Assembly: GCA_002238945.1 (NCBI GenBank)
Contig: MPNI01000009.1
Coordinates: 25,252-89,251 of the forward strand
DNA from: Proteobacteria bacterium bin106
GTDB taxonomy: Bacteria; Bdellovibrionota_B; Oligoflexia; Oligoflexales; Bin106
Reading direction: 5' to 3'
Length of the DNA: 64,000 bases
The notes below the pieces were generated by a model. The model had not been told where the DNA came from, searched no databases, and worked only from the letters and a program-made list of their open reading frames with translations. Within the stretch, counting starts at the first letter, position 1, and the number at the start of each line of letters is the position of its first letter. Made by a program: the position numbers and the translations under genes. This document shows, one piece after another, positions 1-64,000 of this stretch.

Positions 1-1
1 T

Positions 2-250
2 TTTTTGATGTGGTTGAAAAGAAGCAAAAATCAATAAAGCAGCAAGAAGAAAAAAACATATAAACATCCACCACGGCGGTTTTTTAAAAGAAAAAATCTT
101 TTTTTGCTTAGTGGGAAGTGCCAATACGGAAAGAATGGGAAAATTCAAAGAAGAACTTTCACGTAGCAATAACCACCATAAAACAATAGAAACACCCAAT
201 AAAAACACACCGAAAAAAGCAAATGGTGTTGCTTGAAATAGATCAAACAC
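2..250 (-). CDS. Partial membrane protein (N-terminus only, runs off window), BatA-like position in a MoxR-DUF58 operon
   Basis: Reverse-complement reading from GTG at 250: VFDLFQATPFAFFGVFLLGVSIVLWWLLLRESSSLNFPILSVLALPTKQKKIFSFKKPPWWMFICFFLLAALLIFASFQPHQK, open to window edge; begins just after the DUF58 stop; two hydrophobic segments. Confidence 0.6.
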   Translation of the reverse strand, partial: MFDLFQATPFAFFGVFLLGVSIVLWWLLLRESSSLNFPILSVLALPTKQKKIFSFKKPPWWMFICFFLLAALLIFASFQPHQK

Positions 251-253
251 GTC

Positions 254-1264
254 CTACAACACCTCCCCCATTTTTTCAGCATATTCCTCTAAGGTGGTGT
301 GCGAAGGCAAAAAACAGTAATTTTCTCTTTGCTCACCAAAGGCTGTGATCTTATCACCATGAATGTGATTGTGTTTTTCTTTTAATCCCTTCAACCATCT
401 TCCCAGAAACTTACTGTAATATTTCTTCAAATAATCCTCTGTCACACCCTCTTTTGCCTTACTATGAGATTTAAAATAACCAGAACGCCTCAACCATGAT
501 AAATCCATATCTAGCCTTGAAAGAATATGGATGACATTACAGTTAAGAGAATCTATGAACTGGCGACAAAAAGGATGGAGAAGATCTGAGATAAATAGCT
601 TCGGCATATGACGGTATCTATCCATAAGAGAGGCCACAACAGCCTCTTTATCTAAACCATTCAATGGACTTTCTTGCACCTCTAAACAATATCCTAAAGA
701 CTTTAAAGTCATAGCCATGGAAGCATCTTTATTCTTACAACTTAAAGAATAAAGATCTGCAATATCACGTGAGTGAATCAAAGAAAATTCCATAAACGTA
801 ACCGAGCCACAATGGACCTGCCAAGAGCTTGCTTTTTTTTCATCAGAATCCTGTTTCAATATCAATATCACTCGCACCGGACGTCCATAAGACACAATAT
901 GATAAGCCACATTCCATAACACACGTAAAGCAATATGATGCTTAGTGGGATCTGCGATACGATACGCTTGTCTCAGCTGCTTATGAGGCCAAAACATAGA
1001 ATCTGTACAATCCATTATCATCACATAAGGCTGTTCTGTGGGGTGATGCACATGACGCACCACCCATTCATCGGTACGAGCTAGCACCCGAAAATCCACC
1101 GTTTTCATCGTGTCACCAAAACTGTAAGGTCTTGTGAAATCAGCTTGACTCGATGAAGAAGCTAGTAATTGTCGATGCGATCCTCCAATACTCAACGAAG
1201 AACGCATAGAAGAACGTCTCTCAATAGGATCATCATATGCCAGATAAGCTATGGAATGTTTCAT
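254..1264 (-). CDS. DUF58 domain-containing protein
   Basis: TRPYSFGDTMKTVDFRVLARTDEWVVRHVHHPTEQPYVMIMDCTDSMFW matches the DUF58 signature (R-x-Y-x-x-GD...R.ID...A R..ex.vr...e....v....D.s.SM); adjacent to moxR. Confidence 0.82.
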   Translation of the reverse strand: MKHSIAYLAYDDPIERRSSMRSSLSIGGSHRQLLASSSSQADFTRPYSFGDTMKTVDFRVLARTDEWVVRHVHHPTEQPYVMIMDCTDSMFWPHKQLRQAYRIADPTKHHIALRVLWNVAYHIVSYGRPVRVILILKQDSDEKKASSWQVHCGSVTFMEFSLIHSRDIADLYSLSCKNKDASMAMTLKSLGYCLEVQESPLNGLDKEAVVASLMDRYRHMPKLFISDLLHPFCRQFIDSLNCNVIHILSRLDMDLSWLRRSGYFKSHSKAKEGVTEDYLKKYYSKFLGRWLKGLKEKHNHIHGDKITAFGEQRENYCFLPSHTTLEEYAEKMGEVL

Positions 1265-1326
1265 GCACCACCACTGTATTGTGTGTCATTGTTTCAACAA
1301 CAAGAACACTCAAAACCATTGAAAAG

Positions 1327-2394
1327 TCAATGCATCTTATCTAACAGACGATGCTTCTTTTCTATCACATCAATATGAGCATTGATAAAAGCATCCACTC
1401 CACTAAGATGACCACCCAGATGACGCAAATAAGAAGATTTCAGTCCTATTCTGTGACGTAATACAGGACATGCTAGTGCTTTAACATGTCGCCAACGCAC
1501 CTCTTTGTCACCCTGCAAAAAAGCTTTGGCCTTAGCCGCTGCAATCAAACACAATGATCCACGTGGTCCTGCACCATAACGTACTTGATGCATCCTTTCA
1601 TCAAATCCAGAAGGCTTCACCTCAGCAAGAGTCTCAAAGGGAAGGCGACTATTGCGCACTAACTCATTAACCAATTCAAAAATCACCCTATCTACAGTCA
1701 TATTGCGCACATATTCTAAAATTTTTTGCAAAAAATCCACCCGCTCAATAGATACCTCTTCTGGCTTTCTTACCCCATCATCCACTTCCTTAAGCTTGTG
1801 GTTATGATGGCCCTGTAAAATAGCAAGTTCTTCTTGCTGAGATGGATAATTCACAAGAACATGGATAAAAAAGCGGTCCAATTGAGCTTCTGGTAAAGGA
1901 AAAGTACCTTCTGATTCAATGGGATTTTGCGTCGCACATACCATAAAAGGTTGAGGTAAAAGATAACGAGTACCACCATAAGTCACCCCACGCTCCTGCA
2001 TGGCTTCAAGCATAGCTGCTTGAGTACGAGGCGATGCTCGATTGATTTCATCAGCTAACACAAGATGATGAAATATAGGTCCTTTGATAAATTCAAAAGT
2101 ACGCCGGCCTTTTGATTGATCATATTGCAGAATCTCTGAACCCGTTATATCGCTAGGCAACAAATCAGGAGTGTATTGAATACGGCCAAAACTTAGCCCC
2201 AAACATCGAGCAAAAACTCTCACAAGCCGCGTTTTAGCAAGCCCTGGCACACCGGTAAGCAAAACATGACCCGAAGATAAAAAAGCACACAATACCTGCT
2301 CTATCACCTCCTCTTGGCCAATGATTTGCTCATAAACCTCACCAAACAACTCATTAAATGTCTTTACTGCCTCAGCAGGCGTTGTATCCACCAA
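1327..2394 (-). CDS. MoxR-family AAA+ ATPase
   Basis: GVPGLAKTRLVRVFA (Walker A), LVLADEINRASPRTQAAMLEAMQE (Walker B), ATQNPIESEGTFPLPEAQLDRF. Confidence 0.95.
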   Translation of the reverse strand: MVDTTPAEAVKTFNELFGEVYEQIIGQEEVIEQVLCAFLSSGHVLLTGVPGLAKTRLVRVFARCLGLSFGRIQYTPDLLPSDITGSEILQYDQSKGRRTFEFIKGPIFHHLVLADEINRASPRTQAAMLEAMQERGVTYGGTRYLLPQPFMVCATQNPIESEGTFPLPEAQLDRFFIHVLVNYPSQQEELAILQGHHNHKLKEVDDGVRKPEEVSIERVDFLQKILEYVRNMTVDRVIFELVNELVRNSRLPFETLAEVKPSGFDERMHQVRYGAGPRGSLCLIAAAKAKAFLQGDKEVRWRHVKALACPVLRHRIGLKSSYLRHLGGHLSGVDAFINAHIDVIEKKHRLLDKMH

Positions 2395-2520
2395 GTTATA
2401 TCCTCTCCATCAAATACCATATCACTGACCTAAAACGTCCTTAGCAGTGTGCTTCATCTTAGCACACAGAAAAACCATCCTCGGATTCTTACAAGCTTTT
2501 GTAAGCTCACGCTCTTACAC

Positions 2521-2562
2521 TCTCTCACACACTCACACACTCACACACTCACACACTCACAA
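2521..2562. repeat. 8-bp (ACTCACAC)n short tandem repeat
   Basis: tctctcacacactcacacactcacacactcacacactcac read directly. Confidence 0.9.
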
Positions 2563-2691
2563 CCCTATCAACGTAGCCCATATAACAACATAACCAAGTT
2601 GGCACGAATCCTGCTTACTATGATATTGCATTCAGCCCCTGTGAGAAAACATGTGGCTGCAACGGGATGTCTCACCTATCCCAAACTCTAA

Positions 2692-3036
2692 ATGAGCGTT
2701 TCGGTTATATTCTCAATCTCAATCACATTTCTTCATAGGAACTCTTCTGTGAACAAAACATCATCTTATCAAAAAAAACAGCAATACAAGTCATCTTACC
2801 ACAAGCAGGCTTGGTACAAACACAAATGGCAGCGCTCCCCTCTGCCTTATTCTATGTTTACGCTATTGTTAATTTTTACCTTTTTGGGACACCTTAACCA
2901 CAATCAAAACTCTGAAGTTCCTCTTTCCACCATGGAATCATCTTCTCTTTTAGATCTCAAAAAAAACGGCACTGAACCATCTCAAGAGCTTCATCACCAT
3001 AACACTCTCATAGACCATGACATTTCAAATCATTGA
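2692..3036 (+). CDS. Hypothetical small protein with one hydrophobic segment
   Basis: ORF only; SMFTLLLIFTFLGHL segment; no recognised family. Confidence 0.25.
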   Translation: MSVSVIFSISITFLHRNSSVNKTSSYQKKQQYKSSYHKQAWYKHKWQRSPLPYSMFTLLLIFTFLGHLNHNQNSEVPLSTMESSSLLDLKKNGTEPSQELHHHNTLIDHDISNH

Positions 3037-3115
3037 TAACTGTATATATATTTCTATTCCAAACCACTATTTTCATAACTCCAAGTGCCCTAGCACACCT
3101 TAATTACCATCAGCT

Positions 3116-4357
3116 TTGAAGGATAGAGTCACCATGACAACGCACAACTGTAGTTACTTCATCACCCTAATCTTCTGTATGTTTATGGTTCTCAGCATGC
3201 TCATTTTTCCAAGCTGTGCAGAAGAAAACAATACAAAACAATTTCAAAATACCCCCACCCCTGTCAAAGGAGTGGAAACACAAATTGATCCCTCTTTAAA
3301 CGATACAAATACCTCAACCCCTACTCCTATCTCTGGCATAAACAACCTCAAACTTCCCTGGCAAGATGTAGCCGTATCCGTAAATAACGGCATTACAGAA
3401 GTCAACATCGCAGATGGACACATCAAAGAACTTAACGTTCTTTGGCTTATAGACAATAGCGTTTCTATGAAAGAATCAGGACTGCATCATATAGCCATGC
3501 AACAATTTGAAACATTTGTAGATAACTATAAAGATCATGCCAATATAGGACTCGTTACAGCCACCACGCCAACATCCAGTTTCTGTATCCCCCAAATGAT
3601 TGACCGCACAGCAACAGAGCGAGACCATGATTTTGGCTGGAACTTTGAAGTCACTGATGTCATGTTTCAAAACGTCTCCATAATCAATTGCATTGTGGAA
3701 TCTGTCTCTCCAGCAGCCACTCTCAATAGACTCTTTAGCTACGGTGGAGCCTTTGCACGCAGCCATGATGAAAGCTTCCTCGATCCCCATGGTTTTACAG
3801 CCATCATCGTCGTCTCAGATAGAGCGTCTTTATCCACAGACACCGAGCAACTTGTAAGCACATTGCTAGAAAGCCGTTTTCATCGCAATCTTGTAAGCTT
3901 CTATAGCTTCTCTTCAAAAGCTCCAAGCCAAGCAGGCGATAAAGGCAACAGCTTTACCATAGGACAAGATAACTCTCTGCGAGATCCCTATACAGACTAT
4001 AGAGAATCCAGCTATCAAACTCACTGTGGTACTCACTATACGGATTCTTACACCAACCTTTCACAACAACTCGGCGGTAAACGCTTCAATATCTGCGAGC
4101 AAGATTGGCAACCATACTTTGAAATCATCAAAAACGAAACACTCAGCAAACAACGTCAGGTATTTCGTCTAGATGGCCTTGCTCGAACCTCCACAATCCA
4201 CTCCGTCAGTGTTGGAAATACCCTCATCACAGATTATGATATTTTCGCTCTCCATCCTCCATTACTCATCCTAGGCGATGAATCCATCAGCCAACATCAC
4301 ACCTCTCTACAAGTTCAATACTCAACCACCTCACACCACGCATCTATCAACCCCTAA
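3116..4357 (+). CDS. Lipoprotein with von Willebrand factor A-like domain
   Basis: Signal/lipobox YFITLIFCMFMVLSMLIFPSC; MIDAS-like LNVLWLIDNSVSMKES (DxSxS) near the start of the mature domain. Confidence 0.7.
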   Translation: MKDRVTMTTHNCSYFITLIFCMFMVLSMLIFPSCAEENNTKQFQNTPTPVKGVETQIDPSLNDTNTSTPTPISGINNLKLPWQDVAVSVNNGITEVNIADGHIKELNVLWLIDNSVSMKESGLHHIAMQQFETFVDNYKDHANIGLVTATTPTSSFCIPQMIDRTATERDHDFGWNFEVTDVMFQNVSIINCIVESVSPAATLNRLFSYGGAFARSHDESFLDPHGFTAIIVVSDRASLSTDTEQLVSTLLESRFHRNLVSFYSFSSKAPSQAGDKGNSFTIGQDNSLRDPYTDYRESSYQTHCGTHYTDSYTNLSQQLGGKRFNICEQDWQPYFEIIKNETLSKQRQVFRLDGLARTSTIHSVSVGNTLITDYDIFALHPPLLILGDESISQHHTSLQVQYSTTSHHASINP

Positions 4358-4423
4358 TCCTCTTTCTTCCCTCCTTGTTTCATCTCCTTTCTCCTCCTTT
4401 CCCTGATGTTTTCCTTCTCCTTA

Positions 4424-4460
4424 AGCCATCTTTGCTCTATTGAGCAAAGATGGCTTTTTT
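4424..4460 (+). terminator. Rho-independent terminator
   Basis: Perfect 14-bp stem agccatctttgctc-tatt-gagcaaagatggct followed by tttttt, downstream of the VWA lipoprotein. Confidence 0.92.
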
Positions 4461-4691
4461 ATGTGCTATCTCACTCAACTTCACAACCCTTCTCATATAA
4501 CCACCTGCTCTTTATGATCCATCCATAAGGAATCATCTCTCATCTATTGATATAAATGACTAAATGAAATGTCCTTATGAATATTTGACATTTCTATGTA
4601 CAATCATGCTTTCTCGATATACGGCGCAGAAACATATCTCACATCACATCACATATGACATTTTTCACCCAACAAAAAAGGAATGCTTATC

Positions 4692-4907
4692 ATGAAAAAC
4701 ACCTTCTATTCACAGCCATCACAGCAACGCGGCAGTATCGCTTTTGAGTATGTTGTAGTCACTCTGATGGGTATTGGTATCAGCTTAGTGGTGATGCAAG
4801 TAGCCAAAAAAGTGATTTATGAAAAATTATCCACCATGCAAGATCGTCTCGAAGAAACATGGGATGATGGTTTTGCACAAGATAGCGAGTTAGACAATGA
4901 TTTTTGA
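4692..4907 (+). CDS. Flp/Tad-like small prepilin
   Basis: QQRG^SIAFEYVVVTLMGIGISLVVMQVAKKV: Gly at -1 and Glu at +5 of a hydrophobic helix (class III / type IV prepilin signature). aagga upstream favours ATG 4692 over 4683. Confidence 0.6.
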   Translation: MKNTFYSQPSQQRGSIAFEYVVVTLMGIGISLVVMQVAKKVIYEKLSTMQDRLEETWDDGFAQDSELDNDF

Positions 4908-5322
4908 CATTCTTGCCACGTCTGCTCTTAGCTTACTGGCTACTACGCTGTTTTTAGAAATAACTCATCATGAAAGAATGGCTCGCAAACTGATGAGTCT
5001 AGCCGTTGTACGCAAGCAACAGTGGCAACATATCACCGACCATTGTCAAAATGTAAAGAAGAGTAGAGATAGTCAAGGAAGCCTCACACAACTAGGCATT
5101 CTACACTGCTCCACAGCACTGTATTGGAAAAATTCTGAGGGCTTATGGCAAGAGGTATGTTCAAGCAACCCTCGCCATCCTCACACCAGACCATTGAGAT
5201 GGTTTAAAGTCGAAACACACTGTAAATCTAGCTCTCAGCTATTTGCTCAGAAACCTGCTCAAAAACCAGCTCAAAAACCAGCAAGCTATTTTACAGTCCT
5301 GCACTGGATCAACAAATCTTAA
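4897..5322 (+). CDS. Hypothetical membrane-anchored protein with C-terminal AQKP repeats
   Basis: Overlaps the prepilin ORF by 11 nt (coupling); N-terminal hydrophobic helix; C-terminus AQKPAQKPAQKPAS. Confidence 0.5.
   Translation: MIFDILATSALSLLATTLFLEITHHERMARKLMSLAVVRKQQWQHITDHCQNVKKSRDSQGSLTQLGILHCSTALYWKNSEGLWQEVCSSNPRHPHTRPLRWFKVETHCKSSSQLFAQKPAQKPAQKPASYFTVLHWINKS
5245..5280. repeat. 12-bp tandem repeat x3 inside CDS (AQKP units)
   Basis: gctcagaaacct / gctcaaaaacca / gctcaaaaacca. Confidence 0.85.
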
Positions 5323-5334
5323 AACATCCATCTG

Positions 5335-7263
5335 CTAACAAGCAAGATCTTCCACAGAAGCTGACTTGTCATCTTTGCCTTCATCTTCCACTGCTACCTG
5401 ACTAGAGCTATCTTTATTCTCTTTAACAGCATCTTTTTCAAAAAGAGTGTGCAAAGATGCTGTCTGTTTAGGCATGATGGCAGCATCACGTCCTAAAGAC
5501 TTAGGGGCTCTTTGAGGCAAAGATGGCGTTTGTGCAAGCGTATCAAAACCAAAACGACGATGAAGATCTTCTGCTCTTTCTGGCTTATGCAATAAAAATC
5601 CTTGCACATAATCCACTCCTAAACGCTTACATACTCGCAGCTCTTCAATAGTTTCTACTCCTTCAGCAAGGAGCTTATGATTGAATCGACTGGAGTAGTC
5701 CACAAATAACTTGATAATGCTTTCTTTTTGAGGATCCTTATCCACATCTACAATAATGGCACGATCAAGCTTCACAAGATCTGGTTTAATGGCAATAAGC
5801 CTTTGAAAATTCGCATACCCTCTACACACATCATCTGTGGCAATACGACAATCTATACGCTGCAAACGTGATTTAGCTTCAAGCAGAAAATCAAAGTTCT
5901 TAATGATACGCGACTCAGCAATTTCAAAAGTGATCTGACTTCCTTTGGGAATCAAATGAGCCAGCTTTTCTATATAATAGAGATTTCTTGGAAAGATATT
6001 CACCAACAGCATACCTGGTAAATGCAAACCATTCTCTGTGGCTAAACCGATACACACTTGATCAAGTTCTAAAGATACATCACACTTTTGAGCAAGCTTG
6101 AATAAGGTATCAGGATTGAGAAATCGCGGATCCACATGAAATTCCTGATCACCAACATACTCTTTGATCCTGGCTACATCGATACCCAGTAATGATTCAA
6201 AACCATAGAGCTTATCACGCATACTCGATAAACTATCTTGCTCACGAGCATGGTGAACATCTTCTTCGCTGATGTTTTTAAGATCAAAAACTCCCTGAAA
6301 TCTCGAATAAAAGAAATCATCACTTGCCATCAATGACTGCAGAAAATCTTTTTCCTTAGCCGTAGCAGAACTTTGAAGCAAGCCAGCATTTCTCTTTGCT
6401 TGCCGAACAGCTATGTTGATCTGATCTTGGACATTGAAACAATGGTTATGCATCAAAGATGCATAACCAACAGAAAACGATAACATCTTCTCAAAAAGAC
6501 CTACCATATTCTGTTGCTGACCATGAGTCATCAAAAATTCTCTCACCTGTATTTGCAATTGACAAAAGAATTTATGAGAAAAATCATTCAAAAATCCACA
6601 CGGTAAAACTTTACCGTGTTCTTGATGAAAAGGCGTAAAGATATAATACACATTGGAATTAGCATCTTGACGAAAGATCAAGTCCTGCTCTGTGGAACGG
6701 CCCATTTCCTGCCATACTTTTCGCACCACCTTAGAAAACATATCAAGCATTTGAGCATGAACCTTCACCCCATACTCCGTATAGATGTTCTGATGAGCTG
6801 AAGCATCGATATACATCAAATACACAATTTTGTGATTTAAAACAAAATTAGCTAGCACCTGACGATCAAAAAAGGATGTACAACTGCTATGGCGAAACCA
6901 AGAAGGACCCACTCGATAATCTTTTTGAATATAATTGGCTAAATCCACAGCCCCCATAGTGACGTGAATCATAGGAAAATCGTAATCTTTTTTCAGCCAA
7001 TTGCCAGGCTGCTCATGACCATCTGGTGAGAGCAGAAAAAGAGCTGCTTTCTTAGCCCATCCCTTAAGCACTTCTTGCCATAACTTACTATCCAAGGCAG
7101 GATGACAAGCATCTGCTACCACCACAGCAAACTCTTGATGAAAGGTTTGCATATATGACAGAAGATCACCATCAACAATTCGACTGACCACAACACCATG
7201 CTCGGTTAATTCTGATTCTAAAGACTCCCCATAAGCTTGATCAGATAAAGCGATCAGTATCAT
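5335..7263 (-). CDS. EAL-domain protein with REC-like N-terminus and divergent GGDEF-like middle
   Basis: ESLLG (EAL variant), LVNIFPRN, TFEIAES, DDVCRGYAN (DDFG variant), KPDLVKLDR, AEGVETIEEL, VQGFLLHKP. N-terminus MILIALSDQAYGESLESELTEHG..VVVADAC is receiver-like. Confidence 0.85.
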   Translation of the reverse strand: MILIALSDQAYGESLESELTEHGVVVSRIVDGDLLSYMQTFHQEFAVVVADACHPALDSKLWQEVLKGWAKKAALFLLSPDGHEQPGNWLKKDYDFPMIHVTMGAVDLANYIQKDYRVGPSWFRHSSCTSFFDRQVLANFVLNHKIVYLMYIDASAHQNIYTEYGVKVHAQMLDMFSKVVRKVWQEMGRSTEQDLIFRQDANSNVYYIFTPFHQEHGKVLPCGFLNDFSHKFFCQLQIQVREFLMTHGQQQNMVGLFEKMLSFSVGYASLMHNHCFNVQDQINIAVRQAKRNAGLLQSSATAKEKDFLQSLMASDDFFYSRFQGVFDLKNISEEDVHHAREQDSLSSMRDKLYGFESLLGIDVARIKEYVGDQEFHVDPRFLNPDTLFKLAQKCDVSLELDQVCIGLATENGLHLPGMLLVNIFPRNLYYIEKLAHLIPKGSQITFEIAESRIIKNFDFLLEAKSRLQRIDCRIATDDVCRGYANFQRLIAIKPDLVKLDRAIIVDVDKDPQKESIIKLFVDYSSRFNHKLLAEGVETIEELRVCKRLGVDYVQGFLLHKPERAEDLHRRFGFDTLAQTPSLPQRAPKSLGRDAAIMPKQTASLHTLFEKDAVKENKDSSSQVAVEDEGKDDKSASVEDLAC

Positions 7264-7647
7264 GAAATTTCCTATCTTTCCTAACTTATTAACAAATGAT
7301 TCATTGCAATATCATAAAGCTTCACCCATGATGCAACGAGCATATCTATACAGCCTACTCACTCCATCAGGCTCACACATATCGTCTTGATGAAAAAAAA
7401 GTTAATCATCAACTTTTTCACCACCCACGCCCCATCAGCAAGTCCTATCAAATCCAATCACTTCCCGTTACACCAAAGATTATTTATTATAGACATCTCA
7501 CAGCCAGCACAAACAGCTAGCAAACAAGCTAGCAAAAATCTTGTTATGTTTTCAAACAGACTCACATAATATAAACACTTATAATATAAAGTGAGCTCTC
7601 TTAGCACAGTCAAAACCATAAGCACAACATCACAACACAGAGGAACT

Positions 7648-10518
7648 ATGTCTGAGCGTCATGATGATTCACATAAGGATTCTTACAACTTCCATATACC
7701 TTTTCTTTCTTCAAAAGAGGTTCGGAAAGCTTTTATGGATTTCTATGGCAAACACCATCACAAAGTCCTTCCCAGCTCACCACTTGTGCTACCAAACGAT
7801 CCTAGCACGTTATTTATCAACTCAGGGATGATGCCCTTTAAATCCATCTTCCTTGGCCATAACCCACAAAACCTCTCACGTGTTTGCAATACCCAGAAGG
7901 TACTGCGCGTATCAGGAAAACATAATGATCTTGATGAAGTAGGACTGGATGATTATCATCACACCTTTTTTGAAATGTTAGGACATTGGTCCTTTGGTGA
8001 TTACTTTAAAAAAGAAACCATCCTTCTTGGTTGGGAACTGATGACAGAGGTTTACAAATTTCCTAAAAACCGCTTATTTGTCACAGTTCATCATTCTGAT
8101 GATGAAGCCTATGAGCTGTGGTGTAAAGAAACCGACATAGAACAGCATCGCATTTTACGTTTTGATAAAGATAATTTTTGGGAGATGGCTGCCACAGGTC
8201 CCTGTGGCACATGCTCTGAAATTCACTTTGACCGCGGTGATATTCATAGCCAAAAAGCCACTTATAACCATCCCATACACGGAGTGAATGGCAAAGGTCA
8301 TCGCTACGTAGAACTGATCAATTTTGTTTTCATCGCTTTTCAAAAACTTAGCGATGGTGGTTTACAACCTCTAAAAGAAAAACATGTGGATACCGGTGCT
8401 GGACTCGAAAGGTTATGTGCCATACTTCAAGGACAGGCATCTAATTATGAAACCGATCTGTTTAAACCCCTCACCCACCATATAGCCACACTCCTAAATG
8501 CTCCTTACCATAAAGGAGAGAAAGGAACACCCCATCGCGTCATCAGCGACCATATCCGTGCTGTAAGCTTTGCTATCGCCGATGGTGTACATTTTTCCAA
8601 TGAAGGCAGAGGCTATGTCATCCGACGTATTCTCAGACGTGCTCTACGTTATGGTCATAAAATTGGTCTTAAAACCCCTACTCTTTTTCACCTCGTTGAC
8701 CCTCTCAGCACCATTATGGGTACCACTTTCCCTGAACTTGCAGAACGTCAAGACTTTATCAAAGAGATGATCCATAACGAAGAAGAACAGTTTCTCAAAA
8801 CCCTACGCAAAGGATTGAATAAGCTCGAAGAGATTATGGCTAATATAGCTGCCACAAAAACAGCAAAGCAGCCTGCAACCATCCATGGTCGTGATGTCTT
8901 TACCCTCTATGACACCTATGGTTTTCCCATAGATCTTACAGCTCAAGTAGCGCGAGAACACAGCTTACGTATCGATGAAGATGGCTACCATAAAGCGATG
9001 CTTGAACAAAAAAATCGCGCCAAAAAAGCCCAGATGTTCACAGATCTCAATAAAGATAACTGGACATATTTAAGCGAAGATAAAACCACCACATTCTGCG
9101 GCTACACCACCCTAGAATACCCTGACGCTCAAACCCTGGCTATGCGCCAAGATAGCAAGGATGGCAATATGTATCACTGTATATTAAAAACCACCCCTTT
9201 CTACCCCACCTCTGGTGGTCAGAAAGGCGATAAAGGCTGGTTAAAAAATGATCTCCTTACCTTTGAAGTTACGAGTACTGATTATCATATGGAACACATC
9301 ATGCACACCTGTGTTCTCAAAAAAGGCCAACCATCTCACAACTTTCAAGAATGTGGCACTTTTTACGCCATGGTCAATAAACAGTACAGAAGACGTACCG
9401 CACAACACCATTCCACCACACATCTTCTCCACGCTGCCCTCAAAAAACACTTCAGTGAAGACATCACTCAAAGAGGTGCTTACTACGATGAACATATTCT
9501 CCGCTTTGATTTTTCCTTTCCTCGAGCCCTCACCACAAAAGACCTCCACTATCTTGAAAACACTCTCAATACAACCATTCGAGACGCTCTACCTGTAACG
9601 GTTGAAAACATGCCTTTGGCTTTAGCCAAAGCGAGTGGAGCACTCACTTTCGCAGGTGAATCCTACGGCGAAGAGGTACGAGTCTTAACCATGCAAGATA
9701 GTAACAATGCTGATCAATGGGTTTCAAAGGAATTATGTGGAGGAACACATGTCCACAACACAGGAAGTATTGGTATCATGATCATTCTCTCAGAGAGTGC
9801 TGTAGCTGCAGGAATTCGACGTATCACGGCAAAAGCTGGTGATGCTGCTTATGAATATATCAAGCTCCAACAACGAGAACTTTACAGTATCTATCAGACG
9901 TTTTCGGTGCCTTTTTCCACAAAAACCTACCTCGAAACCCTCAAACATACCACACCGTCAACAGATAAAAAGCCACAAGCCTCACCTTCTGATCAACTTC
10001 CAGCTCTAAGCTACGCCAAAACGCTCAAGGAAAAATCCACTCATCAAGAAACCATTATTAAAAAACTCAACCGCGAGCGGATTGAAGGACTTGCTGCAAC
10101 AATCAAAGAAGACACACAAACACACACACATGGCCATCATATCATTGCCCATGATGTCACATACCTGGCATGGGATAACACATTACTCACAGAGTTATCT
10201 GCTAAAATAACCCAAAATCACCATGAATCTTTCATCGCTTGTTTATACACTTACAATAAACAAGCCAAGCCAAATACAACACAATCCACAGCCAATATCA
10301 CCCTTTTTGTCTCAGTATCCACAGCACTACAACCTACTTGGCATGCTGGAAAACTGGTCAGTTATTTATGCAAACAGTGGCAAGGACGAGGTGGTGGCAG
10401 ACCTGATCGAGCCAAAGGAGGCATTAAAGAATATAGCTCATCCAGCGCTAGCTTCAAAAAAGCTCTCACAGAGCATATATATGAGTACAACGCCACTAAC
10501 AAGACATCTACATCCTAA
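7648..10518 (+). CDS. alaS: Alanine--tRNA ligase
   Basis: FYGKHHHKVLPSSPLVLPNDPSTLFINSGMMPFKSIFLG, AATGPCGTCSEIHFDRG, RRRTAQHHSTTHLLHAALKKHF, ELCGGTHVHNTGSIG, GGGRPDRAKGG. Start ATG 7648 is preceded by agagga; the ORF-track start 7591 is upstream. Confidence 0.97.
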   Translation: MSERHDDSHKDSYNFHIPFLSSKEVRKAFMDFYGKHHHKVLPSSPLVLPNDPSTLFINSGMMPFKSIFLGHNPQNLSRVCNTQKVLRVSGKHNDLDEVGLDDYHHTFFEMLGHWSFGDYFKKETILLGWELMTEVYKFPKNRLFVTVHHSDDEAYELWCKETDIEQHRILRFDKDNFWEMAATGPCGTCSEIHFDRGDIHSQKATYNHPIHGVNGKGHRYVELINFVFIAFQKLSDGGLQPLKEKHVDTGAGLERLCAILQGQASNYETDLFKPLTHHIATLLNAPYHKGEKGTPHRVISDHIRAVSFAIADGVHFSNEGRGYVIRRILRRALRYGHKIGLKTPTLFHLVDPLSTIMGTTFPELAERQDFIKEMIHNEEEQFLKTLRKGLNKLEEIMANIAATKTAKQPATIHGRDVFTLYDTYGFPIDLTAQVAREHSLRIDEDGYHKAMLEQKNRAKKAQMFTDLNKDNWTYLSEDKTTTFCGYTTLEYPDAQTLAMRQDSKDGNMYHCILKTTPFYPTSGGQKGDKGWLKNDLLTFEVTSTDYHMEHIMHTCVLKKGQPSHNFQECGTFYAMVNKQYRRRTAQHHSTTHLLHAALKKHFSEDITQRGAYYDEHILRFDFSFPRALTTKDLHYLENTLNTTIRDALPVTVENMPLALAKASGALTFAGESYGEEVRVLTMQDSNNADQWVSKELCGGTHVHNTGSIGIMIILSESAVAAGIRRITAKAGDAAYEYIKLQQRELYSIYQTFSVPFSTKTYLETLKHTTPSTDKKPQASPSDQLPALSYAKTLKEKSTHQETIIKKLNRERIEGLAATIKEDTQTHTHGHHIIAHDVTYLAWDNTLLTELSAKITQNHHESFIACLYTYNKQAKPNTTQSTANITLFVSVSTALQPTWHAGKLVSYLCKQWQGRGGGRPDRAKGGIKEYSSSSASFKKALTEHIYEYNATNKTSTS

Positions 10519-10528
10519 ATGACTCACT

Positions 10529-10567
10529 GAGCTATTACCTGGAGCTATTACCTGGAGCTATTACCTG
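10529..10567. repeat. 13-bp tandem repeat x3
   Basis: gagctattacctg x3, perfect, just after alaS. Confidence 0.95.
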
Positions 10568-10888
10568 CTCATTATTGATAACTCATAGAATGAGCCGTAA
10601 GCACATGTACATGAATGAACACATATATAATGCTAGCTTTAATCCACACATATGAATATACATATGAACCATATAAAAAAACTATCTACACATATCTCAG
10701 TATCTAAAAGTGCATAAATTGTGTATAAGAAGTCTGCTTGATCTTTAAATAGAATTCTTGCACATCTCTACTGTCATAATAAGGCTTAGCTATAAGAAGA
10801 TGTCTAAGCTGTATAACTTCACAGAATCACTAAAGCACAACCATATACATAACATAAACCATCACATTCATCGGAGTAAGACCCTTTC

Positions 10889-11803
10889 ATGAAATGCCAC
10901 TTGTATTTGCTACGCACTGCAGCAATGACTCTTTGTTTTGCTGCAATCGCCACAGGTTGTGGCAATATGACATCAGCACCGCAAAATCACCAAACATCGA
11001 GGTTACATTCTGTAAATGACGGATCCAATTATTTTATCATAACCAATGCAAATAATGATTCATCATCTCTAACTTTTTACTCATGTTCTGTAATAAGTGA
11101 ACAAGAAACCCACATACTCCAAAATCCTACAGCGCATCCCCACTATTGTGTCAGTGCATTTCAAACAGCAGATGGTTTGCCACTTACTGTCAGTAAACAA
11201 TCCCTGCTAAGCAAAGAAATCCAAGATTTTCTAACCAAGAACTGGCAAAAAATCAAAACTTTGAATCAGATCACTCTTAAAGAAATGAACCTCAATGATC
11301 ACAATGGTAATCATTTCATATATTTTGCTGCTATGACAACTTTGAGTGGTCTCATAACATTAGGAATATCCATAATAACAAAAAAACGCCTCTTTGAAAT
11401 AGCTAGTGGATTGCTCTCAATAACTTCATTTATTATTTTTGGCTACGCTGCAGGAAGCAGCTTAAGAACATTCGATGCCAGATATCACTACAGAGAAGCA
11501 AAAAAAGACCATACTCTCAGAGCAAAAACACATTTTCCATTAACCATACATAAAAACATCCATTTTGACACACTGGCTAAAGAAAACAACCTAACAAGTA
11601 GTGATGAATACCAGTATTTTCAAAATATCATTAAACCTCTTGGCAGTATCTCAAACGAATATCAAAACGAAGTAGCCATCAATGATACTTTTTATAAAAA
11701 CTTTGCCAAATTCCTTCAAAAGCTAAACGTAACTACAAACAAAGAGATATCTTTATATTGCCTCATAAGCCTTACAAAAACAAAAGAATGCAACCCAATA
11801 TGA
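10889..11803 (+). CDS. Lipoprotein, paralogous family 1 (DSSSLTFYSC)
   Basis: Lipobox AAIATGC; NANNDSSSLTFYSCSV...CVSAFQTADGLPLTVSKQSL; hydrophobic hairpin; C-terminal FYKNFAKFLQKL..YC....EC. Confidence 0.8.
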   Translation: MKCHLYLLRTAAMTLCFAAIATGCGNMTSAPQNHQTSRLHSVNDGSNYFIITNANNDSSSLTFYSCSVISEQETHILQNPTAHPHYCVSAFQTADGLPLTVSKQSLLSKEIQDFLTKNWQKIKTLNQITLKEMNLNDHNGNHFIYFAAMTTLSGLITLGISIITKKRLFEIASGLLSITSFIIFGYAAGSSLRTFDARYHYREAKKDHTLRAKTHFPLTIHKNIHFDTLAKENNLTSSDEYQYFQNIIKPLGSISNEYQNEVAINDTFYKNFAKFLQKLNVTTNKEISLYCLISLTKTKECNPI

Positions 11804-12099
11804 TGTAACATAGTTTGTTACTGCTAAACGAAGCACTTGCCCAACATAGCAAGCGTTCATATAATACAAACTACCTAAGCAGATAGATTTGTAAGTTAAC
11901 ATAGCGTAACATACAGCATATGACCAAGAAGCACAGCAAACATTTTGTTGCTAAAATGAAGAATCCTGATATACATCTCATGTTAACTCATGTTGGCACC
12001 CATCTTGCAAGTCATATATTATTCTTACTTTTAATAAGAAGTTCATTAGATTATACGAAGATATAAATTGGCAAACCATCTTACAAGGAGAAATTCATC

Positions 12100-12954
12100 A
12101 TGCAAAACAAAACTCATTATCACTTACTCTACACTCTAGCTTGGACTCTTTTCTTAGCAGCTACCAGCGTCAGCTGTGGCAGTAGTAATCATACAACACC
12201 CCAGAGCCAAGATGAGTCTCAGCTAAGTTCTGCAAGTAATAAGTCCAGTCATTTTGTCATAGCAGATGCGAAAGACGATTCCTCATCTCTGACTTTTTAC
12301 TCATGCTCTGTAAGTAACAAAGAAACAGACAAACTTAAAGACCCTGCAGCACATCCACAAAACTGTGTCAGCGCATATAAAAACTCTGATGGTGAGCCGC
12401 TAACTGTTAGCAAAGAGCAAATGAAAAGCAACGATCACCAAAATTCTTTAGCTCAACATTTAGAGAATCTTAAACAAACACACCAGTCAGATATAAATGA
12501 TAGAAAGATTATAAAAGCTGATGTCGGACAACAAATGACATATTATTACTTATTTGTGGCTAGTGCCGCAGCTATATTGGCCGGTATCTTAGCAACCAAA
12601 AGTCTCCAGGTAGTGTTATTAACCACAGGAGCATTGGGCATGGTATACGTAGGACACGGCACCACAATGAGTAAGATACGCAGAAACTCTCGTTCAAATA
12701 GCTCAAAATGGCCTACATTAGGAAACATTGCAAAAAATGATTCGCAAGAAGCTAAACAATTGAATGCTAATCTTAAAAGCGCTCTCGAATCTTACGATCA
12801 ATTATCCAAAAATACATCTCAAAGAAAACTAGATTTTGATGGTAAATTTTTCAGAAAATTTGCAAAAATACTTGAAGATACTAAGTTAGTAAAAGAAAAT
12901 GAGATTTTTGAATATTGCCAAATAACTTCAGAAATAAAATGTAGCACCATCTAA
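12100..12954 (+). CDS. Lipoprotein, paralogous family 1 (DSSSLTFYSC)
   Basis: Lipobox AATSVSC; DAKDDSSSLTFYSCSV...NCVSAYKNSDGEPLTVSKEQ; hydrophobic hairpin; C-terminal FDGKFFRKFAKILEDTKL..YC....KC. aaggag RBS upstream. Confidence 0.82.
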   Translation: MQNKTHYHLLYTLAWTLFLAATSVSCGSSNHTTPQSQDESQLSSASNKSSHFVIADAKDDSSSLTFYSCSVSNKETDKLKDPAAHPQNCVSAYKNSDGEPLTVSKEQMKSNDHQNSLAQHLENLKQTHQSDINDRKIIKADVGQQMTYYYLFVASAAAILAGILATKSLQVVLLTTGALGMVYVGHGTTMSKIRRNSRSNSSKWPTLGNIAKNDSQEAKQLNANLKSALESYDQLSKNTSQRKLDFDGKFFRKFAKILEDTKLVKENEIFEYCQITSEIKCSTI

Positions 12955-12958
12955 TCTT

Positions 12959-12982
12959 TATCCCATTCATTATCCCATTCAT
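12959..12982. repeat. 12-bp tandem duplication
   Basis: tatcccattcat x2. Confidence 0.85.
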
Positions 12983-13056
12983 TAAACAAGACGTACCACT
13001 CTTCTTCCTTGCTATAGATCACAACAAATCTAAAGCAAGGAAGATTTACACGTTGT

Positions 13057-13210
13057 TCATCTCGTGTTAACTCATATTGGCATTCATCTTACAAGTTATA
13101 TATTATTCTTACTTTTGACAAGAAACTCATTATCACTTACCCTACACCACTCTAGCTTGAACTCTTTTCTTAACAGCTACCAGCGTCAGCTGTGATGTTA
13201 CTCATAAAAT
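13057..13210 (+). pseudogene. Decayed 5' fragment of a family-1 lipoprotein gene and its upstream region
   Basis: catctcgtgttaactcatattggcattcatcttacaagttatatattattcttactttt...actcattatcacttaccctacaccactctagcttgaactcttttcttaacagctaccagcgtcagctgtg closely matches 11975-12050 joined to 12110-12180; the segment with RBS and start codon is missing. Confidence 0.82.
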
Positions 13211-13325
13211 ATGGGACGAGATATAAAGTAAGAAAGAACAGTTGCGCTTACACAAAAAGAGACTTTACAGACGAAGAAGGGGAAACAACCTCATCCATAG
13301 GTAAAGTTACAAGACTGAGGTTATA

Positions 13326-14216
13326 TTAAGGCTTGTTCTTTTGACTTTTACTTTTTTTAGGTAAGCCCACAGAATCACTATTATGACTATCAACATCGAA
13401 ATTGAACACAGTCGATTCTGCGGAGCTGCTAGAGCCATGTGTTTTTTCATTGGTGCCTGAGTCTATCATAGTGGACAATCCATAGGTCAATGCAATTCCT
13501 CCCAGCAAACCTGCAATTGATGGGATGAGCAATGCAGGAGCCAAAGCCTGGCTCTCAAGTCCCACCGATGCTGACAAGGCAATACCAGTAGAAATACCGG
13601 CAGCAACAACCAAAAGACCTAGTAACGCTGCTGTTAAATGACTACTAGCTTTCTTGATCTCCATATCATTTAGATCTGACTTATACAACTTTTCAAGTTG
13701 ATCCAAATCTTGTGGTAAAGAATCTTGGCTTTCAAGACTTTGCAAAGATTGTTTGCTAATAGTGAGCGGCTTACCATCTGCTAATCTAAATACATTTACA
13801 CATTTTTCTACATCTACAGAAGAGTTATGGGATTCTGCAGCTTCCATTTCACTTACAGGACACGAATAAAAAGATACTGATGATGAATCATTTTTTGCAT
13901 CTGCTATCACAAGAACATTAGAACCAGCAAACAAGCTATCCGAGTTATCATTAGAGGGATTATAGTCATCGAAGCTATCATCAAAGCCCATCGCATCATC
14001 GAAGCTATCATCAAAACTATGATCTAAATCCTCAAGATCAAGGCTATCATAAGCAGAACTTAATTGAGATAGATCTTGATCATATGGTTCTAAATTATTT
14101 ACACCAGTGCTGGCACAACCAATGGCTTTAGCAGCTAATAAAGTAGTTAGCACTACTGAATACAAAAGTTTTACGTAAATTTTCATAATCGCTTCCTTAA
14201 TCCATGATCTAGCCAT
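13326..14216 (-). CDS. Lipoprotein, paralogous family 1, with acidic SFDD repeat
   Basis: Lipobox AAKAIGC; DAKNDSSSVSFYSCPV...CVNVFRLADGKPLTISKQSL; hydrophobic hairpin; HSFDDSFDDAMGFDDSFDD repeat near the N-terminus. Confidence 0.8.
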   Translation of the reverse strand: MARSWIKEAIMKIYVKLLYSVVLTTLLAAKAIGCASTGVNNLEPYDQDLSQLSSAYDSLDLEDLDHSFDDSFDDAMGFDDSFDDYNPSNDNSDSLFAGSNVLVIADAKNDSSSVSFYSCPVSEMEAAESHNSSVDVEKCVNVFRLADGKPLTISKQSLQSLESQDSLPQDLDQLEKLYKSDLNDMEIKKASSHLTAALLGLLVVAAGISTGIALSASVGLESQALAPALLIPSIAGLLGGIALTYGLSTMIDSGTNEKTHGSSSSAESTVFNFDVDSHNSDSVGLPKKSKSQKNKP

Positions 14217-14879
14217 TTAGTTATTTGTGCTTTGTTACAAAACAACAGGTCTTTAGCTGATGTCACTGACTTATCTCGAGGTTAAAAGAAACTGGACAAG
14301 ATCAGCCCTCCAACTTAAGACCTCGGTGACGATAGCATTGATTGATATTATAATCAACCACTTATAGCTCATCTAAAGGTACCAAAAAATCCTTCATAAA
14401 TAGACATAATATTTTTAAATTTTTTTTAATTAAAACAAACACTTACATATTTTTTAAAATATGCAGACAAGTAAAGTGCAAATAAGCTAGAAGCTTAGGA
14501 TGTCACCAAACAACCATGATGGAGTTTTAGGATATGTGAGTATAATGAACGCGATTAATAGACTTCGTACGTCACTCAGTGAAATGGACCAGTCTAGAGA
14601 GGGATGATAAGAAAGATCTGATCCGTCAAATAAAAGAGAAGAGAGTTACCAAAGAAATCTCTAACTTGATCTTCCCATAAAATTTAGAGGAACAACCTTT
14701 CATCTCATTAGATAAAAAATAAGACCTACTTTCTAAAAAACAGTCTTTGTAGAAAGCAGAGAAGAGAGCTCGTAGATCAGCTTTATGTTTTTATTTTCTT
14801 TTCGCTGCCCATATTTCCTCTAACCAGAATATTACAACATAAGCCACCCTGTCTGATGCAAAAGATGTAAGAATAATGA

Positions 14880-16690
14880 AGTATTTGAATAAAAATCGGG
14901 TGTCTAAGATTTTGATTCAAGTTGCACTTTTAGTTGTTTGAATATCTCTTTTTGCAAAGAAGTAGGACTGGCAATCGATGGAACCAGAGAGTCCTTATTT
15001 GCAAACTTCATCCAGCACATAGATATTGTTGATAGCTCACTTATCAACGAAGGGAATGTTAGAAAAGGAAAGCCTGCTGAGTTACAACGAAGATTCGCCT
15101 TACGCTTACCCTTAGCTGAGGGAGATTTTTTCTTAGAAGTCACTGAGTACTCTGGAAAAATCTCCTCATCATCAAGAAGCAAGGTTTTAAGCGCTTTTCT
15201 CATATGCCATTCTACGTAATAAGCTAATACACAAAGAAACATATGCGCCTTCATCATTTCTTCAGGCTTCACTGATCTAGCCTTGATATCCTCTTCCTTA
15301 AGAGACCTAAAAGCTCTCTCCATTCGAGCTAGATGCTTATAAGAAGATATAACTTTCTTGGGACTCATGTCTTCCTTTGAAAGACTGGTTGCCATAACGT
15401 AAAGCCCATCAATGTTGTTTTCTTCGCAAATAGCTTCTTGGTTTCTTGAGTAAGTCAGGGAATCGTCTTTGATCTCTATATCAAAGAAAGGCTTTACGCG
15501 ATATTTATCTAGAACACGCCCCACACGCTCTTCAATTTTGCGAGAGCCTTTAAGAGTATACTTTTCTCTTTGAGTGGCTTCTTGCACGCCCAAAAGATCC
15601 TTTTCTGCACGATTTAAATCTTTTTCTCGTTTCCGTCTTCTCATCATTTCTCGACTGGTGTTATGGCATATGATTAAACGCATTCCAGGATACTCATCAC
15701 TTTCGACTTCACAAATATTATGTGCATCAAAAAGAGAAGTCTGTATTATCTGATCCTTTGTTTTCATGATTTTTTTTAAAGATGACTTTTTAAGAACAGA
15801 AATCCAATCCATACCAAATGATTTGATATCCTTGTTAATATCCATTTGCGTAACCATACCGCGGTCATCAATAAAAACAAACTTTTTTAGCCCAAATTTA
15901 TGACGTAGTTTATCTATTTGATGAGATACTGTGGAAAGATCAGCAAGATTACCTTTAAAGGCCTCTACAGCTACAGGGCAACCATCGCCAGTTGTGAGCA
16001 ACCCAAATTTCATCTCAAGATTCTTTTTTTTCTCTTTTTTCTTACCAGGGACATGAGGATCAGTTGTTGCTTCTATCTGAACCGAATGGAGATCATAAAG
16101 AACAATAGCTCCTTCACTTAGATGTTTCTTTGCCAGGTTTTTCTGGGTCTCATCTTGCTTTTCAAGCAACCAGTCCATGGCACTATATAGATCTTCTTCT
16201 TTCGATTCTGTTACACCAAATTCAAGACCTAGAGTTGATGTAGGTAAGTTGTGATTTGGATCATTATGTTTATTTTCTAGATCTTTTTGATCACATTGCC
16301 AACCATCACAGCTGAAATAATGTGCTTGTGGATCTGCAATACGAGATGCAATCATCGCTAAACAAATAGAATGATATTTTGATTTCTGATCTCCTATCAT
16401 TTCCGAGATATCGAGGTTATCCATAATGCCCTTCACCGCTGCCACATGGCCGTGACTCAAGGTTCTTCTAACTTCCATAATACTTTGAGGTCCTTTGGGC
16501 ACAATCTTAGCATTTTCATCTTTGAGAAGACACTTAATGAGCGGTATAAGTTCCTTAGGTAGCTTAGTAATGTTAGCCACTGTCCGTTTATGGCTTCTGC
16601 CATTCTCCCAATACGACTCCCGAATAAGTACTGTTTTTTTATCTGATCCATGATTTGGTACGATTTCAACATACATACTTCATCTCCTTA
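14880..16690 (-). mobile_element. IS1634-like insertion sequence (approximate extent; terminal repeats not resolved)
   Basis: Based on the transposase; no convincing terminal inverted repeats identified by eye. Confidence 0.55.
14904..16676 (-). CDS. IS1634-family (IS4-superfamily) DDE transposase, apparently intact
   Basis: IVLYDLHSVQIE, FVFIDDRGMVTQ, ARMERAFRSLKEEDIKARSVKPEEMMKAHMFLCVLAYYVEW (E-containing YREK-like region); N-terminal RESYWENGRSHKRTVANITKLP. Confidence 0.9.
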   Translation of the reverse strand: MYVEIVPNHGSDKKTVLIRESYWENGRSHKRTVANITKLPKELIPLIKCLLKDENAKIVPKGPQSIMEVRRTLSHGHVAAVKGIMDNLDISEMIGDQKSKYHSICLAMIASRIADPQAHYFSCDGWQCDQKDLENKHNDPNHNLPTSTLGLEFGVTESKEEDLYSAMDWLLEKQDETQKNLAKKHLSEGAIVLYDLHSVQIEATTDPHVPGKKKEKKKNLEMKFGLLTTGDGCPVAVEAFKGNLADLSTVSHQIDKLRHKFGLKKFVFIDDRGMVTQMDINKDIKSFGMDWISVLKKSSLKKIMKTKDQIIQTSLFDAHNICEVESDEYPGMRLIICHNTSREMMRRRKREKDLNRAEKDLLGVQEATQREKYTLKGSRKIEERVGRVLDKYRVKPFFDIEIKDDSLTYSRNQEAICEENNIDGLYVMATSLSKEDMSPKKVISSYKHLARMERAFRSLKEEDIKARSVKPEEMMKAHMFLCVLAYYVEWHMRKALKTLLLDDEEIFPEYSVTSKKKSPSAKGKRKANLRCNSAGFPFLTFPSLISELSTISMCWMKFANKDSLVPSIASPTSLQKEIFKQLKVQLESKS

Positions 16691-16916
16691 GTTTACAGCG
16701 GTACAAAGCAGCTTCATACATAATTTTGATTGTACACGAGCAGCTTAGAATAAAAAGCAAAAAACAACAAATCCCTTACTTAGCAAAGAATACAGTAAAG
16801 GATAGACACATTTGTGCTGTGATTTTTTTTGCAAATATTCTGCAAAAAATCTTTGACAAAAACACATACATTTTATCTAAGCACACACAAAGTCCGTGAT
16901 CCATCATTTCTGTGCA

Positions 16917-17276
16917 TCACTTTTTTGAATTTTCTTGCTCTGCAGTTTTTGGTTCAATCTTCTTTTCTGCTTTATTTTCTGCTTTATTTTCAACTGCCGC
17001 TTTCTCTTCTGAATCTGTAGAAAAAGGGACGGTGGTTGATAAAGAAAATTCCGGGCTATCCATCACCTCTGAAGAAAATGAACGTACAGATCCTTCAATA
17101 TGATCTTTTTGACGAGATACTGCCGTAAGCTCTTGGCTCACTTGATTTTGGATCCTTTTAAGTTTTGCCAAACCTCCACCTAAAGAACGCATCACCACAG
17201 GGATATGCTCAGGTTTGATCAATACCACAGCCAATAAAGAAAGAACAAAGAGCTCTGATAAACCCAGCTGCAACAT
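16917..17276 (-). CDS. tatB: TatA/TatB-like Sec-independent translocase subunit
   Basis: LGLSELFVLSLLAVVLIKPEHIPVVMRSLGGGLAKLKRIQNQVSQEL: TM then amphipathic helix with PEHIPxxxRxLGxxL. Confidence 0.78.
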   Translation of the reverse strand: MLQLGLSELFVLSLLAVVLIKPEHIPVVMRSLGGGLAKLKRIQNQVSQELTAVSRQKDHIEGSVRSFSSEVMDSPEFSLSTTVPFSTDSEEKAAVENKAENKAEKKIEPKTAEQENSKK

Positions 17277-17341
17277 ATCAAAACATCCCCAATAAATGAG
17301 TTAGACCTACAAGCGAAGTTAACAAAAAAAAGCATACAATC

Positions 17342-18889
17342 CTACCACTTAATAGGAGTTGTGGCCCATTTAGGTGATTCTGCAGAATAAAGAGGTAATA
17401 TGATTTTTTTCTGTAAGCCACCATCTCGCCTCATCACATAAAGAGCTGTAGGGCCTTTGCCTGACGAAGAAGGAAGACGATTGGAATGAAAAACCATTAA
17501 ATGCCCATTTGGAGACCAAGAAGGACCTTCATTATCTCCACTATGCAAAGTCAAGCGTTCTAAAGATCTTCCATCCATGTTCATCATAAAAATATCAAAA
17601 CGATCTGTCTCTTTATCATAGCCAGCAAAAGCAATTTTCTTAGAATCCGGTGACACCGCAGGACTACCGTTGTACCAACCAGCCCACGTTAAACGATGAT
17701 CTTTTATCACACGAATCTTACCTGCTGTACGTTGCAAGTCAGCACGAAAAATATGAGGGTTACCAAACCGACCCGATACATAAACCAGCCAACGACCATC
17801 TGGAGAAAACGTTGGGGAAACATCGAGTCCAAGCCCTCTAATCAATGTACGACGTCTCGCTTTTCCTTCTAAAGACGTCACAAAGATGTCTGCATCACCT
17901 TTTCCCCTACCCGAAAACACCACATTATCTGATAATGCATCATGCTGCCCTCCTGAATCTACTCCCGGATAAGCAGCCAGTAAACGCACCTTTTGAGATG
18001 CAAGATCATAAGCATACAAATCCGGATCTCCACTACGATAGGAAGTAAAAATGATGTGCTTACCATCCTTAGACCATGATGGAGAAAGATGAATACTCGG
18101 ACCCCAAGTAATCTGACGTAAACCCGATCCATCAATGCGTGCTGTATAAATATGTTTGGGAGATGCTTTGGTCTTTTTTCCCACAAAAACAAGAGGAGCA
18201 CCAAAAATTCCCGGCCTCCCTGTATAAGCTTCCAACATGGCATCAGCAAAAACAAAAGCCCATTCTTTTTCACGAGCAGCTTGCTTGCCCATCACAAAAG
18301 AAAATTCCTTTTCCACCCGCACACTATAACTACGCAAATCCACACCATGAATCTTATAAGTAAGTTGTTTTGTCTTTTCCAAATAACCCACATCCACCAA
18401 CACCACCACATCCACTGGTTGAGTATTTTTCAAAACAACACTTGGCTTATTAACTAACCATTCACTTAAACTCTGATCAGCTAGAGGCCATGGAAAAAAA
18501 GGAGGAGCATACACCGGTAAAGTAGATACTTGGAAAAGTGAGGTAAAAGACAACATAACCCCAAGATGAGCACTAAAACGTCGCAAAGACTGATGAGCCA
18601 CTTGAGAAGCTGCCTTATCCAGTGATGTGTTTAAATTCTTAAAAGGCACCATCACCCGAATGGGACGAAAGGTGGGATTATCAATATATATATTGATACG
18701 ATCAGAGACGCCCTGATCCGAAGTATTTTCTGCTAATAGCTTAGATTTCTGAGCATCAAGAGCAGCAACCTCCTCAGCTGCATTCACCACTCCCATTCCA
18801 CTCATAAACACGCCAGCTATCACACAAAACCTATAACAACCAGCTATCTTCAACCACACTGCTTTCCACTTCAACCTCCACCTCCACAA
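17342..18889 (-). CDS. tolB: Tol-Pal system beta-propeller protein TolB
   Basis: HIYTARIDGSGLRQITWGPSIHLSPSWSKDGKHIIFTSYRSGDPDLYAYDL and further WD40-like TolB repeats; signal peptide; located after tolQRA. Confidence 0.9.
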   Translation of the reverse strand: MWRWRLKWKAVWLKIAGCYRFCVIAGVFMSGMGVVNAAEEVAALDAQKSKLLAENTSDQGVSDRINIYIDNPTFRPIRVMVPFKNLNTSLDKAASQVAHQSLRRFSAHLGVMLSFTSLFQVSTLPVYAPPFFPWPLADQSLSEWLVNKPSVVLKNTQPVDVVVLVDVGYLEKTKQLTYKIHGVDLRSYSVRVEKEFSFVMGKQAAREKEWAFVFADAMLEAYTGRPGIFGAPLVFVGKKTKASPKHIYTARIDGSGLRQITWGPSIHLSPSWSKDGKHIIFTSYRSGDPDLYAYDLASQKVRLLAAYPGVDSGGQHDALSDNVVFSGRGKGDADIFVTSLEGKARRRTLIRGLGLDVSPTFSPDGRWLVYVSGRFGNPHIFRADLQRTAGKIRVIKDHRLTWAGWYNGSPAVSPDSKKIAFAGYDKETDRFDIFMMNMDGRSLERLTLHSGDNEGPSWSPNGHLMVFHSNRLPSSSGKGPTALYVMRRDGGLQKKIILPLYSAESPKWATTPIKW

Positions 18890-19103
18890 AAAACCAGAAA
18901 GACCCAGTGATCACCTACCACCATATCATTTCCATAAACGACTGTTTTTTGAGCTTGAACCTCTTTATACACAACACCATTTATACACAACACCAAAATA
19001 TCCGTATTTATGCAGCCAACATGGTTGGTTCACTTAGCTTGTTCCAGCTAGCTTGTTTCAGCTAGCTTAGCTTAAGTGCAGCTCTTAAGTAAGCACGGTA
19101 TTG

Positions 19104-20054
19104 CTAGCGAGGAGCAAAATGAATCACCATCTCCCTACCTACCCATGCCTGTGGAGGCTCACCAAAAGGAGAAGCACGGCTAATGACATCCAAACTCACT
19201 CTATCAAACAAAGAATCTCCTGAGGATTCCTCCACCTGTGATGTCAACACATAGCCCTTGGTATCAAGGGTAACTACCACCAATGTTTTCAGGTCCTCTC
19301 CAGCATACCTATACACCTCAGGCAAATCATAGAACCTGGCAATGGCTAGCTGTATCTGACGAGTATATTCATCATAAACAGCCGCACTCACCACTGATCC
19401 ACCTTCTGCTTTCACAGAAGCCTTCACCTGCGTTTCAACAACCTCCTCAGCTTCTATCTTATCAGCAAACTGCTTCTTCTTACGAGCCTCCTCAAGCAGC
19501 ATACGTCGCATAGCTTCTTCTTTTTGCATAGCCACAAAAGCTTGACGCGTTTTTTCTTCTAAAGCAGCACGACGATCTTTCTGCTTAGAACGGCTAGCAA
19601 GAGGACCTTCTTGCACTACCTGTTCCTTCTCATCTTCCTGGACAACAGATTTTTCTAGCTCTAAAGTATCTGATGCTGCATCTTCTGTATGATCTTTTTT
19701 GTCTTCTTTTTCTTCTGGAACTTCTGTTTCTTCTATCTCTGATTTATCAGCACTACGAAGACGAGATGTAAGTTGAGGAAGCAGCTGAGCAGGAAGTCGC
19801 ACTTGATCGGATTTTTGAGCATCTTTGATACCGGAATGATCCGTAACACTTTGCAGCGTTCCAAGTTCTATTTCAACACGTTGCAGTTCTTCTATACTCT
19901 CCCCATCAGAGAAAATATCTTTCCATGGCACAAGCAAAAACACCCCATGAGCCACAAAAGAAAGCATCAAAGCCGTAGCCAGTGACACTCCACCTACTTG
20001 AGAAAAAACCAAGTGTTTTTTCATATTCTGTTGCATAGATATACCATGAAACAT
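19104..20054 (-). CDS. tolA: TolA-like / TonB C-terminal domain protein
   Basis: N-terminal TM, charged linker, C-terminal LKTLVVVTLDTKGYVLTSQVEESSGDSLFDRVSLDVISRASPFGEPP; follows tolR. Confidence 0.8.
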   Translation of the reverse strand: MFHGISMQQNMKKHLVFSQVGGVSLATALMLSFVAHGVFLLVPWKDIFSDGESIEELQRVEIELGTLQSVTDHSGIKDAQKSDQVRLPAQLLPQLTSRLRSADKSEIEETEVPEEKEDKKDHTEDAASDTLELEKSVVQEDEKEQVVQEGPLASRSKQKDRRAALEEKTRQAFVAMQKEEAMRRMLLEEARKKKQFADKIEAEEVVETQVKASVKAEGGSVVSAAVYDEYTRQIQLAIARFYDLPEVYRYAGEDLKTLVVVTLDTKGYVLTSQVEESSGDSLFDRVSLDVISRASPFGEPPQAWVGREMVIHFAPR

Positions 20055-20062
20055 CTCTAAAA

Positions 20063-20524
20063 CTATTTTGATGTATCAACGTTTCGAGAATGAATATCTT
20101 CGCTTTCCATAATCAAAGAAATTTTTTGAGCACCCGCTCCTTTAGCCACATTCATCACACCCACTACTTTGGCATATACCACATCTTTATCAGCTCGAAT
20201 AATCACATCTTTAGAACGCTCACTCGTAAATTTCTCTAGCAATACCTTACCAAGCTGGACAAAAGGTATCTGTTTTTTTTTCAGATAATACTCACCACTC
20301 TCAGAAATAGACACCACAATAGGCTCGTTTTTAGTGTCTGAGCTAACAGGCTTCAAACTGGTTTTAGGAAGATTAACATCAATCCCTGAATAAGATAACG
20401 GCGCTGCCACCATAAAAATAATCAATAAAACCAACATGACATCCACAAGAGGGATAATATTGATCTCAGCCATCAATCCATGATCGGCTTCTTCATGGTC
20501 ATCAAAAGAGGTTTGGAAAGCCAT
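20063..20524 (-). CDS. tolR: TolR (ExbD/TolR family)
   Basis: MAEINIIPLVDVMLVLLIIFMVAAPL...GIDVNLPKTS; VIIRADKDVVYAKVVGVMNVAKGAG. Confidence 0.95.
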   Translation of the reverse strand: MAFQTSFDDHEEADHGLMAEINIIPLVDVMLVLLIIFMVAAPLSYSGIDVNLPKTSLKPVSSDTKNEPIVVSISESGEYYLKKKQIPFVQLGKVLLEKFTSERSKDVIIRADKDVVYAKVVGVMNVAKGAGAQKISLIMESEDIHSRNVDTSK

Positions 20525-20536
20525 AACTACTCGATA

Positions 20537-21472
20537 TTACGTTTTGATTTCATTCATGGTTGCCAAAGGTTTCGCTGCAGGCATAGCTTCTCGCTGACCA
20601 GAGGTCACAGGAAGAGTGACCAAATGCCGTTCGACGATATTGCTAAAATCGGCAATAAAATCATCGGCACAACCAAGAATGTGACGAATGTGATGCCGTG
20701 AAAGATTATAGCCAATTAAAGCTGGTATGGCAGCAGCTAAACCAAAAGCTGTGGCCACCAATGCCTCACTAATACCCGGGGCCACAACAGATAATGATGA
20801 AGAACCTGAAGCAGCAATACCCTCAAAAGAATTCATAATCCCCCATACAGTACCAAACAAACCGATAAAAGGAGCTGCTGAAGCTGAAATCGCTAAAAAA
20901 AGTAACCATGACTCCAAATGCTTACGCGCTGCTATTTTACTCTTTTTGAGACGACGAGAAATATTATCCATAGAAGCAGTCAAGGTCAGGAGTTTATCCT
21001 GACTTCCACCACCACTAACCAGCGATACACTCTTCAGTAACTCATCATAACCATCAATAAAAACATCTTTAATAGGAGAGTGAGAAAAATCATTCAATTT
21101 TTCATGGACCACATTCAATGAAGCATAGCCAAAAAAGCTCTCTAAGAAATGTCGTGAACGTCGGTAAACGCCACGTAAAATCAAAACTTTATATAAAGAT
21201 ATAGCCCAGCTCATCACAGAAAATATCAAAAGCGTAAGCAACACACAAAACACCACCAATCCTGCTTCAAGAGACCGAGCTAACACACTCCTCGACCCTG
21301 AGCTAATAGCAGAAGATGCCGCTGTTTCTTGTTTTGCAGACTCTGGCTCTGTAGTTACAGTGTCTGGCTTTGATGACTGCCCATAAGATATACTACCCAA
21401 CCCATAAACATGCATCATTGCAGCAAAGAACAACACCACCGATAAAGACGGCCATCCAAAAAAAACTGACAT
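20537..21472 (-). CDS. tolQ: TolQ (ExbB/TolQ family)
   Basis: LLFLAISASAAPFIGLFGTVWGIMNSFEGIAASGSSSLSVVAPGISEALVATAFGLAAAIPALIGYN. Confidence 0.95.
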   Translation of the reverse strand: MSVFFGWPSLSVVLFFAAMMHVYGLGSISYGQSSKPDTVTTEPESAKQETAASSAISSGSRSVLARSLEAGLVVFCVLLTLLIFSVMSWAISLYKVLILRGVYRRSRHFLESFFGYASLNVVHEKLNDFSHSPIKDVFIDGYDELLKSVSLVSGGGSQDKLLTLTASMDNISRRLKKSKIAARKHLESWLLFLAISASAAPFIGLFGTVWGIMNSFEGIAASGSSSLSVVAPGISEALVATAFGLAAAIPALIGYNLSRHHIRHILGCADDFIADFSNIVERHLVTLPVTSGQREAMPAAKPLATMNEIKT

Positions 21473-21540
21473 GCATTCTCACTCTTCTAAAAACAATTTG
21501 ATGATAGTGTTCTTTGTCTCTATGGCGCTGTATCTGTGCC

Positions 21541-22851
21541 CTATCTCTCTGCTAGAGGAACATAAGGTACATCTACCCCACCTTGATAGATCTGCCGAGG
21601 CCTACCGATCTGCTCACCACGACGTTTCATCTCTAACCAATGAGCAATCCAACCTGGCAAACGCCCCAAAGCAAACATCACTGTAAACATTTCTGTGGGA
21701 ATACCCATCACACGATAAAGGATACCTGAATAAAAATCCACGTTAGGATAGAGCTTACGCTCAAGAAAATACGTATCACTCAAAGCTAACTCCTCAATAC
21801 GCTTTGCTATATCAAGTAAAGGATCATGAACACCAAGTGTTCCTAATATACGATCACAAGCACTCTTAATCACTTTGGCCCTAGGATCAAAGTTCTTATA
21901 AACCCGATGACCAAACCCTGAAAGACGGAAAGGATCACGACGATCCTTAGCACGACGGATCACCGCATCCACATTTCCACCATCTTTATGAATACGCTCA
22001 AGCATCTCAATAACCGCCTGATTAGCCCCACCATGCTTAGGTCCCCAAAGAGCACAAATGCCAGCAGATATGGAAGCAAATAAGTTGGCATCAGAAGATC
22101 CCACCAAACGAACAGTGGAAGTAGAGCAGTTTTGCTCATGATCACCATGCAATATAAACAACATATTCAAGGTCTTGACCCACTCTGGATCCACCTCATA
22201 AGATTCCGATGGAACCGCAAACATCATATACAAGAAATTTTCACAAAAACTTAAATCATTCTTTGGATAAATCACCGGCTGACCAATAGACTTTTTAAAC
22301 GAATAAGCAGCAATAGTACGTAACTTAGAGAGCAAACGCGGCACAATCCGCTTCACCTGCTCCTCATCATTAGGATCCAAGCTATCTGGATAATAGGTAG
22401 ATAAAGAACATACCATCGATGACAAAATCGCCATAGGATGTGCCTGAGGAGGATAACCATCATAAAAACTCAACATATCCTCATGAATAAGACTATGATA
22501 GGTAAGCTGCTTACGAAAAGCTGACAACTCATCAGCTGTTGGTAGTTTTCCATAAACCAATAAATAGCTGGTCTCCACAAAATCACTCTTCTCAGCTAGC
22601 ACCTCCACAGGAATACCACGATACTTCAAAACACCATTCTCACCATCTATGTAAGTAACCTCTGATTGAGTGGATCCTGTATTACCATACCCAGAATCCA
22701 AAGTAATATACCCACTCTTTGCTCGCAAAGATGTGATATCTATAGCCTTCTCTTGCTGAGTCCCTGTGATAACAGGAAGCTCATAGCTCTTTGAGCCAAG
22801 CTCAAGACGACATGTCTCACCGGTATGTGTATTGTGCGCATTTGAACTCAT
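21541..22851 (-). CDS. gltA: Citrate synthase
   Basis: YIDGENGVLKYRGIPVEVLAEKSDFVETSYLLVYGKLP, HGDHEQNCSTSTVRLVGSSDANLFASISAGICALWGPKHGGANQAV, GFGHRVYKNFDPRA. Confidence 0.97.
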   Translation of the reverse strand: MSSNAHNTHTGETCRLELGSKSYELPVITGTQQEKAIDITSLRAKSGYITLDSGYGNTGSTQSEVTYIDGENGVLKYRGIPVEVLAEKSDFVETSYLLVYGKLPTADELSAFRKQLTYHSLIHEDMLSFYDGYPPQAHPMAILSSMVCSLSTYYPDSLDPNDEEQVKRIVPRLLSKLRTIAAYSFKKSIGQPVIYPKNDLSFCENFLYMMFAVPSESYEVDPEWVKTLNMLFILHGDHEQNCSTSTVRLVGSSDANLFASISAGICALWGPKHGGANQAVIEMLERIHKDGGNVDAVIRRAKDRRDPFRLSGFGHRVYKNFDPRAKVIKSACDRILGTLGVHDPLLDIAKRIEELALSDTYFLERKLYPNVDFYSGILYRVMGIPTEMFTVMFALGRLPGWIAHWLEMKRRGEQIGRPRQIYQGGVDVPYVPLAER

Positions 22852-23365
22852 GGATCCCTCCTTTAAGGATATCTAATTCTCTTACTCTCAAAACCAGTTT
22901 TTCTTAAGCACAATCTCCTTCAACCAGATTGTGTTGACTCATGTGTGTATATGCTAATTGGTTGTTCTCATCATCACGACCAACATCATCACAAGATCTT
23001 TATGACCTTTATTCCTTCCTTTATTCCTTCCTTTTCTTTATCTCTTTAAAGGAATAAAGATCTTCTTTGCTATAACCAACATCCACATATATAGGATAAA
23101 CGCCTAAGAAATGCTTATCGTACACATCTTCTTATATATTATTATCATATGGCTATATGATATACCTATTTATCCATTATAAACATAATAGACAGCCCCC
23201 TAGTATCTATATGGAGTGTCTATATGAAGCATCTATATGGATTATACAACCTGCTAATAGTCATATGACTTTTTGATAGCGATTTTTTTTATTTTGATCT
23301 TGCTTTTTTCAAACAACGATATATATTGTCTTCAGCTCACTTGGAAACCTTTCGTAGAGCTTTGT

Positions 23366-23389
23366 TGTAGCACCATTTTTGGTGCTACA
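23366..23389. other. Perfect 9-bp hairpin (tgtagcacc-attttt-ggtgctaca)
   Basis: Read directly; no strong T-run on either side, so terminator status is uncertain. Confidence 0.6.
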
Positions 23390-23560
23390 TATCTTTAGCA
23401 TAAAACACTCATAGACTCTTACAAGCTGACTAAGCTCACTATTAGCTAGCTGCTAGCTCACTGCTACTAGCTTACTACTGATAGCTTACTACTGATAACC
23501 AACTAAGAACGGCGAGTAAGCTTTCAAGCCCACTTGCTTGATGTTTGTATGTCATGCCAG

Positions 23561-23615
23561 GGGTGGCCTCTCATAAGATTAAGATCGTCTCATAAAGATC
23601 TCAATGAGACCACCC
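23561..23615. other. Extended stem-loop in long intergenic region (possible structured RNA)
   Basis: gggtgg/ccaccc, tctcat/atgaga and agatc/gatct nested pairing. Confidence 0.55.
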
Positions 23616-24020
23616 GAGCAGATACACAGACACCCATACATAACAAGAGAAAGATATATGACCCTACACGTTGATTGTATAGACAATATACCCGCTCACT
23701 CCCGCATCAAGCGACTGCTTTAACGAGTTTTTAGCAAGCATTAGAAACCATAAGCTTTTAGACTCTTTTTGTCCCTACACATGTTTAAGGCCTGCTGGTA
23801 GCAACTGTGCCATGACTAAGACGTCACGTTTTGGTTCCACTCACAACGCGCATACTCAACTGTGCATCTTGTGGGAAAAAGGCTCTCGGCAACCTTTAGC
23901 ATACTTCTTGCGCGCACATAGAAACGAGCACAGAAGACCTCTCATTTTTACTAACTGCGTTACTACGCAAGTCCATTACTCTTTGTGAACATTCAAATAT
24001 AAAAAGGAAAAAACACGACC

Positions 24021-25706
24021 ATGAGACAGTACCCATCTATCATTCATTGCCATCAATCATCATTAAAATTCCATTTCATCTCACTCCTGCTATGCTACGC
24101 TGCTTTATCTTGTGGCCCAGCACACACAACATCTTCATCTCTAGCGAGCACACAAGAAAACCTAACCCCTAGCAAGCTATGTGACAATCAAACAACACAG
24201 GTCATAGAACATAAAGACAAAAAAAGTGAAAAAGAAGTGTATGTCCTCAGCTGGCAAGAAGAAGATAACTTCCATTGCCTGACAACTTTGAAAGAACATC
24301 AACACAGCTCAAAAAACTCAGATATATTGTTTTATGCTGAGCAGGATAATACCTCCACAAGTCACCGCCTTATGGGCAGTGTAGTTACCGGTATATCTTT
24401 TATAGGTGGTGTAAGCACTTTACCCACAACCATAACAAGCACAGGCTCTACTTTATGGCAAAACATCCTCAATAAAGAGCTCCGTTGGATCCTCTCAAGA
24501 GCCCAAAAGAATGCTCAAAAGGTTGTGCTCTCACTTGCAAGCCTCGGAGCCATAGGAGGTTATGTGTATCTAAAAGACAGACAACCAGGACTATTTTCTC
24601 AAGATCCCCGTGAGCTAAGTAGCACTTTAGCTCACAGCAGAAACCCTCAAACCATCAGCTTAAAACAGCCTCTCAAAACACGTCAAAATGATAATTTCTT
24701 ATCTCCTCGAAGGGATCCATCCAACCCTGCTGTCGGCTTTATTTCAGACGATGATCGATCTGCTTACAAAGCATTTCGCTCTAAGCTTGATGCATCGTTT
24801 CTGAATGAAGAAATCATCAACGAAAACGTCCATGAAGACGAACTCCTAAAATACAACGAAGGCAGACAACAGGTTAAATACCTTGAAAAAGAACTTTATG
24901 CCTTATCTTTACATGCACTTCATCATCATCTAGAAAACATAGCCTTTTTTGATGAAGACCTTCTCAGTCTTAAAGATATATCTTATTTAAGCGCACAAGA
25001 TCTCAAGTTGTTTCTCAACACCTTATCTCTTCAAGAGTTTGACTATTCTTTTTCAGAAAGACTATCCATTACCATTCTTAAACATATTTTTTTGGATAGA
25101 ATCATGGGACTCCGTAACACTTCTGTAAGAGAGATTTTAGCAGCATATAACCTGACCACTGATACTCAGGAACTTCAGTTATACAAAACCTCAGAAGAGG
25201 CACTCAAAAAACGCTTTTCAAACTTCACTAAGTCCCTCCTTATTTTGAAAGGACACACTCTCGGTTATCAAACACCACTCAAATATCTTTACTCAAGCTT
25301 TGATAATGTTATTGAAGTGGCTAATATTCTTAAAACCATCAACCATCCACTCACTACTTATATCAGTGGCAAAAAAGCTAGCATCCATGATTTAGATTTT
25401 GATCTCTACAAAGCTTTCTTTCATGCTCTAAGTAACAGAGAATTTGTCAAAAGGCACTTTAAAAGCCTAAAAATTGCTCTTCATATTGATAAATATCAAC
25501 AGGACAAACTTTTACACAATATTTTCTTAAGCTCTGTATTTCGTCTCCAGGATATATCTTCTAGAAAGCTCTTATCTAAATACGACATTGTCTATGCAGG
25601 ATTTCTCGTCCCTTCTTTAGACAGACAGCTCAGAAAAGAATTGAAACAATTCAAAACAAATCATTACCTCAAAGGCCTCATCATTAAAGCTAACTCTAAG
25701 AATTAG
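24021..25706 (+). CDS. Large lipoprotein, paralogous family 3
   Basis: Signal/lipobox LLCYAALSCGP; SHRLMGSVVTG...VVLSLASLGAIGGYVYLKD similar to the next gene (GYRLLGTAAE...WVLSLAGGAIAVGYLVGK). Confidence 0.7.
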   Translation: MRQYPSIIHCHQSSLKFHFISLLLCYAALSCGPAHTTSSSLASTQENLTPSKLCDNQTTQVIEHKDKKSEKEVYVLSWQEEDNFHCLTTLKEHQHSSKNSDILFYAEQDNTSTSHRLMGSVVTGISFIGGVSTLPTTITSTGSTLWQNILNKELRWILSRAQKNAQKVVLSLASLGAIGGYVYLKDRQPGLFSQDPRELSSTLAHSRNPQTISLKQPLKTRQNDNFLSPRRDPSNPAVGFISDDDRSAYKAFRSKLDASFLNEEIINENVHEDELLKYNEGRQQVKYLEKELYALSLHALHHHLENIAFFDEDLLSLKDISYLSAQDLKLFLNTLSLQEFDYSFSERLSITILKHIFLDRIMGLRNTSVREILAAYNLTTDTQELQLYKTSEEALKKRFSNFTKSLLILKGHTLGYQTPLKYLYSSFDNVIEVANILKTINHPLTTYISGKKASIHDLDFDLYKAFFHALSNREFVKRHFKSLKIALHIDKYQQDKLLHNIFLSSVFRLQDISSRKLLSKYDIVYAGFLVPSLDRQLRKELKQFKTNHYLKGLIIKANSKN

Positions 25707-25818
25707 CTCTAAGAATTAACTTTAAAAATTGACTTTTAGCCTCTTATGTAGTATGATTTCATGGTCCATAGACATATGGGCCACATCATTTATATTAAAT
25801 AATTAACAAGGATCTGTA

Positions 25819-27546
25819 ATGAACACCCTAAAGCACATAACCACAGTACTATTCCTGCTGTGGCTATGTCATATGCCTTTTTTAGCCTACGGCAACACAA
25901 CTCATAATGATTTAGCAAAAGAAGCTCAAAACAACTATCTTCTCAAAAATACTGACGGAGCATTTGCTCTAAGCTCTTGTCGTAGAGTCATCACACACAA
26001 AGAAACACAAAAAAACTCCTGTTTAACTCAAGCATTTATCCCTGAAAGTGATAAGCTCTTAGCTCAAAATCTTTCTGAAGTTCATAGCTCTGCAGCCATC
26101 ATACCTGTTATAGGATACAGACTTCTCGGCACAGCTGCTGAATCATGGGGCAAACATCTCCACTGGCTGCCTAAAAACACACTGACAAAATGGGTGCTTT
26201 CTCTAGCTGGAGGAGCAATAGCTGTGGGTTATCTTGTGGGAAAACTTAATGGTACTGAAGATACTGAAAAGGGAATATTTTTTTCAAAAAATCAAGAAGG
26301 AAATAAAGAAAAAAATTCATCTCAAAATGATAGTAAAGAAGATCTTTCCTCTCAAGATCATAACGAAGAAGATATGCTCCTTCCACCAGATCCCGACCCT
26401 AAACCCATAGCACCTATCCACAACAACCACATGGATAAAGATACTTTAGATGTTGGCGAAAATTTATTACCATTAGTCTGGGAACAAATGAGTGATGATA
26501 ATTTTGACGCCCAACTTATAGAGCATAATATATCTTTACATGACTATCAAAAGGCCATAACAAAAGTAGAAGCATTTGCTAGAAAAACACTGCTTATTTC
26601 ACCTACAGCTAAAGACGATCATAGTAGAGACGATCTTTCTGGGCTGTTTTCTAAAAACAGAGACTATATAAAAAATGTACCACAAAGTGTGCTAGATACT
26701 TATCAATATGCCTTTAGTGCTTCAAAGTTCCTCCTTGCAGACTATCTCAAAATCATTAAGCACAAACTCATATTTTTATTCAATGATATTGAACTAACAA
26801 GGGATGGATACGCACTTTACACACGTCCACTCGTCAAACATTTTGCAACACAGATGCCACGTATCATCAATGAAGCGTGTACTTCCATAAGTAACACGAG
26901 TTCTAATATCGATCTGCCGGATTGTTTGGAGTTATATAGCTATATTATACTTGAAGGCATTGATCCTTCCCAGTCGTCTGAAGAATATGCAGAAAGCAAA
27001 GCTAAGCTCTATAGAATAATGGAAGATATCGATTTGTCTTCATATGATGAGTTTATAGATCACAAATACCGTCTCAAAGATATATTGAGTGGCAGTGAAA
27101 TTGATCCCTCTCCAACAGGAGAGTACCTGGCTAGCAAATTTCGTCTCAAGTATTCCATAGACGACTACTCTTTAATCAGCTCAATACTGTTTATTCACAT
27201 AAGATACCACCTTCTTCAGATCGAAGAAGCCTACATCGATGATGTTAAGCAACGTTTTGCTGCTATTGATAAACTTCACAGCAAAGCCATGAAGTTCTAT
27301 TTTGATTTACCTTCTTATCATCACATCACTCGATCCAGTCGCACAAAAATACTACAAGACTTAGTCACCAACCCTTCACAATATCTCAAAGATCACCCCC
27401 AACTCGCTGCCTTCAATGACAGAGTGTATACGGATACCTCACTGAAAAAAATATTTGCTTCAGAAGGCTTCCACAAGATCCACTTAGAACCTCATGGCAG
27501 TGATCGTTACTTGCACCTTTTTGATAATATTCTACCCTTTAGATAA
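25819..27546 (+). CDS. Large secreted protein, paralogous family 3, with internal repeats
   Basis: Signal peptide LWLCHMPFLAYGN; SSCRRV...KNSCLTQAF; hydrophobic segment; three IDPS..EY..SK.RL-type repeats. Confidence 0.7.
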   Translation: MNTLKHITTVLFLLWLCHMPFLAYGNTTHNDLAKEAQNNYLLKNTDGAFALSSCRRVITHKETQKNSCLTQAFIPESDKLLAQNLSEVHSSAAIIPVIGYRLLGTAAESWGKHLHWLPKNTLTKWVLSLAGGAIAVGYLVGKLNGTEDTEKGIFFSKNQEGNKEKNSSQNDSKEDLSSQDHNEEDMLLPPDPDPKPIAPIHNNHMDKDTLDVGENLLPLVWEQMSDDNFDAQLIEHNISLHDYQKAITKVEAFARKTLLISPTAKDDHSRDDLSGLFSKNRDYIKNVPQSVLDTYQYAFSASKFLLADYLKIIKHKLIFLFNDIELTRDGYALYTRPLVKHFATQMPRIINEACTSISNTSSNIDLPDCLELYSYIILEGIDPSQSSEEYAESKAKLYRIMEDIDLSSYDEFIDHKYRLKDILSGSEIDPSPTGEYLASKFRLKYSIDDYSLISSILFIHIRYHLLQIEEAYIDDVKQRFAAIDKLHSKAMKFYFDLPSYHHITRSSRTKILQDLVTNPSQYLKDHPQLAAFNDRVYTDTSLKKIFASEGFHKIHLEPHGSDRYLHLFDNILPFR

Positions 27547-28059
27547 TATCTAAAAACATAGACGTTTTTCCAAGAAAAACCATAGCTGCATACATAAAGG
27601 ATGAACGTGCTGTCTGCTATCATCAAAAACAACCACGTTCAGACTATGTTTTACTTGATCCTAGCTTTAACAGTTCAAACTTAGTAATAATTGTAATTTA
27701 TTAAAATAACAGAATTTTTTGCAACAATTTTGACTCCATACTTCTCACTTAGGCGGACAGACTCTCATTTAAACGCCTCATTGTAACCATACCTACGTCA
27801 TATCGACCTCCATGATAAACGGACACTATCTTAGCCTTAGCCGATTTTCTAGACCGTACCCAGTACTTTCTCTAGTGAACCTCAAAATTACTTCTACTAT
27901 TTTGGGAAGATTCAAGATTCTTATAATAATCTTGATTTTTAAATTTTTTCGGATATACTCCCCTAAAGGATGATAGCCTGTGCTCATCTACTTTTAATGT
28001 GACACGATTTTGATAGTTATGTTTTTTGTATTTAGTATTATTTCATAAAGGGAACTACA

Positions 28060-28557
28060 ATGAATAACTTAGTAAAATTTTTTGTGATGCTATGTTTAGG
28101 CTTACCGATAATTTCTTCGCAGGCCTATGGGTTTTCACCCGATGCAGCTTCTTCAAGTCAGTACGATACCTTTGATGTTTCTCAGTTCGATTTGGATAAC
28201 AATTTAGATATCCTGGTAAAAAATGGCGTAAGTAGTAACTTTGTTGATCTTATTCTTGATCATAATGGAATGACAGAAAAAGAAAAGTTTCTAGCTATTC
28301 AAGATGTTGCTAATCAGTTACTTGAAGGACATAGTAACATTTCACTACTAATTCCTGATCCAAAACTGTCCCAAGAAGAATTGATGGCCTTGCATAGGAG
28401 TGACAGAGACAGAACGAATTCTGGCGAAGGTACTTACCCAGACATACCGTTGAACAGTAGGATTCTTACTACAGCTTATGAAATAATAGGTTATTCTATT
28501 TTCTTCATTGGAATGCTAGTAATGGTTACGTTCGTAGTGGTCGGTATGTCTGGATAA
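28060..28557 (+). CDS. Hypothetical exported protein with C-terminal TM
   Basis: Signal peptide FVMLCLGLPIISSQAYGF; C-terminal IIGYSIFFIGMLVMVTFVVVGM; agggaa RBS upstream. Confidence 0.6.
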   Translation: MNNLVKFFVMLCLGLPIISSQAYGFSPDAASSSQYDTFDVSQFDLDNNLDILVKNGVSSNFVDLILDHNGMTEKEKFLAIQDVANQLLEGHSNISLLIPDPKLSQEELMALHRSDRDRTNSGEGTYPDIPLNSRILTTAYEIIGYSIFFIGMLVMVTFVVVGMSG

Positions 28558-28680
28558 GGTCTACATTAAAAAACACATGCATAATGATATACGCGCTTTG
28601 CTTTCCGGTAAGAAAGATGTTGTATATCAAGAGACACACAAGCAGTTCAGATATTGTAAAAAATACAGATCATTGCAAAA

Positions 28681-28896
28681 GGCTCTGTTGTGATCAATTA
28701 GTAGTGCTAGGATACCTAAAAATGAGTAGATTTTAGCCTAAATTAATTTTGTTAAGTTAATGCAAGTTACTTTCTCAAAGATGAGGCAAGAAGTATATTT
28801 CCTTCCATAGAATGCTCCACCTGATTTATTCTACAAAGAATAACGAGCAATCCCAACATAATTGCTTATATAACGCCGCTTGATCACAACAGAGCC
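28681..28896. mobile_element. 216-bp MITE-like element or IS remnant bounded by perfect 17-bp inverted repeats
   Basis: ggctctgttgtgatcaa at 28681-28697 and ttgatcacaacagagcc at 28880-28896; no ORF inside. Confidence 0.65.
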
Positions 28897-28948
28897 ATTA
28901 AAAAAACCAAAGACTCTTATAATCTCAAAAAAATAGGTACTCTGTATT

Positions 28949-30385
28949 CTAAAATAGAGAGGTGTTTCTTCTTATGGTTTCCTTAGGACCTGTTCTTAAC
29001 TGATGCACTCGATCTTTAATAATCTCAATAATTTCATCATAAATAGGAGACTTAAACGATTGCTCCTCAAATTCCTTTTTAAGCTCCAAGGCTTTACCTT
29101 CAATGGTATCCATCATGTTATTCATGGTGGTTTCAAAAGAAGCCTTAGCAGCATCTAAGTCCTCTTTAAAGGAATTTTCAACAAACTTGAAAAAATCACT
29201 TTTTTTGACACAATCAGGAGAATCTTCTTCTCCTACTCTCATCGCCATATCAAGAGTCACATCAGGATAAACAGCCATGGATAAGATGTCATAGGCGGGA
29301 GCAACTCGAAGTCCTTTTTTGTCGTAAAGCAAGCTGTAATTTTTATGATGGGCATCGCTATTTCCCACTATAAAATTATACAAGATGATAGTGAGAAATG
29401 TGAGCTTATTGGTGCCAGGATCAACACAATGCTCACCGATAACATCCATGCATTTCTGGATGCCAGGACCACCATAAAATTCAAATTTTTTGCTCTCAGT
29501 GAGACTCATAATCTGACAAAAGTCCTCCTGATGAATACTCCGGGTAACGCCTTGATCGTCTTGATAACGATCGTAACGTTCAATAAGAAAACAGGAACTA
29601 TCACCAACATGCAATAAGGTGCAATTTGGAGCCTCCAGTCCCACTCTCTGAGCTAAGGTCATACAGAAGTATTCGTTGTAGGTGGTATTTGGAAATTTCC
29701 AAAGCGCAGGTTTTAAAATGTGAGTGGTAAGACCTCCACCCTTCATCAAGGCCACCTTGCCATCCACAAATCCAACAGGGAGTTTTTCTTGAGCTCCAGC
29801 TAACGATAAACGGTACCCTTTATCCACCAGCATAGGCAGCTTAAACAGGTCATCCATAACTTGATATAAGCTCTTCTCATCGAGGAGTTCCATTGCATCT
29901 GTGGGCACAGGAGGTTTGGTATTGTGAAGATGAAATGTGATCGCTCCGGCACAGTCACCGCCGAGAACTGTTAAAAAGGCAGCAGCAAAACAGCGCCTCT
30001 CCTCTGTGTGCACATACTCATGCTTTTCTGATTCGTCCAGATAATCAGACAACCGTTGATGACTCTTGGATTCTGGAAGCAAGCCTCTAAAAAAATAACG
30101 CACTGGCTTAGGATCACTATCAGACTGCCTATTATAGTCAATAAATGCCTCTTCTTGCAAAGGCAATGAAATGGATAGTTGTTCTCCTCCTTTTTTAAGA
30201 TGCTCTGGGTCATAGGTAAAAACGAGGCTGTGCTTGGGTGAAAAACGATCAGGAATCACGTACTGATCTAACTTTCCCGCCAGTTCTCCATGGAGGTAAA
30301 CATCAAGGCTTCGATGGATATTTGTTTCTTCTTCTGACAGTTTTCTCCACACACGGGGCTTGATGACTTCTTCTTCTTCTGCCAT
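28949..30385 (-). CDS. HipA-like serine/threonine kinase
   Basis: HILKPALWKFPNTTYNEYFCMTLAQRVGLEAPNC, FLIERYDR, NFIVGNSDAHHKNYSLLYD, RVAPAYDILSM; N-terminal couple_hipA-like region. Confidence 0.9.
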   Translation of the reverse strand: MAEEEEVIKPRVWRKLSEEETNIHRSLDVYLHGELAGKLDQYVIPDRFSPKHSLVFTYDPEHLKKGGEQLSISLPLQEEAFIDYNRQSDSDPKPVRYFFRGLLPESKSHQRLSDYLDESEKHEYVHTEERRCFAAAFLTVLGGDCAGAITFHLHNTKPPVPTDAMELLDEKSLYQVMDDLFKLPMLVDKGYRLSLAGAQEKLPVGFVDGKVALMKGGGLTTHILKPALWKFPNTTYNEYFCMTLAQRVGLEAPNCTLLHVGDSSCFLIERYDRYQDDQGVTRSIHQEDFCQIMSLTESKKFEFYGGPGIQKCMDVIGEHCVDPGTNKLTFLTIILYNFIVGNSDAHHKNYSLLYDKKGLRVAPAYDILSMAVYPDVTLDMAMRVGEEDSPDCVKKSDFFKFVENSFKEDLDAAKASFETTMNNMMDTIEGKALELKKEFEEQSFKSPIYDEIIEIIKDRVHQLRTGPKETIRRNTSLF

Positions 30386-30939
30386 GGCTTATATTCCTCA
30401 GGATAAAAAGTTAGTACTTGTAATCATATGAGATGGAATCGTCACTTATCATTGCTTAACTTAGCTAGTCTACCATTTCACTAAAAACTATCAAAGACCT
30501 AAATTTTTATAACCCACCCATGGATGGATAACTAATAAACAAGAATTTTTTAGCAGAGTTATCCCAAAAAATAGAGAAAAAATACCATAACATCAACTCA
30601 TAGAGTGTGTGTTTTTTTGAGATACAAAGATATATAACAAGGTTGAAAATATGATCAAGAAGATCTCGAAAGCAAAGAACAGTTACCCATATCACCACTG
30701 ACCTAAATTCACTCTAGGTCTTGAGTTTAGCGTAACCAAATCACATAGCCATAATCTGTATAAAAGGTGGACTGATTGCTTGAAAAGCAAGATGACACCA
30801 AAAAAACAAGTAACCATCGCAAGCAGCATGCTAAAGAGCTGATAGCACAACACAAAGTAGATACACAAGGTTATAATGAAGTTTTAACAAAAAAACCACT
30901 CCCATTCTTACATCTAAAATGACTCAACGTTAAGTTAAG

Positions 30940-32253
30940 TTATTCCGCTGCTGTGTTATCTGGCTGAGCTTGTGACGCTTCTGCTACCTCATGAGAAATG
31001 GCGCTACAAGTAGGGGCTGTGCCTCTCTTAGGAATACAATACTGGTGGATTTGTTGAGGAGTAGCCCAATGTCCTGCAACCAGTGATTGTGCCATCAGTG
31101 GAATCACCTTGAACAATAACGAATCATGGCCCAAATCCCAAGTATTACCTCTATTAACATCGCCGGGTTTTTGATGAACAGCAAGCAAATGATTGAAGCT
31201 TTCACTAAGCTCTTTAGCAGGATTCGGATTGCTCATAAGTACAACAGTAGTCATAAACGGAATAGCCATCTGCCCCAACACAGTACCTTTAGGACCAGCT
31301 AAACTGCCTACGCCAGCAAAAACACGCGCTGCCAAAATTCCTGCCCCAAAGGCAAGAGAATGAGTGGCTGCAGATCGTGCAACCTGATCCCACCCTTGCT
31401 CTTTTCCTGCTTTAGATAGTTCCTCTTTCATCAACTCTTCATCGTAAGGCTTTAACATAACATGACCTTCTGCTTCTCCCTCTTCGCCTGCAGGTTGTTG
31501 CACAGACCCTTTAGCTAAAACCTCTTTGTATGTATTAAGCAGTCTTTGCTCTGTTTTATATTGCATATCAGAAGCAGAAGCACTGAGATGTGAAGAAAAC
31601 ACTCCAAAACTATCATCTTGAGTAGGTGTAAAACTCACAGCCATTTGCAAACCTAAAACCACAAGACCCTGTCTTTTTGGAACAGGTACCATGGTTTTGA
31701 ATGCCTGAGCAACAGGCTTTGAAAAAAGGTTTAAAGAAGCTCCTGCTCCAAATGCAGCTACATAAGCCAAGCCGTGTTTATCGTTAAATTTCATTTCTTT
31801 TTCAGCAAGAAAGTAAGAACTCAGCTGATTTTGATACTGCCGGTATGTATCATCACCCAACTGCATCATAACCAAAGACCTGTTCCTCTCATTTTTAAAT
31901 AAAGCCGTACAACTCTCATCTAAGACCTCAAACTTATTGTGTGCCTTAGGATGATTCATACCAATATTACCGGTTAATGCATCTATGGGTGCTGCCTTAA
32001 TTAAACATATAGCAAAATAATACATGGGAATAACATCATAGGGTTTTTCATCATTCGAAAACCCAGCAAGATGGGCGTTAGATGCATTAATAGGATGCAG
32101 CGATACACTATAACGAGTGGAACGTATGGCTTGAAGATCAGAACTAATAATCTCAGAACTCTGCTTCATTCTTTCTTTGCTTGTTTTACAACCCGCAAGA
32201 AGACTCGTCGTCATTCCCACAAAGACAAACATAAACAAAGTTCTAACCACCAT
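30940..32253 (-). CDS. Lipoprotein with hydrophobic segments, family 2-related
   Basis: Lipobox TTSLLAGC; several hydrophobic segments; C-terminal LLFKVIPLMAQSLVAGHWATPQQIHQYCIPKRGTAPTC resembles neighbours. Confidence 0.65.
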   Translation of the reverse strand: MVVRTLFMFVFVGMTTSLLAGCKTSKERMKQSSEIISSDLQAIRSTRYSVSLHPINASNAHLAGFSNDEKPYDVIPMYYFAICLIKAAPIDALTGNIGMNHPKAHNKFEVLDESCTALFKNERNRSLVMMQLGDDTYRQYQNQLSSYFLAEKEMKFNDKHGLAYVAAFGAGASLNLFSKPVAQAFKTMVPVPKRQGLVVLGLQMAVSFTPTQDDSFGVFSSHLSASASDMQYKTEQRLLNTYKEVLAKGSVQQPAGEEGEAEGHVMLKPYDEELMKEELSKAGKEQGWDQVARSAATHSLAFGAGILAARVFAGVGSLAGPKGTVLGQMAIPFMTTVVLMSNPNPAKELSESFNHLLAVHQKPGDVNRGNTWDLGHDSLLFKVIPLMAQSLVAGHWATPQQIHQYCIPKRGTAPTCSAISHEVAEASQAQPDNTAAE

Positions 32254-32794
32254 ACAAGCACCCTAAACCATTAAGAGGAGAGTAAGAACACATACACTGC
32301 ATGCTCATCTTAGGGTAGATCGGGTGATAACAAGGAAACTTAATTCTTAGCATTTCTCACTGGCTTCCATTGCCACATCCAATACCTTTTGTCTCAAAAC
32401 ACTCATCTTAGCCGATTTTATCTTATACTTAATCCATATTTTATGGCTAAATCCGAAGCGAGCGACCTTATACCTGTGATGATGATACATAAGAGATGAA
32501 AGATGTTTTTTGGCAGTGGCATCTTTTTTTTAAATCATATTGATCTTGTTGTGGCCTGATAACGTGTTGATTGTCAGGTTGCAGTACACACCCACAACAC
32601 CATCCTAGACCAGCAAAAGCCTATCAAGTTAGGCCAAACCACAACTCTTAAATGTCCCATGTTTTTTGGGGTAATCCATTTTCTGTACACCCACACACTG
32701 AGTTAGCTCAGCTTATTTATATATTTTATATATTTTATATATTTTATATATATAGCTAGTGTATATAGCTAATGTATAGCTATAGCCTATAACA

Positions 32795-33955
32795 TTAACG
32801 GATATGTTTACCGTCTTTATCAGTGGGCCTTTTGTACATATACGGATTACCTGTATTCCAAGAACGTCTAAGCGGTATACATAGAGGTTCTTGTTGGTTC
32901 ACATAATCGTGAAAGGTATATTTAGGTAAACACTGATAAGCCACTTCTCTGTAAGTCCACTTCACATCCATGACAAATTGACCAAGAATAGGCAAGAGAT
33001 TAGGAATACGTGTACTCACGGATTTAACATTGCTCTCATCTGTAGAGATAAGTTCTTGGAATGAACTGGTTAAAGTTACATTAGGAGTGTCTTGAATCCA
33101 AAAATCAGTAAGAAGACTATTGCATTCATTTCTTACAGCCTCATTGAGTTTGGTTAACATCTCAGAGTGCGGAGAAGGATCCTCTACATTTATGGATGCT
33201 TGAATATTACTTAAAGACCTTAGACAATTATTGGCCTGAGTCACATTTTTATGACGTATCTTTTCTCCACCAAGCACACTAGCGCCGTAAAGAATAGGAG
33301 CAGCTATAATCACCGGTAAGTTTTTTATACCCTTGACAGCCACATTAGATAAGAGGACAACAGCACCCACACCACCACTGGCCACAGTAACAAGACGGTA
33401 TTTATTCATGAAATGTAAATACTGTGAAGAATCTCCCTCATTAGCAAGATAATAAGGAGTTTTAAATAGATCACTATTCTGAAGAACGCGTGAAGAAAAT
33501 GTGATGGGTTGGCCATCTTTATCCACAAAAGCATGAACACATAAATTATCCGATGGCTGCAATGAACCGAAGCTTGATCCTAAATGAGGATTTTGTTTAA
33601 GCTGGCTACCAGAAACAGCACCCGGCCCTGGTCCCGAAAGATCATCGGAATTGATCAATGAATCCACTGTCGAATTTATGCGTGCAACAACACCTGGATT
33701 TGATTTTTTAGGACACACCATAAACGTCACTAATGTACCAGTTCTATTGGCAGGCGTTAAAAAGACTTGGTAATACTTGCCTTTGATTCCACTAAGATCA
33801 GACGTGGTTGGCTCTGTAATCACAGAGTTAGAAGTAGCACGACAACCAGTTGTAATAACAATAGCCATAACCAAACTCGTCCATATTTTGAACGCAGTTT
33901 TCCATGTAGGCGATAGCAATGTAGGTGATGATGTTAAGTTCTGTGCAGTCATCAT
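32795..33955 (-). CDS. Lipoprotein, paralogous family 2
   Basis: Lipobox AIVITTGC; VITEPTTSDLSGIKGKYYQVFLTPANRTGTLVTFMVCP...LCVHAFVDKDGQPITFSS; C-terminal SVSTRIPNLLPILGQFV..YQCLP...LCIPLRRSWNTGN. Confidence 0.78.
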   Translation of the reverse strand: MMTAQNLTSSPTLLSPTWKTAFKIWTSLVMAIVITTGCRATSNSVITEPTTSDLSGIKGKYYQVFLTPANRTGTLVTFMVCPKKSNPGVVARINSTVDSLINSDDLSGPGPGAVSGSQLKQNPHLGSSFGSLQPSDNLCVHAFVDKDGQPITFSSRVLQNSDLFKTPYYLANEGDSSQYLHFMNKYRLVTVASGGVGAVVLLSNVAVKGIKNLPVIIAAPILYGASVLGGEKIRHKNVTQANNCLRSLSNIQASINVEDPSPHSEMLTKLNEAVRNECNSLLTDFWIQDTPNVTLTSSFQELISTDESNVKSVSTRIPNLLPILGQFVMDVKWTYREVAYQCLPKYTFHDYVNQQEPLCIPLRRSWNTGNPYMYKRPTDKDGKHIR

Positions 33956-34026
33956 GATATTTCCTTTGTAGTACGTGTAACAATATATGACATGTGTAAA
34001 AAGTAACCCATTAATTTTTTGGACAC

Positions 34027-35109
34027 TTAATTTTTGGGCCCTTTAGCTCTGTTATAGAATACATTTCCTGTATCCCAAGACTGCCCGAGAAGAATACATA
34101 CCGGATCGACTGGTTTGTTGCCGCTAAAAGGTGAATAGCTACCCCTAGGCAAGCACTGGTAGTTGATTCCGTCTGGCTCCACCCAACCAAGGCTAGTGAC
34201 AAAGTCACCAAGTAATGGCAAGAGATTAGGAATACGTGTGGAAACAGTACGAACATAGTTAGGGTTAGTATCAACCATATCAGGAAAGCTATCCACTAAA
34301 GAAACATACACACTCTCATCAACCCAATACTTAGCTTTATAACCCGCACACTCGGTTTCAATGGCATCTTTAACAAACTCCAAGGTATTTAAAGCTCCTT
34401 GCTTATAATCTTGATCACCAGTGGCAGGAGAATTGGGTGCGGCATCTGCACTGCTGACTTGCGTACCTGACGAATCAAGCTTCTCCGTTGATGTTTTGAT
34501 CAATCTAAGGGCTTGTACGCAGCGTTGCGCCTTAGCTGTACTGTTCATTCTCACCGCCTCTGTACCAACACCCGTTCCCACTAAAGTAACCATTGTGGTT
34601 ATCATACGAGGACTAAAGGCCTTAGCGGCAGTAGCAGGATGAGCAAGACGAGGCAGAGACACCAACAAAAAGATAACGCCTCCAAGAGCAGCAGAAGCCG
34701 TCATAATATCAGGCCGCTTATGACCATTCCATAGATAATACTGGTAACCTAAATCATTTTCAACACCTCCATCTTGCAAGACACTGCTATTTTTCACAGT
34801 GCTACTGGCAAAGGAAACAGTACGTCCGTTTTTATCTAAAAAAGCTGGCACACATCCTTGCTGCAAAGACTTCTGAGCCGATAGTCCAGTACTAATCAGT
34901 GATAACTCACTAGGACATACCACAAAATTCAGCCGTGAAGAATCATCTGCTTTTTTCGTCAAAAATAATTGATAGTACTTATCTGCAATCGCGCTAAGTT
35001 CACTTTGGCTAGGTTCAGTAACCAATGTATTATGACGACCAGCTGAACATCCTAGTGCTACCACAAGTAATGATACTGACCATAGTATGGTTAATTTACG
35101 AAAGAACAT
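34027..35109 (-). CDS. Lipoprotein, paralogous family 2
   Basis: Lipobox LLVVALGC; LVTEPSQSELSAIADKYYQLFLTKKADDSSRLNFVVCP...GCVPAFLDKNGRTVSFAS; C-terminal TVSTRIPNLLPLLGDFV..YQCLP...VCILLGQSWDTGN. Confidence 0.78.
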   Translation of the reverse strand: MFFRKLTILWSVSLLVVALGCSAGRHNTLVTEPSQSELSAIADKYYQLFLTKKADDSSRLNFVVCPSELSLISTGLSAQKSLQQGCVPAFLDKNGRTVSFASSTVKNSSVLQDGGVENDLGYQYYLWNGHKRPDIMTASAALGGVIFLLVSLPRLAHPATAAKAFSPRMITTMVTLVGTGVGTEAVRMNSTAKAQRCVQALRLIKTSTEKLDSSGTQVSSADAAPNSPATGDQDYKQGALNTLEFVKDAIETECAGYKAKYWVDESVYVSLVDSFPDMVDTNPNYVRTVSTRIPNLLPLLGDFVTSLGWVEPDGINYQCLPRGSYSPFSGNKPVDPVCILLGQSWDTGNVFYNRAKGPKN

Positions 35110-35389
35110 ATCACCTCTTTTTTATGTTTTTATGATGTTTTATGTTTCTTGCACATGTGTGACATTCACTGCACAGAGCCCTTACTAAGAACGTGAGTAG
35201 ATGACTTCATCACATCCAACTAAGTACCACCTTTTTTATGTATGTATCCATAATTTACCCTTCTACTTACTTCTATATACCTTCTATACACCTTCTATAC
35301 ACCTTCTATATACATATCTTCATATACCTTTATATATTTTTATCCATTATGTATATGTTGTATTTATAAATGTTTATCCATAATTGGGA

Positions 35390-35431
35390 GCTAAGCTATT
35401 GAGGCTAAGCTATTGAGGCTAAGCTATTGAG
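35390..35431. repeat. 14-bp tandem repeat x3
   Basis: gctaagctattgag x3 followed by partial gctac. Confidence 0.95.
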
Positions 35432-35876
35432 GCTACGCCACGGTGCCGCCAAAAATCCTGTCGATTCTAACATAGACCACCCCATAAACAAACACTCAGT
35501 ATCAAAAAATAACAACCCTTATCCATCCTGGCAACTCTACAGTGTTTTAAGCTATTTTTTTTTGAGGCAGCCTCTACGTTTAAGCTCAAAGCATCCTTAA
35601 AACTCATTCTGTCATTCAGACCCCGGTATTATCGATCACCAACACACATGCTTTAGTCTTAGCACATTGAAATATTTTTATGTTGAGCTATGTCACTAAA
35701 CATTCAGCTCTGAGTTGAACCGCCAAAAATCATAGATCTCATTGGAACACTCTACTCTGTTTCATTTCCTTATGTGCACCTCATACCTACAAACCTAATA
35801 CACACCTGCCCTTATCTTTTCTCAAACTAACCTCTTTTACATGCTCGCTTATGAGCTAGCATGTAAGCTAGATGAG

Positions 35877-36230
35877 CTAGGGAGACGTATGATGTGGAGA
35901 ATTTTTTTTAGGCAATGGAGTTTTTTTTATGACTTTTATGACATCTGACTTAGAACTACTGGGTAACACAGAGTATTTTTCAAGAAGAGTCTCAATACGA
36001 GGACTGCATCTTCTGCCCTTACAGCCTCCATCACCACTTCCCACATGGCAATGAATGCCCTCCACAGTCTCGTTACACTTCAGTGCTGGAAGAAACCGCG
36101 AAAGAGGAATCCCTTTGCATATACACACCACCTTGGCAAGCTGCTTGATCATCTCCTCTTTGTTGTTCTCTGTGTTTGTGTTCGCGTTTGTACTGTCTTC
36201 TTGTTCAGCTTGTTCAGGGGTCGTCATCAC
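35877..36230 (-). CDS. BFD-like [2Fe-2S]-binding protein
   Basis: VVCICKGIPLSRFLPALKCNETVEGIHCHVGSGDGGCKGRRCSPRIETLLEKY resembles the fer2_BFD CxC...C..C layout. Confidence 0.6.
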   Translation of the reverse strand: MMTTPEQAEQEDSTNANTNTENNKEEMIKQLAKVVCICKGIPLSRFLPALKCNETVEGIHCHVGSGDGGCKGRRCSPRIETLLEKYSVLPSSSKSDVIKVIKKTPLPKKNSPHHTSP

Positions 36231-36330
36231 ATCATCACCTTAAACCAAAAAGCAGACAAAATCACATGAAAACAAGACACCGCATCCCATCCGCACAGCA
36301 TACTACAGATATGCTAGATATGATAAGCAC

Positions 36331-37146
36331 TTAAATATATAAAAACCTCAACCATTCTAACCATATCGGTGCGAAGTAACTGAATATATACAGAGATGCG
36401 TTTGCCAGCATATGACAACCTATGCTCAAATAAAGAGAACACCCCAAAGAACGCAACCATTCACATAACCCACCAAGAAGCAATACCCCCACATGAAGTG
36501 TCTGTTGAGGGAAAAACTGAAAGCTCTCTATTGTGGGATAAGAATGCAACAAAACAAAGATAACACATGCACAATAAGCTGAAAGTGCACTACTACCAGA
36601 AAGTTGAAATAATACAGAGCTTACATAACCACGAAACAACACCTCCTCAACCAACGGCACAGCCACCACAACAAGAACCATGATAAGTGGAGACACCCGA
36701 AGTGGTACAAAACTTTGCCCCTGTTGCCAATCTTGAAACACATGCACAGCAAGAGGATCCAAAACAAACAAATAGAGTCCAATCAAAGCACAGATTACAG
36801 CCACATAACCACTTAAAATAGCCCAGCTAAAACGCTGAGAGTGATCTTTGATAAAGATCACTATTTTACCAAAAAGAGGATGTGAATTCGAGAAAACAAA
36901 TCTGTTAGAAAGAATGTCTGTACCTAAAAAAACATAAGCACCAAGACATAACAACGCATTAGCCACCAACATACACACCAGAGGTGCATATTCAGCAAAT
37001 ACGCTTGCAAAAAAAGGTTGCAAAAAAAACGATATAAACGAATACAGTACCACAAAGCCAGCAAAACAGCAGGCCGTTAAAACCGCCAACTTAAGCACAT
37101 ATACATCTTTAGGCAGCACTGCAGTGATCGAGAAATGTCGGATCAT
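36331..37146 (-). CDS. CPBP-family intramembrane metalloprotease
   Basis: VAVPLVEEVLFRGYVSSVLFQ (EExxxR), later HSYP and LSIGCHMLANASLY motifs; multiple TM segments. Confidence 0.85.
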   Translation of the reverse strand: MIRHFSITAVLPKDVYVLKLAVLTACCFAGFVVLYSFISFFLQPFFASVFAEYAPLVCMLVANALLCLGAYVFLGTDILSNRFVFSNSHPLFGKIVIFIKDHSQRFSWAILSGYVAVICALIGLYLFVLDPLAVHVFQDWQQGQSFVPLRVSPLIMVLVVVAVPLVEEVLFRGYVSSVLFQLSGSSALSAYCACVIFVLLHSYPTIESFQFFPQQTLHVGVLLLGGLCEWLRSLGCSLYLSIGCHMLANASLYIFSYFAPIWLEWLRFLYI

Positions 37147-38071
37147 TTGGAATCACTGTAAGATACTTCATGTAGTTTTCAAAAAACTCACGCTGATGCT
37201 CAGATAACTTATGAAAACACATACCAGCAAACAGTTTATCCTTACTCTTCCAAGCCAAAGAACCTTTGATCTTAAAAGACTGACTCAGAGCCGAAGAACT
37301 CTTAGGCGAACCTTTTTCAGGAAGAGTTAGATCAAAACTGATCATCAACTCTTTACCCACAGGTAAAGCAAAAGGAGATGCAAAAGATAACTTGAAACCA
37401 CACAAACTCATATCCACAACGTGTACATCTCCTTTAGGAGCACGCTTTCCACGCCCTTCACTCTGTCCCACAGCATAAGCTGGAAAGTCTGCATAAAAAC
37501 GCTTGGTGACTCGACGATTACCTAAAAGAAATTGATCAATTACACTGCCAAAATCTTCCATACGTACCGGCTTCTTGACCCATTCACAAGAATCACTGTA
37601 AGCGTATAATTCTTTTTGAATAGCAGCATCCACCACATGATCTGGAAAAGCTGTGATAATCACCGGACCACGATAACGCTTTCTGAGTAACTTAGATAAC
37701 ATCACACCATCAGTGTCAGGAAGATCAAAGTCCACCACAATCATATCAGGGGTACGACTATCAAGAAAATCCACACACTCTCTGCCATTTCCCACAATAT
37801 GGATGGCACAATCTTTAATGCGATCTTTAAAAATCTCTGAGGTCATTACAAGAGATGATTTCAAGGTATCAGCAACCAGGACGTGATGCATTCTATCACC
37901 ACATCTTTTTTTAAGAGCCTGCTCTTTATGCTCCCGCAAACGCTCTTTAACAGCCAGCTCCTTAGCTAACTGCTTATCTAATAACACATCATCACCCATA
38001 CTCTCACCGCGACTTTGGTCGCTCGTAGCAGTGCGGGAAAGATCTATATTGTCAAGATATTTCATCACCAT
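37109..38071 (-). CDS. Response regulator receiver + PilZ domain protein
   Basis: HHVLVADTLKSSLVMTSEIF...DMIVVDFDLPDTDGVMLSKLLRKRY (REC); KRFYADFPAYAV..GDVHVVDMSLCGFKLSFASPFALPVGKELMISFDL (PilZ). Confidence 0.85.
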   Translation of the reverse strand: MVMKYLDNIDLSRTATSDQSRGESMGDDVLLDKQLAKELAVKERLREHKEQALKKRCGDRMHHVLVADTLKSSLVMTSEIFKDRIKDCAIHIVGNGRECVDFLDSRTPDMIVVDFDLPDTDGVMLSKLLRKRYRGPVIITAFPDHVVDAAIQKELYAYSDSCEWVKKPVRMEDFGSVIDQFLLGNRRVTKRFYADFPAYAVGQSEGRGKRAPKGDVHVVDMSLCGFKLSFASPFALPVGKELMISFDLTLPEKGSPKSSSALSQSFKIKGSLAWKSKDKLFAGMCFHKLSEHQREFFENYMKYLTVIPNDPTFLDHCSAA

Positions 38072-38231
38072 AACCTCCCACTCACGCTATCGTAGCGCTC
38101 TTCAAATAGTTCAATCTTAAGAATGCAAAATTTACCCAATATAGCCGATATCCCACAAAACCCTCACACCGATTTGCTGTGACTTGATATACAAACAACC
38201 GGTTAAATGATACACAGATCCATGAAGATAA

Positions 38232-39395
38232 ATGAGTTTATCACTAGCTAAAAATTGTCTTATTAAAACAAGCATAATAGGAGTTTTGATATCCTCTATC
38301 ATGCCTATCTGTGCTTTATTTGCCGCCCAAGAAAGACTCGGCAGTGGTTACTGGACTCGAGACATCCATGATATCCAGCCTTCAATGACCTTCCCTATCA
38401 CCTCACAAAGCAAAAAAATACACATTCCCATACATAACTTGATAAAACGCGCTGAAGGCTTCCAACGAGACGCTCGTCTTGAGCCAGTCTATGTTAGCTT
38501 GCCTCCTCCTTATTCTCTATCCACACAGGAATTTGCTAGCAGCTATGCAAGTGGAGCACAGAACATTGCACACCTCCATCACTACCTCATCACCCAACCT
38601 GCAGGGCTATTTCACACCAAAAAATCATCTGCATCAAAGAAAAATTACCTACGTGTCATCTTAAATCCTGAAGCTTTACAGATGATGGATCTTAACAAGT
38701 TCACACGCAAATTCTCTTCACTCTCCCACCAACTATCTTTATCCACCACATCATCTTCTCAGATAAAACAAGTCAGCCAACATCTTCTCTGGCAAGCTAA
38801 GCCATTTTTTCATCAAAAACATCTCAACAAAATCAAACATCTCTTAAATACCAAACAAACCATTCATGTCCATAAACATCTCTTACCGGATTTTGCCAAG
38901 AAAATGTATAACACCTTTGTTCCTTATCGAGGACCTAATTGCTTTCATGCAGCTGTGGCATTCCAAGAAAAACGTTTTCTCACCATGAAACGCACAAACC
39001 TACGCAAAGAACCTAAACATCATGAATTGATGATCAATCATGATGAACTATGGCATCTGTTAAATTGGTATTTCTATGAGATCAATCCTAAGAACAATCC
39101 CTTACGATATGGTGATATGTTAGTTTTTTTTGAAATACCAGATCAACTAAACGCATCACCCAATGCAGAATTTCGCTGGATAGTACATGCTAGTACTTAT
39201 TTATTCAATAACTATGTGTTTTCGAAAGGATCCAAATCCCCCAACACTCCCTACACCATCAAACGTATCGAAGATGAGTGGGAAACATGGACAAAGGTGA
39301 CCAAAGGAAAATTAGCACTAAAAGTCTTTCGACGTAGCTTCCATAACCTCAAAGATAAATCTCATATCACCAATAGAACATCATGGCTATTCTAA
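38232..39395 (+). CDS. Exported protein with putative NlpC/P60-like Cys-His hydrolase domain
   Basis: Signal peptide; PYRGPNCFHAAVAF (candidate nucleophile Cys), LRYGDMLVFFEI, WIVHASTYLFNNYVFSKGS (candidate His). Confidence 0.5.
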   Translation: MSLSLAKNCLIKTSIIGVLISSIMPICALFAAQERLGSGYWTRDIHDIQPSMTFPITSQSKKIHIPIHNLIKRAEGFQRDARLEPVYVSLPPPYSLSTQEFASSYASGAQNIAHLHHYLITQPAGLFHTKKSSASKKNYLRVILNPEALQMMDLNKFTRKFSSLSHQLSLSTTSSSQIKQVSQHLLWQAKPFFHQKHLNKIKHLLNTKQTIHVHKHLLPDFAKKMYNTFVPYRGPNCFHAAVAFQEKRFLTMKRTNLRKEPKHHELMINHDELWHLLNWYFYEINPKNNPLRYGDMLVFFEIPDQLNASPNAEFRWIVHASTYLFNNYVFSKGSKSPNTPYTIKRIEDEWETWTKVTKGKLALKVFRRSFHNLKDKSHITNRTSWLF

Positions 39396-39428
39396 CCATC
39401 GATGTTGCCCAGATACCACCTATAGTAT

Positions 39429-42400
39429 TTAAAATCTTGCTGCAATAGTCAAATCAAACTTAAAACGAGCTAAATAAGGATCAAATACGTTTCTTCGATC
39501 CAAACAATCGAGCTTACTACTATCACAATCACTAAATGATGGCTGGTAAGTGGGATGAGCTGCTGATAGTCGCAAACTACCTATAGGTGTGAAATAATCA
39601 AAGGCCAAACCAGCAGAAGCATATAACTGACGCCATATCTGCCAACTATCTCCTCCCGAACTATTTCCACCCGTTGAATCAAATAAAGGATAATTATCAT
39701 AAATATCAGCTAAAGGCTTACTATCAGATACCAACGAAAATCTACCATATAAACTATCTACCATAGACTGTGATAAATAACTATTACCCATATCATAAAA
39801 AAGATTAATAGCTATATTATCAGAAAAAAGATAACGTAGTTTTTGTTTAAAAACCAAACGTGAAGTTCCACCAATAACATCCTTTTTGTACTCTACATTG
39901 CCATCAGATTGAACCACAGGATAAGCCACATAAGGACCAAGGTCCTTAGGAAAACCACGTACCAAATCCGTACCTCCTGCTTGTAGCAACTGCGAAATAG
40001 GAAACACCGCATCACCTGTGGAAGATTTACGGGCAGTATTCCAATAAGTGGTCCAACGAGCACTTACCAGATAAATAATATGATCTGAAAGTGGCTGATA
40101 GTAACTGGTTTGAATATCAGCTCTATCAAACTGTGTATCAAAATTAAAAACATAGAATGCTTTTTCATATTCTAAAGCTATATCTATTCCTTCTTTAGGC
40201 CAAGGAGGATGATCTCTCAAATCCACCCGAAATCTAGCACCACTGGAAAATATACTGATTTCATCTTGAGACAGATAATAGGCAAGCTGTTCTCGCGAGC
40301 CAATCTCTGAGCTCAAAGATTGACGCATAAACAAAGCAAACTTATAACGCTCATCGCTAAAAAAGGCATATTTTAATTCTTCTTGTACTCTCGACGTAAT
40401 TTGCCAAAAGTTCTCCGCTTGAGTTTTATATGTAAATAGGGTGCTAAAATCCATAGGATAATCAAAAATATAAGGATGCTTATATCCTACACTCAACAGC
40501 ATATTCAAAAGAACTTCATCTCGAAAAACCACCTGCCTCTTAGCCTCATTAACCCGTATACGAGTAGATATTTGACGTCCTTCCCCCCACAAATTATTAT
40601 AGCTTGCATCAAATAAATAGTTGTAACCATCAAATAAATCATATCCTGGTCCAAAAGATACCCTACCATTATCTGATTCTTTTAGAATAATAAAGATATC
40701 ACGGATTTTTTCACCTTGGGCAGAAAAACTTTCACCTTGAGGAATAATTTTCACTGATCCAAATAATCCTAAATTTACAATATTTCTATAAGTTTTTTGA
40801 ATTTTTTTGGGAGAGTAATCTTCAAGTGATCTAAAATCAATTTCTCTCTTAACTACATCTCGAGATGTTTTTGTTAAACCAAAAATAAAAACATCACCAA
40901 ACAAAAATTTTCTTCCCTCTTTAATTTCACATATAATGTCAACAAGAAAACCATCATCTATCGATGATTTTTTTACAGATAACTTCACTTCTACATTTAA
41001 ATAACCAGCTTGAATATAAGCATTTGTTACAGCATTACGCAAAGCCAGTACCTTGCTTTGATCCAATGGATCCTTAGATTGTAAGTCAAAATACTTTCTA
41101 AGATTATCTGAACTTAGCGCTGTGTTACCTTCAAACTCAATCGAAGATAAATCATATCTCCTACCTTCCTGAATGCTCAGCTTAACCTTAACTTTTTCTT
41201 CTGCCATACTTTGGTATTCAGGATTACCAATGGCAATATCCCAGTAACCAAGGTTACGATATCGCCTCGCAAGTGATATAATACGCCGAGGAATTTGAGA
41301 AACTTCTATTTTATCAAAGAAAGGAAAAAAACTTTGAGTTGTCAATTCTTCAACAATCTCTTCATAACTCAATACCTGTACATCTTCTTTGTCAAACTCA
41401 AGCTCGATCTCAACTTCAGTGATCTTTATACTCGGCTGTATATCAAACTCGTATCTCTTAATAGAGCCTTTTCTTTCAATAATAGGATCTTCAGTCTGAG
41501 CTAGATGATAGTCATGATCAAAAAAAATCTTATTGATCTCATTTATAGCCAAATAAGGAGAGAATTCACTAGGAGTTATCTTATTGCTCAACTCTGCTAA
41601 AATATCTGTGATTTCTTCGTTATCTATGCCAATTGCTAAATCTTCGTTAATCGAATATACATACTCAATGACTGGCCCAGGACTTCCTAAGATTTTAAAA
41701 ACTCCATAAGACGTTTTTGAGTTATAGCTGATACCACCTAAAGAAAGAGTATGTTCTATATAGTTGTTTTGTTCATAACGATCCACAATATCATCAAAAT
41801 AGCCTTTCATAACTTTTTGACTACAAATACTACCTCGAATCGAAGAGATATCTTCAGGCAAAGAGAATTCTGCCTCAATGCTTTCAATATAACAAATAGG
41901 CCCTAGCTGCACAGCCACTTCAATGGTAATACGAGCTTCATTACGTACCTGTTTAAGACTTATCTGAGAGTTGTAATAGCCTTCTTTTTTTAACAAATCT
42001 ATCACATTCTTACGAAAGCGATCTTCCACCACCGCAGAATACAAAGTACCGATATAAAAATCCAACTGTGCTGCAAGATTGGATGGTAAACGTTCTTCAC
42101 TGATAGTTGTTAATACAAGTTTATCCACATAAGGCTGTTTCTGAAAACGAATCAACCACATACCACCGTCAAAAGAAGGTGTAACATCATAACCCGGAAA
42201 CATTTGTGACAGCTCCTCAAGAAGCTGAGCAAGGTCCTCCTCATTATCAAGATTTGGGTAATCTCCATAAAGCATATCTAATACAGATGTTGATATATCC
42301 ACACCTTCACTGCGCCATGGCACAATGGAACCATCATCTCCAGCATTCTTCTTATTTTCTTGAGCTTCTTCTTGGGACTCTTCTTGATCCCCCTGAACTT

Positions 42401-42656
42401 CATCTGTAGCCTGTGCCAAAGAAGAGGTCTCAGCCACAAACCAAACACTCACAGCAAACGTATACATGCAAACAAAAGAGATTCTTTTGTTTGCATGTAA
42501 TCTGTGAAGATGATTGCAGAAAGATACAGACTGAAAAGCCCATCTTTGCCAAAATGATAAGAAAAAAAACACAGACATAGCACTTGCTAGCAAGAAAAAA
42601 CACCACTCCCACCATGTTTTTGGTGTAACTACTGGTGATTTCACGAAACCATTCAT
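39429..42656 (-). CDS. Omp85/BamA-TamA-like outer membrane protein with POTRA repeats
   Basis: YDLSSIEFEGNTALSSDNLRKYFDLQ and FLFGDVFIFGLTKTSRDVVKREIDF (POTRA); GRVSFGPGYDLFDGYNYLFDASYNNLWGEGRQ; GGTDLVRGFPKD (VRGF motif); C-terminal FKFDLTIAARF ending in Phe. True start may be internal (Met64, ATG 42465-42467). Confidence 0.88.
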   Translation of the reverse strand: MNGFVKSPVVTPKTWWEWCFFLLASAMSVFFFLSFWQRWAFQSVSFCNHLHRLHANKRISFVCMYTFAVSVWFVAETSSLAQATDEVQGDQEESQEEAQENKKNAGDDGSIVPWRSEGVDISTSVLDMLYGDYPNLDNEEDLAQLLEELSQMFPGYDVTPSFDGGMWLIRFQKQPYVDKLVLTTISEERLPSNLAAQLDFYIGTLYSAVVEDRFRKNVIDLLKKEGYYNSQISLKQVRNEARITIEVAVQLGPICYIESIEAEFSLPEDISSIRGSICSQKVMKGYFDDIVDRYEQNNYIEHTLSLGGISYNSKTSYGVFKILGSPGPVIEYVYSINEDLAIGIDNEEITDILAELSNKITPSEFSPYLAINEINKIFFDHDYHLAQTEDPIIERKGSIKRYEFDIQPSIKITEVEIELEFDKEDVQVLSYEEIVEELTTQSFFPFFDKIEVSQIPRRIISLARRYRNLGYWDIAIGNPEYQSMAEEKVKVKLSIQEGRRYDLSSIEFEGNTALSSDNLRKYFDLQSKDPLDQSKVLALRNAVTNAYIQAGYLNVEVKLSVKKSSIDDGFLVDIICEIKEGRKFLFGDVFIFGLTKTSRDVVKREIDFRSLEDYSPKKIQKTYRNIVNLGLFGSVKIIPQGESFSAQGEKIRDIFIILKESDNGRVSFGPGYDLFDGYNYLFDASYNNLWGEGRQISTRIRVNEAKRQVVFRDEVLLNMLLSVGYKHPYIFDYPMDFSTLFTYKTQAENFWQITSRVQEELKYAFFSDERYKFALFMRQSLSSEIGSREQLAYYLSQDEISIFSSGARFRVDLRDHPPWPKEGIDIALEYEKAFYVFNFDTQFDRADIQTSYYQPLSDHIIYLVSARWTTYWNTARKSSTGDAVFPISQLLQAGGTDLVRGFPKDLGPYVAYPVVQSDGNVEYKKDVIGGTSRLVFKQKLRYLFSDNIAINLFYDMGNSYLSQSMVDSLYGRFSLVSDSKPLADIYDNYPLFDSTGGNSSGGDSWQIWRQLYASAGLAFDYFTPIGSLRLSAAHPTYQPSFSDCDSSKLDCLDRRNVFDPYLARFKFDLTIAARF
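42464..42498 (-). promoter_or_regulatory. Perfect 15-bp hairpin overlapping an internal ATG of the Omp85 ORF
   Basis: acatgcaaacaaaag-agatt-cttttgtttgcatgt; minus-strand ATG of Met64 lies in the arm. Confidence 0.6.
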
Positions 42657-42659
42657 CCA

Positions 42660-43346
42660 TTAACAAAGTGATATAAGTGCCATGGCCAAACAAAGAGCCA
42701 CAATACCCCATAACTGTTCAGATAATGTCTCCATAAACAGCTGTGAAGGAACAGAAAATACTTTAGCTATCATCACAGGTTTTTTAGGAAAAATCACCCC
42801 AACCGCAAGTTTATAACGCAAGTAATCATCAGCATACTCACTGACTAACCGTTCTCTTTCTTCTTTATAAAAAAGATAACCCAAAAAAACACTATAACCC
42901 AATAAAACCAAGGCAATGAAAAAAAGCCACCCTGAAAGCAAAGACAGAGAAAACATAATCAAGAATTTTGCCACATAATCAGGAGCACGCACGTAACCAT
43001 AAGGTGAAGAAAAACAAAGAGGATTTTCTAGAAAACGAGAATAAAGATCACTTCTTTCTTCTGTATCTGGTGTTCCTTCTTCTTGCTTTCCTTGCTCTAA
43101 TGAAGTGTACTTCTGCCAAGAAAGAGTAAGAAGACGTAACAGCCATCCAGCCACAAATACAATCACCCCTAAAAAAACACCAAAAGGCTGAGGTGAGGCA
43201 GCACTACAGATAATCACCAGAAAAATTGCAAAAAATATCCAAACAAATCTGTACTTAAAACCAAAGAAAACATCTTCTAACACAGATCTTGCTGCACATA
43301 GAGGACTTATTGATGCTTTATTATCTTTGTCATGCTCTGTACTCAC
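42660..43346 (-). CDS. Membrane protein, possible isoprenylcysteine methyltransferase (ICMT/PEMT)-like
   Basis: SPYGYVRAPDYVAKFLIMFSLSLLSGWLFF...YKEERERLVSEYADDYLRYKLAVGVIFPK resembles Y.YVRHPxY...EE..L...y...Y..Y...v...iP. Confidence 0.5.
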   Translation of the reverse strand: MSTEHDKDNKASISPLCAARSVLEDVFFGFKYRFVWIFFAIFLVIICSAASPQPFGVFLGVIVFVAGWLLRLLTLSWQKYTSLEQGKQEEGTPDTEERSDLYSRFLENPLCFSSPYGYVRAPDYVAKFLIMFSLSLLSGWLFFIALVLLGYSVFLGYLFYKEERERLVSEYADDYLRYKLAVGVIFPKKPVMIAKVFSVPSQLFMETLSEQLWGIVALCLAMALISLC

Positions 43347-43487
43347 AATACTTTCCCTACCTATCTAACCTTATCTATCTAACCCTATCTAAGCCAGTTT
43401 AACTAGTTATCTATACTCTAGCATGTATCTCTGTCTTGCTAGATAAGAAACATACAGGTACAGACAAATCATCACGGTTAGTTTTTC

Positions 43488-43538
43488 TGTCATAGCTTTC
43501 TGTCATAGCTTTCTGTCATAGCTTTCTGTCATAGCTAT
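43488..43538. repeat. 13-bp tandem repeat, about 4 copies
   Basis: tgtcatagctttc x3 plus tgtcatagct. Confidence 0.93.
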
Positions 43539-43637
43539 ACAACACAACCACAACCCTGCTGCAAACTTGCTATAACACGAGAACACACACCCCATAAAAA
43601 CACCCACAACCTCAGGTGGGATAGCTATATGGTCACA

Positions 43638-46600
43638 CTATACCAGAGAGGTTTCTTTTTTTGATGATGTTACCTTTTTTTTCTTCTTTTTAACACCTAA
43701 CTTAGATTTAGAGGTGTTTTTAGGGCTCTCATGAGGTTCTTTTTGGCAAGATTCCTTTCCATGAGATCTACCTGCAGAGCCTGAAGAAGCCTTGGCAGAC
43801 TTCGACTTGTCGGTAGCATCTAACAAAGAAAATTTTAAAGGACATCCTATCTGTCCTGTGGAATGAGTAATAGAGACATGCTTGCCACGAGGACGATCTT
43901 TGGAAAATAACAACAAATCACTCAATGGTCTAGAAATTTCTTCTTGAATCAAACGTTTCAAAGGCCTAGCACCATAAATCGCATCAAACCCCTTCTGTGA
44001 TAAATAATCACGCACAGTGGGTTCGTAATGCATCACCATACCCTTCTTCTTCAAGCGTTGAGCCACCAAAAGAAGCAAGTGATCTACAATCTTTAAAGTC
44101 ACCTCATGAGGAAGTCTGTTAAAAGCCACCACACGATCAATACGATTCAAAAACTCAGGAGAAAACGCATTCTTCAACGCATGTTGAGCTTTGGATTTGG
44201 AATCATCTCTATCTTTATCAAAACCAATCATCGCTTGACTCATCGCCTGACCACCCACATTGGTGGTCATGATGATAAAGGTGTTGCGAAAATCAGCCTC
44301 CCTTCCCACAGAATCTGTAAGAACACCACGATCCATGACCTGAAGCAAAATATTGTGAACATCTGGATGAGCTTTTTCAATTTCATCAAAAAGAATCACC
44401 GAATGAGGCTTTTGCTTCACACTATCAGTGAGCAATCCTCCCTTATCATGACCCACATAACCCGGAGGAGCTCCCACAAGACGCGATACAGCATGACGCT
44501 CCATATACTCAGACATGTCAAAGCGCAACAAGGAGATACCCAACACCTTAGCAAGCTGTATAGAAAGCTCTGTTTTACCTACTCCTGTAGGGCCAGCAAA
44601 TAAAAACACCCCCTGAGGACGATCCTCTTCGCTCAAACCCGAACGAGCTAATTTAACTGTCATTTCCACAGCATCCACCGCCTCATCCTGGCCAAATACC
44701 TTCTCTTTAAGACGCCTTCCCAAAGACAATACCGTTTCATAATCTGTGGCACTGAGTTTTTCTTCAGGCACTGCAGCTAATTGAGCAATAACCTTGCGCA
44801 CATCTGTCACACTGGCAAGAGGCTTTCTAGCTGAAGAAAATGAAGATCGCCAAGCAAAGGATGCACCCACTTCATCAATCACATCAATAGCTTTATCAGG
44901 CAGCTTTTTGTCTCTCAAATAACGTGAAGACAAATCCACAGCTGCTTGCAATGAAGACTTAGAATAGCGAATATTATGAAACCTCTCATAACGTCCCTTA
45001 AGAGCCTCAAGTATCTTTAAGGTGTCATCAGCAGTGGGTTCTGTGACATCAATTTTCTGAAAACGACGATTCATGGCATGATCTGATTCAAAATACTGAC
45101 GAAACTCTTTAAATGTTGTTGAACCAATACAACGCATCTCACCACTACCCAAAGCCGGCTTGAGAAGATTATTAGCATCCAATGCTCCACCTCCCACCGA
45201 TCCAGCACCCATTAAAGTATGAATCTCATCAATAAACAAAATAAAGTTCTTCTGCTTTTTTAACTCACGAGTTAAACCTCTAAGACGCTCCTCAAAATCA
45301 CCCCTATACTTGGATCCTGCAACCAATAGACCCACATCTAAAGAAAATATCCGTGATTTCTTTAAGACATCCGGCACCAAACCAGCTTCAATTCGAGCCG
45401 CTAAACCCTCAGCCAATGCCGTCTTACCTACACCAGCTTCACCCACCAGCAAAGGATTGTTTTTTTGACGACGACACAACACCTGGATCATACGATTCAA
45501 TTCATTTTGACGCCCCACCAATGGATCCACACCACCTGATCGCACTTTGGCACTGAGATCCACACAGAAACGCGCTAAAGTGCTCTGACGACGCTGAGTA
45601 CGTCCCCCTACCACAGACGATTGCCCTGATGATGCAGGTGATGATGATCGCATTCGATACGATTTCACATTCATACGCGAAGCTGCACCTCGCAGGTCCT
45701 GTTCATTGCGCTTTTTCTTATCCGCTAATTCTTTTTGTGAAGACGCGTTTTGTGAAGATGCAGATTTTCCTGTTTCAGATTCTGTATCTTCTTGCTCATC
45801 AGACGATCCTTGAGCAGAAGCTTTCTTCTCAGTTTGCTTCTCAGTTTGCTTCTCAGCCTTGTTCTTATTTTTATTTTTACTGTTCTTCTTTAAAGAGCTA
45901 TTTGAAGCTTTTGAGCGATCAGATGATGAATCATCCATACCATCCAACTCACCTGTTACATCCTGGGAAGCAAGATCTTGCAACGTTTTAGAAGATAGAA
46001 CCTTGCGAGTCTTGGTTTGTTTGCGTGGTTTATTTTCTTTGTGCTCTTTGTGGTTTTTATCTTTACCACCCTTAGATGGCTTCGTCTCACCATCCTGTGA
46101 AGACTGACTTTCTGCGTTTTTTTGAGAGCTCGTATCAAAGCTAGAACTACGAGCTGTCTTTGCTTTCTTTTGCTTACGCTTCCGAGCAGCACGATCTACA
46201 TCACCACCTGCCATATCTTTTTCAGAAATATTACCATCCTCTCCTTGCAGCCCTGAAGAATGAGCATCCTCATCATCACTCACTGCACTATCAAAAGCCA
46301 CATCAACATCATAGAATTCATCATCTTCTTCACTGCCATCTTCAGATTCAGAATCAAAAGCTTCATCAAACTCTGAAACAAAATCCTCTTCCAAACTCTC
46401 CACATCCACTCCTTCCTTCACCGTGCCATGGGAAACCCAACGCATCAGATCAAAACGAGAAATGCCCTGCTTTTCAAGAAAATACAATGCATGAGAGTCT
46501 TTTTCTGCATAAAGAGCAAGCAACACCGCCTCAGCCTCAATCACTTCTTTACCAGAGTTGATCACATGACGAGCTGCCCTCTGCAATACCCGCTGAAAAG

Positions 46601-46868
46601 CAATGGTAGGACGCGGTAAATCTTCAAGTTGCTGCTCACGAGCCAGCATCTGATCAAAGCTATTACGGAAAAATTCCACTAAAGATATTTTCATCTCATA
46701 AACAGAGCCACCACATGCACGTACAGCCCGCTCCACACGTTCATTATGAACCAGGGCAAACAAAATATGCTCTAAAGTGACAAATTCATGGCCCCGCTGT
46801 CTTGCCTCATTAACAGCAAAGTTCAAACTGATCTCTAATCCACGACTAATCATATTTGTGTATCCCAT
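43638..46868 (-). CDS. clpA: ATP-dependent Clp protease ATP-binding subunit ClpA with long low-complexity insertion
   Basis: GEAGVGKTALAEGLA, FLFAGPTGVGKTELSIQLAKVLGISLLRFDMSEYMERHAVSRLVGAPPGYVG, LNRIDRVVAFNRL; Clp N-domain at N-terminus. Confidence 0.93.
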   Translation of the reverse strand: MGYTNMISRGLEISLNFAVNEARQRGHEFVTLEHILFALVHNERVERAVRACGGSVYEMKISLVEFFRNSFDQMLAREQQLEDLPRPTIAFQRVLQRAARHVINSGKEVIEAEAVLLALYAEKDSHALYFLEKQGISRFDLMRWVSHGTVKEGVDVESLEEDFVSEFDEAFDSESEDGSEEDDEFYDVDVAFDSAVSDDEDAHSSGLQGEDGNISEKDMAGGDVDRAARKRKQKKAKTARSSSFDTSSQKNAESQSSQDGETKPSKGGKDKNHKEHKENKPRKQTKTRKVLSSKTLQDLASQDVTGELDGMDDSSSDRSKASNSSLKKNSKNKNKNKAEKQTEKQTEKKASAQGSSDEQEDTESETGKSASSQNASSQKELADKKKRNEQDLRGAASRMNVKSYRMRSSSPASSGQSSVVGGRTQRRQSTLARFCVDLSAKVRSGGVDPLVGRQNELNRMIQVLCRRQKNNPLLVGEAGVGKTALAEGLAARIEAGLVPDVLKKSRIFSLDVGLLVAGSKYRGDFEERLRGLTRELKKQKNFILFIDEIHTLMGAGSVGGGALDANNLLKPALGSGEMRCIGSTTFKEFRQYFESDHAMNRRFQKIDVTEPTADDTLKILEALKGRYERFHNIRYSKSSLQAAVDLSSRYLRDKKLPDKAIDVIDEVGASFAWRSSFSSARKPLASVTDVRKVIAQLAAVPEEKLSATDYETVLSLGRRLKEKVFGQDEAVDAVEMTVKLARSGLSEEDRPQGVFLFAGPTGVGKTELSIQLAKVLGISLLRFDMSEYMERHAVSRLVGAPPGYVGHDKGGLLTDSVKQKPHSVILFDEIEKAHPDVHNILLQVMDRGVLTDSVGREADFRNTFIIMTTNVGGQAMSQAMIGFDKDRDDSKSKAQHALKNAFSPEFLNRIDRVVAFNRLPHEVTLKIVDHLLLLVAQRLKKKGMVMHYEPTVRDYLSQKGFDAIYGARPLKRLIQEEISRPLSDLLLFSKDRPRGKHVSITHSTGQIGCPLKFSLLDATDKSKSAKASSGSAGRSHGKESCQKEPHESPKNTSKSKLGVKKKKKKVTSSKKETSLV

Positions 46869-46970
46869 CTCCGTAAGATGTTCTGTATATGTATATCTTA
46901 TGTGGTTACTTTTATTATACGCAATATACGTAATATACGTAAAAGCTTACCTTATTATACTTTTATACTC

Positions 46971-47013
46971 TCTTCTTCCTTCTTCCTTCTTCCTTCTTCC
47001 TTCTTCCTTCTTC
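46971..47013. repeat. 7-bp (TTCTTCC)n short tandem repeat
   Basis: cttcttccttcttccttcttccttcttccttcttccttcttc upstream of clpA. Confidence 0.9.
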
Positions 47014-47628
47014 TCTCGTGCACTTCTTCTTACTCGTTCTTACTCATTCCTATTCTTAGTACTCACCTTATCAATGAGCTTACAGTTAACAACTTGTAAA
47101 CTTGTACGTCTGCCCACTTGTTGTTCCTTTGGTTTGCTCTCTCATCGCTCTTCTTAAGTTACTCAGTTTCTTATCGACCAAAATAAGCCATCGCTACAGC
47201 AGACATTGTAAAATAATACTCAAATCATCCACAAGGATCCACTCCAACAAACCATCATAACACCAAATATACCTCCATTATCTTTTCTATGTGATGTGCA
47301 TATCACTATTTTAACATCACTTCAGCCCAGAGCAAGATGACTCCTTAAATCACCTCAACAAGACCCAAAGATCCTATCATATTTTGTGACATCTTCTAAA
47401 CTAGATTCTTCATTAAGTAGAGAAAAACAGAAAAAAGACTCTAAAAAACGCCTTTAATAATGCGCACCAAAACCCACCACTGCCTGCATAAACTCACAGA
47501 GCAAGGATGAAAAGTCTCAAAAAATTACAAAGAAGAGAGTAAGCAAGAAAGCCCGGCTCTCTTAGAAAACTAGCTTAGAAAACTAGCTTAGATTGCTAGC
47601 TTAAAATCAAATGGAGCCCTCTCAAGCA

Positions 47629-48081
47629 CTAAACATCATAAGCATCACGGTCCACTTCATGAGTGCACTTCAAGGGATACTGATGCATCTTAGCTTTCTC
47701 TGTAACCAATACCGTTTTGGTTTCAGCTACTTCTTTGGTGTAAACACCACAAACGCCCACACCACGACGATGAACATCCAGCATGATCTGATTGGCTCGT
47801 CTCTGTTCCATATCAAAATAAGCCTCTAGTATACTCACCACAAATTCCATGGGCGTATAATCGTCATTGTGCAATAACACGCGGTACATACGAGGCTTTT
47901 CCACTTTCACTTCTGTTTGAGGGAACACAACGGTAGATCGTGACTCCTCAGACTCAGAACGACCACTATCTTCATCACCCTCATGAGCTTCAAAGTCTTT
48001 GAAATACACAGCATCCTCAATGGAAAATACCACTTCTTCTGCCAAAGAATCTGTGCGCCACTGAAAATTCGAATTCAACAA
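47629..48081 (-). CDS. clpS: ClpS adaptor protein with acidic N-terminal extension
   Basis: YRVLLHNDDYTPMEFVVSILEAYFDMEQRRANQIMLDVHRRGVGVCGVYTKEVAETK. Confidence 0.95.
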   Translation of the reverse strand: MLNSNFQWRTDSLAEEVVFSIEDAVYFKDFEAHEGDEDSGRSESEESRSTVVFPQTEVKVEKPRMYRVLLHNDDYTPMEFVVSILEAYFDMEQRRANQIMLDVHRRGVGVCGVYTKEVAETKTVLVTEKAKMHQYPLKCTHEVDRDAYDV

Positions 48082-48213
48082 AATAACTCCTCAAAAAACA
48101 CTCTTTAATCACAGATTAACACACAATTGTCACAGACAAATCACGGTTAAATACCTTCTTCAAAGTAATTTCGTATTTGTTTATGTCAATATAAAAGCAC
48201 ATTGTTATTGTAT

Positions 48214-49251
48214 CTATAAAGCCCCTAAAAAATCCCTCTCTGTAAGTCTATATGCCTTACCTAGAGGAAGAGCTAACCATCTCTCTGTAGAAATTTGAAC
48301 CACCTCAGGAATCAAAAACCTCTCTGCCACAACCACAGCACCACTGCTCTCTTGCATATCTTTATGAGCTTGCTTATCTTCTGATGATTCTGATGACACC
48401 CCTGAAGTCTCTTTTTGAAAAGAAGAATCCACATCCTTTGATGTCACAGACTCCATCTGTGAGGTGTGTTCTTCGAAACGGGGCTTACCATACTTAGCAG
48501 ATAGGCGAGAAAACTCCACTGGATCCACCTGACGTTTTTGACACCTTTCTACCTTATACATCTGCGAATAATACAACACAAAACTTCCCTCTAAACCTCG
48601 ACACGCCTGATTTCGAGATAAAGCTTTCCTTCCTACAGAAGCAACTTGATCCTTAAACAGCGAAGCCATAGGCGTACCGGTTTTATAACCCACAAAAATA
48701 TCTTCTTCCACAAAGACCAATTGAGTTTCAGCATGACCACGAAGACGACGGTGTTGAGTGTAAGATAGCCAATCCGGGAAACGTCGCAGACGACAAGATT
48801 CCATCAAATACACATCTTCATTATTATAAGCCACATATTTACCATTTAAAGATGAACACTTCAAAGCCTTCTTACGCGCACGTTTCTGTGTTTTTAAAGA
48901 CACACTAGAATCTTTTAGAGGAAGATGAGCAATAGCTGTGGCTTCTACTTTTTTAACAACACGCCCCTCTTGTTGGTAGGCAACAAATTCTTTATGAGAC
49001 AACGGAATTCTTTGGCAATTTTTAACTAAGAAGTTTTCAGCGTAATAACTGATCAACTTTCCTTCATAATCTTTGCAAGAATTCAAAGCTAAACGACGCC
49101 TCTGGCGAGGAGATACTTTTGGCTTATCTGTATGAATAGTATCGCCATTAAGCCGTGGATTATCTTGAGATAAAGCCACATTTTCCACCTCAACCATAAC
49201 CCCCATGATTATAGCCAGTACACAGATATGTCTTATGAAATTATGGTACAA
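48214..49251 (-). CDS. Exported protein with three Cys-containing repeats, unknown function
   Basis: Signal peptide; repeats CKDYEGKLISYYAENFLVKNC, CSSLNGKYVAYNNEDVYLMESC, CRGLEGSFVLYYSQMYKVERC. Confidence 0.65.
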   Translation of the reverse strand: MYHNFIRHICVLAIIMGVMVEVENVALSQDNPRLNGDTIHTDKPKVSPRQRRRLALNSCKDYEGKLISYYAENFLVKNCQRIPLSHKEFVAYQQEGRVVKKVEATAIAHLPLKDSSVSLKTQKRARKKALKCSSLNGKYVAYNNEDVYLMESCRLRRFPDWLSYTQHRRLRGHAETQLVFVEEDIFVGYKTGTPMASLFKDQVASVGRKALSRNQACRGLEGSFVLYYSQMYKVERCQKRQVDPVEFSRLSAKYGKPRFEEHTSQMESVTSKDVDSSFQKETSGVSSESSEDKQAHKDMQESSGAVVVAERFLIPEVVQISTERWLALPLGKAYRLTERDFLGAL

Positions 49252-49942
49252 AAGAAGCCTCTTGTTGTATACAACTCAACCCAGAAAACAAGTTTTGAGT
49301 TATATGAGATGAATAATACCCTTCCCTTAAAATGCTATAACTTGCCGGACCTCGCCATTGAATCAACGTTGATGGAGACATCAAATCATCCCTTGGCTCC
49401 TCATAACCGCTGAATATCTCAGCGTCACAATATATATCGTAACGCACAGCAAATTGCCTAATCTCATCAACCTTAACCAAAGGCAACTGTCCTGATAAAT
49501 TGATACTCGTTGTCGGCAGCGGATAAGGAAACTTGCCTAAAACATGATCAAACCAATGACCATTTTTATAATAAGGCAGCCGAAAACCCACATCACTCCA
49601 ACCCAAACCATAAGGCAAAAAAGAAGACATATCCTCACCAGGCAGAATAGATAACGGAGCAATCATGGAAAGATGAGCCGGCCAAATAGCGCGCAAACGC
49701 TCTTTCCATAAAGAAGAAAGAGGACGCCAGTAACGCAAAGCCACTTCATGATCAGAAACTAAAAACAAAAGTTTCTTAGCCTGGAGACGCTGTTTAATAA
49801 AAAGAAGTCGCCTGTAAGCACTGTTAGAGCAAGGATGAAACGTCAGGCCATAAAGACTACCTGCAGGATGAACACAGATGCGCCCCTGGTCAAGAGCAGA
49901 TAGATAACGCTCAACTCTTTCCACCTTTAGTATTCCATACAA
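49241..49942 (-). CDS. Divergent YrdC/Sua5-like protein (L-threonylcarbamoyladenylate synthase family)
   Basis: GRICVHPAGSLYGLTFHP, KQRLQAKKLLFLVSD, WPAHLSMI, TTSINLSGQLP, SPSTLIQWRGPASYSILREG. Confidence 0.72.
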   Translation of the reverse strand: MYGILKVERVERYLSALDQGRICVHPAGSLYGLTFHPCSNSAYRRLLFIKQRLQAKKLLFLVSDHEVALRYWRPLSSLWKERLRAIWPAHLSMIAPLSILPGEDMSSFLPYGLGWSDVGFRLPYYKNGHWFDHVLGKFPYPLPTTSINLSGQLPLVKVDEIRQFAVRYDIYCDAEIFSGYEEPRDDLMSPSTLIQWRGPASYSILREGYYSSHITQNLFSGLSCIQQEASFVP

Positions 49943-49966
49943 TATTCCATACAGTATTCCATATGT
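49931..49966. repeat. 12-bp tandem repeat x3 (imperfect)
   Basis: tattccatacaa / tattccatacag / tattccatatgt. Confidence 0.85.
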
Positions 49967-50033
49967 TCTCTAGAAGCTTTGTTACAGCAGTGTTATCACT
50001 ATATTTTCTATGAATATATTTCATAAATAAAAG

Positions 50034-51413
50034 CTACTCTTCACAAAGAGCAATATCACCGCGAAACTGCAGCCCCTTCACCTTTGCTCCAATAGCTTCT
50101 GCGCGCTGGTAAGCACGCATTCGCGCCTCTTTGTATGATGAACCCTTTGACACCACCGATAACACACGCCCTCTACCGGTAATAAGTGTGTTTCCTGCCT
50201 GTTGCTGACTCATGGACGCTGTAAACACTCGAGTATGTTCACACGGCTTAAGAAGACTGGATTCAAGAGGCTGTTCATCATGTTCAAGCTCTGCCCAAGG
50301 ATAACACTGCGAAGCTAACACCACACACACAGTCTTGTGTTGGTAGAAGGTATTATCTTTTTTCAAAGAACCCCCAGCCACAAAACGGCGGCCATGAAGC
50401 AATGAAGATATCACATCAAGCCAGTCTCTTTTATCAGCCATCACCAACGCCTGACACTCAGGATCTCCCATGCGGATATTAAACTCTAAGACCTGAGGAC
50501 CCGAAGCATTCCACATCAACCCCACATAAAGAAACCCCGTATAATCAAGCCCCTGATTAGTCAATGTCTCTAGCAAAGGGGCTACCACACGAGCTTCCAC
50601 CAATGAACGGGCATCTTTAGCAAGCCAATCCACTGGACTATAACACCCCATACCACCTGTATTAGGGCCCTGATTATTTTCCAGCAAACATTTATAATCC
50701 TTAGCAAAACCCATAAACTCATAACGCCCCTGATGAACAGAAGCAAAATAAGAACACTCACGCCCCTCTAATAGGCTTTCTACCACCAAAGACTTACACG
50801 CTTGAGGCATGGTGGCATAAAGACGTGACGTGGCAGAAAGAATATCCCCTTCACTCCGACAAATAAACACCCCTTTGCCAGCAGCCAAACCATCCGCTTT
50901 GATCACGCAAGATCCATCTCGAGCTAACATCTCCACAGCTCCCTGTTCACAAGCTTCTTTCTGATCAAAAACCCGGTAAGGTGCTGTGGGAATCGATGCC
51001 TGCATCATCAATTCTTTAGCAAAAGATTTCGAACTCTCAAGCCGAGCACATCCCTGCGAAGGACCAAACACAGCGATATCATGTTTTGCCATAATCTCAC
51101 TCAATCCCTCACATAACGGAGCCTCAGGGCCACATACCACCAGATCAATGGCAGCTTTTTGAGCCCAAATAGCTAATTTTTCCAGATGCTGTTGAGACGA
51201 TAATTCAATACGCTGGGCATTCTCATCCACTTCATCAAGAGATAAACGGCTCCATGGTTTTCTATGCAAAGACGAGCTACCCAAAGACGAGCTATCTAAA
51301 GACAGGCCCACTGATCCTGGATACACATAAAGATGGGTTAACAAAGGACTCAAAGAGAACTTCCAAGCCAAAGCTGACTCTCTAGCCCCCGAGCCCAACA
51401 AAAGTACATTCAT
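50034..51413 (-). CDS. purD: Phosphoribosylamine--glycine ligase
   Basis: MNVLLLGSGARESALAWKFSLSP, CVIKADGLAAGKGVFIC, GPNTGGMGCYSPVDWL, LEFNIRMGDPECQALV. Confidence 0.95.
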   Translation of the reverse strand: MNVLLLGSGARESALAWKFSLSPLLTHLYVYPGSVGLSLDSSSLGSSSLHRKPWSRLSLDEVDENAQRIELSSQQHLEKLAIWAQKAAIDLVVCGPEAPLCEGLSEIMAKHDIAVFGPSQGCARLESSKSFAKELMMQASIPTAPYRVFDQKEACEQGAVEMLARDGSCVIKADGLAAGKGVFICRSEGDILSATSRLYATMPQACKSLVVESLLEGRECSYFASVHQGRYEFMGFAKDYKCLLENNQGPNTGGMGCYSPVDWLAKDARSLVEARVVAPLLETLTNQGLDYTGFLYVGLMWNASGPQVLEFNIRMGDPECQALVMADKRDWLDVISSLLHGRRFVAGGSLKKDNTFYQHKTVCVVLASQCYPWAELEHDEQPLESSLLKPCEHTRVFTASMSQQQAGNTLITGRGRVLSVVSKGSSYKEARMRAYQRAEAIGAKVKGLQFRGDIALCEE

Positions 51414-51473
51414 AAAGCACTATCTCACAGTGACATCATGGTGGTTTTAAATCATAAGAAAAAACACGACAGA

Positions 51474-52511
51474 TTACGTGGGTTTAGAAAGCAGTAAGTC
51501 TTTAATGGATCCTACTCCAGTAAGCACTGTGGATGCTTCATAAGGCACATACACCTTATCTCCCGCTTTTTGCGTAAAGCGATCCAAAGTTTCCACATAA
51601 CTGGTAGCAATCAAATACTTAGAAGATAACTCACAATCTCCATTAAACGCTTCTTTGACCTTTTCAATAGCCTCCCGCTTAGCATCAGCAATCCGTCGAA
51701 TAGCCTCTGCCTCACCTTCAGCCTGCAGAACTTTTGCCATTTTGTCACCATCAGCTAAGTTCACATCTTCTTGTCTCTGTCCCTCAGAACGAGCAATCCG
51801 TGACTGTTTATCTCCTTCAGCTTCCAATACTTTTGCCCGTCTTTCCCGCTCCGCTTGCATCTGCTTTTCCATAGCATTTTGAATTTCTTCAGGAGGGGTG
51901 ATGTTTTTGAGTTCCACCCGATTCACTTTCGTGCCCCACTTATCTGTGGCCTCATCAAGAATGGTTTTAAGCTTAGAGTTAATAACATCTCGAGAAATCA
52001 ACGACTCATCAAGATCCATCTCACCAATCACATTACGCAACGAAGTTTGAGCTAACTGAGAGATAGCTTTAGGCAAATTGGCAATCTCATAAGCCGCATG
52101 ACGCGGTGAAGTGATCTGCACATACAGCAATGCATCAATATTGATATTGACATTATCTTTGGTAATCACCGGCTGTTGAGGAATATCAAGCACCGTCTCG
52201 CGAAGATCCACACGATTACTGCTCTCCACATTTAACCCCCCAGAACCACCATCATATGGCAACTGTACACCTCCAGGACCTACCACCGTATCAGGAGCAG
52301 CTTTCACCCAAATAAGCCGACGAGGCTCATCAAGGAAAGGGATAATGATATGCAAACCCGAACCTAAAATACAACGAAATCTTCCCAAACGCTCAATAAT
52401 CATACATTCACTCTGACGGACAATCCTTACCCCTTTGACCAATACAAAGACGATAAAAGCAAGGAACAGCAACGCTATAATACTCGTAAAATTCACACCT
52501 ATATCCCCCAA
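51474..52511 (-). CDS. SPFH/stomatin-family membrane protein (QmcA/PHB-type)
   Basis: VRIVRQSECMIIERLGRFRCILGSGLHIIIPFLDEPRR...TKDNVNINIDALLYVQITSPRHAAYEIANL...LRNVIGEMDLDESLISRDVIN. Confidence 0.93.
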   Translation of the reverse strand: MGDIGVNFTSIIALLFLAFIVFVLVKGVRIVRQSECMIIERLGRFRCILGSGLHIIIPFLDEPRRLIWVKAAPDTVVGPGGVQLPYDGGSGGLNVESSNRVDLRETVLDIPQQPVITKDNVNINIDALLYVQITSPRHAAYEIANLPKAISQLAQTSLRNVIGEMDLDESLISRDVINSKLKTILDEATDKWGTKVNRVELKNITPPEEIQNAMEKQMQAERERRAKVLEAEGDKQSRIARSEGQRQEDVNLADGDKMAKVLQAEGEAEAIRRIADAKREAIEKVKEAFNGDCELSSKYLIATSYVETLDRFTQKAGDKVYVPYEASTVLTGVGSIKDLLLSKPT

Positions 52512-52568
52512 AAATCACAGTATACCCAACTAACTCATATCTCATCCAAACTGCGAACTGTCTTTTTT

Positions 52569-53012
52569 CTATTTTAAGTCACTTAACTTCACCAATAGCA
52601 ACTTATTACCATCAATGGCAGCCACCACAGCTACTTCATTTTTCTCAAAAACCTCATCTTTATGCAAAGACATAGCTGTCCATGCTTCTCCGTATAACTT
52701 CACCTCGCCATCTTTGTGCACATAATCTACTTTCGACATAACCTCCACACGCTGACCCACATAACGATCTGCTGCCGTACTCACCGGCTTTTCTGGATGG
52801 AATAACCGATAAATTTTTCGCAAAGAAAAAAACACAACCCCCACAATAACAGCACTTACCCAGACAATATCAGGACTACTAGGAACCCATACCGACACCA
52901 AAGCACTCAATAGTATCCCTACTCCAATAGGAAACAGGACAAAAGCAGGCACCACAAGCTCTCCGATCAAAAAGATCAATCCTAATGCTGAAAGAAACTG
53001 CCATGTTTGCAT
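52569..53012 (-). CDS. NfeD-like membrane protein
   Basis: N-terminal TM segments; VGQRVEVMSKVDYVHKDGEVKLYGEAWTAMS; paired with SPFH gene. Confidence 0.88.
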   Translation of the reverse strand: MQTWQFLSALGLIFLIGELVVPAFVLFPIGVGILLSALVSVWVPSSPDIVWVSAVIVGVVFFSLRKIYRLFHPEKPVSTAADRYVGQRVEVMSKVDYVHKDGEVKLYGEAWTAMSLHKDEVFEKNEVAVVAAIDGNKLLLVKLSDLK

Positions 53013-53126
53013 GAATATATCTCGCCTGTCTGTAGCTGTGTCTATATGGGCTCTAGCTGTATATGAGCTGTATATGCCACGTAACGGAACATTAAAATGA
53101 TTTTATGATCTTATGTTATGGTTCTT

Positions 53127-53186
53127 GTTGCTTCTTGTGTTGCTTCTTGTGTTGCTTCTTGTGTTGCTTCTTGTGTTGCTTCTTGT
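53127..53186. repeat. 12-bp tandem repeat x5, perfect
   Basis: gttgcttcttgt x5. Confidence 0.95.
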
Positions 53187-53523
53187 CTGTTATCTCTCAT
53201 TTTCACTCTCTAAACTTATTCTCTAAGTATATTCTCTAAGTATATTATCTAAGTCTATATATAACTATCTTTCATATCACCACATCTAACCAAACAATAT
53301 CATTATATTTTTAACAACTTCATCTAATCTATCGGTTTTTATATTGTGATACAACAACCTTCAACTAACAGCTCACTATCACTAGCTATCTTGAGTGAAT
53401 CTTATGGTGTTAAAAACAACGAAGATAGCTTTCTGTAATGGTACTTTCCCATTATGATAGGAATGACGAGTCATATGCCTCCATCATGAATCCACTTTAC
53501 GGCCTCATCACATCTTCTAGCTT

Positions 53524-54579
53524 ATGAAACATCCCTTGTTTTTCCATAGATTACTACGTATCACCACCAGAGTGATCACCCATCCCATATTTATCTTTGT
53601 GAGTTTTCAATGTGTGTGGATCACCCTCACCTTATTTTGGGTGGTATGGTTTGCTCCCAGTTTGGAAGATCTTAAAGTGATTTTTGATATTGGTGAATCT
53701 CTATCAGAACAACCCCAAAATACCATACAAGAACCACTCCTTCACTCCAATATGGCACAAAACATTTACTCTCATATCCTCAAGCCCCACGAAGCATTGC
53801 TCCGTCTGACTGCAGGACTTGTGATGCTAGGTACGTTGTTATTTGGAGCTATTTGGCTATTTTGGTTTGGCCAACGCAAAGCCAGCTACTACCGACAACA
53901 GCAATCTTTTATTTCCAGCGTAACCCATGAACTCAGAACCCCCATCACCACTTTAAAGCTGATTTTAAGTAACCTCAAAAACCCATCTCTTAGTGAAGAA
54001 AAATACCATAACCTACTAGATATTGGAGATCATGAACTCAAACGACTTATGCATCTGATCCATAATATCTTGCTCACTGCAGGATTAGATCGAGGCATTG
54101 ATATGCTTGATGAGAAAAAACAAAGACTCACTGTGAAAGCTTTACTGGAACACTCCATGGAACGATGCAAAGCTTTAGATGAAGACATTGCCAAGCGAGT
54201 GATCATCAAATGCTTACCACCCATGAGTATCAATGCACCACGTACAGCTCTTATCACTCTATTTACCAATCTCATGGAAAATGCCATAAAATACTCCCCT
54301 AAAGGCTCTGCCATCCATATCGATGCCTCTTTTTATGCCGGAGATTATGTAGATGTGACATTTCGAGATCAAGGATATGGCATTGAAGAAAGTGATCGTA
54401 AAAAAATCTTCAAAATGTTTTATCGAGGAGAAATCTCCAAGAAACAAGCCATCAACGGCACAGGAGTAGGATTGTTTATTGTTAAAACCATCACCAAACT
54501 TCTCGGAGGACAGGTATGGTGTGAAAGTAAGGGACCTCATAAAGGCTCTGTTTTCACAGTGAGATTACCCATCGATTAA
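53524..54579 (+). CDS. Sensor histidine kinase
   Basis: Two TMs; FISSVTHELRTPITTLKLILSNL (H-box); LMENAIKYSPKGS (N-box); GTGVGLFIVKTITKLLGGQVWCESKGPHKGSVFTVRLP. Confidence 0.95.
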   Translation: MKHPLFFHRLLRITTRVITHPIFIFVSFQCVWITLTLFWVVWFAPSLEDLKVIFDIGESLSEQPQNTIQEPLLHSNMAQNIYSHILKPHEALLRLTAGLVMLGTLLFGAIWLFWFGQRKASYYRQQQSFISSVTHELRTPITTLKLILSNLKNPSLSEEKYHNLLDIGDHELKRLMHLIHNILLTAGLDRGIDMLDEKKQRLTVKALLEHSMERCKALDEDIAKRVIIKCLPPMSINAPRTALITLFTNLMENAIKYSPKGSAIHIDASFYAGDYVDVTFRDQGYGIEESDRKKIFKMFYRGEISKKQAINGTGVGLFIVKTITKLLGGQVWCESKGPHKGSVFTVRLPID

Positions 54580-54604
54580 TAGAAAGAAACCATGGATATC
54601 CCTT

Positions 54605-55306
54605 ATGAATAGACGCAAAAACATACTCATCGTTGATGATGATCCCAAACTTGTCCTCAACCTCCAATACCAATTGGAAGCTCTCGGCTTTGGCGTGTAT
54701 GCAACAGGTGATGGATCATCGGTCTTGGATATCTATCATCGCCACGGGCCCTTCTCTGTTATTGTTCTTGATGTTCATCTGCAAAACAAAGATGGCTTCA
54801 CCTTACTCAATGAAATCCGTGAAATCGATGGCCGTACCGGCATCCTCATGCTCACAGCACGTAACGCTCAACAAGACAAAATACGTGGCCTCAAATTTGG
54901 CGCTGATGATTACCTATGCAAGCCCTTTAACGAAGAAGAACTCATCATGCGCATCAGCCGCATTGCCTCACGCAGTGAGCTCATTGGAGCTAGTGATCAC
55001 TTTGCTGGAAAACTCAGCTTTGGCCCTTTTACCCTCGATAAAGAAAATCTCACACTCCACACACCAACTACCACTAAAAATGTCACGGTACTGGAATCAG
55101 ACCTACTGAGCACATTTATTATCTATCAAGGAAAAGTGCTCTCACGCCGGTTTCTTCTGCATAAAGTTTGGGGAGTGAAAGGACACATTGAAACACGCAC
55201 CGTGGATAATTTTATTGTCCGCCTACGACGACTCGTTGAAGCGGACCCTTCAAATCCTCAACATATCATCAACGTCCGAGGTAGAGGATATAAACTTGTG
55301 GGTTAG
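54605..55306 (+). CDS. OmpR/PhoB-family response regulator
   Basis: ILIVDDDPKLVLNLQYQLEALGF, VIVLDVHLQNKDGFTLL, KFGADDYLCKPFNEEEL; C-terminal winged helix TRTVDNFIVRLRRLVE..HIINVRGRGYKLVG. Confidence 0.95.
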   Translation: MNRRKNILIVDDDPKLVLNLQYQLEALGFGVYATGDGSSVLDIYHRHGPFSVIVLDVHLQNKDGFTLLNEIREIDGRTGILMLTARNAQQDKIRGLKFGADDYLCKPFNEEELIMRISRIASRSELIGASDHFAGKLSFGPFTLDKENLTLHTPTTTKNVTVLESDLLSTFIIYQGKVLSRRFLLHKVWGVKGHIETRTVDNFIVRLRRLVEADPSNPQHIINVRGRGYKLVG

Positions 55307-56349
55307 CTCTGAGGATAATCCGAAAAATCTCTTGAAATAAACCGGACCACACTATCTCTTAGCTGAAATGGCTTATCAAAGTGCAACTCATGACCTCCAT
55401 TTTCAATACCTTCCAGTACCGCCAAAGCAAGATGAGAGAAGATATAAGCAGAATGAGAAGAGGCCACAAAGTTATCATTTTCTCCATACAACACAAGGGT
55501 TGGAGCTTTGATGGCTAACAGCTTATGAGGATTACGAAATCGTGAAGCAGCCACAAGCTGCTTAAAAGTAATCATAATCCCCTTACCATAGCGTTTCTCA
55601 AGATTACTCCACAAGTTAGCAGCCCACTCCCTCATTTCCACAGGAGTACGCAAAGATAACACATACTGAGATAAACTATCATGAAAGCTCTTCCCCCCTT
55701 TAGTTAAAGAGCCAGCTAACCCAAGAATACTTTTAGGATATAAACGCAAAGATCGAGCTCCACCACCAATAGAGGAATTGATCACCACCAAAGAATAAAC
55801 ACGCCTCGGATAACGCAAACCAAACATCAAAGCCGTCATACCACCCAAAGAAAAGCCCAAAATATAGGCTTTTTCAACATTCAAATCATCAAGAACTTCT
55901 TTGACATCATCTGACATATGGTCAATGGAAAGATTCCAATCAGCCTTCTGTCGTGACTCCCCTATGCCTCGAGGATCCAAAGTGATGACATTAAGATCTT
56001 TGGCTAAAGAACGATCAAAATACACCCAATGGTCTTTAGTACGTGTTAAACCATTGATCATCACCAAACTACGACGCTTATGAAAGACCTCTTCGTTAAT
56101 ATGATGAGAGGTATGAAAACACACTTTTAAAGACGATACACGATAGGATATTCCGCCCTTAGTAATGTAAGAAGATTGTTGTACCTGAGACTTTTCTTCT
56201 TTAGTAAATGACTGACTCTCTAATGACACCACCGGAGCTTTATCTATAGAAGCATCTTTGAGAAAAGGAGTGTCATAGCGCACCGCTAATTTCTTAGCTA
56301 ACTGACCCTCTACTATTTTGAATCGACGACGCTTCACCTCTCTCCTCAA
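55303..56349 (-). CDS. Alpha/beta hydrolase
   Basis: SLVMINGLTRTKDHWVYFDRSLAKDLNVITLDPRGIGES, AYILGFSLGGMTALMFGLRYP (GxSxG), APTLVLYGENDNFV, GGHELHFDKP. Confidence 0.9.
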   Translation of the reverse strand: MRREVKRRRFKIVEGQLAKKLAVRYDTPFLKDASIDKAPVVSLESQSFTKEEKSQVQQSSYITKGGISYRVSSLKVCFHTSHHINEEVFHKRRSLVMINGLTRTKDHWVYFDRSLAKDLNVITLDPRGIGESRQKADWNLSIDHMSDDVKEVLDDLNVEKAYILGFSLGGMTALMFGLRYPRRVYSLVVINSSIGGGARSLRLYPKSILGLAGSLTKGGKSFHDSLSQYVLSLRTPVEMREWAANLWSNLEKRYGKGIMITFKQLVAASRFRNPHKLLAIKAPTLVLYGENDNFVASSHSAYIFSHLALAVLEGIENGGHELHFDKPFQLRDSVVRFISRDFSDYPQS

Positions 56350-56434
56350 TCATAATCCATATATTAATACATTACCCATAGAATAGCCGAGCTTATGAGC
56401 TATCCTCAGCTCTCTGGCTAGCTCTTCTTGATAG

Positions 56435-56473
56435 CTATCTTCACTAACTATCTTCACTAACTATCTTCACTAG
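56435..56473. repeat. 13-bp tandem repeat x3
   Basis: ctatcttcactaa x2 + ctatcttcactag. Confidence 0.92.
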
Positions 56474-56573
56474 CTACACTAGAGACAAAACACATAAAAC
56501 AGAAACGACTTTCTATTCTATAATTTCTATAATATAGAAAGCAGCTTAATGGCTCAGAGAATTATCACAAGCT

Positions 56574-57650
56574 CTATTCACTCTGAGAATCAAGAAATGT
56601 TACAAAAAACATCGCCTCATCAATACTTTCTAAGATAGAGAGTAGGTTTTTCACCTCAACCACCTTATTTTTATCACCATCTTTATCCGCTAACAGTATA
56701 TCTGTGGCCAAAGGAATGGAAACATCTTCACTTTTAAATACCATCTTGTTTTGCATCTGATCTAACTGGATGCGACCATAGATTAACCTTCCCACACCAT
56801 AGGCTACAAGCCCAGCACCCAAATAAGCAATGAGCTTTGAACGAGAAATATCATAAACACTATCTCGAAATCCTATCTTCTTTGTAAATGAAAACATGCC
56901 ATTCAAACGCTTCTGCCATAACTTGGGAGCACGATTGATACGCTGAAGATCGGCAATGGTTTTTGTCCCTCGCAATGAACGCTTACTCACCGATGGACCT
57001 ACATAAGCATCTTGTAAGCTATTGATATCCGTACGATTGATGTATTCATAAGCACCTTTCTGCAAACCAAGAACAACCGCTCCTTCCACAACACGACGAC
57101 CTCCCTTTGCCACCATATCCTCAAGACGCCTCTTTGCAGCAAACATCTTTAGAAAAGAATTTTCTGTATTTTCTACACCGCTTTCTACACCGCTAGCCGG
57201 ATCAGATGTATCTGTACTAGATAGACTATCTGATTGAAACTCCAAACCCACCATAGCCCATACCAATTGATCACGCTCTTGCTTTGCTGCCTGAGAATGA
57301 CCCACATATTTAACCGGAACCCTCAACCACTCCTCACAAGAGCTCCAATCAGCTATATTCTCACTCACTTCTGAGCAGATAAACAGCGGATAATATGATA
57401 ACGCCTTATCATCAGATATCTGGGTTTTATCTCCTAAATACACCCCTAAATTCTCATCTTTGATACCCCCATGAAGCTCAGAGTCCTGATTCACCACAGA
57501 GGGAGCACCACAACCCCATAGCAATACACATAACAGTGTTACAACAGAGAAACTCATCAGAAACACGCGATGAGAAAACATATAAGAAAGCACATATAAA
57601 ATCATAATATTCATCATATATACCCATATCAGTATGCTTAGACACACCAA
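56574..57650 (-). CDS. Lipoprotein with Cys-pair domain and TM, distant member of the expanded set
   Basis: Lipobox CVLLWGCG; YYPLFICSEVSENIADWSSCEEWLRVPVK; hydrophobic LIAYLGAGLVAYGVGRLIYGRI. Confidence 0.6.
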   Translation of the reverse strand: MVCLSILIWVYMMNIMILYVLSYMFSHRVFLMSFSVVTLLCVLLWGCGAPSVVNQDSELHGGIKDENLGVYLGDKTQISDDKALSYYPLFICSEVSENIADWSSCEEWLRVPVKYVGHSQAAKQERDQLVWAMVGLEFQSDSLSSTDTSDPASGVESGVENTENSFLKMFAAKRRLEDMVAKGGRRVVEGAVVLGLQKGAYEYINRTDINSLQDAYVGPSVSKRSLRGTKTIADLQRINRAPKLWQKRLNGMFSFTKKIGFRDSVYDISRSKLIAYLGAGLVAYGVGRLIYGRIQLDQMQNKMVFKSEDVSIPLATDILLADKDGDKNKVVEVKNLLSILESIDEAMFFVTFLDSQSE

Positions 57651-57855
57651 GTCTTCCTCTGTGAGATATTCATCTCAAAAAGAGGCGCCTCATCTAGAAC
57701 GTCTACATGAAAAACAAGATCCTTGCATCAAAGCTTGGTATCAAAGTTTGGTATTGAAACCCTTTACAAAAGATAGCAAAGAGCAAAAAGAAGTGCTTAC
57801 TTCAAGGCTTGAAAGAATGATCCTTTCAAAGCTCAAGCAAACAGATCATACCTGA
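57634..57855 (+). CDS. Hypothetical small charged protein
   Basis: ORF followed closely by a rho-independent terminator on the same strand; no family recognised. Confidence 0.4.
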   Translation: MLRHTKSSSVRYSSQKEAPHLERLHEKQDPCIKAWYQSLVLKPFTKDSKEQKEVLTSRLERMILSKLKQTDHT

Positions 57856-57910
57856 AATAAAGGATTCTTGCAAGAGAAAAGAACTTTTTACAAAAAAAAA
57901 GCACAAAATA

Positions 57911-57931
57911 AAAAACCCTTAAGGGGTTTTT
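57911..57931. terminator. Rho-independent (bidirectional-looking) terminator
   Basis: aaaaacccttaaggggttttt with A-rich and T-rich flanks. Confidence 0.8.
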
Positions 57932-58011
57932 ATGGTTTTATATGTGAATGTATTTTAGCTAGCTTCTTACTTAGCTAGCTTCTCATCGCACAGCAATCAC
58001 AAATATACATG

Positions 58012-58452
58012 TCAAGCCGCACTTTCTTCAAGATAGCTACGCAAGACTTTTTCATCCGTATTATCCATAGAGAGGATTTGAACAGAAAAATATTTCTTTT
58101 TACGTTTTTCTCCTACGATTTTTTTCTTAATCACCCGCCCTATAACAGAAAAACTCTTTGGAATATTCACTCGAGTATAATCAATGAAATGACGCTTTCT
58201 TTGCCAATAGCCAGGAATGATCACATCAATTTTTAATAGATCTTCTTCACAAAAATCTGCTGATAATTGAAACTCCATCCCATATGGACTAATATGAATA
58301 GAATACGCTTTCATAGGAACACGTGCAGAACTCAGATTACGGACATTGAATTCTAAGATGGAAAGATGAATTTTTTTGTTAGATTGCGGATAACCCTTAA
58401 TTTTTTCTTCTTCAAAATTTTCCATCTCCACATCAGGTTGGTTTCTAGCCAT
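58012..58452 (-). CDS. PilZ-like domain protein
   Basis: NLSSARVPMKAYSIHISPYGMEFQLSADFCEEDLLKIDVIIPGYWQ...FSVIGRVIKKK...YFSVQILSMDNTDEKVLRSYL. Confidence 0.5.
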   Translation of the reverse strand: MARNQPDVEMENFEEEKIKGYPQSNKKIHLSILEFNVRNLSSARVPMKAYSIHISPYGMEFQLSADFCEEDLLKIDVIIPGYWQRKRHFIDYTRVNIPKSFSVIGRVIKKKIVGEKRKKKYFSVQILSMDNTDEKVLRSYLEESAA

Positions 58453-58571
58453 ATCACTCCTCCCTTATTAATCTCTTATTTGCACTATAATCAACTATGA
58501 CTTCCCACTTTTTCATAGCTCTCAGCACATTTTTTTAGAAACAACTTTTTAGAAACAACCAAATATCTCCT

Positions 58572-59333
58572 CTACGAACCCATCAATGATATGTTTAATT
58601 TCGTACGTATTCTTTGAACAGCCTGAGTATGCAACTGAGACACACGAGATTCTGTGACATTAAGAATTTTACCAATTTCTTTAAGATTCAATTCCTCGTA
58701 ATAATAGAGGGATAACACCAAACGCATTTTGCGAGGAAGCTCTTCAATTTGTTCGATTAAAACTTTGCGATTGATCTTATCATCAAGCAATGTCTGGGGG
58801 GTTTTAGAAGGTTTTTCCACAGCCTCTAAAAGAGTTTTTCGAAATGACTCACCACGACCAGGTACCGATTCATCCACATAGACAAGAGTGACTGACTTCA
58901 CACGAGACAGCAGCTCATGATACTCTCCAAGCTCCATGCCTAAGCTCTCACAAACTTCTTCATGGGTGGGGGGACGACCAAATTTTTGTTCAAGTTCTCT
59001 ATGAGCACGCTCAATAACCTTGGCTTTGTTACGTACACTTCGTGGTATCCAATCCTGAGAACGCAACTCATCAAGGATGGCTCCACGGATACGAAACTCA
59101 GCATACGTTTTGAATTTGTTATACATATTAGGGTCGTATTTCTCAATGGCATCCATCAACCCTATCACCCCCGATGAAACCAAGTCATCGATATCAATAC
59201 TAGGAGGTAAACGTGAGGCAATGCGTTGAGCCACAAAACGAATCAAAGGACTGTAATCCAAAATCAACTGATGACGTAAGCGTTCATCAATATCATGATC
59301 CCCTTGCTTATAACGCCGAATCAAACCCTTCAT
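58572..59333 (-). CDS. fliA: RNA polymerase sigma factor, FliA/WhiG family
   Basis: DYSPLIRFVAQRIASRLPPSIDIDDLVSSGVIGLMDAIEKYDP..KFKTYAEFRIRGAILDELRSQDWIPRSVRNKAK; LPRKMRLVLSLYYYEELNLKEIGKILNVTESRVSQLHTQAVQRIR. Confidence 0.93.
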   Translation of the reverse strand: MKGLIRRYKQGDHDIDERLRHQLILDYSPLIRFVAQRIASRLPPSIDIDDLVSSGVIGLMDAIEKYDPNMYNKFKTYAEFRIRGAILDELRSQDWIPRSVRNKAKVIERAHRELEQKFGRPPTHEEVCESLGMELGEYHELLSRVKSVTLVYVDESVPGRGESFRKTLLEAVEKPSKTPQTLLDDKINRKVLIEQIEELPRKMRLVLSLYYYEELNLKEIGKILNVTESRVSQLHTQAVQRIRTKLNISLMGS

Positions 59334-60357
59334 ACCATCTCCGCTATCTAACGCTATCTAACTCAGCTATCTTATTTTCCCTTGACTTGCTTCCCTTGGC
59401 TAGATCTCTTAGCTAGCTAAGCCACTAGCTAACCCTGTGAGCAAATCCATCATCGATGAGGTTATTCTTCACCCTCAACACCCTCAACACGCACTTGATA
59501 GAAACGCTCAAAACATACTCACCACCTCAATAACCACTCCAAAACCTAAACCTCATGCAAACTTCAGCTAACAAAATATCTCTCACAAGTCACTCTCAAG
59601 TGGAAGGTTTATATTTAGATACTGCCATAGCTCACAGCTTCTCAGAGAGACCACAGTTTTACCTACTCAAGTGGTTAAAGCTGTGAAAAATTTCATCTAA
59701 CATCTTGATATATTTAATGTTTTTCTATCACACAGCAACTCTGTTTGAATCATTACGCAACACAAAACATCATCAATATGTCTCTTCACTCACACTCACA
59801 CATAAGAACACGTACTCTTATATTCGTAGAAAAAATGACGATAACCTCAGTTAGCAAATACCGTTCACATCAAACCTACTCTTGATAACTCGTGATCCTT
59901 TTCCATAGCTTCACTGCTCTTACACTAAGCTGTATCTGTGACTACTATCTAATGACTGCTATCTGTGACTAGATTCACTATGACTATGTATTGGTAAAAC
60001 AACAAAAAAGTTAACGACAACTCTCCCCCCCTCACCGTACCGACCTTCATCGGTGAACTGTAAAGAAGACTTTAGCGAAATTTTAAAATCCCAATTATAT
60101 TAAATAGTTAAGACATTTTCTACAGTCTATAAAAACCCTCAACCATCCAAATGAGACCACATACATCACAGCTCTATGCCATGGACCATGATTCTTGCCA
60201 ACCAAAAAAAACACACTCAGCAACTCCACACTTTAGACTTTCAACAGGATGGTTTATAATACAGCCAAGCAAGTCCCTAAACTTTTTCAGACGAGCTTAA
60301 ACATATACTTTTCATGTATACTCCATCCAAACATTCACACTCACATATTTCCTTTCT

Positions 60358-60930
60358 ATGAAAACACATCCTTACTTATCACACCGTCAAGCTGTATCTA
60401 TGGCCGCTAAACACCCCCATAAACGAGCTTGTAAAGCTATAACCCTAAGAGCAGCTCTTTTGAGCATACTGTTGTGTGCTACGGCCATTTCTTCGTGTGA
60501 ACAATACGATCCTTCTTCAGCACGCACAGCTTTTTACGAAGAACAAAAAAGAGCCAACCAACCCACACCTCTCCTCACCAAAGAAGGAAATATCCCCCCT
60601 AGACCGACAGAAACCAGCAGTGTGGCGTTGTCACCAATTGATCAGAAATACAACTCTTTTTGCTCTTCCTGTCATGGCATAGATGGCAAAGCTAACAACG
60701 AAGCTGCACTCGCCATGACACCCAAGCCCCGCAGCTTTGCCGATAAGACATGGCAAGAAAGCAGCGATGATGCCAGAATTACCAAAGTCATCAAAGAAGG
60801 AGGCCCCTCTGTGGGACTTGCTGCCACAATGGCTCCTTGGGGAGCCGTTCTTAACGATGCAGAAATTCAAGAAATGGTGGTAAAAATTCGTGCTTTTGCA
60901 AACCAACCTGAAAGCCCTGAAAGTCAATAA
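60358..60930 (+). CDS. c-type cytochrome lipoprotein
   Basis: Lipobox LLCATAISSC; DQKYNSFCSSCHGIDGKAN (CXXCH); distal Met in MAPWGAVLNDAEIQEMVVKIRAF. Confidence 0.88.
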   Translation: MKTHPYLSHRQAVSMAAKHPHKRACKAITLRAALLSILLCATAISSCEQYDPSSARTAFYEEQKRANQPTPLLTKEGNIPPRPTETSSVALSPIDQKYNSFCSSCHGIDGKANNEAALAMTPKPRSFADKTWQESSDDARITKVIKEGGPSVGLAATMAPWGAVLNDAEIQEMVVKIRAFANQPESPESQ

Positions 60931-61509
60931 GCCAGCGCTATCCAACAGAATCTTTGACAGAAAGTTCACCAATAGCCTATCAAAAGATCGCAGAGACCGC
61001 CATCAAGGCTTCTGCTGCCGCTTTATAGAACTTCCACAGTGTGTTTGTTAACTATGTTAACAAAACACGAATCCTGATGTAGAATGAGATCTTTCAGGCT
61101 ACTATTTTAGATTTAGATTTAGATTTAGATTTAGGTTCAAGCCACTATCAATACTCGTATTGAATAACTCAGGTTATAGCTATCATACAATATGGACTCA
61201 AAGCCAAAGAACCACTTTCAGTCAGTGACTGTAAGTCTGCATTCTGAGTATTTCCCATGATAGTAGAAGCAACTTGAAAGCAAGTCCTTGCCGTAGGTAA
61301 GTACGGTTTCTTGATAAAATCGGTCTATATGAGTATGAAAGTCGCAATCAGAATAGTAAGACTAAAGGATACGAAAATGTATGCTCACACAGCTATCACA
61401 TAATAGAACCAGCTATTTGAAAATGAAGCATCACCACAAGAAAACACGCAAAAGATAATCATCAAGATCACATAAGACATGTCATAGTATATCAACTTCT
61501 TTTAAAATA

Positions 61510-63045
61510 TCAATAACCATCCATTTGATAATACATGAAAGATAAGTATTCATTTCTTAAACAATCATTACAATATATATGACGATCTAATTCACTTGAA
61601 GTACTATAACTAGCTTTTACAAGAATACTTTCAGAAAGCTCCATAAAACGATTTGCATCAGTAAGATAATTTGTAAATTTATAGCACAAAACATGTTCAG
61701 CTATTATTCTATATACCATAGCCTCTTCTACACCAAGCCCGTTATCTTTAAAAATTTTTGCAACTTCTTCGAGAATCTCCTGACCTTCATCAGGAGAAAA
61801 ACGATGAACATTTTCAAAAGCTGTTTTTTCATTAGAATCATATAATTTATTTACAACTTTACTAAGAGATTCAGCATGTTGGAAATGCACGAAGAATTCT
61901 AAAGAACATTCAAATTCTTCAAAATCTAAAGCAAATTTAAAAGCTTTTTTATGAGCAGATGTTTTCTGAGATTTTGTCTTCAAAGATGTCATATAACGTG
62001 TATAGTCCTTGATTGCACATGTTATAGAAAACATATCCCATAAACAAGATTGTCTTTTTACAGTGTCTTTCAATGCCTTATAAGATTCTGCGCGAATCTC
62101 TAAAAATGCATATTCTTGAGGAATAATCAATGTTCCCTTAAAACCATCTAACAATGATAACGTCTTCTTAGGCTTGCCAACAACACCATTATAGAATAAA
62201 CCCAATAAGCATATCGTCTCATGTCGTTTAAGCTGTTCTTTAGTAAATAAAGACAACAAACCTTTCTCATCTTTTGTCAAAAAGCATATATGACGCATGC
62301 CATCTTTCAAGCGAGCAGAAAATATTAACATATCATCAATATTCTCAACCATATCCAATAACTCTTTTGATTCAATGCCTTCCTTTTCTTCCATCTCAAC
62401 GATCAGTGCTGCACATCTCTGAATCTCTTTTTCAAATATTGATTGAGCAACAACAAACTGGTCACTATCAAAATACTTCATCACTTCTAACATAAACTGC
62501 GGAAATTTATAAAAAAGCTCTCCGTAATAATCAGATTCACTTTCATATGGCTCGCTAAAACAAGAAGTATATCGAAAAACATACTGAACAGTCTCATTGG
62601 GATCAGGAGATATATCGCAAATTATTTTCAATAATATTTCTTTAGCATTATCGAATAAACTAGAAAAATATTCTCTGTAATCTTCAACTTTTGTGATTTT
62701 TCTTAACTTTTCACCTAAAATCACATACTCCCATAAAACCGGATAAGCTTCAAAAAAATTCATTTCCACAAGATTATTACACAATTTCATTTCTATCGCA
62801 GCTATTTCATCATGCCATTTCTTAACTTTTTTATGAGACAAAACCCTTTTAGGACGCTGCTTAGTTTTGATGCTTTTAAGAAGTAACTTCGCTAAATCCT
62901 CAGCACCACCATAATGGATGGCAAGATAGTAACGCATATCTTGCTTCAGTTCAGGATACTGGCCACAATAGCTCAGTAATAACTGAGAAAGCTTTTCAGC
63001 CCCCATTCCTTTTAAGTTTTTCTCATTAACAACAGTTCTTGTCAT
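61510..63045 (-). CDS. DUF6880-like protein
   Basis: N-terminus VNEKNLKGMGAEKLSQLLLSYCGQYPELKQDMRYYLAIHYGG resembles DUF6880 N-termini (NxKNLExLGAxxLAxLLL); helical-repeat-like protein. Confidence 0.5.
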   Translation of the reverse strand: MTRTVVNEKNLKGMGAEKLSQLLLSYCGQYPELKQDMRYYLAIHYGGAEDLAKLLLKSIKTKQRPKRVLSHKKVKKWHDEIAAIEMKLCNNLVEMNFFEAYPVLWEYVILGEKLRKITKVEDYREYFSSLFDNAKEILLKIICDISPDPNETVQYVFRYTSCFSEPYESESDYYGELFYKFPQFMLEVMKYFDSDQFVVAQSIFEKEIQRCAALIVEMEEKEGIESKELLDMVENIDDMLIFSARLKDGMRHICFLTKDEKGLLSLFTKEQLKRHETICLLGLFYNGVVGKPKKTLSLLDGFKGTLIIPQEYAFLEIRAESYKALKDTVKRQSCLWDMFSITCAIKDYTRYMTSLKTKSQKTSAHKKAFKFALDFEEFECSLEFFVHFQHAESLSKVVNKLYDSNEKTAFENVHRFSPDEGQEILEEVAKIFKDNGLGVEEAMVYRIIAEHVLCYKFTNYLTDANRFMELSESILVKASYSTSSELDRHIYCNDCLRNEYLSFMYYQMDGY

Positions 63046-63440
63046 GAAAACACAATCTCCATATTCATGTTAATATCAATACAATCAATATAACCGTAAA
63101 ATACACAAAATAACATCATATATCTATGAAATAAACAAAAACCAAAGCTCTTGATCTAAAAAAGCTCTTTGTCACATCTAGCTGCATGATTTCAACGACT
63201 TAGCTCTAATCAAACAAGCATCTAAAGCTAAATTCATAAAGATGCTCTTGATCCTACTGAAACAAGAACCCTACTGAAACAAGAACAATGAAGACTTTTC
63301 AAAGAGGAGCCCTGGTATTCTTTACTTACCTGCTCACTATCCTCCCAAAACTGTGACGCTTCTGCCTAAAATCAAAGATGTTTAACATCACATAAACCCC
63401 AAACACAGCCTCAAAATCTCATCAAATGATCACTATATAA

Positions 63441-63483
63441 CAAAAATCTCCCTTACAGATCACCAGAAAGTCCGTAAGGGAGA
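63441..63483 (-). terminator. Rho-independent terminator for minus-strand gene
   Basis: Minus strand: tctcccttac...gtaagggaga followed by tttttg; 10-bp perfect stem downstream of the 63520 CDS. Confidence 0.8.
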
Positions 63484-63519
63484 AAAGTGCTATCAACTAC
63501 TGTAGATACCAAAATACCA

Positions 63520-64000
63520 TCATTCTGCCAATTTAAGATTTTGGAGCAATCCAACAAATTTTTTATGAAATGATCCATCTATTGAAGGCTTATGTGGCAA
63601 TGGATTGCGATGATGATCCAATTTCATACGAAGATATAAAGGATCGTGATACCGTGCACCAAGTAGTCCTTGTGATGAATCATCGGCTTTTGACAAAACA
63701 TCTGACTCTGAACCAGCACTGCGAGAGCTACTTGAATCATCCCCAAAGAAAGCGTTAAAAGCCCAAACTGTGGATGCAGTTATAGCACTTGCAAGCACTG
63801 ATACGATCAACGCCTGATGACTAGGTTTCTGTTTGAGTAATCCAAGTGATATTGCCATGTTATAAGCAGCCAACATGACTGCAAAACTCATTACCGTAGT
63901 TCCAAAAATATTAGGAGTAGCTGCTAGTTTAACTTCTATATCGTTTAGATCTAACTCATACAGCTCTGCCAGTTGATCCAAATCTTCTACCAAAAAATCT
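63520..64000 (-). CDS. Partial lipoprotein, paralogous family 1 (N-terminus beyond window)
   Basis: RFLVEDLDQLAELYELDLNDIEVKLAA matches PQDLDQLEKLYKSDLNDMEIKKA of the 13326 gene; hydrophobic hairpin; SIDGSFHKKFVGLLQNLKL matches the C-terminal motif of the 12100 gene. Frame stays open past 63993. Confidence 0.75.
   Translation of the reverse strand, partial: DFLVEDLDQLAELYELDLNDIEVKLAATPNIFGTTVMSFAVMLAAYNMAISLGLLKQKPSHQALIVSVLASAITASTVWAFNAFFGDDSSSSRSAGSESDVLSKADDSSQGLLGARYHDPLYLRMKLDHHRNPLPHKPSIDGSFHKKFVGLLQNLKLAE

Follow-up and report, generated by a model that had tools for sequence, protein, structure and literature searches.

The question raised by this locus is whether the adjacent genes 10889+, 12100+ and 13326- belong to a described protein family and, if not, what kind of protein they encode and how their copies evolve. 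The window analyzed here is the full stretch of 64,000 nucleotides, whose end is also the end of contig C122. It comes from a draft genome (G000; 2.59 Mb, 148 contigs, 82% complete) with a single congener, G001, among the genomes examined. All three open reading frames are present as claimed in a preliminary description, and they have in common a lipobox and the motif D-S-S-S-[LV]-[TS]-F-Y-S-C ... C-V ... D-G-x-P-L-T. The window contains seven members of the family in total (Table 1): these three, the partial gene 63520-, and the genes 30940-, 32795- and 34027-, which had previously not been linked to the others. The pair 32795/34027 has a paralogous duplicate at G000:C82:104147-106456. A DDE transposase gene (PF01609; window 14904-16676, minus strand) adjoins the 13326 gene, and IS3-like fragments, identified by eye, lie between family copies on contig C91 (L021:10359-11198).

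Table 1. Family members, their parts and associated sites in the window.
Feature	Position	Strand	Basis or remarks
Family member, 304 aa	10889..11803	+	Lipobox ATGC; mature cysteines 1, 43, 64, 268, 278
Sigma-54-type promoter (predicted) upstream of 12100, TGGCACCCATCTTGCA	11994..12009	+	Exact pattern match
Family member, 284 aa	12100..12954	+	Lipobox SVSC; mature cysteines 1, 44, 64, 248, 256
Module at the N-terminus of 12100, with lipid Cys, S-x-L, F-Y-S-C ... C-V-S-A-Y ... D-G-E-P-L-T	12175..12450	+	Alignments
Region of the hydrophobic hairpin in 12100; its second arm is weak	12565..12690	+	Hydropathy
C-terminal block of the 12100 gene, FDGKFFRKFAKIL ... EYCQI...C	12844..12951	+	Alignment
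Sigma-54-type site with one mismatch, TGGCATTCATCTTACA, before decayed copy	13078..13093	+	Pattern match
Pseudogene: what remains of a lost copy is its signal-peptide region, which matches 12110-12178	13123..13194	+	Sequence match
Family member, likely start 14186	13326..14216	-	Lipobox AIGC; acidic insert precedes the motif; C-terminal cysteine pair lost
Divergent member, 437 aa	30940..32253	-	Leave-one-out E 1e-13
Divergent member, 386 aa, six non-lipid cysteines	32795..33955	-	Leave-one-out E 9e-38
Divergent member, 360 aa, six non-lipid cysteines	34027..35109	-	Leave-one-out E 2e-37
Partial member, C-terminal half only, truncated where the contig ends	63520..63999	-	Near-identical to copy G000:C91:22839-23660

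Searches of Pfam, NCBIfam, PADLOC and PHROGs gave isolated chance-level matches and no credible one, except for an S41 domain in two fused members (see below). The earlier proposal that the proteins of 10889, 12100 and 13326 belong to no described family thus held for Pfam, none of whose families they match. A sequence search of the PDB with the family likewise yielded no credible match. AlphaFold2 models, built from alignments of six window proteins only, reached mean pLDDT values of 45 and 50. In one such weak model the N-terminal module of 12100 appears as a short beta meander, and a Foldseek comparison of the second low-confidence model with the PDB returned nothing credible (best E 0.41).

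Iterative profile searches of the first loci collected 36 related open reading frames, and 75 once the congener was added. For statistical support we used leave-one-out scoring, in which each row was dropped in turn together with all rows more than 60% identical to it; this test is mildly generous, since the alignment had been made with the left-out row. E-values below 1e-9 were obtained for 64 of the 75 rows, among them 10889 (1e-58), 12100 (4e-47) and 13326 (6e-34), and no reversed sequence scored. The profile thus has statistical support. The half-gene 63520 gave no profile score once its near-identical sister was removed. One candidate with pentapeptide-like repeats (L028:3981-4820), picked up by the initial iterative search, was discarded on its leave-one-out E of 0.001. 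The window genes 24021+, 25819+ and 56574- have a similar layout, yet do not match the family profile and are not claimed as members. The first two (24021-25706 and 25819-27546, both plus strand) encode long exported proteins with a signal peptide, early cysteines and a hydrophobic segment. A sigma-54-like 16-mer inside 25819 recurs on contigs C127 and C146, and the gene may therefore have paralogues.

The merged genome-wide searches of G000 resulted in 48 clusters, two of which contain two adjacent genes each. Together with 30940 this amounts to about 50 loci, or about 51 when fragments are counted, and the congener carries at least 37. The expansion, which had been described as local, is therefore dispersed across the genome and common to the genus. 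Most of the copies whose surroundings were read lie among ordinary housekeeping genes and not in islands. Among 65 genomes of the phylum, full-length profiles matched only these two and, as a trace, G004. A profile of the N-terminal module added a second family of the same order, with five matches in G004 and six in G013, and a single match in a different order of that class (G061, E 1.2e-4). One further G004 member was found by direct reading within a tandem array of three (L222). This array (L222:3553-10704) comprises three long family members and stems from a nearly complete genome of the other family of the order. The remaining 60 of the 65 genomes gave no match with either type of profile. 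Class and phylum comprise an identical set of 65 genomes, which merely hints at a phylum with a single class. In the relatives outside the genus, lipobox and N-terminal cysteine pair are retained and the C-terminal pair is missing. When the close subfamily was used as a pattern against 85,488 species genomes, which has little power to detect distant members, no relative emerged; the viral contigs, plasmids and phages searched contained none either. We take the family to be an undescribed lipoprotein superfamily that is greatly expanded in one genus. The genus itself appears unusually deep by its alanyl-tRNA synthetases: the enzyme encoded in the window (7591-10518, plus strand) has only about 48% identity with its counterpart in the congener, a value as low as for other families of the order.

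The layout of the members comprises the lipid cysteine, S-x-L...D, F-x-x-C, C-[VI]-x-A-[FL], two hydrophobic segments and a C-terminal YC[LV]P...C. In an alignment of 36 diverse members with a mean identity of about 12%, C1, C45, C66 and C299 never vary, and F42 and C318 hardly do. The C-terminal block (YCxx...C) holds a second conserved cysteine pair that the preliminary description had missed; in the close set, C273 and C281 are invariant. By pattern, most members have a hydrophobic segment followed by the lipobox cysteine, which occupies its column in 92% of 64 members. It is replaced by tyrosine or serine in a few copies (L010, L013, L014, L028, L036). The number of non-lipid cysteines is even in 62 of the 63 complete members (four in 47, six in 15), which suggests disulphides and agrees with disulphide-compatible cysteines. 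The sole odd member, L095, has an extra cysteine inside its second hydrophobic segment. Extra cysteine pairs occupy clearly different positions in different clades, so that both partners were apparently acquired jointly on several occasions. Exported proteins with disulphide bonds show such a pattern. The genome encodes a DsbA-like protein that is exported and has a CPAC site; a search for DsbB was negative. Lipobox and cysteines together strongly suggest lipidated, disulphide-bonded envelope proteins, in line with the envelope location proposed at the outset. Good support exists for the family as such, for its cysteine frame and for its lineage-specific expansion.

Most short members have two hydrophobic segments with a short loop between them, the second arm being weak in several. 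They thereby share a bilobed hydrophobic domain, taken here as about 40 or more residues, with the chlamydial Inc proteins, a large, taxon-restricted set with low sequence similarity (PMC3290821). In analogy to these, the proteins might be delivered or surface-displayed membrane-inserting proteins, exported whole, whose hairpin enters the membrane of a target cell. The presence of many paralogues of little similarity and their restriction to one taxon would suit such a role. So would the long inserts: 6 cysteines were counted in 3371 residues for inserts of at least 100 residues, and 0 in 2866 residues for the distant relatives, as would be expected if the entire chain were exported. In a few cytosolic proteins taken for comparison, the share of cysteine is about 1.5%. 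We nevertheless consider this explanation quite improbable. Incs are type III secreted effectors that insert into the vacuole membrane of the host, whereas the present proteins form one recognizable sequence family with paired cysteines and a lipobox signal peptide, which argues for Sec export and would keep them in the cell's own envelope. Moreover, the loop residues beside both hydrophobic segments exceed the outer flanks in positive charge (Wilcoxon test, p 3e-6 and 0.0017; 44 members), as expected within the genus for an ordinary inner-membrane hairpin. According to these charges the loop between the segments would be cytoplasmic; according to the near absence of cysteine the insert would be exported. 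For an ordinary inner-membrane hairpin the two readings contradict each other and cannot both hold as they stand. Low cysteine content could also stem from a helical or coiled-coil composition, and neither line is decisive. The disagreement poses a concrete, testable question about the topology.

The positive-inside signal would also fit lipoproteins of the inner membrane that control envelope quality or regulate peptidoglycan, acting with, or derived from, tail-specific proteases of the S41/Prc type. Each genome has one member found to carry an S41 peptidase domain upstream of the family module, L086 (L086:2167-4602; Pfam E 1.4e-5) and L233 (L233:1214-4324; E 9e-19, with an additional weak match to a TSP N-terminal domain). 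This resembles S41 proteases such as Prc and CtpA; all other family members scanned are without the domain. In both fusions, inspection by eye found Ala or Gly at the presumed position of the catalytic serine of the S41 motif, and the domains may be catalytically dead. One apparently dead fusion per genome is little for a protease-related function, and 50 diverging copies with genome-specific clades would not be expected of a quality-control system. We therefore regard a quality-control role as unlikely.

The relationships among the copies were analyzed with a tree of 75 rows and 156 columns, whose bootstrap is not fully settled and which contains several long branches. The DSSS genes form a clade of nine (starred), all from G000, so that the DSSSLTFYSC group is a clade confined to this genome. 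In the same tree, 20 G000 genes group with one G001 gene, and G001 has separate clades of its own. The labels change 11 times on the tree, compared to at least 15 times in 200 shuffles. One pair, L084 and L102 (L084:3635-4684 and L102:3413-4414), shares 80% identity across G000 and G001. This identity, together with the different neighbours of the two genes and the low identity of the alanyl-tRNA synthetases mentioned above, suggests lateral transfer.

Gene-wide dN/dS values (Nei-Gojobori) ranged from 0.26 to 0.54 over ten pairs, those of the DSSS clade being looser (0.30-0.54). All are below 1 and indicate purifying selection at the level of whole genes. The idea that the copies diverged because variation was positively selected was thus not borne out, whereas an undescribed lipoprotein family shaped by duplication and divergence was. 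If duplication were largely neutral, surplus copies would drift without function. Some copies are indeed broken, truncated or without a lipobox, and dN/dS reaches 0.54. Cysteines, lipobox and C-terminal motif are however retained at about 12% identity, most frames are intact and dN/dS is clearly below 1, which makes neutral drift very improbable and already disfavoured. A pseudogene remnant and near-identical duplicates rather point to a birth and death of copies. In the window, a decayed family copy spans 13078-13194, including a sigma-54-type site with one mismatch.

The partial gene 63520 had been counted as a further copy with lipobox and motif. Its linker, hairpin and C-terminus are present in the window; the part that would hold lipobox and motif falls beyond the contig end at base 64000, so that neither is visible there. 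A candidate for the other half, with tyrosine in place of the lipobox cysteine, is located at the end of contig C91 and is probably the missing part. AGATTTTT is common to the ends of C122 and C91, and C91 carries a near-identical copy about 2.6 kb further in; the assembly therefore probably broke at a repeat. A gene for a DUF6880 family protein (PF21810) is located nearby at window 61510-63045 on the minus strand.

To describe candidate promoters we used the pattern TGGCAY-N5-TTGCW, with the reversed pattern as control. It matched 29 times in G000 (reversed 0) and 12 times in G001 (reversed 1). Genes of the DSSS clade, or in part a truncated relative, are immediately preceded by six of the exact G000 sites (window 11994, two in L021, L022, L031 and L015), and one further site, in L023, has one mismatch. 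Upstream of the other family members, no exact site was detected. The upstream regions are related by descent, so the six sites reflect conservation after duplication and not six independent gains. The rpoN gene is intact in G000 (RpoN E 3e-62). Sites also occur before two further genes identified by eye, one NrdB-like and one AAA+ activator-like (L240). Two tandem sites are found before the NrdB-like gene in L244 and L246 (G000:C36), with similar copies on other short contigs. The DSSS clade is probably largely under sigma-54 control, and its products would then be made together under a particular condition.

Expanded lipoprotein families are known from other bacteria. Borrelia burgdorferi has many paralogous lipoproteins in a small genome and a single lineage (e.g., PFam143), and its outer-membrane lipoproteins depend on an RpoN-RpoS pathway (PMC8877311; PMC3320556). 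No homology to them is detectable via Pfam, and the present family differs by at least four paired cysteines, a hydrophobic hairpin and copies dispersed among housekeeping genes. The lpl cluster of Staphylococcus aureus likewise consists of tandem arrays of paralogous lipoproteins (PMC4470592); it belongs to another organism, and Pfam indicates no sequence relation.

Taken together, the data may be explained as follows. Each protein would be exported by Sec and then lipidated at the lipobox cysteine. Disulphides would lock a small N-terminal module and, within the genus, the C-terminal motif, and the hydrophobic hairpin between these modules would provide a second membrane contact. The variable part would be the stretch between or after the hairpin arms, of up to about 400 residues. 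Copies would arise by tandem and dispersed duplication, diverge fast while keeping cysteines and hairpin, and then decay. The DSSSLTFYSC copies would be the clade of this genome that is largely controlled by sigma-54 and made together. The products would most likely serve as diversified envelope proteins shown to other cells, be it prey, hosts, competitors or phage. A repertoire of many divergent envelope lipoproteins per genome would also suit immunity or exclusion lipoproteins, with each copy directed against a different toxin or phage receptor binder. We see only a slim chance for such a role, as no toxin genes were recognized beside the copies in the neighbourhoods read and PADLOC gave no match. 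The family is best read as a set of envelope lipoproteins that turns over by birth and death and probably mediates contact with other cells, and we hold this reading to be just as likely right as wrong. The contact function itself, suggested by analogy to the expanded lipoprotein families cited above (PMC8877311; PMC3320556), is the one we favour, with about the same weight as all its rivals together. A bolder version is decidedly unlikely. In it, lipid anchor, disulphide-locked terminal modules and hairpin would form a constant frame for interchangeable, cysteine-free inserts outside the cytoplasm. This new class of envelope protein would provide a contact or membrane-insertion repertoire, partly switched by sigma-54, of a predatory or host-associated bacterium.

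With about 50 copies, a genome of 2.6 Mb invests heavily in a family described in none of the databases searched. Its occurrence in few lineages, the separate expansions in the two genomes of the genus and the sigma-54-type sites suggest a trait that distinguishes these uncultured bacteria, and the paired-cysteine frame offers a handle for finding relatives and testing their function.
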